NCBI GenBank assembly: GCA_946479925.1
Contig: CAMLHK010000003.1
Span: 39,059 to 103,058 of the forward strand
Direction of reading: 5' to 3'
Length of the DNA: 64,000 nt
Source of the DNA: an uncultured Lactobacillus sp.
Lineage (GTDB): Bacteria; Bacillota; Bacilli; Lactobacillales; Lactobacillaceae
Under the pieces are notes generated by a model that was not told where the DNA came from, did not search any database, and saw only the letters and a list, made by a program, of their open reading frames with translations. The translations under genes were made by a program, and so were the position numbers. Below are positions 1-64,000 of the stretch, piece after piece (position 1 is the stretch's first letter; every line of letters begins with the position of its first letter).

Positions 1-702
1 GTTCATGCGCTAGAAGAAAATGGTGTCGGTCGGCCTTCAACTTATGCGCCTACTATTGATACAATTCAGCGGCGTTATTACGTTAAATTGGATGGTAAAG
101 CGATTGTCCCAACCGAGTTGGGAGAGATCGTAGACAATTTAATTGAGCAGTTTTTCCCTGACATCGTCAATATCGATTTTACGGCTCAACTCGAAAATGA
201 CCTTGACGGAATCGAAGAGGGTAAGAAAAACTGGGTTAAAGTCATTGATGAGTACTACCATCCCTTTAAAAAAGAATTAGACAAGGCCGATGCCGGTATT
301 AAAAAGGTGCAAATTAAAGATGAGCCTGCAGGATTTAATTGTGACATCTGTGGAGCACCAATGGTTATTAAAATGGGACGTTATGGTAAGTTTTATGCTT
401 GTTCTCGTTTCCCTGATTGTCGTAACACTAAAGCAATAGTGAAAAAAGTAGGCGTTACCTGTCCTAAATGTGGTAAGGGTGACGTAATTGAGAAAAAGTC
501 TAAGCGTAACCGTAAATTTTATGGTTGCTCGCGCTACCCGGATTGTGATTTTGTTTCCTGGGATAAACCGATTAACCGTAATTGTCCCAACTGTGGTCAT
601 TTTCTCATTGAAAAGAGAAATAAAAAGGGGCCTGTTGTCCTCTGCCCGAACGGCGATTATAAAGAAGAAGCTAATAATGAGAAAAACCCGATAGAAAGTT
701 AA
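1..702 (+). CDS. topA: DNA topoisomerase I, C-terminal part (5' end outside the window)
   Basis: The reading frame is open from the first base and begins in the conserved [15 protein letters not shown] segment of type IA topoisomerases, so only the last 233 residues are visible. The enzyme relaxes negative supercoils. The tail carries three zinc-ribbon units. The first two have full CxxC...C...C sets (NCDICG...CSRFPDC and TCPKCG...CSRYPDC). The third (NCPNCG...CPNGDYKEE) has Gly where Firmicute homologues, as I recall them, have the fourth Cys. trmFO follows about 85 bases downstream, after a hairpin, as in many Firmicutes. Identification is firm. Confidence 0.97.
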
Positions 703-711
703 ATTTATGTT

Positions 712-745
712 AATATCATCAGATCATTTGTGGTTTGATGATATT
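712..745. promoter_or_regulatory. Inverted repeat between topA and trmFO
   Basis: Perfect 10-bp arms AATATCATCA (712-721) and TGATGATATT (736-745) with a 14-base loop. No T-run follows, so it is not a standard intrinsic terminator. It could be an mRNA-processing or stabilising hairpin, or an operator for trmFO. Function is inferred only from position. Confidence 0.4.
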
Positions 746-787
746 CTTGTATATAAGAAAATAATTTTAGTAAAGGAATATGATGAT

Positions 788-2104
788 ATGCCTGAAAAAG
801 TAACTGTAGTCGGTGGTGGCTTGGCTGGTAGTGAAGCAGCTTGGCAATTAGCCAAACGTGGAATCACGGTTGATTTTTATGAAATGCGTCCGCAAAAAAT
901 GACACCTGCTCATAAAACAGACCAGCTGGCCGAACTGGTATGTACCAACTCAATGCGTTCGAATCAATTATCTAACGCGGTTGGATTATTAAAAGAAGAA
1001 ATGCGGCAACTTGATTCATTAATTATGGCGGCTGCTGATCAATCTCAAGTTCCTGCAGGAGGAGCACTTGCAGTTGATCGGACTGAATTTAGCGGCTATG
1101 TCACAAGCAAGTTGCACTCTTTACCTAACATTAATTTTCATACAAAAGAAATTACACAAATCCCGTCTGACACGATTGCCATTGTTGCAACGGGTCCTTT
1201 AACTAGTGACAGGCTTGCCGCAGAAATACAAAGGTTTTCTGGTGCAGAAAGTTTGCATTTCTTTGATGCCGCAGCTCCGATAATTGCTGCTGCTTCGATC
1301 GATATGAATATCGTTTATAAGAAATCACGTTATGACAAGGGAGAGGCTGCATACTTAAACTGCCCCATGACAAAGCAAGAGTATGAGAATTTTGTGCGGG
1401 AATTAGTCAATGCCGAAACGGCTGAAGTTCACGACTTTGAAAACAGTGATGTTTTTGAAGGTTGCATGCCGATTGAGGTCATGGCAAAAAGAGGACCTAA
1501 GACAATGCTTTTTGGTCCCCTTAAGCCGGTAGGGTTAGAAGATCCGACTACTGGTAAAATTCCTTATGCTGTGGTTCAGCTCAGGCAGGATAATGCAATA
1601 GCATCAATGTATAATATAGTTGGTTTCCAAACGCATCTTAAATACGGTGAACAGAAACGGGTTTTTTCAATGATTCCCGGACTTGCTCATGCTCGTTTTA
1701 TTAGGTACGGTAAAATGCATCGCAATACTTATATGGCTTCACCAGCAGTTTTAACTCCAGCGTATGAGGCAAAAAAGCAGCCTGGTTTATTTTTTGCTGG
1801 TCAAGTTACTGGGGTTGAAGGCTACGTTGAAAGTGCCGGCAGTGGTCTTGTTTGTGGAATTAATGCTGCCAGAAGAGCTAATGGTCAAGAACCGGTGACT
1901 TTTCCCAAATTAACTGCTTTAGGTTCGATGGCTAATTATGTCACTAGCGCCGATATTAAGCATTTTCAGCCAATGAATGCCAGCTTTGCACTAATTCCTG
2001 GACTAGAAGGGCGTAAGATCCGTAATAAGAAAGAACGTCATTTACAAATAAGCCAGAGAAGTTTAGAGAACTTAAAGGAATTTCAACAGAAAGTATTGAA
2101 TTAA
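788..2104 (+). CDS. trmFO: Methylenetetrahydrofolate--tRNA-(uracil-5-)-methyltransferase TrmFO
   Basis: Folate- and FAD-dependent enzyme that makes 5-methyluridine at position 54 of tRNA. The N-terminus has the FAD dinucleotide-binding motif [13 protein letters not shown], followed by the family segments [20 protein letters not shown] and [17 protein letters not shown] start at ATG 788 (438 residues, the usual family length) because AAAGGA at 772-777 is correctly placed. An in-frame ATG at 707 would add 27 residues unlike the family and would run through the upstream hairpin. xerC begins at the very next base after the stop codon, so the two are co-transcribed. Confidence 0.96.
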
Positions 2105-3031
2105 ATGAATGAGCAACAAGATGATTTACTAGTTCTTTTTACCGACTATTTACTCAATGAGCGTCAGTACAGCCCTAAAACAATTGTCTCCTATCAAACC
2201 GACTTAAAATCTGCAAAAAGGTTTTGGCAGGATTCAGGGGGATTTGATGGTTGGGAAAAAATAGGTAGAAGAGACATTGAAATATATCTGCAGCACTTAG
2301 CCGATCAAAATTTAGCGCGTTCGACACAGTCGCGCAAGATGTCTAGTCTTAGATCGTTTTACCGCTTTTTAACTAGACGCAAAATTGTTAAAATAGATCC
2401 AACCCAGACTATAATTCTACGTGCCAAAGAGCGCAAACTACCTCAGTTCTTTTATGCTCCTGAACTTAAGCAGGTTTTTGACTCATTATCTGGAACTGAC
2501 CCGTTAACTTTGCGTAACTTGGCATTAATTGAATTGTTTTATACTACGGGGATGAGGGTCAGTGAAGTAAGCAATTTAAAAAGAAAACAAATAGATTTAG
2601 ATTTAAAGATAATTTTAGTTCATGGTAAGGGTAATAAAGATCGGTATGTTGCTTTTGACGATCAGACTAAAGCTGCTTTGGTCAAATACTTGGAAGATGG
2701 TCGCAAGCAACTTTTAAATGATCAGGAAGATTTAGGCTATGTATTTCTAAACAACACAGGAAAGCGGCTAACAGAACGTGGTATCGAGTATATCATGCAA
2801 AAAGTTTTCAATGAAGCTGGCATTAATGGTAAAGTACATCCGCACGAGTTGCGCCATTCATTTGCAACGGCAATGTTGAATAACGGCGCCGACTTGCGTA
2901 GTGTACAAGAACTCTTAGGCCATGATAATTTGTCAACAACTCAAATATACACGCATGTAACTATGAGTCATTTGCAGGCAAACTATGAAAAATACTTTGC
3001 TCGCAACGATAAGAAAGATGAGGCAAAATAA
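2105..3031 (+). CDS. xerC: Tyrosine recombinase XerC
   Basis: Site-specific recombinase of 308 residues. An N-terminal SAM-like core-binding domain covers about 1-90 and the catalytic domain about 115-295. All catalytic residues are present: R151 (GMRVSEV), K175, H247 and R250 (HELRHSF), H273 (LLGHDNLSTT) and nucleophile Y282 (IYTHV). It abuts trmFO and overlaps hslV by one base (TAATG), the common Firmicute trmFO-xerC-hslVU order (codV-clpQ-clpY in Bacillus). A second Xer-type recombinase lies at 15254, beside a likely dif site, so the division of labour between the two is uncertain. Confidence 0.93.
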   Translation: MNEQQDDLLVLFTDYLLNERQYSPKTIVSYQTDLKSAKRFWQDSGGFDGWEKIGRRDIEIYLQHLADQNLARSTQSRKMSSLRSFYRFLTRRKIVKIDPTQTIILRAKERKLPQFFYAPELKQVFDSLSGTDPLTLRNLALIELFYTTGMRVSEVSNLKRKQIDLDLKIILVHGKGNKDRYVAFDDQTKAALVKYLEDGRKQLLNDQEDLGYVFLNNTGKRLTERGIEYIMQKVFNEAGINGKVHPHELRHSFATAMLNNGADLRSVQELLGHDNLSTTQIYTHVTMSHLQANYEKYFARNDKKDEAK

Positions 3032-3555
3032 TGACAACAATATGTTCAGTAAAATTTAATGGTAAAACCGCAATTGCTGGTGATGGCCAGGTTACTTTAG
3101 GAGAAAAAGTAATAGCCAAAGCTACTGCTAAAAAAATAAGACGAATTTATCATGATCAAGTGGTAATTGGTTTTGCTGGTGGTGTAGCCGATGCTGTCAG
3201 TTTGCAGGATATGCTTGAAGGTAAACTGGAAGCTTTTGGTGGAGATTTACGCAGGGCAGCCGTTGAAATGGCCCAAGCTTGGCGTAAAGATGCAACTTTG
3301 CAAAAGCTGGAAGCAATGCTGATTGCGTTTAATGAAAAAGATCTTTTGCTAATCTCAGGTAACGGTGAAGTGCTTGAACCCGATGAAAATGTAGTGGCGA
3401 TTGGCTCTGGCGGAAATTTTGCCCAAGCGGCTGCAATTGCAATGACCAGACATTCTTCTAATATGACTGCCAGTGAAATTGCTCATGAAGCCGTTGAAAT
3501 AGCCTCTGGAATTGATATCTTCACTGATGATCAGATTATCACAGACGAATTGTAA
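3031..3555 (+). CDS. hslV: ATP-dependent protease peptidase subunit HslV (ClpQ)
   Basis: Proteasome-like peptidase of 174 residues, the proteolytic core of the HslUV (ClpYQ) complex in the cytoplasm. After removal of Met1 the protein starts with Thr (TTICSVKFNG), the expected catalytic N-terminal nucleophile. GDGQVTLG and the C-terminal IASGIDIFTDDQI match the family. The start overlaps the xerC stop by one base, indicating translational coupling, and the ATPase subunit gene follows 18 bases downstream. Confidence 0.96.
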   Translation: MTTICSVKFNGKTAIAGDGQVTLGEKVIAKATAKKIRRIYHDQVVIGFAGGVADAVSLQDMLEGKLEAFGGDLRRAAVEMAQAWRKDATLQKLEAMLIAFNEKDLLLISGNGEVLEPDENVVAIGSGGNFAQAAAIAMTRHSSNMTASEIAHEAVEIASGIDIFTDDQIITDEL

Positions 3556-3573
3556 TAACGGAGCGTAAAAAAT

Positions 3574-4983
3574 ATGGAAACCAAAACACCTAAACAAATA
3601 GTTAACTTACTTAATGAATATATAATCGGACAGGATGAGGCCAAGAAGGCTGTTGCCGTTGCTTTGTATAATCGTTATCGCAGAATGCAACTGCCAAAGA
3701 AAATGCAGGAGGATATTACTCCTAAGAATTTGTTAATGGCTGGCCCTACTGGTGTTGGTAAAACAGAAATTGCTAGAAGGCTGGCCGCAATTGTCAATGC
3801 TCCGTTTGTTAAGGTAGAAGCGACTAAATTTACTGAAGTTGGCTATGTGGGTCGTGATGTGGAATCGATGGTCCGCGATTTGGTCAATGAAGCGGTTCGT
3901 ATGGAAGAAAAGGATCAATTTGATCGCGTTCGCCCTCAGGCAGCTAAAGAAGCCAATAAAATTTTAGTGCGCTTGCTTGTGCCCGGAATTAAGCGTGACA
4001 AACGCAAGAATCAAATGCAGGAATGGCAAGACATGATGTCGATGATTATGGCGGCTGGTCAAAACAATGACCAGAATTCACCAGCAGATCAAGAAGAAAT
4101 AACAGATGATATTCGCAATGAGAGATTGACTGTTTCAGAACAGTTGAATAAAGGTCTGCTTGAAAATCGTGAGGTTACAATCGAAGTTGAGCAGGCACCA
4201 AAGGTTAACCCGATGGGTGACATGATGGGGCAAATGGGAATTGATATGAGTTCAATGCTCAATGATTTAGTACCTAAGAAGAAAATCAAACGAACTCTCC
4301 TTGTCAAAGATGCCCGGGAAGTTTTAATTCAGCAAGAATCCCGTAAAATGGTTGATTATGATTCCTTATATCAAAAGGCAATTGAACGAACGGCAAATAA
4401 TGGGATCATTTTTATTGATGAAATTGATAAGATTACAGCTGGCAACCAGAAAACTTCCGGTGAAGTATCGCGTGAAGGAGTACAAAGAGATATTTTGCCA
4501 ATTGTTGAAGGTTCAACAGTTCAAACAAAATATGGCCCGGTAACTACAGACCATATTCTCTTCATTGCAGCTGGCGCTTTTTCAGAGTCCAAGCCGAGTG
4601 ACCTTATCCCCGAATTACAAGGACGTTTTCCAATTAGAGTGGAACTTAATGCCTTGTCAAAGGATGACTTCGTTAAAATACTTAAGGACCCAGAGGACTC
4701 ATTATTAGAGCAATATGTAGCATTGATGAAAGCCGATGGGATAAAGTTAGTCTTCACACAAGAAGCAGTTGAGCGGATTGCGCAAATTGCTTACGATGTT
4801 AACCAGGGAACAGATAATATTGGTGCCAGACGGTTGTCAACAATTCTTGAGAAGTTGCTGGAAGATGTCTTATACGAAGGCCCGGACATGACAATGGGAG
4901 AAATTACTGTAACTGAAGCATATGTTAATGAAAAACTTAGTGATATAATAACAAATAAAGATCTAACTAAGTTCATTCTTTAA
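3574..4983 (+). CDS. hslU: ATP-dependent protease ATPase subunit HslU (ClpY)
   Basis: AAA+ unfoldase of 469 residues that feeds substrates to HslV. It shows Walker A GPTGVGKTE near residue 50, the HslU-specific ATKFTEVGYVGRDVESMVRDL, a charged intermediate domain (about 110-240), Walker B IIFIDEIDKI, and sensor/C-domain segments GRFPIRVEL and NIGARRLSTILEKLLED. The C-terminal FIL tail fits docking to HslV. A GGAG ribosome site at 3559 supports the start. Last member of the xerC-hslV-hslU run. Confidence 0.97.
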   Translation: METKTPKQIVNLLNEYIIGQDEAKKAVAVALYNRYRRMQLPKKMQEDITPKNLLMAGPTGVGKTEIARRLAAIVNAPFVKVEATKFTEVGYVGRDVESMVRDLVNEAVRMEEKDQFDRVRPQAAKEANKILVRLLVPGIKRDKRKNQMQEWQDMMSMIMAAGQNNDQNSPADQEEITDDIRNERLTVSEQLNKGLLENREVTIEVEQAPKVNPMGDMMGQMGIDMSSMLNDLVPKKKIKRTLLVKDAREVLIQQESRKMVDYDSLYQKAIERTANNGIIFIDEIDKITAGNQKTSGEVSREGVQRDILPIVEGSTVQTKYGPVTTDHILFIAAGAFSESKPSDLIPELQGRFPIRVELNALSKDDFVKILKDPEDSLLEQYVALMKADGIKLVFTQEAVERIAQIAYDVNQGTDNIGARRLSTILEKLLEDVLYEGPDMTMGEITVTEAYVNEKLSDIITNKDLTKFIL

Positions 4984-5001
4984 CAAAGGTGATGATTAAA
5001 C

Positions 5002-5892
5002 ATGAATTACACTATCAAAAATAGCATTCTTAAAGTTGAAATTGCTAGTAAGGGTGCTGAAGTGCAAAGTGTAAAAAGTTTACATAGTGGATACGAGTAT
5101 ATTTGGCAGGCAGATCCTCAAGTCTGGAATCGGCATGCACCTGTTCTTTTTCCAATAGTCGGCAGACTAAAAAATGACGAATATACTTACCAAGGAAAAA
5201 CCTATCATTTAACTCAACATGGTTTCGCCCGTGATTTAGAGTTTCAAGTGGTGCGTCATACAGATGAAAGCATTACATTTTTGCTGACCGACTCTGAAGA
5301 GACCAGGAAGGTTTATCCGTTCAAGTTTGAACTACGAGTGAATTACAATTTACTCAATAATCTCTTAGAAGAAAACTTCACTGTTGTTAACAAAACGGAT
5401 GGCGAAATGATCTTTGGTATTGGTGGTCACCCTGGATTCAATATTCCTACAAGTAATACCTTATCTAAGGAAGATTTTTACTTTAGTACCAAACCTTCTC
5501 GTGCGCGTGTTCATATTCCTTTGAAGGGCGCATTTCTAGATTGGCCTAATCGGTCGTTGGCTTCTACTAATAGCTTAATTACTCTTAGTGATCATCTATT
5601 TAAAAATGACGCGCTGATTTTTCAAATGCGCGGCCACGATAATAGGATATCTTTAAAAACTGATGCTAATAATTTTCATGTAAATGTTTGGTTGCGAGAT
5701 GCACCTTTTGTGGGTGTGTGGTCACAATACCCGACAACTGCAGATTATGTCTGTATTGAACCGTGGTGGGGGATAGCAGACCGCTTTGATACCAACCAAA
5801 AGCTGGAAGAGAAGTATGGTATGAACCATCTGGAAGCGGGAGAAACTTTTACTGCTGGTTTTAGCATGGCTTTCCATGACCAAGACGAATAA
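5002..5892 (+). CDS. Aldose 1-epimerase family protein (LacX-like)
   Basis: A 296-residue protein of the galactose mutarotase-like fold, which interconverts sugar anomers. Family segments include HAPVLFPIVGRLKNDEY, HGFARDLEF (candidate catalytic His), GGHPGFNIP and CIEPWWGIADRFDT (candidate catalytic Glu). It belongs to the LacX/YihR-like branch rather than classical GalM. The exact sugar substrate cannot be read from sequence. It sits alone between hslU and a terminator at 5918-5947, with an AAAGGTGAT ribosome site upstream. Confidence 0.85.
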   Translation: MNYTIKNSILKVEIASKGAEVQSVKSLHSGYEYIWQADPQVWNRHAPVLFPIVGRLKNDEYTYQGKTYHLTQHGFARDLEFQVVRHTDESITFLLTDSEETRKVYPFKFELRVNYNLLNNLLEENFTVVNKTDGEMIFGIGGHPGFNIPTSNTLSKEDFYFSTKPSRARVHIPLKGAFLDWPNRSLASTNSLITLSDHLFKNDALIFQMRGHDNRISLKTDANNFHVNVWLRDAPFVGVWSQYPTTADYVCIEPWWGIADRFDTNQKLEEKYGMNHLEAGETFTAGFSMAFHDQDE

Positions 5893-5917
5893 ATTTTGAG
5901 TTCAAGATAATAGACGC

Positions 5918-5947
5918 AAAAAAGGAAGTACCAGGCTTCCTTTTTTT
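5918..5947 (+). terminator. Intrinsic terminator after the aldose epimerase gene
   Basis: Stem AAAGGAAG / CTTCCTTT with loop TACCAGG, followed by a run of seven T. Ends the rightward transcript of the hslU-epimerase region. Confidence 0.85.
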
Positions 5948-5972
5948 ATATCACCAAAATAAAAATTAAATA

Positions 5973-6006
5973 TTGCGAACAAGTGTTCATACATCTATAA
6001 TATAAT
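5973..6006 (+). promoter_or_regulatory. Consensus promoter with an embedded LexA-type SOS box
   Basis: -35 TTGCGA (5973-5978), exactly 17 bases, then -10 TATAAT (5996-6001), with a second TATAAT at 6001-6006. Lying over the -35 is CGAACAAGTGTTCA (5976-5989), one mismatch from the Gram-positive LexA consensus CGAAC-RNRY-GTTCG. No gene starts downstream: the first ATG (6041) meets a stop after three codons, and the next gene, plsY, is on the opposite strand. The transcript would therefore run antisense into the plsY 3' end. Confidence 0.6.
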
Positions 6007-6046
6007 AGCTAGCTGTTGAGGCTAGCCGTATTTATTTGCTATGCAA

Positions 6047-6682
6047 TTATAGTTTGTGGTGCTTTTTCTTATACCAATACCACAAGCCAAAGGGAATAAT
6101 ATTTTCTTGGTGCTGCAATAAGCGTTTAATATTGCTTCTGTGACGAATAAACAAGATAATCATGATGCAGCCAACAATGATTTCCAAAAAAACATCATGA
6201 AAAAAGAAAGTTGCAATAAATATCAGAACCACAGCAATCAGGCTTGAAAGGCTGACATAAGACGTGATAAAAACTAATGGTAGAAAAATAAGAGCGCAAA
6301 TGCCAAAGAACTTGAGATTATAACCTAAGAAGAGGCCGGCACTGGTTGCTACAGCTTTACCGCCCTTAAATTTGAGAAAAATAGAGAATGTATGTCCTAA
6401 GATCGCCAGACCACCAGAAATTAATAGGATATATTTGGGCACATTAAGATGGAATATTCTCGGCAAGTTGGTAGCGAGTGTTCCTTTTAAAACGTCAACG
6501 ATGAGAACCACACTGCCGGCAAATGGTCCGAAGACGCGAAAAGAGTTGGTGGTACCGATATTGCCGGAGCCATAGTTTCTAATATCTTCAGCAAAAAAGA
6601 TTTTACCGACGATCACGCCTGTAGGAAAAGACCCTATTAAATATGCTAGAATAAATATCAGAATTAAATTTAAATTTATCAT
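6047..6682 (-). CDS. plsY: Glycerol-3-phosphate acyltransferase PlsY
   Basis: Integral membrane enzyme of 211 residues that transfers the acyl group of acyl phosphate to glycerol 3-phosphate, the first step of phospholipid synthesis. The three family motifs are present: GSFPTGVIVGK (about 17-27), the glycine-rich NYGSGNIGTTNSFRVFG (about 36-52) and KFKGGKAVATSAG (about 104-116). There are about five hydrophobic helices and a basic C-terminal tail. It is divergent from parE, the usual arrangement in Bacillales and Lactobacillales. Confidence 0.95.
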   Translation of the reverse strand: MINLNLILIFILAYLIGSFPTGVIVGKIFFAEDIRNYGSGNIGTTNSFRVFGPFAGSVVLIVDVLKGTLATNLPRIFHLNVPKYILLISGGLAILGHTFSIFLKFKGGKAVATSAGLFLGYNLKFFGICALIFLPLVFITSYVSLSSLIAVVLIFIATFFFHDVFLEIIVGCIMIILFIRHRSNIKRLLQHQENIIPFGLWYWYKKKHHKL

Positions 6683-6777
6683 TTTTATCCCACTCTCTTA
6701 AAGTCTAATGCTATTTTAGCAGAGATTATTGCGTTTGCGGGCTAAATAATAAATGATTTTTAACTGGAGGAGTCTAT

Positions 6778-8736
6778 TTGGTTAAAACAAATAAAAAAAT
6801 AAATTCTTATGATGACTCATCAATTCAGATTCTTCATGGTCTGGAGGCCGTGCGTAAACGGCCGGGAATGTACATTGGGTCGACTGATGTGCATGGCTTA
6901 AACCAGCTAGTCTACGAAATTGTAGATAACTCGGTTGATGAAGCGATGGCCGGATTCGGTAACGAAATTGACGTGACGATTCATAAAGATAACAGTGTGA
7001 CGGTTCGTGACTTTGGCCGGGGTATGCCTACTGGAATGCATAAATCGGGTAAGCCCACTATCGAAGTCATCTTAACCGTTTTACATGCTGGGGGTAAGTT
7101 TACCGAGCAAAACTACAAAACTTCAGGTGGACTTCATGGGGTTGGATCCTCTGTGGTTAATGCTCTTTCCAGTTATATGGATGTGAAAGTTGTGCGAGAA
7201 GGCACTGCTTATGAAGAAGAGTTCAAAGATGGTGGTCATCCAGTTGGAACTTTAAAATGTTTGGGTAAAACTAAAGAGCCGACAGGCACTACCATTACTT
7301 TTAAACCTGATGAGAAAATTTTTTCAACAATCAGATATAAGTATGAAACTATTCAAGAGCGCATCAGGGAATCTGCTTTTCTGTTAAAGGGCGTACGCTT
7401 TGTTTTAACTGACGAACGTGAACCCGAACATCATGATGACTTTAAATATGATGATGGCATTAAAGCTTTTGTCTCATATCTCAATGAGGGTAAAGATTCT
7501 TTAAGCGATGTTTTTTATTTTTCCGGAAAACAAGATGAAATTGAAGTTGAGTTTAGCGGTCAATACAGTGACAGCTACTCAGAAAATCTGGTTTCTTTTG
7601 TTAATAATGTGCGCACTTCAGACGGTGGTACTCATGAAGTAGGAGCTCGTAGTGGCTTTACGCGTGCTTTTAACGACTATGCTAAAAAGCAGGGCTTGTT
7701 AGGGAAAAAAGATAAAAATATTGACGGGTCGGATTATCGTGAGGGCTTAAGCGCGGTTTTATCAGTTAAGATCCCAGAAGAGCTATTGGAGTTTGAAGGG
7801 CAGACTAAAGGTAAATTAGGTACTCCGCAAGCAAGATCTGTAGTTGATGCGATTGTCTATGAAAAAATGTCTTACTACCTAATGGAAAAAGGCGAGCTGG
7901 CTCAAGAGCTGGTAAAAAAGGCGCAAAGAGCAAGGGATGCTCGTGAAGCTGCCAAAAAAGCGCGCAATGAAAGTCGAAATGGTAAAAAACGGCGCAAAAA
8001 AGAAGTGCTTTCAGGTAAGTTAACTCCAGCACAATCACGCAACCCCAAAAAGAACGAATTATTTTTGGTTGAGGGTGACTCAGCTGGTGGTTCCGCAAAA
8101 CAAGGTAGAGACCGTAAGTTCCAGGCTATCTTGCCTTTACGTGGTAAAGTTTTGAATACCCAAAAGGCCAAGCTCCAAGATATCTTTAAGAATGAAGAGA
8201 TTAACACCATGATCTACACTATCGGCGCCGGAGTCGGAGCCGAATTTAACGTGGAAGATTCCAATTACGATAAGGTAATTATCATGACGGACGCCGATGA
8301 TGATGGTGCCCATATTCAGATTTTGTTGTTAACCTTTTTCTACCGTTATATGAGGCCAATGATTGAACATGGTAAAGTTTATATTGCTCTGCCTCCTCTT
8401 TATCGTCTGCAAAAAGGTCGTGGTAAAAAGGCTCAAGTGCAATATTCCTGGACCGATGAAGAGCTTGCTGCCGCTGAAAAGAAAATGGGTCGCGGTTATA
8501 CTTTACAGCGATTTAAGGGACTGGGAGAAATGAATGCTGAGCAATTATGGCAAACAACTATGGATCCGGAAACCAGACTGCTTATTCGTGTCAAAATCGA
8601 TGATGCTGCTTTGGCAGAACGGCGCGTTACCACATTAATGGGAGATAAGGCTGGAGCCAGACGAAAATGGATTGAAGAAAATGTTAAGTTTAGATTAGGC
8701 GATAACACTTCAATTTTAGAAGAAGAAAATGAATAA
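6778..8736 (+). CDS. parE: DNA topoisomerase IV subunit B
   Basis: ATPase subunit of topoisomerase IV (652 residues), which decatenates daughter chromosomes. The GHKL ATPase domain carries EIVDNSVDEAMAGF, DFGRGMPTG and GGLHGVGSSVVNAL; the TOPRIM part carries LVEGDSAGGSAKQGRDR and TDADDDGAHI. The start is TTG at 6778, chosen because GGAGG (6767-6771) lies six bases upstream. A Lys/Arg-rich stretch (about 380-410) precedes the TOPRIM domain. It is followed 16 bases later by parC, with plsY divergent upstream. Confidence 0.97.
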   Translation: MVKTNKKINSYDDSSIQILHGLEAVRKRPGMYIGSTDVHGLNQLVYEIVDNSVDEAMAGFGNEIDVTIHKDNSVTVRDFGRGMPTGMHKSGKPTIEVILTVLHAGGKFTEQNYKTSGGLHGVGSSVVNALSSYMDVKVVREGTAYEEEFKDGGHPVGTLKCLGKTKEPTGTTITFKPDEKIFSTIRYKYETIQERIRESAFLLKGVRFVLTDEREPEHHDDFKYDDGIKAFVSYLNEGKDSLSDVFYFSGKQDEIEVEFSGQYSDSYSENLVSFVNNVRTSDGGTHEVGARSGFTRAFNDYAKKQGLLGKKDKNIDGSDYREGLSAVLSVKIPEELLEFEGQTKGKLGTPQARSVVDAIVYEKMSYYLMEKGELAQELVKKAQRARDAREAAKKARNESRNGKKRRKKEVLSGKLTPAQSRNPKKNELFLVEGDSAGGSAKQGRDRKFQAILPLRGKVLNTQKAKLQDIFKNEEINTMIYTIGAGVGAEFNVEDSNYDKVIIMTDADDDGAHIQILLLTFFYRYMRPMIEHGKVYIALPPLYRLQKGRGKKAQVQYSWTDEELAAAEKKMGRGYTLQRFKGLGEMNAEQLWQTTMDPETRLLIRVKIDDAALAERRVTTLMGDKAGARRKWIEENVKFRLGDNTSILEEENE

Positions 8737-8752
8737 AAGAGGTTTTTAATTA

Positions 8753-11206
8753 ATGTCTACAAAAGAACGAATTCGTGAAATGCCGCTTGAGCAGGTCATG
8801 GGTGAACGTTTTGGAAGATATTCCAAATACATTATTCAGGAACGGGCCTTACCGGATATTCGTGACGGGTTAAAACCCGTGCAAAGAAGAATCCTTTATG
8901 CCATGTTCCAGGATAACAATACTTACGACAAACCATTTAAAAAAGCAGCTAAAGCTGTGGGTAATATTATGGGTAATTTTCACCCTCATGGTGACAGTTC
9001 AATTTATGGAGCTTTAGTCCACCTCTCACAAGATTGGAAAATGCGTGAGCCATTAATTGAAATGCATGGTAATAACGGCTCAATGGACGGGGATGGCCCC
9101 GCAGCTATGCGTTATACTGAATCTCGTTTGAGTAAAATATCTAACATGTTACTGCAGGATATTGATAAAAATACAGTCAATATGGTCCTGAATTTTGACG
9201 ATACCGAATATGAGCCCACCGTTTTACCGGTACGTTTTCCCAATTTACTAGTTAATGGTTCTACCGGTATTTCAGCGGGTTACGCCACGGAAATACCACC
9301 ACATAATTTAACCGAAGTAATTGATGCCACTATCTATTTGTTAAAAAATCCTAATGCCACTCTTTCCGATCTGATGCAATTTGTCAAAGGTCCTGATTTT
9401 CCAACTGGCGCCATCGTTCTGGGTGAAAAGGGCTTGCGTGAAGCTTATGAAACAGGACGTGGCCGTATTCAGGTAAGAGCTAAATCTTCTATTCAAGAAA
9501 TAAGAGGGCACCGTGAGGAAATTGTAATTACGGAAATTCCTTTTGCTGTTAATAAAGCCCTGTTAGTTAAAAAAATGGATGAGATTCGGCTTAACAGAGA
9601 AATTGATGGTATAGCTGAGGTTCGGGATGAAACTGACCGTCATGGTTTGTCAATTGTAGTCGAATTAAAAAAGGGTGCCGATGCACAAAATATTTTAAAT
9701 TATCTCTTTAAAAATACTGAACTGCAGGTTTCCTATAATTTCAATATGGTTGCGATTGATCACATGACGCCAATGCAGGTTGGTTTAAAGCATATCTTGT
9801 CTTCATACTTAGAACATGAAAAAGAAGTAGTTACCAAAAGAACTAAGTATGATTTAAATAAAGTTGAAGAACGTCTGGAAATTATCCAGGGCTTGATTCA
9901 TGCCATGGACATTTTAGATCAGGTTATCAAAGTCATTCGGGCATCAAAAAATAAGACCGAAGCTAAGAAAAATTTGTCTAATGAATTTGAATTTTCAGCT
10001 CGACAAGCAGAAGCAATTGTTTCTTTGCAACTATATAGACTTACTAATACCGATGTAGATGCTTTAGTTAAAGAGCAAACGGAATTAAGCGAAAAGATAG
10101 CTCGTTTTAAGGAGCTTTTATCTAATAACAAAACTTTGGAAAAGGAAATAGTTAAAGAACTATCACTTGTTAAAAAAGAATTTGGTAATCCAAGAAGGAC
10201 CGAAATTTCTTCTGCAAATGCTAAGATCCAAATTGATGAAAAAGCTCTAGTAGCCGATGAACAGGTACGTGTGTTGATAAGTCGCGATGGCTACTTGAAA
10301 AGATCTTCTATTCGTTCCTGGCAGTCAAGTGATGATGAGGATAACGGCTTGCCAAGCGGGGATGATGTAGTATTTGAAAAAACAGTATCTACTTTAACCA
10401 ATTTATATCTTTTTACCAGTCGGGGAAATGTCATTTACCGTCCAGTAAATGAACTAGTTGAGGCAAAGTGGAAGGAAACTGGCCAACATTTGTCTCAAGA
10501 AATTGGTTTAAATGAGGATGAAAACATTATTCGTGTATTTGACTTTGACAATTTAAAGCAAAGTGTCAACTTTTTACTTGCTACCAACGATGGCTATATC
10601 AAACAATTACAATTAAGTAATTTGCAACCTACAAGAACTTATCGTTCACGAGCAATTACAGCGCTAAAAATGAAAAAACCAGACAGTATGGTCGTCCGCG
10701 TTGATTTAGTTAAGAGTAACAGTAATGACGAAATAATTTTATTTACTCATAACGCATATGCTATTCGCTATAATTTGGCAGAAATTCCAGAATCTGGCGC
10801 CAAATCGTTTGGAGTAAAGTCTGTCAATCTGAAGCCTGCGGACTATGTCATTTCATATATCTTAATAAATCCTGACTATCTTGACCTGGTTCATGTTGGC
10901 ATAATTACACAAAGGGGGGCATTTAAACAATTTAAAGCTGATTTAGTAAATAAAGTATCACGGGCTAAACGAGGAGTACTTGTATTAAGAGAACTTAAAA
11001 CTAAACCTCACCGCATTGTTGCAGTTACGTCTTATGGGCAAGACCATACTCTGATTGTAACCACTAAGAGTAAGAGGCACATAAAGATCTTAACTAGTGC
11101 TTATCCGTTAGGTGATAGATATTCGAATGGTTCATTTGTGATTGATACTACTAGTGACGGGGAGCCAGTTAATATAAAACTAAGTAGGCCATTAAGCAAT
11201 AATTAA
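8753..11206 (+). CDS. parC: DNA topoisomerase IV subunit A
   Basis: DNA-breaking subunit of topoisomerase IV, 817 residues. The breakage-reunion domain contains RALPDIRDGLKPVQRRILYAM, the quinolone-determining segment HPHGDSSIYGALVHLSQ, and MRYTESRLS with the catalytic Tyr near residue 120. The C-terminal half has degenerate beta-pinwheel repeats. The GyrA-box QRRGGKG is absent, which favours ParC over GyrA, as does the parE neighbour. GAGG lies upstream of the ATG. Confidence 0.96.
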   Translation: MSTKERIREMPLEQVMGERFGRYSKYIIQERALPDIRDGLKPVQRRILYAMFQDNNTYDKPFKKAAKAVGNIMGNFHPHGDSSIYGALVHLSQDWKMREPLIEMHGNNGSMDGDGPAAMRYTESRLSKISNMLLQDIDKNTVNMVLNFDDTEYEPTVLPVRFPNLLVNGSTGISAGYATEIPPHNLTEVIDATIYLLKNPNATLSDLMQFVKGPDFPTGAIVLGEKGLREAYETGRGRIQVRAKSSIQEIRGHREEIVITEIPFAVNKALLVKKMDEIRLNREIDGIAEVRDETDRHGLSIVVELKKGADAQNILNYLFKNTELQVSYNFNMVAIDHMTPMQVGLKHILSSYLEHEKEVVTKRTKYDLNKVEERLEIIQGLIHAMDILDQVIKVIRASKNKTEAKKNLSNEFEFSARQAEAIVSLQLYRLTNTDVDALVKEQTELSEKIARFKELLSNNKTLEKEIVKELSLVKKEFGNPRRTEISSANAKIQIDEKALVADEQVRVLISRDGYLKRSSIRSWQSSDDEDNGLPSGDDVVFEKTVSTLTNLYLFTSRGNVIYRPVNELVEAKWKETGQHLSQEIGLNEDENIIRVFDFDNLKQSVNFLLATNDGYIKQLQLSNLQPTRTYRSRAITALKMKKPDSMVVRVDLVKSNSNDEIILFTHNAYAIRYNLAEIPESGAKSFGVKSVNLKPADYVISYILINPDYLDLVHVGIITQRGAFKQFKADLVNKVSRAKRGVLVLRELKTKPHRIVAVTSYGQDHTLIVTTKSKRHIKILTSAYPLGDRYSNGSFVIDTTSDGEPVNIKLSRPLSNN

Positions 11207-11268
11207 TTTTAGTTTATTTAATGATATCAATAAATTGTGAAAGTGCTTTATTGAATTACAATAATACT

Positions 11269-11297
11269 TTGACACAAAGGGGTTTTTGATTGATAAT
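11269..11297 (+). promoter_or_regulatory. Promoter of the LysR-type regulator gene
   Basis: TTGACA (11269-11274), a 17-base spacer and GATAAT (11292-11297), about 50 bases before the start codon at 11346. Near-consensus sigma-70/SigA promoter. Confidence 0.75.
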
Positions 11298-11345
11298 AGC
11301 ATATATATAGAGCCATATTATTGTTAAGATAGAAGGAATAATTTT

Positions 11346-12281
11346 ATGCCTAAAACAGATACAATACTCTCAACCAAGTCCTTACATTATTTTTTGCAAT
11401 TAATTGATACTATGAATTATACCCAGGCAGCCCAGATCCTGGGCATTACTCAACCGGCTTTAACTCAACAAATTAAGAAAATCGAGCATGCAATTGGAAC
11501 ACCGTTATTTGGGCAAATGGGCAAAAAGCTTTACCTAACGGAAGCGGGTAAGCAATTGCAAACTGGAGCGATTCAATTGCTTGGAACCATTAATTCTGTG
11601 GTTAGTGATATTCAAGAATTTACTCAGGCTGATAAGGGTAATATTGCAATCGGTGTTTTAGAAAGTGTTGATTCTGATCTTCTCAGACGGTTTTTGATTG
11701 AGTTTAACCAAAAGTTTCCGAATATAACTATTAGTGTCTCTTATTTTAACCGGAAAGATCTTTGGTATAATCTTGATAATAATTTAATTGATTTAGGGTT
11801 GCTTTATGTTCCTGAAACTACTAAGAAAAGTCAATCCAATATTCAGAATCAGTATGAACAAATGAAAGTCACACAAGAGAGATTGACAATTTTGACACAC
11901 AATTCTAAATTTGAAGCAAAAAGGGCATACCCAGTTTCCAAATTCTTAGGAAAAAATTGGGTACTTTATCCGGATAGTTTTTACTTAACTCAATTGTTAA
12001 AAGATAAATTAGGCTCTAAATTAAATGCTAAAAACGGGTTAAATGTTCCTTTAACCTTTACTTCAACCAAGCAAATGGTTGATACAGCGCAGGAAACTGA
12101 TTATGAGACAGTTGTAGGTGAATCATATTATCAGCTCCACCAAGACGAAATTGATTTAACACCAGTATTTTTAAAAGGTGTTCCCAAATTTACAACCTCA
12201 ATTATTTATCGCAAGGGCAAGAAAGAAGTTCCTCGGATTGAAAACTTTTTAGCCGAATTTAAAAAGTTTTTGCAAGCATAA
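11346..12281 (+). CDS. LysR-family transcriptional regulator
   Basis: A 311-residue DNA-binding regulator. The N-terminal winged helix (about 12-72) contains NYTQAAQILGITQPALTQQIKKIEHAIGTPLF, typical of LysR. From about residue 95 a periplasmic-binding-like effector domain follows (GNIAIGVLESVDSDLLRRFL). It has its own strong promoter and an AGAAGGAAT ribosome site. No divergently transcribed target adjoins it, so the regulon cannot be inferred from position. The downstream gene ppaC is housekeeping. Confidence 0.9.
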   Translation: MPKTDTILSTKSLHYFLQLIDTMNYTQAAQILGITQPALTQQIKKIEHAIGTPLFGQMGKKLYLTEAGKQLQTGAIQLLGTINSVVSDIQEFTQADKGNIAIGVLESVDSDLLRRFLIEFNQKFPNITISVSYFNRKDLWYNLDNNLIDLGLLYVPETTKKSQSNIQNQYEQMKVTQERLTILTHNSKFEAKRAYPVSKFLGKNWVLYPDSFYLTQLLKDKLGSKLNAKNGLNVPLTFTSTKQMVDTAQETDYETVVGESYYQLHQDEIDLTPVFLKGVPKFTTSIIYRKGKKEVPRIENFLAEFKKFLQA

Positions 12282-12409
12282 TTCTTCATACATGTGCTAA
12301 GACATAATAAATTATTTAAACTAAAATTTACATTTTACTGGGAAGAAAAGGTTTTATTAGGTAAACTAGAAGATAAGTAAAAAATTTAAAAGAAACAGGG
12401 GAAAGTTAA

Positions 12410-13339
12410 ATGGAAAAAGAATTAGTTTTTGGTCATCAAAATCCAGATACAGATGCCATAGGAACTGCAATTGCTTATTCATATTTGCAAAATAAATTAG
12501 GCTATAATACAGAAGCGGTTGCTTTAGGTGAGCCTAACGATGAGACAGCCTTTGCGTTAAAGAAATTTGGTTTTGAAGCACCAAGAGTTATTAAAACAGC
12601 TGCTAATGAAGTGGAGAAGGTAATGCTAGTCGATCATAATGAACCGCAGCAAAGTGTTTCCGATATTGATAAAGTAACTGTAACTCATGTGGTTGACCAT
12701 CATAGAATTATGAATTTTAATACAAGTATGCCTCTGTTTTATCTTGCAGAACCTGTAGGTTGCACAAGTACAATTATGTATGGACTGTACAAGCATTTTA
12801 AGGTGGAAATTCCTCAAAATATTGCTGGAATTATGCTCTCAGCTATAATATCAGACACATTATTGCTAAAATCGCCAACTACTACTGAGAGAGATAAAAA
12901 GGCCGTTCAAGAACTTGCAGAAATTGCTAATGTTGATTACCAAAAATATGGTTTGGAAGAACTGAAGGCTGGAACCAATATAGCAAGTAAATCGGAAGAA
13001 GAATTAATTGATTTAGATGCTAAATCATTTGATTTGAACGGTAAGAACGTTCGGGTTGCTCAAATCAATGTAGTTGACTTACCAGAGGCTTTGGAACGTA
13101 AAGAGGCTTTCTTAAAGACAATGAGCGATTCAGCCAAGTCTGAAGGCTACGATTTATTCATGCTGCTTATAACTAATGTACTTGACTCAGATTCAACTGC
13201 ATTAGTTATAGGTTCAGATGAGGCTTTGGCTTCATTTGAAAAGGCATTTGGTGAGGTTAAGGATTCTGAAATTAGCTTGCCAGGTGTTGTTTCAAGAAAG
13301 AAACAGGTTGTGCCACCGTTAACTGAAGCTTTTAAGTAA
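12410..13339 (+). CDS. ppaC: Manganese-dependent inorganic pyrophosphatase (family II)
   Basis: Cytoplasmic enzyme of 309 residues that hydrolyses pyrophosphate to phosphate and so pulls biosynthetic reactions forward. It belongs to the DHH family: metal ligands are seen in [13 protein letters not shown] (His8, Asp12, Asp14 by family pattern), MLVDHNE and VVDHHRI, and the C-terminal DHHA2 domain ends with the substrate-binding [10 protein letters not shown]. Family-typical length. Ends at a strong bidirectional terminator shared with the convergent XRE gene. Confidence 0.97.
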
Positions 13340-13342
13340 TTT

Positions 13343-13382
13343 AAAAAACACGAAATAGAGAAAATCTATTTCGTGTTTTTTT
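13343..13382. terminator. Bidirectional terminator between ppaC and the XRE regulator
   Basis: A 17-bp stem AAAAAACACGAAATAGA / TCTATTTCGTGTTTTTT with loop GAAAA. T-runs occur on both strands, so it serves both convergent genes. Confidence 0.92.
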
Positions 13383-13740
13383 AATCTTTGTTAATTTCTT
13401 TAGCCAAAATGATGAATGATTTGCATACTCTTTCAGCTTTGTCAGGTGACATTTTTCTAAGTTCATTAAGAACCTTCTTAATAAATACTGGAGTATTATC
13501 TTGATGATTTTCAACTTTAACTTCTTTAAAGCGATAAGCATTCATAATAATATCTGGTGTAGTTGTATTTAAGGCTCTGGCAATGGAGTCAAGCTTTTGA
13601 ATACTAATATTCTGGTTTTTGGTACGCTCAAGACGGGAAATAAAATTGACCGATAAATCGCTTAATTCAGCGAGATCCTCCTGGGTTAATTTCTGTTCAC
13701 GTCGCCTGCGACATATTTCTTTTCCTAAATTTATACTCAT
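13381..13740 (-). CDS. XRE-family helix-turn-helix regulator
   Basis: A 119-residue protein with an N-terminal Cro/CI-type helix-turn-helix (about 8-62: LTQEDLAELSDLSVNFISRLERT) and a short helical C-terminal part (about 75-115) with no recognised domain. A 9-9-9 inverted repeat lies 38 bases upstream of the start codon, so autoregulation is likely. It stands alone, facing the 1.5-kb gene desert, and no toxin or phage gene adjoins it. Its target and role are not known. Confidence 0.8.
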   Translation of the reverse strand: MSINLGKEICRRRREQKLTQEDLAELSDLSVNFISRLERTKNQNISIQKLDSIARALNTTTPDIIMNAYRFKEVKVENHQDNTPVFIKKVLNELRKMSPDKAERVCKSFIILAKEINKD

Positions 13741-13777
13741 GGAATAAATTCAACCCTTTCAAAAAAATAATTCCATA

Positions 13778-13804
13778 TTCTATAATAACAGATTAATTAT
13801 AGAA
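13778..13804. promoter_or_regulatory. Operator-like inverted repeat upstream of the XRE regulator
   Basis: Perfect 9-bp arms TTCTATAAT (13778-13786) and ATTATAGAA (13796-13804) with a 9-base spacer. It overlaps the only plausible -10 region of the minus-strand gene starting at 13740 and is a natural autoregulatory site for a dimeric helix-turn-helix protein. Confidence 0.5.
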
Positions 13805-14747
13805 ATAAACAGTAAAACAAAAATAATAATGAATAAAACACTTGCTTATGGCAAAATTATACTCAAACTAAATGTTTTAAACTATACCCCACATAGTATT
13901 GTAAGCTATTTTTTGAGAAAATAAAATAAAAAAGCACCAATTAATAACCTTAAAGTGAAAAAGGAAAGAGTGGCAAATATTATATCAAAGACTGCTTTCG
14001 CTTGCCAGGTCTGCGAGTAGAAAGGCGCTTGTTTAAAAAAGAGAACAACTAATTAGGTTTATATATTTATAAATCCTAGAAAGCGCTTTTATTTATATTT
14101 TTCCATATTTATGCTAGTTATTTTGAATATAGAAATTAATGACGTATAGTCTAACTATATTTTGGGGTAGTATTTTATATCTGTTCGCATAATTCTTATA
14201 TTGTAAATTAAAACTGAAATTTCTATCTAAATCATAAAAATACACTGTCAGTCTTTATCAGAAAACTTTTGGCAACTTTTGAATATCAAGTAATTTTTGC
14301 TTGAGTTCAAGCGGGTGATTTAGGTTTAATATATTTCAGCATATTGCAGTAGTAAAATACAGCTTCGTATAATATATATTATGTAAAGTTATATTAAAAA
14401 TTCAGGATAGAGGGGTTAATCAACAAATACCTTGGTTAAAATATGTATGTTGACACAAGTATTTAGAGTCTTTTAAAATTCAAAAGCCGCTTAACTGATC
14501 ATTTAATAGCAATTAATTATCTCAGTAGTAATTTAAATTTTTCTTACATAGACAGATTTCCATCTTTGAATTCACAAAATTTAATATAGAAAGAACTAGT
14601 TCTAAATCGTAAAAGTTTATGTATTAAGTGGCAAATCATTATAAGTGTGAATCGTTAATGTAAGTGGTAAGTTTAGTATCTTTTTAATTGGTATAAAGAA
14701 AGTGTGCGATTTACTGGAAATAGTAATTTGGTGTTACATTTATTTTA

Positions 14748-14783
14748 TTGCTTTCATTAAAATTATAGTTTTAATGAAAGCAA
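14748..14783. other. dif: Candidate dif site (XerS recombination site)
   Basis: Perfect inverted repeat: arms TTGCTTTCATTAAAA (14748-14762) and TTTTAATGAAAGCAA (14769-14783) around TTATAG. The inner 28 bp (14752-14779) has the 11-6-11 layout of dif sites. Read on the minus strand, the centre is AAAACTATAATTTT, which agrees with my recollection of the lactococcal/streptococcal difSL core. No T-run follows on either strand, so it is not an ordinary terminator. xerS begins 470 bases to the right, and gene orientation switches here. Recognition of the site is inference; the palindrome is directly visible. Confidence 0.65.
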
Positions 14784-14832
14784 ATAAAGGAAGTATTGCA
14801 GTCAAAATTTTCTTTATATCAGACTCTAACGC

Positions 14833-14970
14833 TCACACAAAGTTAGCAATTAGCGCGTAAGTTTTTAAACGAGATATTTTAAATTGTTGCTTTAAATATG
14901 TTAATGTATAGCTTAAAAATAAAGCTGTTTCCCCTCTTTTAAAGTACACTACAGCTAGCTCCAATTTCAT
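14833..14970 (-). CDS. Possible small protein (45 residues) in the terminus desert
   Basis: A minus-strand frame from ATG at 14970 to TGA at 14833, encoding a small mixed hydrophobic/basic peptide that begins MKLELAVVYFKRGETALF. A strong ribosome site, AGGAGAGAG, lies about ten bases before the ATG, the best in the desert. No clear promoter and no recognised family. It may be a genuine small gene, the remnant of a larger one, or chance. Confidence 0.35.
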   Translation of the reverse strand: MKLELAVVYFKRGETALFLSYTLTYLKQQFKISRLKTYALIANFV

Positions 14971-15253
14971 GGTTTTCTCTCTCCTAATGCTCTATAATTT
15001 TGATCTGAATACTCTATTTTTAGCAATTAATTATCAGGCTTAAACAACTAAATAATATTTATCAAATCACCCTCTTAATTTCTAGCAAATTAAACCGCAG
15101 TTCAATAATCTGTGCGATAAATGTAGTTGAGCGACTATCTGTTTGATTTTTCCCCTTTCTTTAAGGTAACCAAGAATAAAAAAGACAAACATACATTCTG
15201 ATTTTGCTTTATAATAGAATACATAATTATTTCAGTTAGGAGAATTTTGCTAC

Positions 15254-16339
15254 GTGGAAACAAAAAGATACTTAGATCTAATCGATGATGAATTGAAAAA
15301 AATGCCGGATTTTGTCAAAGATTATAACTTTGGTACCAGTCATTCTTTAGCTACATCCTATCAATATTTAACAGAAATCAGACGTTTCTTTGACTGGCTG
15401 CGCCAAGAAGGCATTTCACAGGCTAAAAATAATCAAAAAATTGAAACCGAAACTTTGGCCAAACTGCAGCGCAATGACATTATGCTTTATATTAACTATT
15501 TGGGTCACGTCAAAAATAAGCAGGGTAATCTTAACTCCCCCACTACTATCAATCGTTCCATAAATGCGTTAAGGTCCTTGTTTAAGTTTTTAACTATAAC
15601 TGCTGATAATATTAATGGTCAGCCATATTTTGAACGAAATGTAATGCTTAAAATTGATTCCCTCAATAATACAGAAACGCTGAACTACCGTGCACATGTC
15701 CTTGAATCACACATGTATACCGGCAAATTAAAATATCAGTTTCTAGACTTTATTGCTACTAAATACGAACTTCAATGCAATAAACATGCTCTACCGGGTT
15801 TTAAAGTTAATAAAGAACGTGATATGGCAATTATTGCATTAATTTTGGGAACAGGGATAAGGGTCTCAGAATGTGCAGGAATTGATGTTTCTGACATTAA
15901 TTTTAGAAAGGCTACGCTGGACGTAACACGTAAAGGTGGTCAAAGAGACAGCGTTCCAATTGCCGAATGGACAATAATTTATATCAAAGGATATAAAAAG
16001 ATTCGCCAGGAACGCTATTCAGCCTCAAAAAAAGATGCAGCATTCTTTCTTACACGGTGGCACAATAAAACCAGAAGGATTACTGCCAGTGCAATTGAAA
16101 AGATGGTTAATAAATATTCAGCTGCCTTTGGACATCCACTTACCCCTCATAAATTGCGCCATACTGTGGCTTCTGAATTATATGATGTGACTAAAGACCA
16201 GGTTTTGGTTGCCCAGCAGCTGGGACAAAAAGGAACTTCAGCAACTGATTTATATACTCACGTCGATCAAAAAAAGCAAAGAGCTGCCTTGAATGAGATT
16301 ACTGAAGCTGATAAAAACAATAGTAAAAAGCAAGCATAA
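15254..16339 (+). CDS. xerS: Tyrosine recombinase XerS
   Basis: A 361-residue recombinase matching the XerS type of streptococci and lactococci, which alone resolves chromosome dimers at difSL. XerS-like segments include YLTEIRRFFDWL, TTINRSINALRSLFKFLT, PYFERNVM, RDMAIIALILGTGIRVSE and DVTRKGGQRDSVP. Catalytic residues are R203, K227, H299 and R302 (PHKLRHTVAS) and Y334 (DLYTHV). The usual third His is Gln here (Q325 in QQLGQKGTS). The start is GTG at 15254, behind TTAGGAGAA; a TATAAT lies at 15210-15215. The dif-like palindrome is 470 bases upstream. Confidence 0.92.
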   Translation: METKRYLDLIDDELKKMPDFVKDYNFGTSHSLATSYQYLTEIRRFFDWLRQEGISQAKNNQKIETETLAKLQRNDIMLYINYLGHVKNKQGNLNSPTTINRSINALRSLFKFLTITADNINGQPYFERNVMLKIDSLNNTETLNYRAHVLESHMYTGKLKYQFLDFIATKYELQCNKHALPGFKVNKERDMAIIALILGTGIRVSECAGIDVSDINFRKATLDVTRKGGQRDSVPIAEWTIIYIKGYKKIRQERYSASKKDAAFFLTRWHNKTRRITASAIEKMVNKYSAAFGHPLTPHKLRHTVASELYDVTKDQVLVAQQLGQKGTSATDLYTHVDQKKQRAALNEITEADKNNSKKQA

Positions 16340-16356
16340 TAGTGCTTGCTTTTTTG
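16325..16356 (+). terminator. Terminator overlapping the 3' end of xerS
   Basis: Stem AAAAAGCAAGCA / TGCTTGCTTTTT with loop TAATAG. The left arm encodes the last residues of XerS and the loop holds its stop codon. A T-run follows. Confidence 0.85.
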
Positions 16357-16357
16357 G

Positions 16358-16993
16358 TTATTCGAATCTTGTCTGCCAATTTGAACTTTGATTAGCCTCA
16401 AAGCACATTTTTATTTCTGCTAAAGAGTTTCGTGGTACTGACAAAGGTGGCAGATTATCAAAGTCAAAGAACGAGCATTTTTCAGTTTCAGTATTATTGA
16501 CAAACTTTCCTCCTAAATCTCTGCAGAGAAAAATAACATTGCATACATTGATAGCGCGTTCAACTCGTTTATTATCATAAATGTTAGTTGAATGGTTATT
16601 TACGGCAATGATTTGCTCAACCGCGATCTTATGACCAGACTCCTCTTCTGCCTCTTTTATACAATTTTCTTTAACCGTCATATTTGGTTCACACCAACCA
16701 CCAGGCATTGACCATAAATTGTCGGTAGACTCTTTCACCAACAAAATTTTTTGCTTAGTAAAAATTGCTGCTCTGGTAGATACTTTAGGTGTCTGATAAC
16801 CGTCATCACTACTAAATAACCCCTTAATCACATCAATCGGCTCACCAGTTTTAGCAGCCATCATCTTTATTGCAATTTCTCTTATCTGCTGGTATCTTTC
16901 TCTATCAAAACGATCGTGGCCGTATTCAATGCCATCTTGAGCAATACTTTGTAGTTTTATTGCCCACCTTGATAGTTGGTCTAATTTTTTCAT
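16358..16993 (-). CDS. NUDIX hydrolase with NUDIX_N-type extension
   Basis: A 211-residue NUDIX protein. The N-terminal part (about 1-65: LSRWAIKLQSIAQDGIEYG...RYQQIREIA) resembles the helical extension of YjhB-like ADP-ribose/nucleotide pyrophosphatases. The Nudix motif region is PGGWCEPNMTVKENCIKEAEEESGH, which keeps the KEAEEESG metal-binding core. The substrate is unknown, probably a nucleoside diphosphate derivative. I start at ATG 16993, preceded by GAGG; a longer in-frame start would lie inside the terminator of the upstream degV gene. Confidence 0.82.
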   Translation of the reverse strand: MKKLDQLSRWAIKLQSIAQDGIEYGHDRFDRERYQQIREIAIKMMAAKTGEPIDVIKGLFSSDDGYQTPKVSTRAAIFTKQKILLVKESTDNLWSMPGGWCEPNMTVKENCIKEAEEESGHKIAVEQIIAVNNHSTNIYDNKRVERAINVCNVIFLCRDLGGKFVNNTETEKCSFFDFDNLPPLSVPRNSLAEIKMCFEANQSSNWQTRFE

Positions 16994-17014
16994 AAAAAGC
17001 CTCAATTTTTTAGC

Positions 17015-17040
17015 AAAAAAGCAACCTTTCAAAGGTTGCT
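17015..17040 (-). terminator. Terminator of the degV gene
   Basis: Read leftward, stem GCAACCTTT / AAAGGTTGC is followed by a run of six T. It lies immediately after the DegV stop codon and before the NUDIX gene. Confidence 0.85.
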
Positions 17041-17041
17041 C

Positions 17042-17920
17042 TTACTTTGTTAAATCAATTTTATCAATATCTATCATCCAGCCAATAGCAAAAGATTTTT
17101 CTCCCAAATGTGTCGCAATAACGGGACTAAACTTCGTTACTGAAATATTTTGCTTGGGAAATTTCTCCTTTAAAAAGTCCTCTGCTTCTTCAGCTTGACT
17201 TTTATCATTAGAATCAATGATAAAAAGTTTAATTTGGTCTTTATAAGGCAACTTATCAATCTTTTCCACTGTTAAACTTTTAATTTTTATAAAAGCCCGT
17301 TTCATTGATCGAATCTTATCAAATGCCACAATATCGCCATCTTTAAAAGTAAGCAGTGGCTTGATGTTCAGCATGGATCCGATAAAAGCAGTAGCATTGC
17401 TTAAACGCCCCCCACGACTCAGATTTTTTAAATCATTGACTACAAAAATCTCATCAATGGTTGATTTGATTTTATCTAATTTTACCAGAATGGTATCAAG
17501 GTCGAGACCATTCTTTATCATTCTGGCTGCAGCTAAAACCAAATTTCCCTGCAGACGAACTGTCATCCTCGTGTCTATAGCATGTAGATTATATTTGGGA
17601 TTGTTTTCCGATATATTACAAAGTGTCTGATAAAAACCTGAAATTCCGCTTGAAAGTGTAATTGCGATAATAGCTTCATACCCTTCGTCATGTAAGCGAT
17701 CAAAAAGACGAATTAAATCACCGCTACTTGGTTGAGAAGTCTTAGGAAAATCAGCTCCCTCTCTTTGCATTTTAAAAAGCTGATCAGAAGTAATATCAAC
17801 ATTTTCTAAGTACTCTTTTTGACCTATGATTATGGGAATAGATATAACAATAATATTGTTTTTTTCCGCCTCTTGTTTTGTTATGGCGCTGGTACTATCA
17901 GTAACTAAAGCAATCTTCAT
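17042..17920 (-). CDS. DegV family protein (fatty-acid-binding FakB type)
   Basis: A 292-residue member of the DegV/FakB family. Characterised members bind one fatty acid and present it to the kinase FakA, so exogenous acyl chains enter phospholipids as acyl phosphate, the substrate of PlsY. It shows LVTDSTSAI at the N-terminus, KTSQPSSGDL and ITLSSGISGFYQT (the family Ser-Gly loops), and DTRMT. No fakA gene lies in this window. The marR gene just upstream could regulate it, by analogy with lipid-responsive MarR proteins; that link is inference. Confidence 0.88.
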   Translation of the reverse strand: MKIALVTDSTSAITKQEAEKNNIIVISIPIIIGQKEYLENVDITSDQLFKMQREGADFPKTSQPSSGDLIRLFDRLHDEGYEAIIAITLSSGISGFYQTLCNISENNPKYNLHAIDTRMTVRLQGNLVLAAARMIKNGLDLDTILVKLDKIKSTIDEIFVVNDLKNLSRGGRLSNATAFIGSMLNIKPLLTFKDGDIVAFDKIRSMKRAFIKIKSLTVEKIDKLPYKDQIKLFIIDSNDKSQAEEAEDFLKEKFPKQNISVTKFSPVIATHLGEKSFAIGWMIDIDKIDLTK

Positions 17921-18008
17921 CTAACTTACCTTTCGCTTTTGTCTGTACAACATACAAGAATTATAGCATAAAAAAATAAGTGTTTCGACCATCAACTAGT
18001 AGAACAAA

Positions 18009-18410
18009 TTATTTTTCACTTCTTTGTAATAACTCACTGAAGATGTGGTTAAAAGTTGCTACTTCTTGTTTGCTAAGACCTTGCAACAAGGATTCTTCTA
18101 TCTCTTTTAATACTTGTTTTAATTGGATAATTTTTTGAAGTCCTGTTTCATTTAACAAAACAATTTTGCTTGAATCTTTCTCAGATCTTTTAACTGTAAT
18201 AAAACTAACTGTTTTCTTCTGCTGTAATTGTCTACTCAATGTAGATAACGAAATATTTAAATTGTCAGCTAAATCTCCCATTTTTAAAGCTGTATTGTTA
18301 TTTTGATCGAAATATAGCAAAATTCTAGTTTGTGATAAATTTAAGCCACATTTTCTATTTATTTCGTTTTTTATATTTCCCGCAATTGTGCTAAAAGATA
18401 AAACATCCAT
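18009..18410 (-). CDS. MarR-family transcriptional regulator
   Basis: A 133-residue winged-helix protein. Helix-turn-helix segments LSQTRILLYFDQNNNTALKMGDLADNLNISLSTLSRQLQ (about 25-63) are followed by a wing and a C-terminal dimerisation helix (LKEIEESLLQGLSKQEVATFNHIFSEL). A 7-6-7 inverted repeat 108 bases upstream is a candidate operator. It lies 88 bases upstream of degV on the same strand. The ligand is unknown. Confidence 0.85.
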   Translation of the reverse strand: MDVLSFSTIAGNIKNEINRKCGLNLSQTRILLYFDQNNNTALKMGDLADNLNISLSTLSRQLQQKKTVSFITVKRSEKDSSKIVLLNETGLQKIIQLKQVLKEIEESLLQGLSKQEVATFNHIFSELLQRSEK

Positions 18411-18748
18411 TTAACTACCTTTTCTGATAAAAACCAAAATAACTTATAAGCATGTATTTAAAAAGTCCATATGTTTTCCCAAAGAAAATTAGTTTGTGAA
18501 ACAATTGGGTTACCTGTATAGTAATATTATTTACTATTATTTTTTGCTTATAAATATTTATATTAATAACTTTAAATCTATATTACCAGTATATCAGTTT
18601 TTTGCAATAGCTGCTTTAAAAAGTAGATTTATAATTAATATATGATTAGTAGTACTCTTTTTTAAGATTTAATCATAAAATCTGCCTAAAGCGAATACAA
18701 ATTGTTTAATAATTGATATAATAGTAAGCGTGTTTTGAGGTGATAATT
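18411..18748. other. Divergent intergenic region between marR and rqcH
   Basis: 338 bases, very AT-rich. It holds the inverted repeat at 18518-18537, a TATAAT at 18717-18722 suited to rqcH transcription, and a 6-7-6 hairpin AGATTT/AAATCT at 18665-18683. No coding frame or RNA gene was recognised. Confidence 0.6.
18518..18537. promoter_or_regulatory. Candidate MarR operator
   Basis: Inverted repeat ATAGTAA (18518-18524), spacer TATTAT, TTACTAT (18531-18537). Its size and symmetry suit a MarR dimer, and it lies in the marR/rqcH divergent region. Assignment is by position only. Confidence 0.45.
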
Positions 18749-20437
18749 ATGGCTTTTGACGGCTTATTCATACATAGTCTTTTAAATAGTGTTAAGCCAA
18801 AAATAATCAATGGTCGGCTTTCAAAAATATACCAACCATTTGAACAAGATTTAGTATTAACTTTTAGAAAAGAGCGCAAAAATATTCAGTTGTTACTATC
18901 GGCAAATGCGCAATACCCTCGGTTTTACATAACTAGCCAGACTATTGCCAATCCTGATAAGGCTCCTACTTTTGTCATGGTACTGCGCAAATATTTGGAA
19001 GGCTCAGTATTAAAGGAGATTGAACAGCTGGGTGTGGACCGCATAGTAAATTTTAATTTTAGTAATCGTAATGAGCTGGGAGATCAAGTTCAGTTAGTTT
19101 TATCTTTAGAATTAATGGGACGACATAGTAATGTCATACTTTATGATCAAAAAAGTGGACATATAATCGATTTGCTTAAACGGATTAATCCAGATGAAAA
19201 CAGAGTGCGGCTGCTTTTACCTAAAGCAAAATATGAATTACCGCCCTTAATATCTGGAATAAACGGCTTTGAAATAACAGAAAAAGAGTTTAGAGAAAAA
19301 ACTATGCATTCTGATCCAGTAGATTTTGCCAGTCAAATTGGTGGCCTGGATCGTGACGATCGTCAGGAGCTCACTGGTTATTTGGAAGATGATTTTTCTT
19401 ATTCGTCCTTTAAAACTTTTATGGATCAGTTTAATAAAAAAGGCGCTTTTATATTAAAAACGCCAAAAAATAAACGTAAGATTTTTCCCTACCTACCCTA
19501 CCATCTTAACCTGACAAAAGAAAGTGCTGATCCGGATATTAATCATGCTTTAAATGAGTTTTACGAGTATCAGTCAAATCAAGATTGGGTAAGGCAAAAG
19601 TCAGCTCAAATTGAGCGGCTAATCAAAAATGAGTACAAAAAATTAACCAAAAAAATTGTTAAGCTCAAAAAGCAGCTTGAACAGGCAGAAAATTCTGAAG
19701 GATACAGGATACAAGGAGAAATACTTAACGCAAATTTATCGCAAGTTAAGCCAGGGATGGCAGAGGTTTCTTTGCCAAATTATTATGATAATAATCGCCC
19801 ACTAAAAATTAAACTTGATGTTGCCCTTTCTCCGGCCCGTAATGCGCAGAAATATTTCACTAAATATAAAAAATTACGTGATTCTATTAAACACGTTAAA
19901 GAGCAAATATCTATTGCTCAGGATAACTTAGATTATTTTGATTCTGTTCAAACCGCAATTGATAATGCTGAACCGCAAGATATCGATCAAATTACTGAAG
20001 AGTTAATGAACCAGGGATATTTGAAGAAGCCCCAAAAACCAAAACGGAAAAAGAAAATTACCGAAAAAAATCTGAATAAATTTCGTATATCTTCGGGTAA
20101 AACTGTTTTAGTTGGCAAGAATAATTTGCAAAATGACTGGCTAACTTTAAAAAAGGCCAATAAAACTGATATTTGGTTTCATGTTAAAAATATTCCGGGC
20201 TCACACGTGATTTTGCAATCAGCTGAGGCGACAGATGAGGACATTCGAGAAACAGCTGAAATTGCCGCATATTTCTCTAAAGCTAAAAATTCTGCGCACG
20301 TACAAGTCGATTATGTTCAAGATAAACGTGTCAAAAAACCAAATGGAGCAAAACCAGGCTTTGTAATTTATACTGGTCAAAATTCAATTGAAGTAACCCC
20401 TGAAAAAACCAGGGTATTATCGAAGAGAATAAATTAG
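18749..20437 (+). CDS. rqcH: RqcH, ribosome-associated quality control factor (NFACT family)
   Basis: A 562-residue Rqc2/NEMF/FpbA homologue, often labelled fibronectin-binding protein. Characterised bacterial members bind stalled 50S subunits with peptidyl-tRNA and direct alanine tailing. The NFACT-N domain has GVDRIV with D97-R98, the pair needed for tail addition. Long coiled-coil stretches (about 280-325 and 370-400) follow, and the NFACT-R domain ends the protein (about 440-555, DIWFHVKNIPGSHVIL). The start is ATG 18749 behind GAGGTG (18737-18742); an upstream GTG is part of that ribosome site. Confidence 0.93.
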   Translation: MAFDGLFIHSLLNSVKPKIINGRLSKIYQPFEQDLVLTFRKERKNIQLLLSANAQYPRFYITSQTIANPDKAPTFVMVLRKYLEGSVLKEIEQLGVDRIVNFNFSNRNELGDQVQLVLSLELMGRHSNVILYDQKSGHIIDLLKRINPDENRVRLLLPKAKYELPPLISGINGFEITEKEFREKTMHSDPVDFASQIGGLDRDDRQELTGYLEDDFSYSSFKTFMDQFNKKGAFILKTPKNKRKIFPYLPYHLNLTKESADPDINHALNEFYEYQSNQDWVRQKSAQIERLIKNEYKKLTKKIVKLKKQLEQAENSEGYRIQGEILNANLSQVKPGMAEVSLPNYYDNNRPLKIKLDVALSPARNAQKYFTKYKKLRDSIKHVKEQISIAQDNLDYFDSVQTAIDNAEPQDIDQITEELMNQGYLKKPQKPKRKKKITEKNLNKFRISSGKTVLVGKNNLQNDWLTLKKANKTDIWFHVKNIPGSHVILQSAEATDEDIRETAEIAAYFSKAKNSAHVQVDYVQDKRVKKPNGAKPGFVIYTGQNSIEVTPEKTRVLSKRIN

Positions 20438-20470
20438 AAAACGAGGATGAAGAAATCATCCTCGCTTTTT
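20437..20470. terminator. Bidirectional terminator between rqcH and carB
   Basis: Stem CGAGGATGA (20442-20450) / TCATCCTCG (20456-20464), loop AGAAA, with a T5 run on the plus strand and a shorter T-run on the minus strand. Separates convergent rqcH and carB. Confidence 0.88.
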
Positions 20471-23400
20471 AAATCGGCTGAGTGGTTAATGATAAAGACT
20501 CTAAAACACTTAAAATAAGTTCAGTAGTTTCGATACTTGAAAACACTGGTATGTTCTGATTCAAAGCCTCATCGCGTATTCTAGTTGCATCATCACTAGC
20601 GGAATCAGATAAATTTGTAATATTTATTACCATATCAATCTTATGCTGGCGAATCTTGTCTAATAAGCTGCGAGAGCCATGACTAATTTTTGACACTATT
20701 CCAGTTGTAATACCGGCTTCTGCCAGTTCATTAGCCGTGCCCTCGGTTGCAATTATTTTAAAGCCTAACCGATAAAATCTTTGAGCCAATTCTGTAACTT
20801 TTTTCTTGTCTTCGTCGCGCACCGATATAAAAATTATTCCATAATTTGGTATTTTTAAACCACTAGCTTCATACCCTTTGTATAAGGCCTTTGCGAGTTC
20901 GGTATCCCTGCCCATAACAGAACCAGAAGACTTCATTTTAGAATCGAACGTATTTTCGCTTTGATAATTAATATAAGAAAAGACTGGCATTTTAACAAAT
21001 ATAAAGCTATTTGAACGCCATAATCCACTTTTGTATCCTAATTCAGGCAAAGACTTTCCGATTAAAACTTCAGTCGCACATTTGGTAATATCCTTACCAA
21101 GAGCCTTGGAAAGAAAAGCGATATTATGGCCGGCATAAGGCTTAATTTGTAATAAATATACTTTTTTATCAACAATTAAGAAATGTAAAGTAAAAATACC
21201 GCGCATATTTAGACGTTTAATTAATGTAATAGCAAATTCAGTTAATAATTTCTTGGCCGTTTTGGATAAGTTTTGTGGTTTAAAAACAGCTATTGAATCT
21301 GAAGCATGTGAACCTGTTTGTTCTAAGTGCTCAATGATACCTGGAAGAGTTACATTTTTTCCATCTGAAATGGCAGTTATCTCATATTTATTTCCCTCAA
21401 TAAAATGAGATAAGCTTACCTTAGAAAGCTGATTTTCTTTTAAATATTTTTTTAAGGCTGGTAAATCATAAACGACAGCCGATTTTTGCTTTACTCCCAA
21501 ATTATTAAAACCACCAATTAAAATTGGAAATCCGTGTTCTTTAATGAACTTCTGAGCAGCACTTTTATTAACAGTCGTTAGGAGTTTGTTTTGACTTAAA
21601 TTTTTTACTGGTTTATTTAACGCCTGTTTTATGCGATCTTTAGGATTAACATCCTTGTTACCTAAAATATTCAGACCGTTTTCGATAAGTTTCTTACGCA
21701 GAGCATTCATTTCTTTACCAGAAAACTGTATTAAAACATCTTTGATTTTTTCTTTCTTGGCAATTTGAAGAATACTTTCAACTGTAATTGGCTCAAAATA
21801 AACTTTAGCTACTCTTTTGTAGCTAATAGCAACTGATTCATCGTTATTTGAAAGTAAAATAATGTCATAATTATTATTATGTAAAGTATCAATTGCATGA
21901 CTGATCATGTAGTCGAATTCACTCGTAACTGACACTTGTGATGGCAGCATTCCAATTATTAAAACCTTTTTAGAGGCAGTCAAAACTCGGCTTTCGTCTT
22001 GAACTCCAAATGAACCATAATATGCTTTAACTAATGGCTTAATGGTTCCCGCAGTGCCATCAATTTGCTGGAAGGCGGGTTTTAAATGTATTTTTACAAG
22101 TCTTTTTTCAATTGCATCCACACTGATCATAGATAAGTTAGCAATTAAAAGATTACGAAACCCCCTCTTTTTGGCTTCAATTAATAATTCATCGGTTAAG
22201 TGCTCATTTACTAATTTATGACCAATTTCAACTATATGAAACAGCTTTTGGAAATATACTGGATGAATATGAACAATTTCATGTAATTCTTGATAACTAA
22301 AACCTTTTGCAATTGCAGCGAGTAGCTTAAGTAAATGTAACTCATCAGGTTGTTTTAGATCAGAAATAATTTCTGATTTATCCTTAGCTTTTTCAGTCTG
22401 CAAAACGCTTAGTGACATTTTTATATTTACTGTTGAAGCCAGACCTTTTAAAAAAGCAGATTCAAAATTTGTACCTAAACCAATAGCTTCTCCACTCGCC
22501 TGCATTCTGCTGCCTAATTTGTAATGATTGCTACCAGATTGCGTTAATGACCAAAATGGCATCCTAATGGCTACTTTGTCTAAGGTTGGTTCGATTGCAG
22601 CATTAAGTCCTGATAACGGATCTTTAATTTCATCTAAACGATAACCGAGTGCAATTTTACAAACAATATAACCCAAACTATACAGTCCTATCCTCTTAGA
22701 CCAAATAGCACTACGCGTTAGTCTGGGCTTTATCGATAAAACTTTGACAGCAAATTTAGTACCTTCGTGTTTAACGGCGAAATGTATATTAAGAATTCCT
22801 ACTATTTGCAGACTATCTGCTATTTTTTTGGCAATTGTCCGAATCCTTTGTACTTGGTCATTGTTAAGGGTCAAGGCTGGCATTACAGCCGCCGAATCAC
22901 CGGCATTAATAGCTACAGACTCAATAGTATCTGCTAGATTAGTAAAAAGTGTATTCCCTGAGCCATCACGAATAATATTGGCAATTATTTCGTCCCAAGA
23001 AGATAAGTCTTCTGCTAAGTGATAATCGCCAAACGAAAAATTTTCCAGTCGTTTTTCTTTTTGTAAATATTCGTTTAGATCAGTAATATTATTAAAAATA
23101 ATTTTTTGGTTAAGCGCTGAATCATTTTGTTTGATAAGCATCACAGGAAAGTGAACGGACTCTTCCAGTTGTTTTTGCAAATTAATTGCATCGAAATCAG
23201 TTAGATTCCAATATTTGCTGGTCTCAATCTGATTTTCTGTCAGAAAAGCGTTCATTTTTTGATGATCGTCAATTGCCAAAGTTCGTTTGTTTAAAGTTAA
23301 CAAGCGCACTCCCATTTGACTCAGAATACCATCTTGAACAAGTTCCCGGGTAACTTTTAAACCAGTAGTAGAGCCGTAAGCAGAGATAATGGCATTTGGT

Positions 23401-23645
23401 TCTTCCATGCGAATTATTCTTTTGAGAAATTCCAAGGTCATTGGTTCAAGATATACGGTTAAGCCGGGTTTTTTATCAGTAGAAATAGTTGCAGGGTTAG
23501 GATTGACTAAAATAACTTGAATATCTTCTTCAAAAAGTGCATTAATAGCGTCTTCAACTAATAAATCAGTTTCGGATACTTTACCGACTAAAGTTGGACC
23601 TGATCCGATGATTAATACTTTATCTAAATCATTATCTAAAGGCAT
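20469..23645 (-). CDS. carB: CarB-like protein: carbamoyl-phosphate synthase large subunit fold with degenerate active sites
   Basis: A 1058-residue frame collinear with CarB: ATP-grasp half 1 (1-400), oligomerisation part (400-555), ATP-grasp half 2 (555-920) and MGS-like allosteric domain (935-1058). The metal ligands are lost in both halves. E. coli Q285/E299/N301 correspond to H288/S304/K306, and Q829/E841/N843 to H821/Q833/K835. The ATP-binding RPSxxxGG loops are also gone (IKQND near 171 and IGGFNN near 710). The MGS domain stays well conserved (ISVRDEDKK, ATEGTANELAEAGI). No frameshift or stop occurs. Catalysis as a normal synthetase is unlikely; a regulatory or binding role is inference. 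Confidence 0.85.
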   Translation of the reverse strand: MPLDNDLDKVLIIGSGPTLVGKVSETDLLVEDAINALFEEDIQVILVNPNPATISTDKKPGLTVYLEPMTLEFLKRIIRMEEPNAIISAYGSTTGLKVTRELVQDGILSQMGVRLLTLNKRTLAIDDHQKMNAFLTENQIETSKYWNLTDFDAINLQKQLEESVHFPVMLIKQNDSALNQKIIFNNITDLNEYLQKEKRLENFSFGDYHLAEDLSSWDEIIANIIRDGSGNTLFTNLADTIESVAINAGDSAAVMPALTLNNDQVQRIRTIAKKIADSLQIVGILNIHFAVKHEGTKFAVKVLSIKPRLTRSAIWSKRIGLYSLGYIVCKIALGYRLDEIKDPLSGLNAAIEPTLDKVAIRMPFWSLTQSGSNHYKLGSRMQASGEAIGLGTNFESAFLKGLASTVNIKMSLSVLQTEKAKDKSEIISDLKQPDELHLLKLLAAIAKGFSYQELHEIVHIHPVYFQKLFHIVEIGHKLVNEHLTDELLIEAKKRGFRNLLIANLSMISVDAIEKRLVKIHLKPAFQQIDGTAGTIKPLVKAYYGSFGVQDESRVLTASKKVLIIGMLPSQVSVTSEFDYMISHAIDTLHNNNYDIILLSNNDESVAISYKRVAKVYFEPITVESILQIAKKEKIKDVLIQFSGKEMNALRKKLIENGLNILGNKDVNPKDRIKQALNKPVKNLSQNKLLTTVNKSAAQKFIKEHGFPILIGGFNNLGVKQKSAVVYDLPALKKYLKENQLSKVSLSHFIEGNKYEITAISDGKNVTLPGIIEHLEQTGSHASDSIAVFKPQNLSKTAKKLLTEFAITLIKRLNMRGIFTLHFLIVDKKVYLLQIKPYAGHNIAFLSKALGKDITKCATEVLIGKSLPELGYKSGLWRSNSFIFVKMPVFSYINYQSENTFDSKMKSSGSVMGRDTELAKALYKGYEASGLKIPNYGIIFISVRDEDKKKVTELAQRFYRLGFKIIATEGTANELAEAGITTGIVSKISHGSRSLLDKIRQHKIDMVINITNLSDSASDDATRIRDEALNQNIPVFSSIETTELILSVLESLSLTTQPI

Positions 23646-23647
23646 GT

Positions 23648-24703
23648 TTACACCATCATCTTTACAAAGTTATCAAAAATGGGAAGAGCATCTAGACTTC
23701 CTGGTGCTCCTTCGGCATTGAAAGCTGTACCAATTACCTTATTGGTTTTATTGCTGTAACCGGCAAGTAATTCACTGTGAAGATCGTAAAATTCTCTTTC
23801 CATTTTGAATTGAATGCTGTTTGGCAGAACCAGTTGATCAATATTCATAGCCACTTGCCAAATCTTGTTTGTATTTTGATCAATTACAGGGTAATTAATA
23901 CCATTATATGGTTGTGGTAAGTCGACAAGTTCAAAATTCAAAAAATCGCTTAATGTTAAAAACCCTAAGCCAATTCCCCAAATGGGAATTTGACCATAAA
24001 ATGCTGAAAGAATTGGTTCTAGGTCTGGCATTAATTCATTTGGCCTGCCAGGCCCTCCCGAGATGATAATTCCTTGTGGTCGCAAATTTTCAATATCGGG
24101 CACAGCAACATTATATGGTAAAACTGTAGCATTAACCTTTCTTAAAGATAATTCTCTAAGCATGGAATGCTTTAAACCAAGATCAATTATAGCTACAGTT
24201 TTCCCTACATTCGGTACTGCATAGGCATTCTTAGTAGAAACAGCTGCAGATTTGTTTTTGGGCAATACCAAGGCTTTAATTTGGTCAAAAGCGTGTTCAT
24301 CATTTGTGTCCATAATCGACGCTTTGATTGTTTTCTCCTTATTCAAAAGATGAACTAAGGCTCTGGTATCGACATTAAAAATTGCTGGTATATTTTTTTC
24401 TTTTAAAAAAGAAGCTAAATCCTGAAAGTTGCCACTTTCGGAAATATTTTGTGCAACATCATTGGCGATTATTCCTTTTACTGTCGGATTAATGCTTTCA
24501 TAGTCAATAGCATTAATACCGTTGCCACCAATCATTGGGGCAGTAAATACGAGAATTTTACCTGTATTGGTTGGGTCAGTCAGTGCTTCTTGATAACCAA
24601 AATTACCCGTTTGAATTGCTAACTCACCGGTAGAAATTATTGAAGCTCCTAATCCTTCTCCTGGAAAAGATTGACCGTTTTCCAGAATCAAATATCGTTT
24701 CAT
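23648..24703 (-). CDS. carA: CarA-like protein: carbamoyl-phosphate synthase small subunit fold without the glutaminase triad
   Basis: A 351-residue frame collinear with CarA. The N-terminal domain is recognisable (GYQEALTDPTNTGKI, GIIANDV, NVDTRALVHLL). In the class I amidotransferase domain the nucleophile elbow GICLGHQ reads GIGLGFL (Cys to Gly245), HPEA reads NAEG (His to Asn329), the conserved QNHG segment is absent, and GPGDP reads GPGRP. It therefore cannot release ammonia from glutamine by the known mechanism. It lies two bases upstream of carB, immediately after rluD, in the position where related lactobacilli carry carAB. It probably still pairs with the CarB-like protein. Confidence 0.87.
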   Translation of the reverse strand: MKRYLILENGQSFPGEGLGASIISTGELAIQTGNFGYQEALTDPTNTGKILVFTAPMIGGNGINAIDYESINPTVKGIIANDVAQNISESGNFQDLASFLKEKNIPAIFNVDTRALVHLLNKEKTIKASIMDTNDEHAFDQIKALVLPKNKSAAVSTKNAYAVPNVGKTVAIIDLGLKHSMLRELSLRKVNATVLPYNVAVPDIENLRPQGIIISGGPGRPNELMPDLEPILSAFYGQIPIWGIGLGFLTLSDFLNFELVDLPQPYNGINYPVIDQNTNKIWQVAMNIDQLVLPNSIQFKMEREFYDLHSELLAGYSNKTNKVIGTAFNAEGAPGSLDALPIFDNFVKMMV

Positions 24704-25615
24704 TTAATCACTTTTTTCTCTCAATTCAGTCAGTCTTTGCAAAAAAATTCGTGGAGGTTTTACTGCAAATTCGAGCCATTTACCAGTTGTTGGCTGTCTG
24801 AACCCTAATACTTGAGCATGCAAAAATTGACCATTTCCCTTTAAGGTATGATGCGGTCCGTATAATGGGTCCCCTGCAACAGGATGTCCAATATAAGCAA
24901 GGTGTACCCTGATTTGATGAGTCCGACCTGTTTCAAGTTGACATCTGAGTAAACTGTAATTTTGAAATTGTTCAAGAACAGTAAAATGTGTAATGGCTTC
25001 TTTGCCGTTTGCTACTACAGCCATTTTTTTACGATTATAATGATCGCGTCCAATTGGAGCTTCTATTGTTCCTTGTTTTTCAGAAAAATTGCCGTGTACT
25101 ATTGCTAAATACAGTCTTTTATTAGTTTTTGTGGCCAATTGTTCTTCTAAACTTTCACGCGCCAAAGCATTTTTGGCCACCATTAATAAACCAGATGTAT
25201 CCTTGTCAATGCGATGGACAATGCCCGGACGAAATCCTTCAGGGCTTTTAGCTAGATTTTTCGTATGAAATAATAATGCATTAACGAGTGTGTGATCTGG
25301 GTGTCCAGCAGCTGGATGGACTACCATACCCTGTGGCTTGTTAACTACTATAACGTCTTGATCTTCATAAACTATGTCTAATGGAATATCTTCTGGGACT
25401 AGAGCCAGTGGCTTTAATTTTGGAACAATAACCGTAATTAAGTCATTTTTTTGAACCTTATAGGACGACTTAACTATTTTTTGGTTAACCAGGATATTTT
25501 GATCATGGAGCAATTCCTGAATTCGCGAACGTGATAAAGAAGGAATTGCGTTTGCCAGCACTTTGTCTATTCTGCCCTTTTCATCATGGATAACAAGCTG
25601 GTATTTATTTGACAT
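24704..25615 (-). CDS. rluD: RluA-family 23S rRNA pseudouridine synthase
   Basis: A 303-residue RluD/YlyB-type enzyme that isomerises uridine to pseudouridine in rRNA. An S4-like RNA-binding domain covers about 10-70 (GRIDKVLANAIPSLSRSRIQELL). The catalytic core has GMVVHPAAGH and HRIDKDTSGLLMVAKN with the essential Asp, and later RTHQIRVHLAYIGHPV. I choose ATG 25615, which overlaps the end of lspA by 11 bases; a TTG 21 bases earlier is possible. lspA-rluD pairing is standard in Firmicutes. carA starts right at its stop codon. Confidence 0.92.
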   Translation of the reverse strand: MSNKYQLVIHDEKGRIDKVLANAIPSLSRSRIQELLHDQNILVNQKIVKSSYKVQKNDLITVIVPKLKPLALVPEDIPLDIVYEDQDVIVVNKPQGMVVHPAAGHPDHTLVNALLFHTKNLAKSPEGFRPGIVHRIDKDTSGLLMVAKNALARESLEEQLATKTNKRLYLAIVHGNFSEKQGTIEAPIGRDHYNRKKMAVVANGKEAITHFTVLEQFQNYSLLRCQLETGRTHQIRVHLAYIGHPVAGDPLYGPHHTLKGNGQFLHAQVLGFRQPTTGKWLEFAVKPPRIFLQRLTELREKSD

Positions 25616-26072
25616 CGTTTTTTTCGCTTTCGTCAAAAAAGAGTAGATAAATAAATACCAATATTATGCCAATTGTAATGGCAGAGTCAGCAATATTAAA
25701 AATATTGAAGTGAATAAAGTCAACTTGAATCATATCAATAACATACTTTAAATGAATACGGTCAACTAAATTGCCAATAATTCCGCCTAAAACCAGTGCT
25801 ACACCAGAATCAAAAAGCTTACTGTGAAAATTGTTTCGTAACAGGTAATATAAACAAATTACGATAGCGATAATACTAATCAGGTAAAAAAGTCCCATTT
25901 GACCGGGCAAAATATTCCAAGCAGCTCCGTCATTTTGTACATAAGTAAATGAAAAAACGTGGGGAATAATCTGCTGCGTTTCTCCCAGCTGGTAATTACC
26001 GGCAATAAAGGATTTCAACCCTTGATCAAGAAGTACAATAAATAATGAAATAATTAAATATAAGAATTGCAT
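25605..26072 (-). CDS. lspA: Lipoprotein signal peptidase (signal peptidase II)
   Basis: A four-helix membrane aspartyl protease of 155 residues that removes signal peptides from diacylglyceryl-modified prolipoproteins. Family blocks: LLDQGLKSFI, VQNDGAAWN, GGIIGNLVDRI, YVIDMIQVDF and FNIADSAI. The catalytic pair by alignment is D113 and D129. It starts nine bases after the fhs stop codon and overlaps rluD, so the genes are translationally linked. Confidence 0.96.
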   Translation of the reverse strand: MQFLYLIISLFIVLLDQGLKSFIAGNYQLGETQQIIPHVFSFTYVQNDGAAWNILPGQMGLFYLISIIAIVICLYYLLRNNFHSKLFDSGVALVLGGIIGNLVDRIHLKYVIDMIQVDFIHFNIFNIADSAITIGIILVFIYLLFFDESEKNDVK

Positions 26073-26081
26073 TGATACTTT

Positions 26082-27758
26082 TTAAAATAAGCCACTAATT
26101 TTACCATTATTGTCAACGTCAATATCTAATGCTGCTGGGTGTTTAGGTAATCCTGGCATATCTAAAACATGTCCAGTGGTGATAACAATAAATCCAGCTC
26201 CATTTTTCAGACTTGCGCCCTTCACATGCAAAGTAAAATCGGTTGGTGCTCCTAATAGTTTTTGATTATCAGTAAATGAGTACTGTGTCTTGGCAATAAT
26301 GACTGGCAGCCTATCCTTCCCCATTTTCTCAAGTTCATGAATATCATTTTCGGCTTTTTCAGTATATTCTACTTTAGCTGCATGATAAATTTTTTGTGCT
26401 ATTTTAGCAATTTTAGTTTTTACCTTATCATCTTTTTGATAAGTGGGTACCAGCTTGCCTGCTGCTGAATTTGCTAAATCAAGGACAGCTTTCGCAGCTT
26501 CTATTCCGCCTTTTGAGCCCTGTTCATGATAATCAACGACAACAGAATCAATTCCTTCTTCTTTAATCAATTGCTGTAAAAGCGAAAGTTCATTTTCGCT
26601 GTCAGTTGCAAAATGATTAATTAAAACAATCACAGGAATACCATAATTACGCATATTGTTCATATGTCTCTTAAGATTTGCAAAACCGCTACGTAAAGCA
26701 GACAGATTTTCTTTACTTAAGTTTTCAGTAGTACCTTCTGCTTGATATTTTAAGGCACGTACGGTCGCCACGACCACGCTGGCATCAGGCTTTTTAGCCA
26801 AATGCTCAGATACAAAGTCCATAAATTTTTGACCGCCTAAGTCGCTGCCGAATCCTGCTTCAGTTAAAACATAATCACTTAAATGCAATGCTAAATTAGT
26901 TGCCATAACGGTATTGGCACCATGGGCAATATTGGCAAAAGGTCCACCGTGTACAAGAGCGGGTGTATGTTCAATTGTTTGCACTAGATTTGGCTTTAAG
27001 GCGTTAGAAAGCAAGGCTGCAATTGCACCCTCAAATCCCAAATCCTTGACATACACAGGCTTATCATCTTTAGTGTAGCCCACGAGCATTAGACCAATTC
27101 TCTTTTTTAAATCATTAATGTTGGTAGCCAAACACAAAATGGCCATTAGTTCATTGGCAACTGTGATTGCAAAACTGGATTTATGCTCAATTCCGTTGAA
27201 CTTTGAACCTTGTCCTACAGTGATATTTCTTAAACTGCGATCATTTACGTCAATTCCCCGTTTCAAGAGAATCCGGTCAGGATCTAGTCCAAGTTCATTT
27301 CCCTGATAAATGTAGTTGTCTACTAAGGCTGCCAAAGTGTCAATAGCAGCTGTCAAGGCATGCATATCTCCCGTAAAATGGAGGTTAATGTCTTCCATTG
27401 GAATTACCTGGGCTTGTCCACCACCAGTTGCTCCGCCTTTTAAGCCAAAGACTGGACCCATTGAAGGCTCGCGTAAAGCAATCATCGTTTTCTGGTGTAA
27501 CTGATTGTTAATGGCATCTCCCAGACCAATAGTCATTGTTGATTTACCTTCTCCAGCTGGAGTAGGAGAAATTGACGTTACCAAAATCAATTTACCCAGG
27601 TGCTTTTTCGCCAATGTCTTTTTAATTGCCTGCCAATTAATCTTGGCTTTATTATTGCCATATGGCTCAATATCTGAGCTGCTTAAACCAACTTTAGCAG
27701 CAATTTCGTTAATGGGTAATGCGTGTGCTTCTTGTGCAATTTGAATATCTGATTTCAT
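26082..27758 (-). CDS. fhs: Formate--tetrahydrofolate ligase
   Basis: A 558-residue cytoplasmic enzyme that uses ATP to join formate to tetrahydrofolate, supplying 10-formyl-THF for purine and formyl-Met synthesis. It has the nucleotide loop [53 protein letters not shown] and the C-terminal [17 protein letters not shown]. Family-typical length. It heads the apparent fhs-lspA-rluD-carA-carB run; about 220 AT-rich bases precede it, with a TATAAT near 27870 on the minus strand. Confidence 0.96.
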
Positions 27759-27982
27759 TGCGCATGCCTCTTTCTGTATATAAATTTAATAACTAAACAT
27801 CCATCTTATGTAATATCCTTTTCATATTAGAATTTAGGTCCCACCTTTTCTTTAATCAATTGTCATTATATCAAACATTAAGCATTTTTTATGCATAACC
27901 TGCTATAAATTATGAATAAAGCTAAATTTTCTTCTATAAATAAAATAGCTACTTTTGCCAAAATTATTCTAGTTTAACTATT

Positions 27983-28315
27983 TTATTTTTCAAATCTTAA
28001 CAAATAATAGTGGCCAAATTCGTTCAATTTAATTTCATAAATTTTAAAAAAATGCCATTGCAGTAAAATAGTTGGCTTTGATGACATTTTGGTCCTAGAA
28101 CGAAATGGGAGTTTGAATATGCTCGTATCCCAATAAGAATTAAAATAAGTATAGAGCAATAAAATAAGGAAAATTAAAGCACAAATAAGTGCTGGCCAAT
28201 TAAAAACTTTAGTGCTTTCATATAAAAATATCAGACTCAAGAAAAATACAATTAAGATCCAGCAAAAATATATTAATCCACTACGACCTAAAATAATAAA
28301 ATGCTTTTTTTTCAT
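27983..28315 (-). CDS. Small membrane protein of unknown function
   Basis: A 110-residue protein with two adjacent hydrophobic segments (about 10-30 and 36-55) and a basic, aromatic C-terminal half (RSRTKMSSKPTILLQWHFFKIYEIKLNEFG). No family recognised. I start at ATG 28315 because AGGGA lies five bases upstream. It begins 11 bases after the phosphoesterase gene stops, so the two are probably co-transcribed. Confidence 0.65.
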   Translation of the reverse strand: MKKKHFIILGRSGLIYFCWILIVFFLSLIFLYESTKVFNWPALICALIFLILLLYTYFNSYWDTSIFKLPFRSRTKMSSKPTILLQWHFFKIYEIKLNEFGHYYLLRFEK

Positions 28316-28326
28316 AAAAATCCCTG

Positions 28327-29556
28327 TTAATACCAAATTTTTGTATTGAGGTTACTGTGATTAGTAGTATCGAATAAAGTTTTCATATAGTCGCTAAATC
28401 GCGGCCTTTGACTAACTAAGATTTTAAATTCCTTAGAGGAGTATAAATTTTTTAGTTGCTTTTTTTCTATATGATTATGGCCAGTAAAATATTGATAATT
28501 CATTTCAATAAAAAGACGGTTTACCTTTTGTAGCAGTCTAGCTTGTTCATCGTTTAAGTGATCTTTTTTATTTGAATTACCAGTTAAATTTCTTATTTGA
28601 ATGTTCTTTAAGTAGCTGTGAAAGTGAGCCAAGTTCGAATCTAGCCGTTCTTTTTTAGTTAAAAAAGGTTTCATATCAAATGTATGACGCTGATATTCAA
28701 TGTGATCGGGTCTTACTTTGACTATTCCGTATCCTTGGTCGTATGAACAAAAACTTGAAGTAACAATTTCTGTAGTGGGTGTTTTTGCTTGAGGCTCAAC
28801 GATATTTTGAGCATGAATGTGGCCAGAAAAAGCAATTTTAACCTTATAATCCTGGCATAAACGGCATAATGTTTGAGCATTATTTAAGACAAAGCCGCGA
28901 TTTACTGCTGGATTATGAACATAAAGATTATGGTGCATGAATAAAAGTGGTTTAAGGTGCTTCATCTTAGCACTTTCTAACTGCTTTTCTAACCAGATAA
29001 TTTGTTCTTCACTTATTTGTCCTTCAGTAGCGGGAGCACCACTAGCTTCATGTTCACCATAAATATTGGAATCAAGTAAAATTAATAGGTATTCTTTATT
29101 TAATTGTACGCTGTATGCCAATGAATTAGGATCAATACTCTGAGCACAATCATATGAGCTTTTAAAAATTCCTTGCCAATCAGTGGGACTTATTTGATGG
29201 GCATAAAGCTGATTAGGACCTTGAAAAGCCCGGGCCCAACCGTCATATATGTCGTGGTTTCCAGGTAAAACCAGTAATTTAGTTTCATTTAAATTACGAA
29301 AAATTTCTGCAAATTTTTGTGCCGAAATAAGCTCACCGTTAAAAGTAACGTCCCCAGTAACAATAATAGCTGCCGGCTTTTTTTCATTAGCAAAAGCAGT
29401 AAAAGCCCTCAAAGCTGTTTCTTGATATACCAGGTCTTTACCCTGACTGGTATCTTGAATACGTTGAAACGCTTGACCATCATCATGCAAGCTATCTGCA
29501 ATTAAATGCGTATCTGTAATCACCCAAAATTCGGTATTCGCTTTATTTGTAATCAT
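28327..29556 (-). CDS. Calcineurin-like metallophosphoesterase
   Basis: A 409-residue cytoplasmic phosphoesterase; no signal peptide is seen. Metal-binding motifs appear in order: ITDTHL (near 14), TGDVTFNG (near 65), LPGNHDIYD (near 97), FMHHNLYV (near 208) and FSGHIHAQN (near 245). This core resembles CpdA/Icc-type phosphodiesterases. The last ~110 residues form a helical extension without a recognised domain. The substrate is unknown. ATG 29556 is chosen as start; it overlaps the end of the upstream methyltransferase gene by 14 bases. Confidence 0.85.
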   Translation of the reverse strand: MITNKANTEFWVITDTHLIADSLHDDGQAFQRIQDTSQGKDLVYQETALRAFTAFANEKKPAAIIVTGDVTFNGELISAQKFAEIFRNLNETKLLVLPGNHDIYDGWARAFQGPNQLYAHQISPTDWQGIFKSSYDCAQSIDPNSLAYSVQLNKEYLLILLDSNIYGEHEASGAPATEGQISEEQIIWLEKQLESAKMKHLKPLLFMHHNLYVHNPAVNRGFVLNNAQTLCRLCQDYKVKIAFSGHIHAQNIVEPQAKTPTTEIVTSSFCSYDQGYGIVKVRPDHIEYQRHTFDMKPFLTKKERLDSNLAHFHSYLKNIQIRNLTGNSNKKDHLNDEQARLLQKVNRLFIEMNYQYFTGHNHIEKKQLKNLYSSKEFKILVSQRPRFSDYMKTLFDTTNHSNLNTKIWY

Positions 29557-30676
29557 TTTTTCTTGCCCAATATTGGTAGAAATCAACTCTTAAGTTGCCA
29601 TTAAAAAGTTTGCGCTTTTTGGTTGCTTTTTTACCAAAAAATTTTTCAAACGCCGGATCGCCAACCAAATAATACTGGCTGAAGGTGTAATATTTTAAAA
29701 GTGACTCACCCATTTGTTTATAAATTACCTCAGCTGATTCCCGATCTTTCAGCCTTTTACCATAGGGTGGATTAGCGATTATAACCCCATTTTCTAAGTC
29801 TGTGGCAAAATCCTTTACTGCAACCTGCTTAAAGTAAATATCCTGTAAAACACCAGCATTGTTGGCGTTTAATTTGGCAATTTCTAAAATGGATTGATCG
29901 ATATCACAGGCCCATATTGGTTGGTCAAGAGGCTTAATTTCACTTTTAGCTTGCGCCACCAATTCATCATGAATAGAGCTGTCAAACCAATCAAAACCAT
30001 CAAAAGCAAACTGCCGCCAAATTCCAGGGGCAACATTTTTCCCTATTAAAGCAGCTTCAATAGCTAAAGTACCTGAACCAGTCATTGGGTCAATCAAAGG
30101 ATGACTGCCATCGTATGGAGTTAGTTTTAATAATCCTGCCGCAAAATTTTCTTTCAGCGGTGCTCCACCATGTTCAATCCGATAGCCTCTTTTAAATAAA
30201 CTGGCGCCAGTAGTGTCTAGAGAAATGCGGACAATGTCTTTATTGATGTGAATATCAAGGGGATATTCATTACCATTTTCTGGCAAAAAACCGCGACGAT
30301 GGTACTGATCGGACATTTTGTTTACAATCGCCTTTTTTACGATTGATTGAATACCAGGTTCAGAGTGCAACTTTGATCTGACAGACCTGCCTTTAACAGG
30401 AAACTTAGCGTCAACTGGTAATAGTTCTGCCCAATCAATATCATATACCTGATTAAAAAGGGTATCAAAATCAGTCGCCTTGAACTCTTTGAGTAAAATT
30501 TTAACGCGGTCTGCCGTTCTTAACCACAGATTGGTTTTGACAATATCTTTTTGATCGCCCTCAAAAAATACTCTACCATTCTCCGTATGGGTTTGATATC
30601 CCAGCGCTTGTAGTTCCTTGGCAACAACGCTTTCAAAGCCGACACCCATGGTTGTATATAACTGATATTTTTTCAT
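29543..30676 (-). CDS. THUMP-domain rRNA (guanine-N2) methyltransferase, YpsC/RlmL type
   Basis: A 377-residue class I SAM methyltransferase. An N-terminal ferredoxin-like/THUMP RNA-binding region (about 1-155) is followed by a Rossmann domain with LIDPMTGSGTLAIEAALIG and the N2-methyltransferase motif IIANPPYGKRL. Firmicute YpsC proteins modify a guanosine of 23S rRNA. The gene lies directly downstream of rnpB on the same strand, the usual gpsB-rnpB-ypsC order. Confidence 0.92.
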   Translation of the reverse strand: MKKYQLYTTMGVGFESVVAKELQALGYQTHTENGRVFFEGDQKDIVKTNLWLRTADRVKILLKEFKATDFDTLFNQVYDIDWAELLPVDAKFPVKGRSVRSKLHSEPGIQSIVKKAIVNKMSDQYHRRGFLPENGNEYPLDIHINKDIVRISLDTTGASLFKRGYRIEHGGAPLKENFAAGLLKLTPYDGSHPLIDPMTGSGTLAIEAALIGKNVAPGIWRQFAFDGFDWFDSSIHDELVAQAKSEIKPLDQPIWACDIDQSILEIAKLNANNAGVLQDIYFKQVAVKDFATDLENGVIIANPPYGKRLKDRESAEVIYKQMGESLLKYYTFSQYYLVGDPAFEKFFGKKATKKRKLFNGNLRVDFYQYWARKNDYK

Positions 30677-30693
30677 CTTTTATTCTTTCCTTT

Positions 30694-30729
30694 AAAAAAA
30701 GCGTTGAGCCCTTTGAAAAGCTCAACGCT
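30694..30729 (-). terminator. Terminator of rnpB
   Basis: Read leftward: GCGTTGAGC, loop of about ten bases, GCTCAACGC, then a run of seven T. It sits between the RNase P RNA and the methyltransferase gene. Confidence 0.92.
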
Positions 30730-30732
30730 GCC

Positions 30733-31117
30733 AATGCAAATTTCTGTAAGCCACGTTCTGTTCGGGTATTTGTGGCATAAATACCTTCAGCAGCCATCTA
30801 TCTTTGCTAAATATTAGCAATCCAATCTTTAGTTCATTTCCTTAGATTGAAACGCCCCCACCAAGTTTGGGTTGCACGCTCGCAGGGTTTACCTCGTTCC
30901 ACCAAAAGTGTTTCCACTTCTGCTTCGTCACTGTGGCACTTTTCAGAATATTCATGCATATCATTAGAATGACTTAGCACTTTTTTCGCCGTAATTAAAA
31001 TTCTTTAGCTTATTGGGCTAAATACGAACACTACAAGCATCTCAGCTCGTGCGTGCGTGGACTTTCCTCAGCCTGACCTCTTTCAGATCAAACCGCGACT
31101 GCTCAAAAATTGCACCA
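30733..31117 (-). ncRNA. rnpB: RNase P RNA, bacterial type B
   Basis: Catalytic RNA that matures tRNA 5' ends together with RnpA. Read on the minus strand it contains the 5' conserved element GAGGAAAGTCC (near 31070), GAGGTAAACCCTGCGAGCG (near 30890), and the closing P4 strand ACAGAACGTGGCTTACAG (near 30755). A promoter TTACAA-16-TATAAT lies at 31151-31124, inside the end of gpsB, giving a start near 31117. The exact 3' end is estimated, just before the terminator. Confidence 0.93.
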
Positions 31118-31136
31118 TTAAGAATTATATCAAAGC

Positions 31137-31577
31137 TTACTCTTTTTGTAACCCATAAACTCGTTGTTCAAGATTATAAACTTTGCGTTCAAGAGTAGAA
31201 ATTCGTTGAATAATGGCCATATTAGTGGAATTTTCAGTTTGTGTATCTGATTTATTAATTGGATTGAAGCTCTGCGTTGAACGTTCATGATTAGGGGTAT
31301 ATGTCTTGATACTTTCTGCAGATGTTACTGGAGTTATTCTCCTTGTTTTTTGTGAATCAAGAGCTTGCTCTTTATGATGGTCATCCATTAATTCACCTTG
31401 CAGTTTGCCAATTTGGCCGTAAAGGTCTTCAATTATTTGCTCAAAGGTGTCATAATCTGCAATTACTTTATCTAAAAAAGCGTCAACTTCATCAGGGTCT
31501 AAGCCTTTAACTTTTGTCCTAAATTGTTTTTTTAAAATATCCTGTGTGGATAGTTGAATATCATTTAAATCTGCCAT
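31137..31577 (-). CDS. gpsB: Cell-cycle protein GpsB
   Basis: A DivIVA/GpsB-family cytoplasmic protein of 146 residues that links peptidoglycan synthases to the division and elongation machinery. The N-terminal lipid/partner-binding domain has STQDILKKQFRTKVKGLDPDEVDAFLDKVIADYDTF and a coiled coil to about residue 65. A polar linker and a short C-terminal coiled coil (ISTLERKVYNLEQRVYGL) follow. I start at ATG 31577; a TTG nearer the GGAG would touch it. pbp1A, a known class of GpsB partner, is nearby. Confidence 0.93.
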   Translation of the reverse strand: MADLNDIQLSTQDILKKQFRTKVKGLDPDEVDAFLDKVIADYDTFEQIIEDLYGQIGKLQGELMDDHHKEQALDSQKTRRITPVTSAESIKTYTPNHERSTQSFNPINKSDTQTENSTNMAIIQRISTLERKVYNLEQRVYGLQKE

Positions 31578-31669
31578 GATAATATACAACTCCTTTTTTT
31601 ATCACTTTTATTCTAGCAAAAACTAGCCATGCTTAAAACAAAAATGTTAATTTTAAAATAAAGTTATCC

Positions 31670-32236
31670 TTATTCTTTATAATTATCTTCTTGATTTTCT
31701 TGATACTCCTCAGCTTCATCTTGTAGATCATAAAAATCAATTAATTCAAGCGGATATTCTTTTGTTTCTTGGTATTTCTTGATTAAATTATAATCAAACT
31801 TGGGTTTACCTGGATTTTCAGGGTCATAAAGCATTAAGGCTCTATCTGTATGTAGTAGCATAAAATTCTGGTAATTGCGCAGTTGAACTGGGTTTTGATA
31901 CGGTTCTTTAGATGTAGAAGCAAAAAAGTCAACTTGACTTTTTAAATTAAGATACTTTTCTTGATTGCTTTCATTCCATCTGCCGGCAAAGTCTTCATAG
32001 GGCACAATAATAGATGTTCTTAAAGGATATTTTTCCCGCAAGGAAACGGCCACTTCACTGGCCCATTGCTCTACTCCCAGATTTGCTCCAGTTATTACCC
32101 AATCTAGCTGGTTATTCTCCAATAAATTTAACATATGTTTTTTTAAAACTAATTTTATGATTTTGATTTTGGGATCCTTATCTCCGAATGTATTTAATTC
32201 GTAGTTACGGTACCCAGTTACCCATAGTCTTTGCAT
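31670..32236 (-). CDS. ypsA: YpsA family protein (DUF1273, SLOG superfamily)
   Basis: A 188-residue protein with the Rossmann-like SLOG fold: [12 protein letters not shown] at the start, [19 protein letters not shown] (nucleotide-ligand loop) and [18 protein letters not shown]. Homologues have been linked to cell division alongside GpsB; the ligand is unsettled. A Glu-rich tail ([13 protein letters not shown]) ends the protein. It is divergent from recU and upstream of gpsB, matching Bacillus order. Confidence 0.9.
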
Positions 32237-32305
32237 AATGAAACAAATGGCTCCTTGTTCAAAAACTTTTTCTTTATTGCTATAATGCTAGCAGGAGTGA
32301 TATTT

Positions 32306-32938
32306 ATGGTCAAATATCCAACCGGCAGTTCTGCCGCTTTTCGCAACTTAAATGATAATCCCCAAGCTTCACATAAAAGAAGAAAACATAAAAATATTAA
32401 TTTTTCCGATCGAGGGATGAACCTTGAACAGATGATTAATGAATCTAATAAATATTATCGTACTAAAGAAATAGCCGTGGTACATAAAAAACCTACGCCT
32501 GTTCAAATTGTTAAGGTAGACTACCCTAAAAGATCACGTGCAGTAATAAAAGAAGCATACTTTCGCCAGGAATCGACTACAGATTATAATGGTGTATATA
32601 AAGGTTACTATTTGGATTTTGAAGCTAAAGAAACCAAAAACAAAACTAATTTTCCCTTAAAAAATTTCCACGAACATCAAATAGTTCATTTAGCAGAATG
32701 CTTGAAGCAAAGAGGAATATGCTTTACAATAATAGGATTTACAAGCTTAAACCGCTATTTTGTTACTCCCGCAAGCGCAATTATCAAAGCTTGGTGGACA
32801 AAAAACAAAAGTTCATTAACATTAAAAGAAGTCGAGGATTGGTCAATAGAGATTAAGAACGGTTTTCAACCAACACTTCCGTATTTGAAAGCTGTAGATT
32901 CTTTTATCTCGGATAGGAAAATACACGATGACAAATAA
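32306..32938 (+). CDS. recU: Holliday junction resolvase RecU
   Basis: A 210-residue nuclease that resolves recombination intermediates and aids segregation. It carries SDRGMNLEQMINESNKYY and the catalytic cluster DYNGVYKGYYLDFEAKETKN (Asp, Glu and Lys of the nuclease fold). I start at ATG 32306: AGGAG at 32293-32297 is ideally spaced and TATAAT lies at 32281-32286. An upstream in-frame start at 32231 would add a hydrophobic stretch translated from the promoter. It overlaps pbp1A by 11 bases. Confidence 0.94.
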   Translation: MVKYPTGSSAAFRNLNDNPQASHKRRKHKNINFSDRGMNLEQMINESNKYYRTKEIAVVHKKPTPVQIVKVDYPKRSRAVIKEAYFRQESTTDYNGVYKGYYLDFEAKETKNKTNFPLKNFHEHQIVHLAECLKQRGICFTIIGFTSLNRYFVTPASAIIKAWWTKNKSSLTLKEVEDWSIEIKNGFQPTLPYLKAVDSFISDRKIHDDK

Positions 32939-35294
32939 AAATTTCAACTCAAATAATGGACGTGAATCACGTAAAAACTACCGCCAAAGTTTACCTAAAC
33001 CATTGTGGCGCCGCATACTTAAGTGGACGTTTTTGGTTATTTTTCTATTTCTGGTAGCCGGGGTTGGTCTATTTGCATTTTACGCTAAGGATGCTCCCAA
33101 TATTAGTCGCGCTGACCTTGAAAGTGGCGGCTCTTCAGGATTATATAATACAAATGGTAAATTTGTAATGTCTTTAGGTACCGAAAAGCGACAATACGTC
33201 AAGGACAGCAAAGATTTGCAACTGTTAAAAGATGCTATCGTGTCGGTTGAAGATAAACGCTTTTATAAGGATAAGTTGGGAATTGATCCGATTCGAATTG
33301 TAGGATCAATGTTAACTAATGCCAAGAGTAAAAGTATCTCTGCCGGCGGTTCTACCATCACCCAACAATTAGTTAAGCTGACAAAATTTTCAACAGCTGC
33401 TTCCCAACGGACTTTACGCAGAAAGGCTCAAGAAGCCTGGCTGGCCATGAGGGTGCAGCGAGAATACAGTCATGATGAAATCTTAGAATTCTACATTAAT
33501 AAAGTTTACATGAATTATGGCAATACTGGAATTGGCACCGCGGCTAATTTTTATTATGGTAAAAAAATTGGAGACTTAGACTTAGCTCAAACAGCGATGC
33601 TGGCAGGGATGCCTAACAGGCCGACTGTTTATAATCCTTATACCTACCCGCAATATGCCAAATACCGCCGTGATATCGTTTTAAAGGCGATGTTGAAGAA
33701 TAAGAAAATCTCGCAAGAACAATATGATGAGGCCAGCAAGGAAAGCATTAAAAAGGGTTTAAAATCACATAATCAGCGCAAACAGTCAAACTTACGTAAA
33801 ATTAATGATCCATATGTTAAAGAAGCAATTGCCGAAGTTCGGGCAAAGGGTTTTGATCCTTTTCGTGATAATTTAAAAATTACGATTAATATGGATCAGA
33901 AAGCTCAAAAGAAACTATATCAATTGGCTAATAATGGGCAGGTTCCCTTTACTAACGATAAAATGCAGATTGGTGCTTCCGTAGTTGATCCTAGCAATGG
34001 TCATGTGGTAGCTATATTGGGCGGCAGGCACCTGCCTTCTTCAGTCCAGCTAGGCTTAGATCGGGCTGTGCAAACTACTCGTTCAACTGGATCTTCAATT
34101 AAGCCTGTTCTAGATTATGGCCCTGCCATTGAATACCTTAATTGGTCAACAGCTAAAATGCTAGATGATAGCAAATACGTCTATCCGGGAACCAACGTTC
34201 AATTATACGACTGGGACAATAAATATGATGGTATGATGACAATGCGGTATGCATTGGAACAATCACGTAATGTTCCTGCAGTAAAAACGTTAAGAGAAGT
34301 CGGCATACCTCGTGCGAGAAAGTTTGCCGGCAAAATGGACATTGATATTCCGAAAGATTCCGGACTGTCTGTAGCCATTGGTGCGAATGCTTCCAGTTTA
34401 CAAATGGCGGGAGCCTTTAGTGCATTTGCAACGATGGGTATTTATCATAAACCGCAATTTGTTTCAAAAATTGAAACTCCTGATGGATTAACCAGAAATT
34501 ATGATTCTGAGGGTATTCGTGTTATGAGTAAAGCCACAGCTTACATAATTACGGATATGTTAAAAGGTGTTATAAAACATGGTTCCGGCAGAAATGCCCA
34601 GATTAATGGTTTGTATCATGCAGGCAAAACCGGATCAGTTAAGTATTCAGAACAGGATTTAGCACGTTACCCAGGGTACGCAGCTACGCCAAAGGATTCT
34701 TGGTTTGTTGGCTACACACCTCGTTATGCAATAGGTGTTTGGACCGGCTATGATAACCTGAAAGATGGGACTATTTCCGGTATTGGTCAGCAATCAGCGC
34801 AGCTTTTTTATAAAAATATGATGACCTATTTGATGAGAAATAAAGAAAATGTAGATTGGCAAAAGCCGGACTCGGTAATTAGGGCAAGAATTGCTAAAAA
34901 TTCGAATCCTCCAGAGGTTTCTTCTACTGGGGAATGGCAACTGTTTGTTCGTGGACATTCTCCTGTTGGTATAGTTGATGATAGCAGTGACTATGATGAA
35001 GATGATGAAAAAACTAATACTAATAATTCATCTTCTACCAGCAATACTCAAGAAAGAAATGCTGTTCATCACGAAAATGGTTCTACGACCCAAAATAATA
35101 AAAATGAAAAGAAGGATAAGGATTTAAAAGATAAGCCGCAAACTGGTAATACTGGTAAAGACAATTCCTCTGATTCTAGTCAAAATAATGATACAAATAA
35201 TTCCAGTTCTGAAAATAACCCGCACCATGAACAAAAGCCGAATAAGCCTGGGGGCGAAAGTAATAACTCGGCCAATGACGAGAATCATCATTAA
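32928..35294 (+). CDS. pbp1A: Class A penicillin-binding protein 1A
   Basis: Bifunctional peptidoglycan synthase of 788 residues. A short basic cytoplasmic tail is followed by one membrane helix (about 31-53). The glycosyltransferase domain has catalytic E108 (SVEDKRFY) and GGSTITQQLVK. The transpeptidase domain has SxxK at S389-K392, SRN at 446-448 and KTG at 567-569. The last ~110 residues are a Ser/Asn/Lys/His-rich low-complexity tail. recU-pbp1A overlap is the usual Firmicute pair. Confidence 0.96.
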   Translation: MTNKNFNSNNGRESRKNYRQSLPKPLWRRILKWTFLVIFLFLVAGVGLFAFYAKDAPNISRADLESGGSSGLYNTNGKFVMSLGTEKRQYVKDSKDLQLLKDAIVSVEDKRFYKDKLGIDPIRIVGSMLTNAKSKSISAGGSTITQQLVKLTKFSTAASQRTLRRKAQEAWLAMRVQREYSHDEILEFYINKVYMNYGNTGIGTAANFYYGKKIGDLDLAQTAMLAGMPNRPTVYNPYTYPQYAKYRRDIVLKAMLKNKKISQEQYDEASKESIKKGLKSHNQRKQSNLRKINDPYVKEAIAEVRAKGFDPFRDNLKITINMDQKAQKKLYQLANNGQVPFTNDKMQIGASVVDPSNGHVVAILGGRHLPSSVQLGLDRAVQTTRSTGSSIKPVLDYGPAIEYLNWSTAKMLDDSKYVYPGTNVQLYDWDNKYDGMMTMRYALEQSRNVPAVKTLREVGIPRARKFAGKMDIDIPKDSGLSVAIGANASSLQMAGAFSAFATMGIYHKPQFVSKIETPDGLTRNYDSEGIRVMSKATAYIITDMLKGVIKHGSGRNAQINGLYHAGKTGSVKYSEQDLARYPGYAATPKDSWFVGYTPRYAIGVWTGYDNLKDGTISGIGQQSAQLFYKNMMTYLMRNKENVDWQKPDSVIRARIAKNSNPPEVSSTGEWQLFVRGHSPVGIVDDSSDYDEDDEKTNTNNSSSTSNTQERNAVHHENGSTTQNNKNEKKDKDLKDKPQTGNTGKDNSSDSSQNNDTNNSSSENNPHHEQKPNKPGGESNNSANDENHH

Positions 35295-35296
35295 TT

Positions 35297-35332
35297 AAAA
35301 GAACCGCTGAAAAAATTTCAGCGGTTCTTTTA
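35297..35332. terminator. Bidirectional terminator after pbp1A
   Basis: Stem AAAAGAACCGCTGAAA / TTTCAGCGGTTCTTTT with loop AAA. It serves pbp1A and the convergent small membrane protein gene. Confidence 0.92.
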
Positions 35333-35533
35333 TTATTTTTTCACAAATAGATAAACTATTAGTTCTATTAGGCCAATAAATGCAAAGAAGATTATTAAAA
35401 CAGCCAAAGAAATGAGTTTAACGTTCACTGTATTAGCTGTACCCGTGCCATCATAGGGACGCAGCCAGAGAAATAATGCCATACCAGCAAATAAAACAAC
35501 TAAAATAATGTTAGTTATGCGCCATCTACTCAT
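35333..35533 (-). CDS. Small two-helix membrane protein, unknown function
   Basis: A 66-residue protein with two hydrophobic helices (about 7-24 and 40-63), a short polar loop (RPYDGTGTANTVN) and Lys-Lys at the end. AAAGGGG nine bases before the ATG supports translation. It ends at the shared terminator and is convergent with pbp1A. No family recognised. Confidence 0.7.
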   Translation of the reverse strand: MSRWRITNIILVVLFAGMALFLWLRPYDGTGTANTVNVKLISLAVLIIFFAFIGLIELIVYLFVKK

Positions 35534-35597
35534 GTTTTAAAACCCCTTTTAATTAATTTGTTAAAGGAATTATACTAAATTTTTTAGTTTTTTAGCA

Positions 35598-36227
35598 CTA
35601 TTTTTCTTTTAAATAAGTATAAGGGTCATTCTTGTCCCGTGCTGTCATTGAGTAGCGACCAAATAATATCATAGCGTGATGTGTATGAATCCATTCACTT
35701 TTAGGTAAAATTTCCTCTAATCTCTTTTCTACTTCCAGTGGCTTAGCATTTTGCGGTACTATATGAAAACGCTTAGAAATCCGCGACACATGAGTATCAA
35801 CCGCTATCGCAGGTATGCCATATCCTTCAGCTAAAACAACATTGGCGGTTTTCTCTCCGACTCCGGGTAAAGAAAGCAAACTCTTTTTGTCATGAGGAAT
35901 TTTACCATCATATTTTGATACTAGAATTTCAGCTGTTGCTTTTAAGTGCTTAGCTTTAGAATGATAAAGACCAATTTGGGAAATATGTTTTTCTATTTCC
36001 GGAATTGTCGCAGTTGCCAAATTTTTTGGTTCAGGATAGTCCTCCATAAATTTAGGCATTACTCGATTTACCATTTTATCAGTGGTTTGAGCGCTCATTA
36101 AAACCGCGCATAATAAATGAAATTTATTATCCCACACCAATTCACTTTTTGCGTCAGGATACATTTTGTTGATACATTCTAAAACTTTTCTGGCTTCTTT
36201 AGCACTAAGAATTTTTTCTGCTTCCAT
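35598..36227 (-). CDS. nth: Endonuclease III, form lacking the iron-sulfur cluster
   Basis: Base-excision repair glycosylase/AP lyase of 209 residues for oxidised pyrimidines. The helix-hairpin-helix LPGVGEKTANVVL contains catalytic K126, and D144 lies in AVDTHVSRI. The C-terminus ends HHAMILFGRYSMTARDKNDPYTYLKEK. The four cysteines of the usual [4Fe-4S] loop are all absent and the loop is shortened. It adjoins dnaD with no gap. Confidence 0.93.
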   Translation of the reverse strand: MEAEKILSAKEARKVLECINKMYPDAKSELVWDNKFHLLCAVLMSAQTTDKMVNRVMPKFMEDYPEPKNLATATIPEIEKHISQIGLYHSKAKHLKATAEILVSKYDGKIPHDKKSLLSLPGVGEKTANVVLAEGYGIPAIAVDTHVSRISKRFHIVPQNAKPLEVEKRLEEILPKSEWIHTHHAMILFGRYSMTARDKNDPYTYLKEK

Positions 36228-36869
36228 TTAGCGATTCCTCCTCAAAAACTTTTGGACCTCACTCACTGTTTTTAAATTATGCCTTTGCCAATTTAACAGA
36301 ATGCGATCGATGTACTTTAAACTATATGCCTGAGATAAAACAGCTTCCCGCAAAGCCAGCCTGATAATAGCAGGATCATAATGGTCAACGTTTAGCCAAG
36401 CAGCAATTTCTTCGCGTTCGATTGGGCTCAAGTAGCGGCCAAATTCAATTTCAAATTGGCGAACTAATTGATTTAGAGGACTGTTGTCAATTACAGAGGT
36501 TGAATTATCTTTGCCATTTTTATTGAGGGTACTATCAGTTTTTCCTGCCAACAATTTATCCAGTTTGTCGTACAGCTGGTTAAGGTTATATTTATTTCCA
36601 ATCATGCCCTTTTGATCAGTTACCTGATCAATTACCAAAAAATTTTGTTCAATTAATTTTTGCAATAAGGATCCAATTTCTGCAACGGAAAAATTAGTGT
36701 TGGCCGCAATTTCTTCATTAGTTGGAAAAAAGTCTCCTTTTTGAGCAAACATTTCCAGTTGCAAAATGACCATCATTTCAGCGTCATCGATTTTTAGCTG
36801 GGGATAATAAGCTAGCAAACCGTTTGATAACAGAGTTACACCTAAAGCACGGTAATCATTATATTGCAT
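36228..36869 (-). CDS. dnaD: DnaD-family primosome protein
   Basis: A 213-residue replication-initiation/restart protein that remodels DNA and helps load the helicase. It has an N-terminal winged-helix part (about 1-95, FPTNEEIAANTNFSVAEIGSLLQKLIEQNFL) and a C-terminal DnaB/DnaD domain (about 125-210, FEIEFGRYLSPIEREEIAAWL ... YSLKYIDRILLNWQ, the YIDRILLNW motif being diagnostic). An AAAGGAG site lies upstream, just after the asnS terminator. Confidence 0.93.
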   Translation of the reverse strand: MQYNDYRALGVTLLSNGLLAYYPQLKIDDAEMMVILQLEMFAQKGDFFPTNEEIAANTNFSVAEIGSLLQKLIEQNFLVIDQVTDQKGMIGNKYNLNQLYDKLDKLLAGKTDSTLNKNGKDNSTSVIDNSPLNQLVRQFEIEFGRYLSPIEREEIAAWLNVDHYDPAIIRLALREAVLSQAYSLKYIDRILLNWQRHNLKTVSEVQKFLRRNR

Positions 36870-36883
36870 GATTTTTCTCCTTT

Positions 36884-36920
36884 AAAAAAGTTGAACTAAA
36901 GTAATTTTAGTTCAACTTTT
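36884..36920 (-). terminator. Terminator of asnS
   Basis: Read leftward: AAAAGTTGAACTAAA, loop of five, TTTAGTTCAACTTTTTT. The T-run is followed by the dnaD ribosome site. Confidence 0.85.
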
Positions 36921-36942
36921 AATTATCTTATTGATTTTATTA

Positions 36943-38241
36943 TTAAGGCTCAAGTCTGTTAATCATTCTTGGGAATGGGATAGCTTCACGAACATGGTCT
37001 AAATTACAAATCCAAGCAATTACCCGTTCAAATCCCATGCCAAAGCCAGAATGAGGTACGCTACCATATTTACGCAAATCCAGGTACCAGCTATAATCAT
37101 TTTCATTTAAGCCAGCTTCATGAATTTGTTTAAGTAAGGTATCGTAATCACTTTCACGTTCAGAACCACCCATAATCTCGCCATAACCTTCAGGTGCTAG
37201 AACGTCTGCACATAAATATTCCTTAGGGTTCTCAGGATTCTTCTTCATATAAAAAGGTTTAATAGCGGTTGGATAATTTACAATGAAGAACGGACGATCA
37301 AATTGTTCAGAAATAAAAGCTTCATCAGGTGCGCCAAAATCATCCCCCCATTTAAAGTCTCGTCCATCATCCTGCAACATTTTTACTGCATCATCATAAG
37401 ACAAGCGGGTATAATTGCCCTGAGAAGCTGGCTCAAGCTTCTTAGGATCTCTTCCCAAAATTTCCAGTTCATATTGGCAATTTTGTAAAACTTGTCCAGT
37501 GACATATGACAGGAACCGTTCCTGCAAAGCAAGAGATTCATCTTGATGCATCCAGGCCATTTCCGGCTCCATCATCCAGAATTCGGTTAAATGACGACGA
37601 GTTTTTGACTCCTCTGCTCTGAAAGTCGGACCAAAAGTAAAAATTTTCCCGAATGCTTCAGCCCCTACTTCACCATAAAGTTGACCAGATTGAGAAAGGT
37701 ATGCATCCCCACCGAAATATTCAGTATGGAATAATTCCGTAGTTCCTTCGGGAGCAGAATGCATAAAGATCGGAGCATCAAATTTTATAAAACCTTCATT
37801 TTCAAAGAAATCAACAGTTGCTTTGAAAATGACGTTTCTGATTCGCATGATCGCAAACGGGCGCTTGCTTCTTAACCACAAATGCCTGTGATCAAGAAGA
37901 AATTCAATACCGTGTTCTTTGTTCCCGATAGGATAGCCTTCATTATTAGTAATAAGCTTCAAATCCGAAATCTGAATTTCATAACCAAAGTGAGAACGTT
38001 CGTCTTGATGAACAGTCCCCTTGATGTAGAAACTTGCTTCTTGATGCAGTGATTTTGCTGTCTCAAAAACTTCATCTGAAACAGCATTTTTACGAACAAC
38101 GCCTTGGAAAAATGCTGTACCATCACGTAATTGTAAGAAAACTATCTTGCCACTTGAACGTTTATCCGTCAGCCAAACGTGCATTTGCACTTCCTGGTCG
38201 ACATGATTGCGACAATCTGCTATAGAAATTAATTCTGTCAT
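36943..38241 (-). CDS. asnS: Asparagine--tRNA ligase
   Basis: Class IIb aminoacyl-tRNA synthetase of 432 residues that charges tRNA-Asn. An OB-fold anticodon-binding domain (about 15-100, [22 protein letters not shown] type) precedes the catalytic domain. That domain has motif 2 region [24 protein letters not shown] and motif 3 [13 protein letters not shown]. The Asn-specific ending ([12 protein letters not shown]) separates it from AspRS. Synteny ypmB-asnS-dnaD-nth is conserved from Bacillus, except that aspB is missing here. No T-box leader seen. Confidence 0.96.
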
Positions 38242-38308
38242 AAACTTTTATTCCACTTTCCTTATCATAATCAAATTAATAATACCAAAGTTTGAGCAAT
38301 TTAGCGAC

Positions 38309-38791
38309 TTAACCTATTAATTTTCCATTTTTAAAATCAAAAAGTTGATAATGATATTCCCCCGCATCATTTTTAGAACTTACTTCCCAAACCGGCTTAT
38401 TCTGATACCAGCCTAGATTTACCTCAGTAATTTTTGCAGTTGGCCTTTTAGCACTGTATTTGTTGCGGATAACTGCTTCATTAACACCCTTACTTGCTGG
38501 ATATAAATATGCTTTTTTAGACCCAGGCAAATAAATAAAATAATAGGTCTTATGATTTTTAGTCAGACCTTTTAAAGAATAGCTGTTAATGCCACGATTC
38601 AAATGATAGGTCTTTTCGGTGTACTTGATCGGAGTCTTTTGTAGGGCAATTTTGTTAAGCTCGCGGGTTTCTGCTCTTTCAGGATTACCAGCTTTATAAA
38701 AAATTATTATAAAAGCAAAGTATAACAATACCAGTATTAAGAATACCCATGCTAAAAATTTAAATGTTTGTTTAGTATCATCTTGTATCAT
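38309..38791 (-). CDS. ypmB: YpmB-like membrane-anchored protein (DUF5590)
   Basis: A 160-residue protein with one N-terminal membrane helix (about 10-31) and an extracellular PepSY-like domain (KGLTKNHKTYYFIYLPGSKKAYLYP, ...NLGWYQNKPVWEVSSKNDAGEYHYQLFDFKNGKLI). The family position between dinG and asnS is conserved, but the function is unknown. It overlaps dinG by 14 bases. Confidence 0.85.
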   Translation of the reverse strand: MIQDDTKQTFKFLAWVFLILVLLYFAFIIIFYKAGNPERAETRELNKIALQKTPIKYTEKTYHLNRGINSYSLKGLTKNHKTYYFIYLPGSKKAYLYPASKGVNEAVIRNKYSAKRPTAKITEVNLGWYQNKPVWEVSSKNDAGEYHYQLFDFKNGKLIG

Positions 38792-41567
38792 AGTTTTCTA
38801 GCTTTTCTTGTAAATCATTCAAAGATATTTTTTTAACTTTAACGGGGACCGCAGCCAGAAAGATAGGACCATAATCCTGAGACCAAATTCTCGAATCTAA
38901 TATTAAAAATTGCCCTCTATCCTGCTCTCCACGTATTAGCCTGCCCATTCCCTGCTTAAACCGAATAACCGCCCGAGGCATCGTGTCAGAATGAAAAACG
39001 TCAATTCCTCTGTCAACGAGCTGTCTTTGGCGCAACTTAACTTCAGGTAAATCGGGGGCTTCAAATGGCAATTTTGTTGCTATTACCAAATCTACACCAC
39101 ATTCGTGAAAATCAATTCCTTCCCAAAAACTATCTGCACCAAGTATCAGAGCTTTTTTAGCAATGGCGAATCTTTTAATAATACGATTATTTGACCCAGA
39201 AACACCCTGAGCCAAAATTTCAAAATCACGTAAGTTGGGCGAATTGATAATAGCACTAAATGTTTTTTTAATTTGTTCTAAATTTGTCATTAGTATTAAA
39301 ACGTGATTTTTATTTGCCAAGTCATTTTCAATAATTTGTGTTAGCTTTTTTTCGTAGGTAGGATCATTGATATCTGGAAAATCAGTTACAGATAAAACCT
39401 CAAGATGTTTTGCTAATTTAAATGTGCTTGTTCCGATGTATTTTTGTGGTGCTAAGTCGGTTAAACCCAAAAGTTTAATTATAAAATCAAAACCATTTTC
39501 ACTAGTCAAAGTTGCACTTACAAATGAAATGTGATCGAAGCGAGCGTATATTTTCTGCAACTCTGGCGTTGCGTCAAGCATCAGCCAGCTTAAATTGGCA
39601 CTCAAAGGATCTTGAGGATTAGTTAAAGTCACAATGAAGCCTTCTGATTCAACATAAGCCTTTTTACGAAGCAAATCAGATAACTGATAGCTTTTTGTAA
39701 TAAAATCATCCAGTTGATCAATTTGGCCTGAAGTTTCACTTAAAATTGCATCCCGGTCAATATTTGAATTGTCAGTTTCATTGTACATCTTAAATAAAAT
39801 TTGATTGGTATTTTGCCTGATGTCTTCCAGTTTCCGCTGCAGCTCCGTCAGTTTGACTAAAAACTGACTATTTTTGGGAAATAAATCCCTTCCTCTAAAG
39901 CTAAGTAGCAAATTACCATTAGCCAAAGTATTTTGGCTGACAGCCTTTTTCTTTTTAGAACAGAGTAAACGCTGCAAATGATTTATTACCTTAATTAACT
40001 CAAGGATTGCCGGATCCAGCTTTTCCAATAAAAAATTAAACTGAACGTCATTACCGTATTGATTAAACACACTGTCATCGGCATAATAAAGCAAATTACG
40101 CAGATGGTTGAGAGCTCCCCATAATGATTCGAACTGAAACGAATCGTTTCTAGAACTGATAACATTGTCTACAAAGCGGTGAGCCTCATCAATAACAAGA
40201 TACGGATTTTGTCCCCAAATAGTATCGTTATAATGATTGGCTAAATAGGCGTGATTGGTCACTAAAATGTCAGCCTGCTCTTGCCTTTGTCTAGCCAAGT
40301 TCCAAAAATCAACGCCCGCAAAAATGCTACCAACACGAGCATCTCCAGGATGGGCAATTTGAGTAAATAAAGGTGCACGATAGTTAGTAAGCTGCAGTTC
40401 GTCTAAATCGCCGGTCTTAGTTTCGGTTAACCATACTAAAATACGCATTTGCAAAACTAAAGTCAACTTATTAGGAGTACCTTGATATAAACTCTGATAA
40501 AAGCCATCTAGATCAAGGTAATGACTGCTGGCTTTGACTTCTTCGGCTTTTAAGTCCAACTTAGTAACGTTCAATAATTGGGGTATTTCATGATTAATAA
40601 TCTGTCTTTGCAAAACTTTTGTAGGCGTAGCAATTACTAATTTTCTATTGGTATATAAATGATAGGAATAAGCAAATAAATAAGAAAAAGTCTTACCGGT
40701 GCCATTAGGAGCCTCAACTAATAGCGTCCTTTGCTTTGAGGCGCTTAAAAACTGGTCAATGCGATTAATTAGGTCTACCTGCGGTTGCCGGTAATTAATT
40801 TTATTTTGAAACAGCTTCTTTTTTGCGCTATCACTTTTCGGAAAAGTAGTTGACGACTGACCTGCGGTGATTGCTACTTTTTCCTGCTTACGCAAGATTA
40901 TTTGTCGTACTTGTTGGTATGCAGAAGATAAAGGACGTTTCTCTTTACGTGCATCATCAGCAATAGTCGTAAAAATCCAGGAAGTGTCGCGGATTAAACC
41001 GTGCGCCAAAGAGCTTAACGTGTTAAGAGTAGCTTGGGGTAAACTTTCGAGCCGCTCAATAATTTTTATTAGTAAAACTGCAGTGCCATATGCATCAGAG
41101 TCAGCTTTATGGGGGTTTAAATGTTTAATGTGCAATAATGCCGTTAAATCGCTCAATTTATATGATGGTTCCGTAGGAAAAGCAATTTTGGCCAGTTCCA
41201 CGGTGTCAATTGCACGATTGGTTAAGGGCTCATAACCATGTTGTACTAATTCATAATTTAAAAACGGCAAATCAAAATTGACGTTATGAGCAACGAAAAC
41301 AGTATCTTTTAAAATTTTTACAATCTTTGGTGCATAAAAAGAAAAATCTTTTGCATGAGCCACATCCTTATTATGTATATGAGTCAGATTTTGAACCGCT
41401 ATTGGAATTTCACGGTGGGGGTTAATCATAAACGAATATGTTTTGACAACTTTCATATTTTTAATAATGGCGCAGCCAAACTGGATAATATGATTGTTAT
41501 CTTCTCGCTGTGTTCCGGTAGTTTCCAGATCAACAACTGCAAATACGGTCTGCTCAAATGATTTCAT
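38778..41567 (-). CDS. dinG: DinG-type helicase/exonuclease
   Basis: A 929-residue protein. An N-terminal DEDD 3'-5' exonuclease domain (about 1-170) carries VVDLETTGTQ, HNVNFDLPFL and HKADSDAYGT. A superfamily 2 helicase follows with Walker A VEAPNGTGKT (near 285), DEAH box LVIDEAHRF and C-terminal motif VI MPRAVIRFKQGMGRLIRG. This exonuclease-fused Firmicute form has no XPD-type Fe-S cysteines. It probably acts in nucleic-acid repair. It lies just downstream of addAB on the same strand. Confidence 0.94.
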   Translation of the reverse strand: MKSFEQTVFAVVDLETTGTQREDNNHIIQFGCAIIKNMKVVKTYSFMINPHREIPIAVQNLTHIHNKDVAHAKDFSFYAPKIVKILKDTVFVAHNVNFDLPFLNYELVQHGYEPLTNRAIDTVELAKIAFPTEPSYKLSDLTALLHIKHLNPHKADSDAYGTAVLLIKIIERLESLPQATLNTLSSLAHGLIRDTSWIFTTIADDARKEKRPLSSAYQQVRQIILRKQEKVAITAGQSSTTFPKSDSAKKKLFQNKINYRQPQVDLINRIDQFLSASKQRTLLVEAPNGTGKTFSYLFAYSYHLYTNRKLVIATPTKVLQRQIINHEIPQLLNVTKLDLKAEEVKASSHYLDLDGFYQSLYQGTPNKLTLVLQMRILVWLTETKTGDLDELQLTNYRAPLFTQIAHPGDARVGSIFAGVDFWNLARQRQEQADILVTNHAYLANHYNDTIWGQNPYLVIDEAHRFVDNVISSRNDSFQFESLWGALNHLRNLLYYADDSVFNQYGNDVQFNFLLEKLDPAILELIKVINHLQRLLCSKKKKAVSQNTLANGNLLLSFRGRDLFPKNSQFLVKLTELQRKLEDIRQNTNQILFKMYNETDNSNIDRDAILSETSGQIDQLDDFITKSYQLSDLLRKKAYVESEGFIVTLTNPQDPLSANLSWLMLDATPELQKIYARFDHISFVSATLTSENGFDFIIKLLGLTDLAPQKYIGTSTFKLAKHLEVLSVTDFPDINDPTYEKKLTQIIENDLANKNHVLILMTNLEQIKKTFSAIINSPNLRDFEILAQGVSGSNNRIIKRFAIAKKALILGADSFWEGIDFHECGVDLVIATKLPFEAPDLPEVKLRQRQLVDRGIDVFHSDTMPRAVIRFKQGMGRLIRGEQDRGQFLILDSRIWSQDYGPIFLAAVPVKVKKISLNDLQEKLENYDTR

Positions 41568-41588
41568 TCTGCATTAGCCCTCCTTCCT

Positions 41589-44500
41589 TTACTTAACTTC
41601 AACAATTTGGCATGCATCTAATAAGATTAAATATTTAGCTTTAACTTTTTGGTCGGAAAAAGAATTTAAAGCTCTTTCATATAAACGCAATTGCCCCGCA
41701 TACTTTTGCTTAATTTTGGCGATAGCTAATTCTAAGTGGCTTTGATCGATATGATCAGTTTTATAATCAAACAATATTATGCCATCTTTTTCACTAAAAT
41801 AACCATCTATTGTACCATGAATTAAAATTTTTGCATCCGGATCACTGAAATTAGCAAATAGAACGTCAGCTGGCAACAGACTTGAAAATTCAATTTCGCG
41901 CTGCAGATTTGCAGGATTTTCCCAAAATTTTTGGGCAAATTCACTATGAACAAACCAATTTATTTGTTGCAAATTTAAACTGGCAACAATTTTGCTGTTG
42001 AGCTTATTTTGTTTTACTAACTGCCGCACTTCTTCTTCAACCTGCTCTGCTTTGCCGGAGCCATGATAATCATAGTATTGCAGAAGAAGGTGCATTGCCG
42101 TCCCAATTTCCGCCCCAGTAAATTTTGTCTGATACAAAAAGTCAGGTTTAGTATCAATCGGTTGCAAATAACGGTTAGTGGAAGAAATTAGGTGGGCGTT
42201 TTCAAGTTCAGCATCAAGAGGGTCATTAAAAGCTTTTTTAATTTCAGATACAGACTGATAAGCAGTTGTGTGACTTGCGTCTTGAAAAGGATAACTGAAG
42301 TTGTATAATTTTTTGGCATATTCTGTTAACGCTGACACATTATCTTTTTCAGCTTTTTCTGGAACTGCTTGCTCTTTTAAATTGATATTTTCACCTTGAT
42401 ATTGCAGATAAAGCAGTTTTTGACTTGTTTCTGCAGCTAAGTTTATATCTGTGATTTTTTGACTTAGAAGTTTCTGCCAGTCAATTGCAGGACCAATGAA
42501 ACTCATGGGGTTAGTAGCATTAAGTTTATTGTTGAGAGTTATCTGACCATGTTGATTAACTTGATCTTGCCATTTTTTAATCGTTTTGGGTAAATTCTTT
42601 AAATCCGCCACTAAAATTAGCTTTTGCTTTGCACGCGTCATTCCGACATAAAGGATACGTGCTTCTTCTTCTAAAAGCTGTCTTTTTTTGGTGACATTAT
42701 CAATTGCTTTGATAAGTGTATCAGCCCGATACTGGGTCTCTTTAATAGTAAGACCTACTGACTTGCTATTGATAATGTAGTTATTACTTAAATCCCGCAT
42801 TTGAAAGCGGTGCTGCAAACCTAAATAGAACACAATGGGAAATTCAAGTCCTTTGGAACCGTGAACTGTCATTAAGCGCACTGAATTTCCTGCTTCTTTA
42901 GTTAAAAGTGGTTGAGCCAGGTCTTTCTGGCTACGCCGCATTCTTTCGATGAAATTAATGAATTGGTATAATCCCTTAAAGCCCGCACTTTCATAGGATG
43001 CAGCTCTTTCATACAAAGCTTCCAAGTTAACTCTGCGCTGCTTGCCGTTAGGTAGCGACGTCATAATTTCCAGTAAGCTGGTTCTTTCATAAATACTCCA
43101 AATCAATTCTGAAATTCTGTGCGTTGCCGCAAATTTGCGCAAATCTTCAAGCTGGTTCAAAAAATCTTTTACTCTCTGACTGAGCTCATCGCCAACAGCC
43201 ACATAAGAAGTTAAAGCATTGTAAAAATTAGCTTTGGGGGTATGAATTCTAATAAGACTTAAATCAGGCTCTTTAAAATTAAATAAGGGTGATCTTAAGA
43301 CGGCTACCAGTGGAATATCTTGGTCCGGATTATCAATTATGCGCAGGTAATTCATAATGATAGTTAATTCCAGAGTTTGAAAGTAATTTTTAGCATCCGT
43401 AACCATGATTGGGATATTATTCTTTGCGAATTCCTGCATGATCTCAAGGTTGTTGCTACGGCTTCTGGTTAAAATCACAATATCGCTGTATTTGAAGGGT
43501 CTTAAATGATTATCATTAGTTGCAGACTTGTCATAAACTAAGAAGTTTTCTTCTGTGAGCTTTTTAATTCGGTTAATAACCATGGCAATCTCAGCTGAAT
43601 CGATATCATCAGCAGTATCATCCTGAGCAGTATTTTCATCATTATCTTTTTCATGAAAAAGTATTTCTGTTGCAGCTGGTAAGTTCTCAGGATAAAAGCT
43701 CGCTCCATAGACCAGCTGGCTTTCAGCTTGATAGTCAATCCCACCAAAATCTGTGGTAAGAACATTTTTAAAAACTTGATTGACAATAGCAATTACTGGC
43801 TTAGTTGAGCGGAAATTATCAGATAATAAAATTCGTTCTTCTTTTTGTTCATTTTCTTTAAGCGCTGCTTCCTGATATTTATGCAAGAACAAACTCGGTT
43901 CCGCTTGCCTAAAACCATAAATTGACTGTTTGATGTCACCCACCATAAAAATATTATTTTGGCCGTCTTTTTTAACCAGCTGCAATATTTTTTCTTGCAG
44001 GGGATTGATATCCTGATACTCGTCGACCAATATCTCACTGTATTTATTTTGATAAAAAGTCCGCGCCATCTGGGATGCAGAAGTATCCTGATTGAGGATT
44101 TGATAAGCTAATTGTTCCATGTCGCTGAAATCAAGAAGATTCTCTGCTCTTTTTAACTGAGTAAAATGATCAATCAATGCCAGCTCAGCTTTTACAATTG
44201 CTGACATGATCTGCTTACCCTTTTGCATTAAAGCCAATTGTTCTTGCTCGTCCGTGGCATAAAAAGAAGTAAAAGAGGTGAAAATCTGTTCCGCTGCTGC
44301 TTCTTTTACGCTATGACATTCATCATAAAAGGCAATGACATCTTCATCCCACTTCGAAGATTTATGCATACTTCCACGAAAAATACAGTCACGTAGTTTT
44401 TCTCTTTGGTCATCATAGTCGGCATCATTTTTGAGAGCAACCAAATAATTGGCAAGACATTTTGCAAATAAGTCAAAACTTTCTTTGACTTTATTTAACT

Positions 44501-45230
44501 GCTTGGTAGCCATGGTAGTACTTTGACAAAGTTGCGCAATATTGTCAGCTAAACTCTGAAAAAGATCTAATAAATACGGTTTGATTGCCTTTTGCCATAA
44601 TGAAGATTTAATCACTTCAGGTCCGCATTGATATTTTTGCGGTAGTTCTTTGAGCCAGTTACGATAATCAGGCTTAGTCATGGCATAATTATACAAATCC
44701 AGTAGTAAATTCTGTGGCGTCTGTGCATCCCTGTCACCAGCAAAATTATCATAGAAAGCAACAAAATCGGCGTCTTTATTTTCTAAAAACTCACCTTCAA
44801 TATCTTTTAATGCTCGCTCGCGCATTAGCTCAGCTTGAGAATCATCAGTCAAAATACTGAAACTGGGATCAACGTCAATCACGTAATAAAAATGATGTAT
44901 TACATCCAGGCAAAAAGCATCAACTGTCGAAATATTAGCAGAGTCAACCAAGCTAAGCTGTTGACGCAGGTATGATTTGGAGGAAGCTTTTTGTAACTCC
45001 GATAATAATGCTGTTTTAATTCTTTTCTTCATTTCGGAAGCAGCAGCTTTAGTAAAAGTCACTACCAGTAGCTTGTCAACACTGGTTCCGGCAAGTATTT
45101 CGTTTATTAAGCGCTGCACTAATACCGTTGTTTTCCCACTTCCAGCGGAAGCTGATACCAAAATATCACGGCCATGATCATTAATTGCTTTTTGCTGAAC
45201 TGGTGTAAACCGTTTTTCTCCTAGGGACAT
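41589..45230 (-). CDS. addA: ATP-dependent helicase/nuclease subunit A (AddA/RexA)
   Basis: A 1213-residue UvrD-type helicase fused to a RecB-like nuclease, which processes double-strand breaks with AddB. Walker A is ILVSASAGSGKTTVLVQRL (near 30); Walker B is ILVDEYQDINPLQ (near 400); LMTVHGSKGLEFPIVF and ILYVGMTRAKQKLILV are helicase motifs V and VI. The nuclease domain has GTAMHLLLQYY, IHGTIDGYFSEKDGIILFDYKTD and a final GQLRLYERAL. It starts two bases after addB stops. Confidence 0.96.
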   Translation of the reverse strand: MSLGEKRFTPVQQKAINDHGRDILVSASAGSGKTTVLVQRLINEILAGTSVDKLLVVTFTKAAASEMKKRIKTALLSELQKASSKSYLRQQLSLVDSANISTVDAFCLDVIHHFYYVIDVDPSFSILTDDSQAELMRERALKDIEGEFLENKDADFVAFYDNFAGDRDAQTPQNLLLDLYNYAMTKPDYRNWLKELPQKYQCGPEVIKSSLWQKAIKPYLLDLFQSLADNIAQLCQSTTMATKQLNKVKESFDLFAKCLANYLVALKNDADYDDQREKLRDCIFRGSMHKSSKWDEDVIAFYDECHSVKEAAAEQIFTSFTSFYATDEQEQLALMQKGKQIMSAIVKAELALIDHFTQLKRAENLLDFSDMEQLAYQILNQDTSASQMARTFYQNKYSEILVDEYQDINPLQEKILQLVKKDGQNNIFMVGDIKQSIYGFRQAEPSLFLHKYQEAALKENEQKEERILLSDNFRSTKPVIAIVNQVFKNVLTTDFGGIDYQAESQLVYGASFYPENLPAATEILFHEKDNDENTAQDDTADDIDSAEIAMVINRIKKLTEENFLVYDKSATNDNHLRPFKYSDIVILTRSRSNNLEIMQEFAKNNIPIMVTDAKNYFQTLELTIIMNYLRIIDNPDQDIPLVAVLRSPLFNFKEPDLSLIRIHTPKANFYNALTSYVAVGDELSQRVKDFLNQLEDLRKFAATHRISELIWSIYERTSLLEIMTSLPNGKQRRVNLEALYERAASYESAGFKGLYQFINFIERMRRSQKDLAQPLLTKEAGNSVRLMTVHGSKGLEFPIVFYLGLQHRFQMRDLSNNYIINSKSVGLTIKETQYRADTLIKAIDNVTKKRQLLEEEARILYVGMTRAKQKLILVADLKNLPKTIKKWQDQVNQHGQITLNNKLNATNPMSFIGPAIDWQKLLSQKITDINLAAETSQKLLYLQYQGENINLKEQAVPEKAEKDNVSALTEYAKKLYNFSYPFQDASHTTAYQSVSEIKKAFNDPLDAELENAHLISSTNRYLQPIDTKPDFLYQTKFTGAEIGTAMHLLLQYYDYHGSGKAEQVEEEVRQLVKQNKLNSKIVASLNLQQINWFVHSEFAQKFWENPANLQREIEFSSLLPADVLFANFSDPDAKILIHGTIDGYFSEKDGIILFDYKTDHIDQSHLELAIAKIKQKYAGQLRLYERALNSFSDQKVKAKYLILLDACQIVEVK

Positions 45231-45232
45231 TT

Positions 45233-48200
45233 TTATTTGTTCTCCTTTAGCCGTTTTTTGATTTTTTCAAGTAATTCTTCCTTTTTTATATTACCAATTT
45301 TATGATATTTATTTTCTTTCAGCATGGCATCAAAAAAGAAAATGTCACGGTAATCTGAATATGTTAAGGCATTGATACCATTGCCGTATTTATAAGGGTT
45401 TAATTTTATTTGCCCTGATAAAATTTGACTGGAGGCTTCTTTAATCAGTTCTTCGTCATATTTGAGCAGCAAGTCAAGTTCATCATCTTTAAAAGAACTG
45501 CCACTAAATTTTAAAGTGCCATCTTTTTTGGATCTGACCCCGGTATAAAGAGAAGAAGAATAGCTTGGCTGTTTTAAATCAGGCTCAGCTTCCAGCATTA
45601 ATAATTGGTCGTTATTGATCAAACCGGTATATTTAAGCTTAACTTGACCATCTAAATTGGCTTTTTTGACCTGCAAATTATTACTATATAAATCTTTACC
45701 ATTTAGTCTATCCGTTTGCCTTGTGACAGTTTGGTAAAAAGCACCTAAAAGTGAAAAAGGCGTAGACCCTGCAAAAAACTTTTTATTTTGCAGCAAGACA
45801 TCCAAATAGGAAACCATTTGTAAAGAGATACCATGATAAAATAATCCTAAATTAAATTTCTTAGCGGAAGACTTATAGTCAATTACTTGAGCTAGTAATT
45901 CATTCTGATCAGCAACCCGAGCTAAATCTACTCGATCCATTTTGCCCCTTAAATTGACGTAATGTCTGCCAGAGAGATTAGGAATTTTCAAGTTAAGTCC
46001 CTTGACCAGTTCACCATTACCAAAACTAAGTTCTGAATATTTAGCACGTAACGGCGTTTTGGTGACTGCCTTGTGCCAGTTAGTAGCAACTTTAGTAGTG
46101 GTTTGGTCAAGACATTTAAATAAAAATTCGTTAAAGGGATCGTTCAAAAGCTGCTTATACCGGGCTTCACTCTGCATTTTAGTGCGCGCCACTTTGAGGA
46201 GCTCATTAAGTGTTTGATCATCAATTTCTTCTAAATCGAGTGAGCGTTCATTTAATTCCTTAACTAACCTGTCAAAAGTTTCATGAAAGTAGTTTCCGGC
46301 CTGGATGGTATCAAGTTCATTTTCAAATCTTTTATGCAGATGCAAGCCATAAGTTAGAAAATATTCATATGAATTTTCATAGAATGTTTCTAGCTGAGAA
46401 ACCGAAGAATTAAGGTTATTGCCGTATAATTTTTGCGCCAAGCCAGGCCCAATGTTTTGCGGCTCATTAATAAATTGGCTTGCGGTGATAACTTTAGTCG
46501 TCTTTTGTGGTAAGAGATCACGAGTTAGCTTTAATAATTCTTTTACGCCAATATTTTTTTCAGCCTTATTAAGGTAACCTAAGTAGCCTAAACTTGCTTG
46601 GGCATTAGTAATAAAAGACAGTAGCTGACTCGTTTCTTCTGGCAGATTATGCTGCGAAAATTCTGCTGCACCAGCATTCTTAAACCTTTCATAATAGATT
46701 GAAGGTTGAACTGTGTCTCCTTCATCAGAGGCTAAAGAATAAGTTAAGTAAACTTTATCCTGTGCTAAAGCCAGACAAATACCAAACTGGTAATTTTGAT
46801 CCCAGTTGCTTAATTCTTGTCTGTCTTCAATATATGAGTCTTCACCAAAATCCTTTTTCAGTTCTGCTAGGTTTTCTGGACTTAAAAACCCGGGAGTGTT
46901 TTGTATCTGCGGCAGCCCATTAACCGTTGCGCCCATAATAAAAACTTGTTTATAGCCACTAACTTGAACAATCCCCATTTCAGATAAATTGACTGCATCA
47001 AGTGTGGCCGGAATTTGCGAAAAGGTAGCTTCCTTAAAACCATTGATCAGTACATCAAAAAAGCTCTTAAGGTCAAAACTGTCCGGATTAATCAGTAAAT
47101 AATCATGTAAGAGGTTGATCAATAAGTCCCACACCTGCTCAGACTGACGCGCTTCTTGCAAGGCTCCACTCTCTTGAGCATCAGCACGCCACTTTTCTAA
47201 AATATTATTCACACCGTTTCGAGTTAAAAAGTCGAAAAAGGTCGTAATTGCTTTTTGGGTATTTGTCTCATCTTTTAAGCTTTGGAACAACTTGGTAATT
47301 TGTTTAACAAAAAAATCCTTTAGTTTATTTATTTTGTTAACTTCTTCTGGTACCTTGTCTAAATCAATTACCTCTGCAGCCATATATTCAGTGAAACTTC
47401 TGCGCCAAAGATTATGGTTAATGCCGTGTGCCAGAACAAAATTTTCCAGCTGATCAACATCGTATATATAAGCAGATTCATCTTGATACCACTTCGGGAT
47501 AATGAGCCTAGTTTTCATGATTGCCAGCATATTTTGCGTTTGAAATGGTCTATTCAGCAACTGCGCAATATTTTCAACCAAAACAACCAGAGGATGATAT
47601 TTCATTTCCTGTTGCAAGTCATTAAAAAAGGGAATTTGATTCTGTCTTAAAATTGGAGTTAAATAGGTTTCGTATTCATGTAAATTAGGTGCCAAAACCA
47701 AAAAGTCCTGGTAACGATAATGCCTTAAAGCAACCTGCTGATAAATGGTATGAGCAACGTAATAAGCTTCAGCGTATCTATTGTCAGCACGCACAAGCTG
47801 CACCTGATCCAGTTCACCAATATCACTAACCGTCCCCGTCCAAAATTCATTGAGTAACTCTCTTTTGGTAGGTTTGGGATTAATAATTGTCGTTGATATT
47901 TGATGAGGCAAATTACGGGTTTGAACATACTGCAGTAGTTTATTGATGGTAGTTTGAATAACGTAATCATAATCTCCCGGCTCAGGATTAGGGTTAATTT
48001 CACCCTCTTTGGTTTTGAATGCCAAAGTGACACTATGAGCTTTAGCCATTAGTAATTTGACGGTTAAGCATTCTTGCAGTGAAAAATGGGAAAAATCACT
48101 GAAGTAAAAGTCGGTTGTGCTTAATCCCTTGCAGTCAGCCAGATATTCATTTAATTGCAATTGAATTTCATTTGAAGTAGAAAATTTACCTTCAATAGCC

Positions 48201-48706
48201 TCAATGAAAGCAGAATATAAAATATTCAAATCTGCAACTTTGTTTTTGGTTTCAAGATCAAGAGTATCCAGATCAATCTCGTTAAGGTCCAAGTTACCTT
48301 CGCGTATTTGCAAAATTGTGTCATACAATTGTTTGAGCAAGCCGGGATTTAAATTGGTGGTTTGAAAGAGATGCAGCTGCTCTTTTTTTTGCTCAATGAT
48401 TTTTGCTAAAAGCATAGCCGCTGCAGCATCATCCAGCTCTGTTGGTAAGCCCTGCTTGGCATCTTTTAAGAAGAACCAGGCTAACCTGGAAAAAGATAAA
48501 ACTTGTAAATTTTTCACTGATTGCTCTGTCTGGTTTTTACTAACAGCTAGCCTGTCAATTGCCCTGACTTCTGTGGTAAACTTAATGTGATTAGGAACGA
48601 TGACAAAAGTTTTATGATTAGGAAAACGCTGATAATTTTCTATTGCTTCCTGTAAAACTTTTTCCTGCATGGGATCGGTTTGCCGACCTAGTAAAATTTT
48701 AATCAT
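45233..48706 (-). CDS. addB: ATP-dependent nuclease subunit B (AddB/RexB type)
   Basis: A 1157-residue partner of AddA. The N-terminal half is an inactivated helicase fold: the Walker A position reads [14 protein letters not shown]. The C-terminal nuclease domain has [15 protein letters not shown] and QVIDYKSS. Near residue 1115 the Fe-S segment, normally holding three spaced Cys, reads [13 protein letters not shown], so the cysteines are Leu, Ser and Phe. First gene of the addB-addA-dinG run, with GGAG before its ATG, and divergent from mvk. Confidence 0.94.
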
Positions 48707-48781
48707 CTGTTCTGCGCTCCTTTGCCATTATTTTAGCATAGGAACTAAAAATTTTTAAAAACAATAAGGATCTTAAATAAA

Positions 48782-49690
48782 ATGAAATCAAGTTTTTTAG
48801 GACACGGAAAAGTTATTTTAATTGGTGAACATTCAGTAGTTTATGGCTATGATGCTTTGGCATTGCCAATCACTTCTTTGCATATTAAAACAACTGTAGA
48901 ACCATCTGAAAAAATGTGGATGGATACGGCTCATTATCAGGGGCCTTTTTTTATGGCTCCGGATGAATATGATGGCTTAAAATATGTAGTTAAAACAATG
49001 TTGAAAAAAGCCGCAAGTCAAGCAGCTCTTAAAATAACCTATACGGGAGAGATTCCAATTGAACGCGGTTTAGGTTCTAGTGCAACCGTGGCACTGGCGA
49101 CTACGCGCGCAATGAATGATTATTTCCACTTAAATTTAACTGAAACTGAAATTATTAATATAACTAACCACGCAGAAATGATCAACCATGGTAAAGCATC
49201 GGGTCTTGATGCTGCCACTGTTAATTCTGATTGCCTCATCTTTTTTAATCAAAAAGATGGTCCCAAGCCGCTAAGGTCGAAATTACAAGCTACCTTACTT
49301 ATCATGGATACAGGTGATTTGGGTAGTACGAAAAAAGCTGTCACTCAAGTTCATAAGCTTCTAAATGAATCCCCGACAGCGCAAAACAACCTTGAGCAAT
49401 TAGGTAGATTAGCTGATGAAACTAAAACTGCCTGGTTAAATAAAGATGCAGCGACAGTAGGCTCATATTTTAATCGGGCTCAAGAAATATTGCATTCATT
49501 TAACCTTTCAACTGGTAAGATTGATCAATTACAAAAAATAGCTCTCGCAAATGAGGCCTTGGGTTTTAAATTATCTGGTAGCGGACTGGGCGGCATAGTG
49601 ATTGCTTTGTGTCGCAATCAGGATGATGCTCTTAAAATAGCTCATAAATGTCAAAATATCGTGGCACATAGTTGGATTGAGGAAATTTAA
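48782..49690 (+). CDS. mvk: Mevalonate kinase
   Basis: A 302-residue GHMP kinase that phosphorylates mevalonate with ATP, the first of the four mevalonate-pathway steps encoded here. Motif 1 is GHGKVILIGEHSVVYG, the ATP-binding motif 2 is IERGLGSSATVALA (near 98), and motif 3 is KLSGSGLGGIVIAL. HGKASGLDAATV contains the catalytic Asp. It is followed at once by mvaD (3-base gap). An AAGGAT ribosome site precedes the start. Confidence 0.96.
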   Translation: MKSSFLGHGKVILIGEHSVVYGYDALALPITSLHIKTTVEPSEKMWMDTAHYQGPFFMAPDEYDGLKYVVKTMLKKAASQAALKITYTGEIPIERGLGSSATVALATTRAMNDYFHLNLTETEIINITNHAEMINHGKASGLDAATVNSDCLIFFNQKDGPKPLRSKLQATLLIMDTGDLGSTKKAVTQVHKLLNESPTAQNNLEQLGRLADETKTAWLNKDAATVGSYFNRAQEILHSFNLSTGKIDQLQKIALANEALGFKLSGSGLGGIVIALCRNQDDALKIAHKCQNIVAHSWIEEI

Positions 49691-49693
49691 TTT

Positions 49694-50653
49694 ATGGAAA
49701 AAACAGTTCGTGCTCATACCAATATTGCTTTGATAAAATATTGGGGCAAAGCAAACCAAAGTCTGCGTTTACCATTAATGTCCAGTTTGTCTATGACACT
49801 GGATCAATTTTACACTGATACTAAAGTTTCTGTTAGTCCAAAAAATCAGTTTTGGTTAAATGGTGTTGAACAAAGCGGACTAAGTTACCAAAGGGTTTTT
49901 TCTTTTTTAAAACTGTTACAAGAAAAGTTTGACGTTAAGGGTAATTTAAAAGTTGAATCAGTTAATCACGTTCCGACGGCCGCAGGTTTGGCCTCCTCCA
50001 GTTCAGCTTTTGCGGCCTTAGCCGGAGCCTTTTGCGTTCACTATGGTATTAGTTTATCAGCAGTTGAACTTTCCCGTCTGGCTCGTTTAGGTTCGGGTTC
50101 AGCCAGCAGATCAATTTTTGGCGGCTTTGCGATTTGGCAAAAAGGTACTGATAGTGAATCCTCCTATGCCTATGCTTTAGATGAAAAACCTAAAATGGAT
50201 TTACAACTATTGGTGGTTGAATTGAATAAAAACCCTAAAGACCTGTCCTCCACTCAGGGCATGAAACAGGCGCAAACCTCTCCTTTTTTCAGGCCCTGGC
50301 TTGAACGTAATCAAGCTGAGTTGGCCCAGATGGTTGCTGCTATCAAAGCAAATGATTTTTCAAAACTGGGTAGTTTAGCAGAATTAAATGCCTGTGAAAT
50401 GCATGCTGTTAATTTAACTGCCCAACCGGGTTTTACATATTTTGAGCCTGCAACTATTAAAGCAATCAAATTAGTAGCTGATTTGCGCAGGCTTGGTATA
50501 GAATGTTACTTCACAATAGATGCCGGACCTAATATAAAAATCTTAAGTCAATTAAAAAATGTAAAAGATATTACTAATAGGTTTGTATCCGAATTCCATA
50601 ATGTTAACATAATAAATGCAAGTTTTGGTCCAGGTATTTCATGTCTGAACTAG
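49694..50653 (+). CDS. mvaD: Diphosphomevalonate decarboxylase
   Basis: A 319-residue GHMP-superfamily enzyme that converts 5-diphosphomevalonate to isopentenyl diphosphate with ATP and release of CO2. Signature segments: HTNIALIKYWGKANQSLRLPLMSSLSMTLD at the N-terminus, VPTAAGLASSSSAFAAL (near 97), GSGSASRSIFGGFAIW and TIDAGPNIKIL. Second gene of the mevalonate cluster. Confidence 0.96.
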   Translation: MEKTVRAHTNIALIKYWGKANQSLRLPLMSSLSMTLDQFYTDTKVSVSPKNQFWLNGVEQSGLSYQRVFSFLKLLQEKFDVKGNLKVESVNHVPTAAGLASSSSAFAALAGAFCVHYGISLSAVELSRLARLGSGSASRSIFGGFAIWQKGTDSESSYAYALDEKPKMDLQLLVVELNKNPKDLSSTQGMKQAQTSPFFRPWLERNQAELAQMVAAIKANDFSKLGSLAELNACEMHAVNLTAQPGFTYFEPATIKAIKLVADLRRLGIECYFTIDAGPNIKILSQLKNVKDITNRFVSEFHNVNIINASFGPGISCLN

Positions 50654-50689
50654 TTAATGTAAATTAATTGATTAGGAGATTTAATTCTT

Positions 50690-51772
50690 TTGATAACAGA
50701 ACAAGCACCCGGAAAATTATACATAGCTGGCGAGTACGCAGTATTAGAACAAGATTGTCCTGCAATTTTAGTCGCAGTCAATCAGTTTATTCGCGTTTCA
50801 ATCATTAAGTCGAAATCAAAAACTGGTTTAATCCACTCTAAACAATATTCTCAAAGCTCCATTCATTGGGTTAGAAATGGCGCAAAAATGGTTATTGACA
50901 ATCGTGATAATCCATTCGAATACATTTTGGCTGCAATTTCATACACGGAACGTTTCTGCTTGGAACAAAAAGTCAAGATGAAAGTCTATGATTTATATGT
51001 CAATTCAGATCTTGATTCTTCGGATGGGAAAAAATATGGTTTGGGCTCCAGTGCTGCAGTTACAGTAGCCACAGTCAAAGCAATCTTGCGTTTTTATAAT
51101 GTTGCTTTTAGTAATGAATTAGTTTATAAATTATCAGCCATTTCTCATTACTCAGTTCAAGGAAACGGTTCGGCTGGTGACATTGCAGCCAGTGTTTATG
51201 GTGGCTGGATTGCCTATCAGACTTTTGATAAACAATGGCTTGCTAATGAACTGGCTCATAAAACATTATCGGAAGTGGTCAATGAAGCCTGGCCTGGTTT
51301 GAAGATACAACTTTTAACCCCTCCCGCCGGCTTAAAACTGATGATTGGCTGGAGTCAAAAGCCTGCCTCCACTTCACGGCTTGTTGATGAAACTAATGCC
51401 AATAAGGCCGCCTTAAACGGACAATATCAAGAATTTCTCAGGCTTTCGCGTAAATGCGTACTAAAGATGATTGCCGGATTTGAACAACAAGATATTCAGT
51501 TAATAAAAAAGCAAATTCGAGTTAACCGAAAATTGTTGCAGCATTTTGCGCAAATAAATCAGATTGCAATTGAAATTCCGCGACTTTCCCAACTGATCAA
51601 TATCGCCGAATCATTTGGAGGAGCTGCTAAAACTTCCGGTGCCGGTAATGGCGACTGCGGTATTGTAATCGCTGATGCAAATACAGATACTGCCTATCTT
51701 GAAGATAAATGGCGCCAAAACGGTATAATGCCGCTAGACTTTCGCGTTCACCAAATTCGGGTTGCAGACTAG
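50690..51772 (+). CDS. mvaK2: Phosphomevalonate kinase
   Basis: A 360-residue GHMP kinase that phosphorylates 5-phosphomevalonate. Motifs: APGKLYIAGEYAVLE (near 5), KYGLGSSAAVTVATVKA (near 118) and GAAKTSGAGNGDCGIVIA (near 310). The start is TTG at 50690, behind AGGAG at 50674-50678; no better ATG is available before motif 1. It lies between mvaD and fni. Confidence 0.95.
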   Translation: MITEQAPGKLYIAGEYAVLEQDCPAILVAVNQFIRVSIIKSKSKTGLIHSKQYSQSSIHWVRNGAKMVIDNRDNPFEYILAAISYTERFCLEQKVKMKVYDLYVNSDLDSSDGKKYGLGSSAAVTVATVKAILRFYNVAFSNELVYKLSAISHYSVQGNGSAGDIAASVYGGWIAYQTFDKQWLANELAHKTLSEVVNEAWPGLKIQLLTPPAGLKLMIGWSQKPASTSRLVDETNANKAALNGQYQEFLRLSRKCVLKMIAGFEQQDIQLIKKQIRVNRKLLQHFAQINQIAIEIPRLSQLINIAESFGGAAKTSGAGNGDCGIVIADANTDTAYLEDKWRQNGIMPLDFRVHQIRVAD

Positions 51773-51781
51773 AGGAAGAAC

Positions 51782-52798
51782 ATGTCACTTAGATCTAATC
51801 GTAAAGAAGAACATTTGGTTTTAGCAGAAAGATTTTATCAAGATAATAAACAAAATAGTTTTGATCAGATGCATTTGGTGCGGCCGGCTTTACCAGAAAC
51901 TGAAGTAAGTGTCAAAGCCATACAAACGACAATGTTTGGCAAAAAAGTGGCAGCCCCCTTTTTTATTAATGCAATGACCGGTGGTTCTCATAAATCATAT
52001 TTGATTAATAAGAAATTAGGACAAGTGGCTGCTAAAACCAATATTGCTCTGGCACTTGGCTCAGCCAGTATTTTGACGAAAGAGCCTTCTCTTAGTGACA
52101 GCTTTTTGATTGCACGCCAACAAGACCCCACTGGCGTTTTAATTGCAAATGTAAATGCTAAAACTGCGGCCGAACAAGCACAAAAATTAGTCACAGAATT
52201 AAATGCTGACGCTCTCCAAGTTCACTTGAACGCGGTGCAAGAAATTGCCATGCCTGAAGGAGACCGTGATTTCTATTGGCTAAATAATTTAAAAGAATTA
52301 CGTCAAAAAGTAACAGTACCAATTATTATTAAAGAAGTCGGCTTTGGTTTAGATGAAAGAACAATTCATTTGTTGAAAAATGAAGGCTTCCAATTTTTTG
52401 ATGTTGCTGGCAGTGGGGGCACAAATTTTGCCCAGATAGAAAATGCTCGTAATACCAATGATGTTTCTTATCTGAAAGATATCGGCTTACCCACTGTCAT
52501 TTCAAGCTTAATGGCTGCTAAGCAGCAGGTTGATTTTATTGTTTCAGGTGGCGTGCGTAATCCTTTGGACGTTTTTAAGGGATTATGTTTAGATGGAAAA
52601 GCTGTTGGTATATCAAATGTTTTTCTACAAGCTTTAATCAAACACGATGTTAATTATTTGCAAAATCTTATTTTAGAATGGCAAGAAGAACTTGCTAATC
52701 TGCTAGCTATTTATGGTCAAAATGATTTAACAAAGTTAAACGAGATTAAAAAATATTATGATTTGCCGTTAAAAATAGCCATTGCTCAGCTATTATAG
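51782..52798 (+). CDS. fni: Type 2 isopentenyl-diphosphate delta-isomerase
   Basis: A 338-residue FMN- and NADPH-dependent TIM-barrel enzyme that interconverts isopentenyl and dimethylallyl diphosphate, completing the pathway to isoprenoid carriers for cell-wall synthesis. Segments: RKEEHLVLAERF, PFFINAMTGGSHKSYLIN, LQVHLNAVQEIAMPEGDRDF, IIKEVGFGLDE, FDVAGSGGTNFAQIE and VSGGVRNPLDVFKGLCLDGKAVGI. GAGGAAGAAC precedes the ATG. Followed by a terminator. Confidence 0.96.
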   Translation: MSLRSNRKEEHLVLAERFYQDNKQNSFDQMHLVRPALPETEVSVKAIQTTMFGKKVAAPFFINAMTGGSHKSYLINKKLGQVAAKTNIALALGSASILTKEPSLSDSFLIARQQDPTGVLIANVNAKTAAEQAQKLVTELNADALQVHLNAVQEIAMPEGDRDFYWLNNLKELRQKVTVPIIIKEVGFGLDERTIHLLKNEGFQFFDVAGSGGTNFAQIENARNTNDVSYLKDIGLPTVISSLMAAKQQVDFIVSGGVRNPLDVFKGLCLDGKAVGISNVFLQALIKHDVNYLQNLILEWQEELANLLAIYGQNDLTKLNEIKKYYDLPLKIAIAQLL

Positions 52799-52806
52799 GT
52801 TCTTAT

Positions 52807-52857
52807 AAAAAAACAAATAACTATTGTCTTACATATGATTAGTTATTTGTTTTTTGT
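52807..52857. terminator. Bidirectional terminator after fni
   Basis: Stem AAAAAAACAAATAACT / AGTTATTTGTTTTTT with an 18-base loop. T-runs on both strands; shared by fni and the convergent HAD gene. Confidence 0.82.
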
Positions 52858-52861
52858 TTTT

Positions 52862-53647
52862 TTAATTTAATAAACGCCATATCTCTTTTTGAACGGCGCT
52901 GTCATTGCTTGAGCCGATAATGTGAGTAGCAGCCTTCTTAGCCACGGGAAGTGCTGTTCCTGTGGCATAACTGGTGCCAGCATATTTTAGCATCCCCACA
53001 TCATTGCCGCTATCACCAAAAGTTACCATTTCTTTAGGATTAATTTTGAATTTACTACTTAAAAACTGTAAGCCCTTTGCCTTATTCATACCTTTTGTTG
53101 ACATATCTATAGATGAAGAAGAGCCAGAAACAAAGTCAATTTCAGGATAATTACGTCTTAATTTTTCTAAAAGATGCGGCATTTTATTTTCAGGAACATC
53201 AAACGTAACCTTGAAAATTTGATCATCAAGATCATTAAAATTCTCAACAACTGTTAGTTTTTCATAGTACTTTTTTAGTTCTTTAGCATACCCAGGTCCA
53301 TCTTTTTTTAAAATATAAGCGCTGGCAAGACCCGAAACCGTGACTTTTTCATTACTTTCCTGAATTATCTTCATAATTGTCCGCCAGTCCTTTTCAGAAA
53401 GACAATCAACGTGAATTACCTGCTTGCCTTGTGCTACTAGTGCCCCATTCTCCGCTATGTAGAATAGCTGATTGGCCACTTGTGGAAATCGCGAATATAA
53501 ATTTTCAAACTGATTTCCGCTGGCAACAACAAACTTAATTCCCTTTTTTTGCATAATCTGAAATTCTTGCAAAAACAATTCCTGATCATACGTTTTCTGA
53601 TCTGTTAACCAAGTTCCGTCCATATCTGTAGCGATTAGTTTAATCAT
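52862..53647 (-). CDS. Cof-type HAD-IIB phosphatase
   Basis: A 261-residue HAD hydrolase. Motif I is ATDMDGTWL (D8 nucleophile, D10 acid/base), motif II VVASGN, motif III near KGLQFLSSKF, and motif IV TFGDSGNDVGMLKYAG. The C2-type cap lies at about 85-195. Such enzymes dephosphorylate sugar phosphates, flavins or similar metabolites; the substrate is not predictable here. Convergent with fni and 15 bases downstream of the rsmF-like gene. Confidence 0.9.
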   Translation of the reverse strand: MIKLIATDMDGTWLTDQKTYDQELFLQEFQIMQKKGIKFVVASGNQFENLYSRFPQVANQLFYIAENGALVAQGKQVIHVDCLSEKDWRTIMKIIQESNEKVTVSGLASAYILKKDGPGYAKELKKYYEKLTVVENFNDLDDQIFKVTFDVPENKMPHLLEKLRRNYPEIDFVSGSSSSIDMSTKGMNKAKGLQFLSSKFKINPKEMVTFGDSGNDVGMLKYAGTSYATGTALPVAKKAATHIIGSSNDSAVQKEIWRLLN

Positions 53648-53662
53648 TCTTTTTTCTTTCTA

Positions 53663-55048
53663 TTAAACTCGTAGTCCCTTAGGATAATAATTCTTAATAA
53701 TATGATTACTGATTTTACCAAAACCTAAAATAAAATTTTGGCAACTGACTAAAACAAAGCCTGTTTCGTTAGCTTGCGTTCTTAATGTTTCTCCGTGTAA
53801 ATACTTTAAATAGCTTTCCCTGCTTAGTTCAACTACTCTGTTTTGTTTCTGTTCTGCTAACACCATGGCTAATTGATGTCCGGGTTCAAAACGGTTTTTC
53901 TTTAACACACCCAGTTCAACGCCATTTGCTAGTATCTGCAAATGAAGATTCGCACTATCTGATAATGCTGGTATAAAAACGTGATTATTACGTACTCGAC
54001 TATTTAACCGCCAATTTTTTATTGCTGCTGGTAAATTAAATTTATCTAGTACTTCCGCTATTAATTGAATTTCAGATTTAGTTAGAGCTTCTTTTTGAGG
54101 CCTTCTTTTTTTCTTCTTTTTTTGATTTGGCGAGATTTTGGCTTGAACCACCACGTTTGGTGATAATTTTAATTTTGCAGCAAATTGCCCTTCACCTAAC
54201 TCAGCTGTAGGCCAAAATCGTACTGTCTTAATGAGATCAGGGTTATTGTCAGCCCATTCAGGGTGTCCATGAGCAATAGCGTGCGTTTTTACGTTTAGTG
54301 ACATAATAGTCAAATTAAATTTTTGCGTTAGCCACGAAACTATTTGTTCATTTTCCTCTGGAGAATATGTACAGGTTGAATAGACTATTTCTCCTTCTGG
54401 CTTTAACATTTGGACAGCGGCATTCAAAATTTCCTTTTGCCGTTCTTGGCAAAGCAGTACATAATTTTGTGACCAATACTTAATAGCCTGAGGGTTCTTA
54501 CGAAACATACCTTCGCCACTACAAGGCGCATCAACTAAAATTTTATCAAAATAATGAGGAAAACACTGTGCTAATTTTTCTGGCTTTTCGCTGACAATTA
54601 AGGAATTTGTTGTGCCCCAACGTTCAAGATTTTCGCGCAATACTTTTGCTCTGGTGTGTGAAATTTCATTTGCAACCAAAAGTCCTTCACCCTTTAGCTG
54701 TTCGCTGATTGCAGTACTCTTGCCACCTGGTGCGGCACATAAATCAAGCACTTTTTGTCCCGGACGCGCTTCAACAAATAATGCTGGAAACATTGCCGTG
54801 GGTTCCTGTGAATAAACAGCTCCACTTACCCAGGCTGGATCTTGACCATTAATTTTACCGTAATAGGCTTTGGATACACCCGAAACTTCTTTTTCTTGTT
54901 CATAAGATACACAGTAGTTTTCTTTTAATGAATTAACGCGAAATGCACTTTTGGGACTATCATTAATTGAATTGAAAAACTGCTGTGCTCTACTTTTTCC
55001 TAATAACCTAGTATATTTTTCCTTAAAATCCTCAGGCAGTTTAGGCAT
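53663..55048 (-). CDS. RsmF-type 16S rRNA (cytosine-5) methyltransferase
   Basis: A 461-residue NOL1/NOP2/Sun-family enzyme. The SAM-binding motif is VLDLCAAPGGKSTAI (100-114). The two family cysteines are C176 (DAPCSGEGMF) and C226 (YSTCTYSPEE, the nucleophile). After about 280 come a basic linker (KKKKKRRPQK) and a C-terminal PUA-like/RsmF domain ending FVLVSCQNFILGFGKISNHIIKNYYPKGLR. It overlaps the upstream membrane-protein gene by 8 bases, so the two are translationally coupled. Confidence 0.91.
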   Translation of the reverse strand: MPKLPEDFKEKYTRLLGKSRAQQFFNSINDSPKSAFRVNSLKENYCVSYEQEKEVSGVSKAYYGKINGQDPAWVSGAVYSQEPTAMFPALFVEARPGQKVLDLCAAPGGKSTAISEQLKGEGLLVANEISHTRAKVLRENLERWGTTNSLIVSEKPEKLAQCFPHYFDKILVDAPCSGEGMFRKNPQAIKYWSQNYVLLCQERQKEILNAAVQMLKPEGEIVYSTCTYSPEENEQIVSWLTQKFNLTIMSLNVKTHAIAHGHPEWADNNPDLIKTVRFWPTAELGEGQFAAKLKLSPNVVVQAKISPNQKKKKKRRPQKEALTKSEIQLIAEVLDKFNLPAAIKNWRLNSRVRNNHVFIPALSDSANLHLQILANGVELGVLKKNRFEPGHQLAMVLAEQKQNRVVELSRESYLKYLHGETLRTQANETGFVLVSCQNFILGFGKISNHIIKNYYPKGLRV

Positions 55049-56006
55049 TATTTTGATCCTTTCGTGATAAATGCAAGATGCATATGCTGTATATAATAGA
55101 AATGATGATCCAGCAGCCTGTAAGGAGCCAGATTAAGTGCTGCGGCTTTGATAAAAATGTTCGCCATATCAAGAAGAAATATGCACTTATAGTTACCAAT
55201 ACTTCAATCAATAAAATTCTGATACCGTGATTTATTAACCAATTACGCAATAAATTGCCCTTTAAGTGAGTTGACTTAACCGTTTTCCAATCTATAAAAG
55301 CTAAAACTAAATTGCTAAATGAAGCAATTAACAAGAAGATTATGATAAATGTAATTTCCCTAATGATTGAAAACTGATGTATTTGGTGGTTTTTCACAAA
55401 AAGCGGTATTTTAGCCTTAACCCCATAATGTTTGGCAATTTGGCGAATTACTTTATTTGAACTATCTATTATAATTTGATAATCACGTAATTTGAATTTT
55501 CCAGTTGGCTGTTTGGGACTAGTACTAAGATAATAACTATCCTGCTTCATTTGGCGATAATGTTTTAAAGTACCCACAACCGTGTAATATTTCTTATTCA
55601 AATAAACATATTCGTTTCCTTGCACCTTATATGTAGGGACTTTCGCATTTAATCCCAGTACAGCAAAAGAAACCCGCCCTTTAAAGTCATCTTTGGTAAA
55701 ATATCTGCCAGATTCAGTCGGTAGGTTTAATACATCATGATTTGACCACACCAGAGTTTGATTTTTCTTAGATTTGCAAGTCATATGAACTTGAATTTTA
55801 TTACGGGGATATTTTTTTTGCAAAAATAGCAAAAAAGATCTAACATTTTGCTTATTTTTTATTTCAATGTAGCGGGTATTATTACTTAGACCATATGCCT
55901 CAAGTAGTTGATCCGCTTCTCGTGACTGAACGTTTGACAGCATACTGCCAATTCCTAGAAACGATAAAAATATAATAATAACTAAAATTATTTTTTTAAA
56001 TTTCAT
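55041..56006 (-). CDS. MacB/FtsX-like membrane protein without its own ATPase
   Basis: A 321-residue protein with one N-terminal helix (about 5-24), an extracellular domain of about 190 residues and three C-terminal helices (about 217-240, 263-282 and 288-309). The topology and the segment TESGRYFTKDDFKGRVSFAVLG match the MacB periplasmic-core/FtsX arrangement of ABC permeases. No ABC ATPase gene adjoins it. It overlaps both its neighbours, a SAM-binding protein and an RsmF homologue. Substrate or partner unknown. Confidence 0.65.
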   Translation of the reverse strand: MKFKKIILVIIIFLSFLGIGSMLSNVQSREADQLLEAYGLSNNTRYIEIKNKQNVRSFLLFLQKKYPRNKIQVHMTCKSKKNQTLVWSNHDVLNLPTESGRYFTKDDFKGRVSFAVLGLNAKVPTYKVQGNEYVYLNKKYYTVVGTLKHYRQMKQDSYYLSTSPKQPTGKFKLRDYQIIIDSSNKVIRQIAKHYGVKAKIPLFVKNHQIHQFSIIREITFIIIFLLIASFSNLVLAFIDWKTVKSTHLKGNLLRNWLINHGIRILLIEVLVTISAYFFLIWRTFLSKPQHLIWLLTGCWIIISIIYSICILHLSRKDQNNA

Positions 56007-56751
56007 GTGCTATCTCAAAAATTTGTTCATCAATAAAATCAAAACTTGTAAATGTCTGGTTGATTAGCCTTAGTTCCTTTGAATGAAGAAATGGCTCCTT
56101 TTGCCAAAAGCTTGCAGAGTTGGTCACACCATTTCTTTCACCTACAAACAATAAATGTGTGGCAGAATTTAATTTTTGCCAAGCGTTAACGACTTTTTCA
56201 TCACTGTTGCCAAAATTAGGTGCCCAGGAGCAAATTATTAAATCGACATCATTAAATTGATTGACAGCTGTTACAGCATCATAATTACTAACAGGCACAA
56301 ATGCTTTAACGCCAGTGTTTGAAGTCTTTGACCAATTAAAATTATCCGTGACCGTCATTTTAACGCCTACTTGTGACAAAGCTTTACTCCAATAGCCGTT
56401 ACCTGCCATTATTTCTAACGCAGTGTTAACTTTTAGCTGATCTTTAATTACTTGGGCTGTTTCTAGATTTGGAATTGACCATAGGCCAAACTTAATTGCT
56501 AAAAATTGCCGGGTATTATTTAGCAGCTGATTAATCGTTTTAAAATCTTCTATTTGATCCCTAGAATTAAATTTGTGGCAAATTTCCTCAGCAATATCGG
56601 GTAAAAACCCCAGCTTTTCTGGTGCTCTTTTTAAAACCTGCTTTTGCCTTATGGTAGCAACAATATTATTAATTTCCTCTACTTGTTGATGCACAGACTC
56701 AATAATAAGTCTGGCATCCAATTGGTTAATTTTACTTAAAAAATCTGTCAT
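55996..56751 (-). CDS. SAM-dependent methyltransferase-like protein
   Basis: A 251-residue protein. The N-terminal ~90 residues are helical and unrecognised. The C-terminal part has the SAM-binding pattern ALEIMAGNGYWSKALSQVG (motif I), MTVTDNFNW and DLIICSWAPNFG. The substrate is unknown. ATG 56751 is preferred over a TTG two codons earlier because TAGGTA sits eight bases before it. It overlaps the MacB-like gene by 11 bases and is divergent from lepB. Confidence 0.65.
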   Translation of the reverse strand: MTDFLSKINQLDARLIIESVHQQVEEINNIVATIRQKQVLKRAPEKLGFLPDIAEEICHKFNSRDQIEDFKTINQLLNNTRQFLAIKFGLWSIPNLETAQVIKDQLKVNTALEIMAGNGYWSKALSQVGVKMTVTDNFNWSKTSNTGVKAFVPVSNYDAVTAVNQFNDVDLIICSWAPNFGNSDEKVVNAWQKLNSATHLLFVGERNGVTNSASFWQKEPFLHSKELRLINQTFTSFDFIDEQIFEIAHEI

Positions 56752-56835
56752 TATCAAATACCTATAATGATTTTAACATTCAAACGACCAGATTTCAGTT
56801 ATAATAAAGAGTAACATGAAAAAGGAGAATATTTT

Positions 56836-57414
56836 ATGGCAAAAAAAGTTACAAAAAACCAAGACGAAGAGGAAGAAAGCTTAGGCAAATTTATTCTTGA
56901 TGTTGTTATAATGATGGCAGTAATTTTGGGAGTTTTCTTTGTTTTATTCCATTTCGTACTTTCTAATGATAGAGTTTCAGGGCCATCGATGCAACCAACG
57001 TTTGAAGATAATGATCGTTTAATCGCTGTCCGCCATTTCACTCCCAAGCGCAATGACGTGGTAGTGCTGCTTGCTCCAAAAGCTGCAAATGATACCCCTG
57101 GTGCTTATTACATCAAACGCATCATTGGTTTACCGGGTGATAAGCTGGTTTCCAAGAATGATAAGATGTACGTCAATGGTAAGCTCTTACCTGAGCCTTA
57201 TCTAGAAAATCATTTTAAAAAAGCTAATAATGCTCAAGGACAGACGTATACGACCAATTTTACTTATAAAGTCCCTAAGGGTTATTATTGGGTAATGGGT
57301 GATCACCGCGATATATCTAAGGATTCGCATATGTTTGGACCTGTTAAAAGACAGAATCTGATTGGTAAAGTCAAATTCAGGTATTGGCCATTTAATAAAA
57401 TTCAAGGTTTTTAA
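56836..57414 (+). CDS. lepB: Signal peptidase I
   Basis: Membrane serine protease of 192 residues that removes signal peptides from secreted proteins. An acidic N-terminal tail is followed by one membrane helix (about 18-42). The catalytic Ser is S51 (SGPSMQPTF) and the Lys is K94 (YYIKRIIGLPGD); WVMGDHRDISKDSHMFGPV is box E. An AAAGGAGA ribosome site and TATAAT at 56800-56805 lie upstream. Confidence 0.95.
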   Translation: MAKKVTKNQDEEEESLGKFILDVVIMMAVILGVFFVLFHFVLSNDRVSGPSMQPTFEDNDRLIAVRHFTPKRNDVVVLLAPKAANDTPGAYYIKRIIGLPGDKLVSKNDKMYVNGKLLPEPYLENHFKKANNAQGQTYTTNFTYKVPKGYYWVMGDHRDISKDSHMFGPVKRQNLIGKVKFRYWPFNKIQGF

Positions 57415-57476
57415 CTTTAATTTTCTTTGAATTTTAGTATTTTTCCGTTAAAATAAATTGTAAAGGAGAATTTAAT

Positions 57477-57668
57477 ATGAATCAGCAGTTAGAGGAATTA
57501 TCCGATGCAATTATTGACTTTCAAGTCAAACATCATGTTACTGATACGGATTTAGCTTTTGCTAGTCATTTGTCAGTTGAAAAGATTCATGCGATGAAAA
57601 CTGGTGAAGGTGAATTTACTCCTGAAGAAATCAATCAGCTGTATGATTACCTTGCTGCGAATCATTGA
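57477..57668 (+). CDS. LBP_cg2779-type small protein
   Basis: A 63-residue cytoplasmic protein: helical, with a helix-turn-helix-like centre (TDTDLAFASHLSVEKIHAMKTGEGEFTPEEINQLYDYL). It resembles small proteins of unknown function found across lactobacilli under the name LBP_cg2779 family, as I recall them. AAAGGAG precedes the ATG and a terminator follows. It could be a small DNA-binding regulator; that is inference. Confidence 0.8.
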   Translation: MNQQLEELSDAIIDFQVKHHVTDTDLAFASHLSVEKIHAMKTGEGEFTPEEINQLYDYLAANH

Positions 57669-57686
57669 AAAGTTTGTTATAAATAT

Positions 57687-57728
57687 AGCCTGCAATTCGT
57701 CTTAGTTAATTGCAGGCTTTTATTTTTA
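57687..57728 (+). terminator. Terminator after the small protein gene
   Basis: Stem AGCCTGCAATT / AATTGCAGGCT with a ten-base loop, followed by TTTATTTTT. Confidence 0.88.
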
Positions 57729-57742
57729 GTAAATTTAGAAGA

Positions 57743-57892
57743 ATGCTCATTATAGGACTAGTTGTAGTAATTATTCTACTTTTGACAACTTTAATAACTA
57801 AAAGCATTGTTGCTTTGACTTTCATCGTTTTTTGTCTTTTATCTGGTTTAACATTTTTATTATTTGTCTCATGGCTCTTTTTTGGCTGTTAA
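57743..57892 (+). CDS. Possible small hydrophobic peptide
   Basis: A 49-residue frame with two hydrophobic stretches (LIIGLVVVIILLLTTLI and ALTFIVFCLLSGLTFLLFV). It lies between two strong terminators and has only a weak ribosome site (AGAAGA next to the ATG), with no obvious promoter of its own. It could be a real small membrane protein or a chance frame in AT-rich DNA. Confidence 0.3.
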   Translation: MLIIGLVVVIILLLTTLITKSIVALTFIVFCLLSGLTFLLFVSWLFFGC

Positions 57893-57923
57893 AAAGACGC
57901 TAAAAAATTTTTTAGCGTCTTTT
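57891..57923. terminator. Bidirectional terminator
   Basis: Uninterrupted palindrome of arms AAAAGACGCTAAAAAA and TTTTTTAGCGTCTTTT. Closes the plus-strand small gene region and the minus-strand ABC module. Confidence 0.9.
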
Positions 57924-57936
57924 AGTATGCCTATTT

Positions 57937-58773
57937 TTATTTACCTTCCCTTGCCTCAAAAAACTTACTGAAAAGAATGGTGTCAAAAAACCAAAACAAT
58001 ATGTTAATTATAAGCATTAATAATAATGCTATAGCTAAATCATCATTTGTACCTGTGGTTTCTCCCATCATAAACCTAAACGGAAACGAAATTATTTGTA
58101 GGCCAATACTGGCTTTGATTGCAAGCCAGGCAACTAAAATAATGACTAAAACGGCAATTATTCGAAAATAAGCTTTGCTGAGCGCTTGCGGTAGATAGTC
58201 TAAAAGTGCACGACTGGAGTAATTTAAAAAGCTGATTATGAAGTAACCAAAAAATGCGCAAAGAATAACCATCATAAGTGCACCAAAGAAATTAAACATA
58301 ATCTCTAAGTCAACTTGTTGCAAATGTCTTCCAATATCAGCAAACATTTCGATTAGGGAGTTATGAAACTGACTATCAAAAGTAAAAGTAATAACACTTA
58401 AAATTAGCGTACAGATAATTTCCAATATTACAAAGAAAAGTAAGGCAGCAAATGAACTTAAAATGTTATCAAAGTAGAACTTTTTATCATCAATTGGTAT
58501 TAAGCGCCAAGTCTGGTTACCACTCACTCTTTCATTTTGAAAACAGGTAGTTAAATAAAAGATTCCAGTGAACAGCCATGCTTGTACAATAAAAATAGCT
58601 AGCCATAATGTAAAAAAGTTAGAAAAAATTTGTCTGTTGATATAAACGTGGCCGTTATTAAAATTGAAAAAAGTCATCGCAAATGAGGCAACAGTCTGGA
58701 TAATTAGCAGAAGAGAGATCCATTTAGTTTTCAACCTAAAGAGTACGGTAAAATAACGATTAAAAATTGCCAT
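57937..58773 (-). CDS. ABC-type membrane permease, paralogue 1 (single-permease module)
   Basis: A 278-residue membrane protein with about six helices. It shares with three proteins at 59986-62597 the block GNQTWRLIPIDDKKFYFDNILSS (near 85) and SFLNYSSRALLDYLPQA (near 185). It is the last gene of a gntR-ATPase-permease unit in which each start overlaps the preceding stop (TAATG), so all three are translationally coupled. Probably the membrane half of the exporter; the substrate is unknown. Confidence 0.75.
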   Translation of the reverse strand: MAIFNRYFTVLFRLKTKWISLLLIIQTVASFAMTFFNFNNGHVYINRQIFSNFFTLWLAIFIVQAWLFTGIFYLTTCFQNERVSGNQTWRLIPIDDKKFYFDNILSSFAALLFFVILEIICTLILSVITFTFDSQFHNSLIEMFADIGRHLQQVDLEIMFNFFGALMMVILCAFFGYFIISFLNYSSRALLDYLPQALSKAYFRIIAVLVIILVAWLAIKASIGLQIISFPFRFMMGETTGTNDDLAIALLLMLIINILFWFFDTILFSKFFEAREGK

Positions 58774-59480
58774 TATTCCTCCTCCTCTCTCTGGTAAAAG
58801 CTTTCATAAAAATCTTCTACTGTCTGGTTATCCGCTCTAATCTCTTCAGTTGATTTATGCATGCAAATTGTCTTATTTTTGATAATGACAACTTCATCGA
58901 GAACGGCCGCAATTTCATTGACAAAATGGTCAGAAATTAGAATTGTGGACTTTTCCTGCTTCCATAAGATGATCGATTTGATAATTTTTTTACGAGCCAT
59001 AGCATCAATTCCGGAAAAGGGCTCATCCAGAAGATACAAGTCCGTTTTTCTGGAAAAAGTTAACGCAATAACCAACTTCTCTTTCATACCCTTTGATAAT
59101 TCAGATAAGCGCAGATCAGAAGCTAAATTCATGAATTTTCTTAACTGCTCAAATTGTTTTAGACTAAAATCATGGTATAAAATTTGGTAAAACTTGACGA
59201 TTTCATTAATTTTAACAGAGTTAGAAAATCCAGTTAAGCCATCAGTAAAAGAAAGATGCTCTTTTCTGTCAGCCTCTTTAGTAAAACCAGCAACTTTAAC
59301 AGTACCATGGTAATTTTTGGCAACTCCGCTGATAATTCTCATTAAAGTGGTTTTACCCGCACCGTTTTCGCCCAAAAGAGCGACAATTTTTCCCGGTTTG
59401 AGTGTTAAATTTAAATCAGTAATAATTTTTTTCTGGTTCTTTTTGTAAACCAAATCGGTTATTTCTAAAGGGTTTGCCAT
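58773..59480 (-). CDS. ABC transporter ATP-binding protein (single-permease module)
   Basis: A 235-residue ABC ATPase: Walker A LLGENGAGKTTLM (near 34), signature region LRLSELSKGMKEKLVIALTFSR (LSKGM in place of LSGGQ), Walker B DLYLLDEPFSGIDAMARK and H-loop ILISDHFVNE. The LSKGMKEKL signature is typical of YtrB/EcsA-like ATPases next to GntR regulators. It is closely similar to the ATPase at 62597. Start and stop overlap with its neighbours by one base. Confidence 0.92.
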   Translation of the reverse strand: MANPLEITDLVYKKNQKKIITDLNLTLKPGKIVALLGENGAGKTTLMRIISGVAKNYHGTVKVAGFTKEADRKEHLSFTDGLTGFSNSVKINEIVKFYQILYHDFSLKQFEQLRKFMNLASDLRLSELSKGMKEKLVIALTFSRKTDLYLLDEPFSGIDAMARKKIIKSIILWKQEKSTILISDHFVNEIAAVLDEVVIIKNKTICMHKSTEEIRADNQTVEDFYESFYQREEEE

Positions 59481-59845
59481 TATTCACGCTCCTCTTTAAG
59501 ATATTCAGATAAAGATATGAGAATTTGTTCGTCAGATACTCCTAAAGAATTCATACTATGTACAAACTTATCTAGTTCCGCATTAATTAGTTCCCTTTTT
59601 GTTTTATCAAGTAAAGTAGTATCTTCAGTGACAAAATTACCTTCTCCCCTCTTGGTGTACAAAATACCTTCAAAATTCATCTGTTGTAAAGCACGTTGCA
59701 CCGTGTTGACATTAACAGTGAGTTGCACTGCCAGTTCACGTACAGAAGGGATTTTTTTACCTGGCTTTAATTTACCGGTAATTATTTGTCGATATAGGTA
59801 TTGCTTAATTTGTAAGTAAATGGGAATGTTATCTTTAAATTCCAC
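59480..59845 (-). CDS. GntR-family regulator, YtrA type (single-permease module)
   Basis: A 121-residue regulator. The winged helix (about 1-70) reads IYLQIKQYLYRQIITGKLKPGKKIPSVRELAVQLTVNVNTVQRALQQM, and a short helical dimerisation tail follows, as in YtrA proteins that repress their own ABC operon in response to cell-envelope stress. It is similar in sequence to the regulator at 63311. A shared 13-bp motif lies 30-43 bases before its start codon. Confidence 0.92.
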   Translation of the reverse strand: MEFKDNIPIYLQIKQYLYRQIITGKLKPGKKIPSVRELAVQLTVNVNTVQRALQQMNFEGILYTKRGEGNFVTEDTTLLDKTKRELINAELDKFVHSMNSLGVSDEQILISLSEYLKEERE

Positions 59846-59875
59846 AAGTCCACCATCCTTTGGCCGTAATACACC

Positions 59876-59888
59876 TATAATACACTAT
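59876..59888. promoter_or_regulatory. GntR operator motif (single-permease module)
   Basis: TATAATACACTAT, identical to 63690-63702 upstream of the other GntR gene. The octamer TAATACAC is also repeated directly just before it (from 59867), giving two spaced copies. Candidate YtrA-type autoregulatory operator. Confidence 0.5.
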
Positions 59889-59985
59889 CATAAACTAGAT
59901 TGATTTTTTCCGCAAACCTTTTAACATTTGTAGTTAAACTACTTTTTGTAAATAGTTGGTAAGTTTCTACTTTTTATTAGTAACC

Positions 59986-60825
59986 CTACTTATGTTCAGT
60001 TGCTTCATAAAAATGATTGATTAGGAAAATATTGCTGCTCAATAAAATAAGATCGCTAATTGCGTTTGCCAAAATTGCAAAAGGTAAACTACTAGAAAGA
60101 TTAAGTCCATAATTAGTCGGATGAATCACTGATAAAAGAACTTGGTAAACAAAGATATTTTGAATTTTAAAGAAAAACCAGATTAAGCCGAAGATTATGA
60201 CTATGTGTAATACTTTCACAACTGCGCCATTAATGTTTGCAGGGACAAAATCTAGTATTGCGCGGCTGGCAAAATTAAAGAAACTGATAACAAAATATAA
60301 AAAGAAACAACTTAAAATAGCTAAAACGATCGTACCAAGTATTATCCAGAATACATTAATGTCAAGAGTGCGTTGAATGCTTTTTAATAAATCGCGGAAA
60401 AAGTATACAACAGGCTTGTCGGTCAGATACGATGAAAACAGTAATATCATTACTGTGACGAATTCAAGTACAATAAAGTAAATAAAAGATACGAACGTGC
60501 TTAATACATTAACAAGATAAAATTGCCCATCGCTTATGGCTGCTAAGCGCCAAGTTTGACTGCGGTTAAATTTCTCGCTCTGTAATGGCGTAATAAAATA
60601 AACGAAAAATATGACAAAAAAGGCCAAGAAGACAAAATATAATGCCCATTCCGGTAAAATTCCGACATTGTTTTGGGGATTTTTGCGGATATGCCAATTT
60701 ATCACTTCATAATAAGTAAAAAAGGCACATACAAGAGCTGCAATTATCTGGAAAAAAAGTAATATGTGTAATTTTTTAATTTTAATTTTAAATAGTCTAT
60801 TAAATAATCTGCTAAATTCTGTCAT
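59986..60825 (-). CDS. ABC-type membrane permease, paralogue 2
   Basis: A 279-residue protein with about six helices, sharing the blocks FNRSQTWRLAAISDGQFYLVNVLS and SFFNFASRAILDFVPA with its three paralogues. I start at ATG 60825 because AAGGGG precedes it and the N-terminus then aligns (MTEFSRLFNRLFK against MTSFKNLFGRFF). It is the last of three tandem permease genes behind the upstream ATPase. Confidence 0.75.
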   Translation of the reverse strand: MTEFSRLFNRLFKIKIKKLHILLFFQIIAALVCAFFTYYEVINWHIRKNPQNNVGILPEWALYFVFLAFFVIFFVYFITPLQSEKFNRSQTWRLAAISDGQFYLVNVLSTFVSFIYFIVLEFVTVMILLFSSYLTDKPVVYFFRDLLKSIQRTLDINVFWIILGTIVLAILSCFFLYFVISFFNFASRAILDFVPANINGAVVKVLHIVIIFGLIWFFFKIQNIFVYQVLLSVIHPTNYGLNLSSSLPFAILANAISDLILLSSNIFLINHFYEATEHK

Positions 60826-60902
60826 TTGGGACCCCTTATTTTTTATTTTTGCTCGATGACAAATTGTCACTGATATAAATTGGTACTATGCCTCTACTTT
60901 AT

Positions 60903-61730
60903 TTACTCTGCTTCAAAGAAATACTTAAATAAACAGATATTAATAACGTACATTATTAAATTAACAACTACAACAATTAAATTAAGATAGGGTAAAGTGT
61001 TGTTGTAAGCCGGATTTAAGTTTAAAAAATGCAAAAGGCTGCCTAAAAATTGGTCGACAAAAATTTTTTCTACTTTGGTAAAAAGCCAGGCTATTACGAT
61101 AACAATAAAAATATGTAATAGTTTGACAATTAATCCGTTTGAAGCTACAGGAAGATAATCCATGATCGCTTTACTGGAAAAATTTAAAAAGCTGATCAAT
61201 AACGAAATGAAAAGGCAACATAAAAGTAAGAGTAACATGATATCAAAAATTAAACGAATTGTATTCAGATCAAAATTTGGTCTAAATTGCTTAAACATTC
61301 TTTCGCATGATTTACGAAAAGCCTTGTCCATAAAAAATGAAACAATTAGTAAGATCCCTGCAACAATAATGTCAAGAAAAATGAAATAGAAAAAAGTAAT
61401 AAACGAGCTTAAACTATTAGCAATATAAAATTTTTCATCAGTGATTGCAGTTAAACGCCAAGTTTGACTCCGATTAATTCGCTCATTTTTGACAGCCATA
61501 TAAATAAAAAAGAAAATGATAAAAAAGACATTCAATAGACAAAAACCCGTTAGCCAATCAGGTAAAAGTTCAGTGTAAAGATTTAAAAATTCACCAAACT
61601 CACCTGTACCAATCAGCAGCCCAAAAACAGAAAATGCTAAGGCACCAACTAATTGTATAATTAAAAATGAATAAACTTTCTTGGCTTTTTCTACAAAGAA
61701 TCTGCCAAACAAATTTTTAAAAGATGTCAT
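60903..61730 (-). CDS. ABC-type membrane permease, paralogue 3
   Basis: A 275-residue protein with about six helices. Shared blocks: INRSQTWRLTAITDEKFYIANSLSS and SFLNFSSKAIMDYLPVA. AAAGGA precedes the ATG. It is the middle gene of the three-permease run. The upstream spacer (61731-61787) carries a tandem 14-bp repeat. Confidence 0.75.
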   Translation of the reverse strand: MTSFKNLFGRFFVEKAKKVYSFLIIQLVGALAFSVFGLLIGTGEFGEFLNLYTELLPDWLTGFCLLNVFFIIFFFIYMAVKNERINRSQTWRLTAITDEKFYIANSLSSFITFFYFIFLDIIVAGILLIVSFFMDKAFRKSCERMFKQFRPNFDLNTIRLIFDIMLLLLLCCLFISLLISFLNFSSKAIMDYLPVASNGLIVKLLHIFIVIVIAWLFTKVEKIFVDQFLGSLLHFLNLNPAYNNTLPYLNLIVVVVNLIMYVINICLFKYFFEAE

Positions 61731-61748
61731 GCTTTTCCTTTCTGCTAT

Positions 61749-61776
61749 GAAAATATTGAAACGAAAATATTGAAAC
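61749..61776. repeat. Perfect 14-bp tandem duplication
   Basis: GAAAATATTGAAAC occurs twice head to tail (61749-61762 and 61763-61776) in the spacer between permease paralogues 4 and 3. Confidence 0.9.
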
Positions 61777-61787
61777 AGTATTAGGTT

Positions 61788-62597
61788 TTACTTCTCTCCT
61801 GCTTCAAAAAAGTGATTGATTAAGAAGACGTTAATGCCAAGTATTATTAAATCAATAATAAACATCATTAATACCACTGATTCCAATCCCGCAAGACCTG
61901 TAGATCTTAGTAAAAGTATATTGATAATATAGTTTGCAAAGACACTATAGAGCCTAACTAGTAATCCTACCAAGACGATAATTATAAATATGCGCACAAA
62001 AGAAATTAGAATATGACTTGATGCATGTGGTAAAAAGTCTAAGATTGCTTGACTGGAAAAGTTAAGAAAACTAACCAAAAAGTAAAGAAAAAGACAAGTA
62101 AAAATTAGTAGTAACATAATGCCAATAAAATCAAAAATTGCAGTACTGTTTAAATCAACTTCAAACTGTAAATTTTTGCCAAATTTAGAATTAGTAAATA
62201 TTGATAAAAATAAAAAACAAATTGCAATTAACACATCTAAGAGCACAAAATAAACCAATGAAACAAATGAACTTAAGATATTGGCAACATAAAACTTGCC
62301 ATCACTGATTGGTGCTAAACGCCAGGTTTGATTTCTATTTAACCGTTCATTTTCAACTACAGTTAAAATGAACAAAATCGGTCCGAACAAGAAAGTTAAT
62401 GATGCAAACAGTGCCATCCATCCTGGTAAAAACTCGAGATTATTGTTCGAATTAAAGTGAAATCTGCCAGAATAAAAACTAAAATAAGTAAAGAATGCTG
62501 AAGCTAGAGAACTAATGAATTGCAGAATAACTAAAAGATAAACATTTTTGACTTTTTTCTGCAGTAACTTTTCAAACAAATGATTGAAAACGTTCAT
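61788..62597 (-). CDS. ABC-type membrane permease, paralogue 4
   Basis: A 269-residue protein with about six helices. Shared blocks: LNRNQTWRLAPISDGKFYVANILSS and SFLNFSSQAILDFLPHA. It overlaps the ATPase stop by one base (TAATG), so it is the permease directly coupled to the ATPase at 62597. The two paralogues downstream may be alternative or additional membrane subunits. Confidence 0.77.
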   Translation of the reverse strand: MNVFNHLFEKLLQKKVKNVYLLVILQFISSLASAFFTYFSFYSGRFHFNSNNNLEFLPGWMALFASLTFLFGPILFILTVVENERLNRNQTWRLAPISDGKFYVANILSSFVSLVYFVLLDVLIAICFLFLSIFTNSKFGKNLQFEVDLNSTAIFDFIGIMLLLIFTCLFLYFLVSFLNFSSQAILDFLPHASSHILISFVRIFIIIVLVGLLVRLYSVFANYIINILLLRSTGLAGLESVVLMMFIIDLIILGINVFLINHFFEAGEK

Positions 62598-63301
62598 TAT
62601 TCCTCCTCCGCATCGTATAAACCTTCATAATAATCTTCAACACTTTTATGATGTTCGCGGATTTCCTCAGTAGATTTGTGCGTGTAAATAGTTTTATCTT
62701 TGATAATAACGATTTCGTCAAGCATACTGGCTATTTCGTTGACAAAATGATCTGAAACAAGAATCGTTGAATTTTCCGGTTTCCATAAAATGATCGAATT
62801 AATTATTTTTTTGCGCGCCATGGCATCAATCCCCGAAAAGGGCTCGTCTAATAAATAAAGGTCAACTTCGCGCGAAAATGCCAGGGCAATGATTAACTTT
62901 TCTTTCATTCCTTTGGACATTTCAGATAAGCGCATCTCTGAATCTAATTTCATAAACTGACGCAACTGTTCAAATTGATTTTGATCAAAATCTTGATAGA
63001 TGACCTTATAAAATTTAACAATTTCTTTGATTTTCGTTGAATTAGCAAAACCCGTTAATCCATCAGTAAAAGACAGATGTGCTTTTCTTTCTGCAACATT
63101 ATTCTCGCCTGATATATTAACTGTCCCGTGATAGTTTTTGGCCATGCCACTGATGATGCGCATTAAAGTTGTCTTCCCAGCACCATTCTCACCTAGAAGG
63201 GCTACAATTTTTCCCGGTTGTAAATTTAAATTGATATTATCCAAAATTGTTTTTAAATTTTTCTTGTAAGTTAGATCTCTTATTTCCAATAGATTTTCCA
63301 T
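62597..63301 (-). CDS. ABC transporter ATP-binding protein (three-permease module)
   Basis: A 234-residue ABC ATPase with Walker A LLGENGAGKTTLM, signature LSEMSKGMKEKLIIALAFSR, Walker B DLYLLDEPFSGIDAMARK and H-loop ILVSDHFVNE. It is a clear paralogue of the ATPase at 58773, with whole blocks identical (KIVALLGENGAGKTTLMRI, AHLSFTDGLTGFANS). It follows the GntR gene by nine bases. Confidence 0.92.
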   Translation of the reverse strand: MENLLEIRDLTYKKNLKTILDNINLNLQPGKIVALLGENGAGKTTLMRIISGMAKNYHGTVNISGENNVAERKAHLSFTDGLTGFANSTKIKEIVKFYKVIYQDFDQNQFEQLRQFMKLDSEMRLSEMSKGMKEKLIIALAFSREVDLYLLDEPFSGIDAMARKKIINSIILWKPENSTILVSDHFVNEIASMLDEIVIIKDKTIYTHKSTEEIREHHKSVEDYYEGLYDAEEE

Positions 63302-63310
63302 TTTTAACTC

Positions 63311-63664
63311 CTACTTTAAGTGTTCAGTTAAAATTAAATTAAGCTGTATCGTTGAAACCCCTATGGCTTTCATATTATGCACAAATTTACTTTGTTCAGA
63401 TTTGATAATGTCTTTTTTAATTTTTTCCAGTAATTTTTTATCATTAGTCACAAAATTACCCTCTCCTCTTTTAGTAATTAAAAGCCCTGATGTAGTCATT
63501 TGTTTGAGCGCTTTTTGAATAGTGTTCACGTTGACCATTAGATGGGTTGCCAAATTACGGACAGAGGGAATTTTCTGACTGGGTTTAAGTTTTCCGGTAA
63601 TTATTTGGCGACATAAATCTTCTTGGATTTGAACATATATCGGCCTATCATCTTTAAACTTCAT
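63311..63664 (-). CDS. GntR-family regulator, YtrA type (three-permease module)
   Basis: A 117-residue paralogue of the regulator at 59480. The winged helix reads IYVQIQEDLCRQIITGKLKPSQKIPSVRNLATHLMVNVNTIQKALKQM, followed by a short helical tail. GAGGGGAAAT precedes the ATG. A perfect 7-6-7 inverted repeat lies immediately upstream, overlapping the expected transcription start. First gene of the five-gene ABC unit. Confidence 0.92.
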   Translation of the reverse strand: MKFKDDRPIYVQIQEDLCRQIITGKLKPSQKIPSVRNLATHLMVNVNTIQKALKQMTTSGLLITKRGEGNFVTNDKKLLEKIKKDIIKSEQSKFVHNMKAIGVSTIQLNLILTEHLK

Positions 63665-63678
63665 ATTTCCCCTCTAAC

Positions 63679-63732
63679 TGTATTACATTTATAATACACT
63701 ATAATATTACAATAAACTTAAAAGTTATGCAA
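63679..63732 (-). promoter_or_regulatory. Promoter and operator of the three-permease ABC module
   Basis: Read leftward: -35 TTGCAT (63732-63727), a 17-base spacer and -10 TAATAT (63709-63704). It is followed by the inverted repeat TGTATTA (63679-63685)/TAATACA (63692-63698), which covers the transcription start. The 13-bp TATAATACACTAT within it (63690-63702) also occurs before the other GntR gene. Confidence 0.6.
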
Positions 63733-63740
63733 TTAATTAC

Positions 63741-64000
63741 TTAAAATCTTTTTCTCCGAAAGATTAAATAGCCAGCAATCACAAAAATAAGAATATAGAC
63801 TAGACTACCCATTAAAAGCTCTTGATTTTTCAGGTGGGTAGTTAAAACATACATGCCGTAATTGGCATATTGCCTGGTTAAATCGACCATATTAAAGGGG
63901 TTCCATTTCATAATACCAACTAGCTTGCCCCCGTTCATTAAATCAGAAGAAATGTTTTGACCTATGAATGTCACTAACAGGCTTGCTGTAATTACAATTG
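63741..64000 (-). CDS. ABC-2-type permease, C-terminal part (5' end outside the window)
   Basis: The frame is open through the window edge; 86 residues are visible. It holds a hydrophobic stretch, the segment KWNPFNMVDLTRQYANYG, a final membrane helix (LVYILIFVIAGYLIF) and a basic RRKRF tail. This ending is typical of ABC-2 permeases of antimicrobial-peptide/lantibiotic-type exporters in lactic acid bacteria. It probably belongs to a separate operon upstream of the GntR gene. Too little is visible for a substrate call. Confidence 0.65.
   Translation of the reverse strand, partial: IVITASLLVTFIGQNISSDLMNGGKLVGIMKWNPFNMVDLTRQYANYGMYVLTTHLKNQELLMGSLVYILIFVIAGYLIFRRKRF

Follow-up and report, generated by a model that had tools for sequence, protein, structure and literature searches.

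A retired carbamoyl-phosphate synthetase pair of Lactobacillus that may be kept as a regulatory pseudoenzyme

The stretch analysed here (64,000 nucleotides from an uncultured, L. melliventris-like Lactobacillus sp.; hereafter the window) carries homologues of carA and carB, the genes for the two subunits of carbamoyl-phosphate synthetase (CPS), in an operon with 2 bases between them (Table 1). Domain order and homology to CarA and CarB were upheld by Pfam domains and by PDB sequence matches to the E. coli CPS. Like that enzyme, the window pair has two subunits with the same domain order and gene order, but it lacks the glutaminase nucleophile, the ATP-grasp metal ligands and the phosphate loops. 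With the NCBIfam models, CarB scored 644 bits against TIGR01369, under the cut-off of 1027, and CarA 245 bits against TIGR01368, under the cut-off of 307; the permissive cut-offs of NF003671 (667 vs 599 bits) and NF009475 (400 vs 221) were passed. The carB frame lies on the minus strand, a point on which the preliminary description of this DNA was silent, and is open over its 1058 codons, as that description had held. Between neighbours that we take to be rluD (with lspA beyond it) and rqcH, the pair sits at the site of the Lactobacillaceae pyr operon (pyrR-uraA-pyrB-pyrC-carA-carB-pyrD-pyrF-pyrE). Unlike that operon, the window site is without pyrB, pyrC, pyrD, pyrF, pyrE, pyrR and uraA among its open reading frames; rluD abuts carA there with no pyrR adjoining the pair, and an Rfam scan of the window returned RNase P only.

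Table 1. Features of the carA-carB locus in the window
Feature	Position	Strand	Remarks
CarB-like large subunit	20469..23645	-	1058 aa; complete set of CPS large-subunit domains
CarB domains			oligomerisation domain and MGS besides two pre-ATP-grasp/ATP-grasp halves, each with its catalytic residues replaced
Former carboxyphosphate (N-half) site of CarB	22713..23264	-	residues 128-311
Former carbamoyl-phosphate (C-half) site of CarB	21126..21515	-	residues 711-840
MGS-like domain of CarB	20541..20798	-	Pfam PF02142 match, residues 950-1035
CarA-like small subunit	23648..24703	-	351 aa; without the glutaminase Cys and His
CarA codon 245	23969..23971	-	Gly replacing E. coli Cys269 nucleophile
CarA codon 329	23717..23719	-	Asn replacing E. 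coli His353
rluD-like pseudouridine synthase	24704..25636	-	stop codon abuts carA start directly
lspA-like signal peptidase II	25605..26072	-	upstream neighbour; frame overlaps listed rluD frame
rqcH-like NFACT protein	18740..20437	+	convergent downstream neighbour; marker of old pyr-operon site

When the window CarB was aligned to E. coli K-12 CarB for residue numbering, the metal-site losses listed in the preliminary description proved exact: Q285, E299 and N301 are represented by H288, S304 and K306, and Q829, E841 and N843 by H821, Q833 and K835, the E. coli residues being, as we take them, the metal ligands of CarB. The nucleotide loops are likewise lost, through R169I, G175A and G176L in the N-half and R715G, G721V and G722K in the C-half. 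Further site changes are R129H and H243N in the N-half, where E215, R303 and R306 are retained, and E761K, R845Y and R848H in the C-half. In the window CarA, Cys269 has become Gly and His353 Asn; these are presumably the catalytic residues, and by its sequence the adjoining CarA is also catalytically dead. The preliminary description had missed both the dead CarA and the history of the locus. Its view that a synthetase role is unlikely was borne out: with metal ligands, loops and the CarA nucleophile replaced, a synthetase function is very unlikely.

The replacements were then followed in a residue alignment of 43 CarB and 42 CarA rows, which included the window copy and three sister-genus rows. 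Partial duplicates and the second copy of a broken locus (L001-L004 and L028) were left out beforehand, and the longer piece of the broken locus was retained as L079; the dead row L053 (G092), which sits among the 31 canonical rows, was excluded from the all-canonical domain-identity figure and from the canonical set of the column-invariance test. CarB R715G and E761K were present in 43/43 rows, Q829H, E841Q, N843K, R845Y and R848H in 42/42, and CarA C269G, H353N and Q273L in 42/42. The N-half was looser: of 42 rows, 40 had His at Q285, 22 had Ser at E299 and 33 had Lys at N301. In the 39 near-full-length rows, the C-half site columns (R571 included) were invariant in 11 of 15 cases, against 78 of 356 for the remainder of the C-half (Fisher p 5e-5), whereas the N-half site columns (3/13) were not above background. 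Thus the parallel Q-to-H and N-to-K changes reported earlier are real in both halves, but only the C-half is frozen in its new state, while most N-half sites drift. The fixation of the C-half states across the 43 CarB rows, together with column invariance above background, indicates that the residue pattern is not due to chance. Outside the aligned set, there were lone departures from the fixed states: His at R571 (L129), Phe at R845 (L115) and Asn at Q829 (L133).

The altered carB was found in all 36 other genomes of the genus that were searched. Among 56 named loci, 52 carried a full-length open carB, three were cut by contig ends and one was split; rluD lay upstream of carA in 53, the remaining three being cut. 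In near pairs the dN/dS of carB was 0.02-0.07, with similar values for carA, and resembled that of housekeeping neighbours; medians for 11 common pairs, all close relatives of the window species, were 0.061 (carB), 0.035 (carA), 0.052 (rluD), 0.042 (rqcH) and 0.034 (fhs). Another five carB pairs, of which three belong to the L. johnsonii group, gave 0.020-0.056; values of 0.12-0.25 came from a few carA pairs that approach saturation (dS about 1.1-1.2). Catalytic residues have therefore been lost while frame and purifying selection remain, and the low dN/dS and fixed new residues argue for a retained function, as proposed in the preliminary description. Plain decay, in which the pair would be a pseudogene that happens still to be unbroken, can point to the one split frame, in an L. 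hamsteri draft (L098/L079). However, of the 53 named carB genes that no contig end interrupts, 52 have an open frame of full length, and we regard decay as ruled out, for practical purposes, by the low dN/dS of the orthologues and the fixed replacement residues.

A second, canonical carAB, for which a search had been proposed, was found elsewhere in the window's genome. Among the 28 near-complete genomes of the genus (at least 95% complete), nine had no intact canonical carB, yet all nine retain the dead pair, although in G021 its carB frame is split; in eight of the nine there was also no pyrB over the family cut-off. The dead pair might join the canonical CPS in mixed oligomers, as a subunit with a regulatory or structural role, as the presence of both copies in the window's genome and a still recognisable oligomerisation domain would allow. 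This is disfavoured by the nine genomes that keep the dead pair with no intact canonical carB, and by the oligomerisation domain being the least conserved part of dead CarB; we consider it highly improbable.

The window CarB retains the equivalents of K954, T974, T977, K993 and N1015, which we take to be the nucleotide (UMP/IMP) site of the E. coli MGS domain. Across ungapped rows the residues were kept in 41/41, 40/40, 40/40, 40/40 and 40/41 cases, respectively, and the MGS site columns were invariant above background (p 6e-4). Domain identities were obtained from 12 genomes with both dead and canonical copies; as the canonical copies are perhaps younger in the genus, only the order of domains within each protein is to be compared, and not the absolute identities, in the values for dead/canonical CarB (N-half 0.615/0.912, oligomerisation 0.472/0.740, C-half 0.647/0.860, MGS 0.736/0.738) and CarA (N-domain 0.808/0.777, GATase domain 0.693/0.802). 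MGS is the best-conserved domain of dead CarB, whereas in canonical CarB it is among the two least conserved. The conservation of this domain, noted in the preliminary description, thus reflects a special constraint.

In a search of 79 Lactobacillaceae genomes, all outside the window genus, 51 had a CarB below the cut-off, and dead pairs proved to be present in many further genera of the family. Loci were read for 48 of these genomes; the other three (G086, G099 and G123) are of the window type, their loci having been read under L039/L155, L040/L132 and L041. A Cys-to-Gly CarA was present at all 48 loci, and 47 adjoin rluD, the old pyr-operon site. In 43 of the 48 dead pairs the MGS domain is apparently missing, as judged from CarB length and alignment and, in a single case (L191), a Pfam check. 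Nucleotide sensing through MGS, as suggested earlier, therefore fails as a general account and is rejected as a universal function in the family, on the premise that all dead pairs share one role. The remnants vary: in g39 (L207 and L208) every N-half residue checked is retained and the C-half is lost, and in G092 the CarA Cys is still present.

In a 95-row CarA tree the Gly269 CarAs split into two clades, whereas in a thinned tree of 66 of these rows (L240 and 28 of 43 truncated CarAs left out) they formed one clade (support 91, not starred). Addition of G092 was not rejected (p-AU 0.174). The CarB tree, built from 62 loci and E. coli, placed the 20 window-type rows in a single clade (support 100); G092 and G069, both on long branches, paired with each other outside it (99).

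Pseudoenzymes such as pseudokinases retain ligand binding without catalysis, and the window pair resembles them in that catalytic and metal-binding residues are invariantly replaced while the frame is intact and under purifying selection. In the literature searched there was no pseudoenzyme derived from a CPS pair among the matches listed, and no mention of the dead pair was found in the available portions of PMC7911632, PMC5712122 and PMC9963975. A transcriptome of L. acetotolerans, in the available part of PMC5453994, clustered carB (LBAT_0598) with pyrB, pyrC and carA; this gene is taken to be the canonical copy.

On balance, we think it probable that the pair is a retired CPS, descended from the pyr-operon carAB at this site and kept as a ligand-binding regulatory pseudoenzyme. 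The pair has lost the residues for the glutaminase and for both ATP-dependent steps. Most likely, in Lactobacillus the intact MGS domain would bind a nucleotide of the UMP/IMP type, the rebuilt, Lys/His-rich former carbamoyl-phosphate pocket may bind metabolites without turnover, and the shape change on binding would be passed to a putative partner. Complex formation, ligand binding and signalling by the pair are what we infer from these features. A different possibility is that the C-half has become the active site for another reaction, using its fixed His/Gln/Lys/Tyr/His set. The replacement residues are indeed as invariant as catalytic ones (42/42), in site columns that stand above background, but metal ligands of the ATP-grasp fold are missing in both halves and CarA is without its glutaminase nucleophile. 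Moreover, relatives from other genera carry other replacements and mostly a shortened C-half, so that no common alternative site is seen. A new enzyme is for these reasons unlikely.

Another reading makes the dead CPS a sensor acting with PyrR: it would bind bicarbonate, which is a CPS substrate, and nucleotide, and so control how the neighbouring PyrR acts on the pyrimidine genes, as the ancestral role in the family. In its favour, pyrR lies upstream of dead carAB at 41 of the 48 loci outside the genus, and L207 and L208 kept the N-half residues while losing the C-half. A PyrR leader was found at the gathering score in four of seven loci (L005, L132, L155 and L161, but not L157, L166 or L194), and the PyrR-binding leader stands ahead of uraA-carA-carB in L155 and ahead of pyrR-uraA-carA-carB in L132. 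However, none of eight further loci had a leader at that score, just as in L194, and seven of the 48 loci are without pyrR. The Lactobacillus site has lost its pyrR, and three of the 28 near-complete genomes (G003, G005 and G009) gave no PyrR match at E <= 1e-10 but retain the dead pair; there is thus no known pyr regulator there for the pair to act on. We know of no interaction between a dead CPS and PyrR, and we regard this reading as rather unlikely. PyrR2 of Lactiplantibacillus plantarum (pyrR2 is given as lp_1782 in a table of PMC7911632) is described, in the available part of PMC3582564 (on Arsene-Ploetze 2006), as an inorganic-carbon regulator. The pyrR genes at the 41 loci recall this system, although their identity as PyrR2 is a lead only, and the window locus, unlike it, has no pyrR.

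A wider suggestion, which we advance tentatively and hold to be rather unlikely, is that in most Lactobacillaceae genera the retired CPS is a dedicated metabolite sensor, ancestrally reading bicarbonate and pyrimidine state with PyrR, and that it supplies the sensor so far missing from the published CO2-responsive pyrimidine control; in Lactobacillus it would have become independent of PyrR and been remodelled around MGS. The sensing of CO2 for pyrimidine control in lactobacilli is thereby made directly testable. As the permissive models score these genes as carA and carB, metabolic reconstructions may credit lactobacilli, likely pyrimidine auxotrophs among them, with an enzyme for which the pair cannot stand. 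Should the pair prove to be a sensor, a pure receptor would have arisen from a textbook allosteric enzyme, with apparent living intermediates in g39, where the N-half residues are intact and the C-half is lost, in G092 with its CarA Cys, and in the many genera that apparently lost MGS.

Alignment with E. coli K-12 CarB bore out to the residue the substitutions that the preliminary description had given for the CarB homologue (H288, S304 and K306 at E. coli positions Q285, E299 and N301; H821, Q833 and K835 at Q829, E841 and N843), and the intact frame that it had described was confirmed. Metal ligands are gone from both the N-half and the C-half (the former carboxyphosphate and carbamoyl-phosphate ATP-grasp halves). 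Pfam matched the CPS large-subunit domains in this protein, including the nucleotide-binding allosteric MGS domain, and its best sequence matches among proteins of solved structure were the CPS of E. coli and mitochondrial CPS. On TIGR01369 it scored 644 bits against a cut-off of 1027. In the adjoining CarA homologue the glutaminase nucleophile Cys269 is aligned with Gly, His353 with Asn and Gln273 with Leu; the roles of residues in both subunits are those we take from the E. coli CPS literature. Without Cys269 and His353 no ammonia would be obtained from glutamine by known chemistry, and this CarA is, as judged from its residues, also catalytically dead.

Features of the window and their positions
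Feature	Position	Strand	Remark
CarB homologue	20469-23645	minus	open frame, 1058 residues
CarA homologue	23648-24703		two bases upstream of carB; abuts rluD directly
RNase P RNA class B	30742-31110	minus	
Row of genes	57937-63301		apparently a local duplication
ABC-type ATPase frame	58773-59480		within the row
GntR-type regulator	59480-59845		within the row
ABC-type ATPase frame	62597-63301		within the row

The two ATPase frames in the table are similar and several related membrane proteins lie in the same row; the protein names used there are presumed ones.

The dead pair (carA*-carB*) is not needed for pyrimidine synthesis. A second, canonical carAB, for which the preliminary description had proposed a search, is present on contig C8 of the same genome, where pyrR, pyrB, pyrC, carA and carB lie with pyrD, pyrF and pyrE; its CarB scored 1547 bits on TIGR01369 (cut-off 1027) and kept all checked site residues. 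The assembly of this genome is only 68% complete, and canonical carB was counted by hand in 28 same-genus genomes, each at least 95% complete. It was full length in 19 and missing as such in 9 (G002, G003, G005, G009, G010, G013, G014, G021 and G026), with fragments in G010 and G014. All nine retained the dead pair, the G021 copy with a split frame, while no pyrB over the family cut-off was found in eight of them, G010 having one, and no PyrR match at E ≤ 1e-10 was found in G003, G005 or G009. A second pyrR, or pieces of it, adjoins canonical carB in G011, G012, G016 and G031 (two pieces in the last).

Window-type carB was found in all 36 other same-genus genomes searched (two copies cut by contig ends, one frame split), with the altered carA beside it in 35; the contig of G032 stops before carA. 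A scan of named species, which was pattern-based so that a missing species means little, returned 56 window-type loci, including L. melliventris, kullabergensis, helsingborgensis, apis, acetotolerans, gallinarum, kefiranofaciens, johnsonii, jensenii, delbrueckii and equicursoris and Holzapfeliella floricola. A split frame in the L. hamsteri draft (L098/L079), the only one among the window-type carBs seen, may be a draft error, and a record labelled Faecalicatena absiana (L122, JAEDAG010000004.1), which contains this Lactobacillus locus in full synteny, is probably mislabelled or contaminated. When 43 CarB rows (the window copy, 39 same-genus and 3 from sister genera) and 42 CarA rows were aligned, CarA C269G was present in 42/42, CarB R715G and E761K in 43/43, and Q829H, E841Q, N843K, R845Y and R848H in 42/42. 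Lone departures occurred in rows beyond this set (His at R571 in L129, Phe at R845 in L115, Asn at Q829 in L133).

The pair has lost the known catalytic residues in both subunits and is under strong selection. For the 11 species pairs usable for all five genes, which are near kin of the window species and non-independent, median dN/dS was low for carB (0.061) and carA (0.035), similar to rluD (0.052), rqcH (0.042) and fhs (0.034), in line with the selection earlier proposed. A further run on other loci gave 0.020-0.056 for five carB pairs, of which three belong to the L. johnsonii group, and a median of 0.020 for 24 carA pairs; four of these carA pairs, with dS above 1, gave 0.12-0.25, a poor estimate owing to saturation.

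In 12 genomes carrying both copies, the catalytic halves and oligomerisation domain were less conserved in dead than in canonical CarB, whereas MGS identity was 0.736 against 0.738, so that a domain among the two least conserved in canonical CarB is the best conserved in the dead one. For CarA, identity was 0.808 (dead) against 0.777 (canonical) in the N-domain and 0.693 against 0.802 in the GATase domain. Across 39 rows, with site columns that we take to be those of the E. coli structures, invariant columns made up 11/15 of the former C-half site (background 78/356, p 5e-5) and 7/8 of the MGS site (29/120, p 6e-4), but 3/13 of the former N-half site (63/383, p 0.37). Special constraint therefore acts on the C-half site and the MGS domain and is absent from the N-half site.

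In genera g43, g51 and g29, the loci that were read (L157, L161, L162, L166, L168) carry a whole pyr operon between the neighbours rluD and rqcH, with canonical residues in the three checked (L157, L161, L166). Holzapfeliella (L132) retains pyrR-uraA-carA*-carB*, genus g45 (L155) uraA-carA*-carB*, both with a PyrR-binding leader, and Lactobacillus carA*-carB*; in most Lactobacillus loci with flanks the rluD-carA gap is too small for a gene, L. corticis having another gene there.

When 79 genomes from the other genera of the Lactobacillaceae were searched, a CarB below the TIGR01369 cut-off was present in 51 (counted by hand); three of these are window-type, and the loci of the remaining 48 were read as one set. 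CarA Gly269 was present in 48/48 and His353 in 0/48, rluD lay upstream in 47 (not found in the L201 stretch), rqcH downstream and convergent in 28, the flank being short in some, and pyrR at the locus in 41, with uraA too in 5. In 43 the CarB has 643-857 residues and no aligned MGS domain, with which Pfam agrees for L191; five are full length. L207 and L208 kept every checked N-half residue and lost the C-half.

Two further dead pairs have a CarB above the cut-off: G092 (CarB E299A, N301K, E761K, E841A, N843K, R845Y; CarA with Cys retained, H353L, E355N) and G069 (CarB Q285H, E299A, Q829K, E841A, R845N; CarA C269G, H353D). Their loci (L156 and L148) have the order uraA-carA-carB-rqcH and partly different catalytic losses; in G069 a cluster of pyr genes (L167) also includes a canonical carAB. 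The rest of the 28 remaining genomes held only an above-cut-off CarB, or none at E ≤ 1e-100. At that threshold no sub-cut-off CarB was found in 70 sampled genomes of the order outside the family (above cut-off in 50, none in 20), a sample blind to dead CarBs scoring above the cut-off. The window-type clade has support of 100 in the CarB tree; in CarA trees, whether all Cys-to-Gly forms trace to a single event varies with taxon sampling.

The special constraint on the MGS domain and on a C-half pocket that has been rebuilt points to a pair that binds ligands but does not turn them over, and that would act as a regulator. No dead CPS pair was evident in the titles and abstract openings of the literature matches listed, and two main papers on PyrR2 may mention neighbouring genes. 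The pyrR neighbourhood outside the genus, together with the role described for PyrR2 of L. plantarum in responding to inorganic carbon (PMC3582564), suggests, as a lead only, an ancestral tie to bicarbonate or pyrimidine sensing. As the Lactobacillus pair outlives both pyrimidine biosynthesis and PyrR, its partner there may be something other than PyrR.
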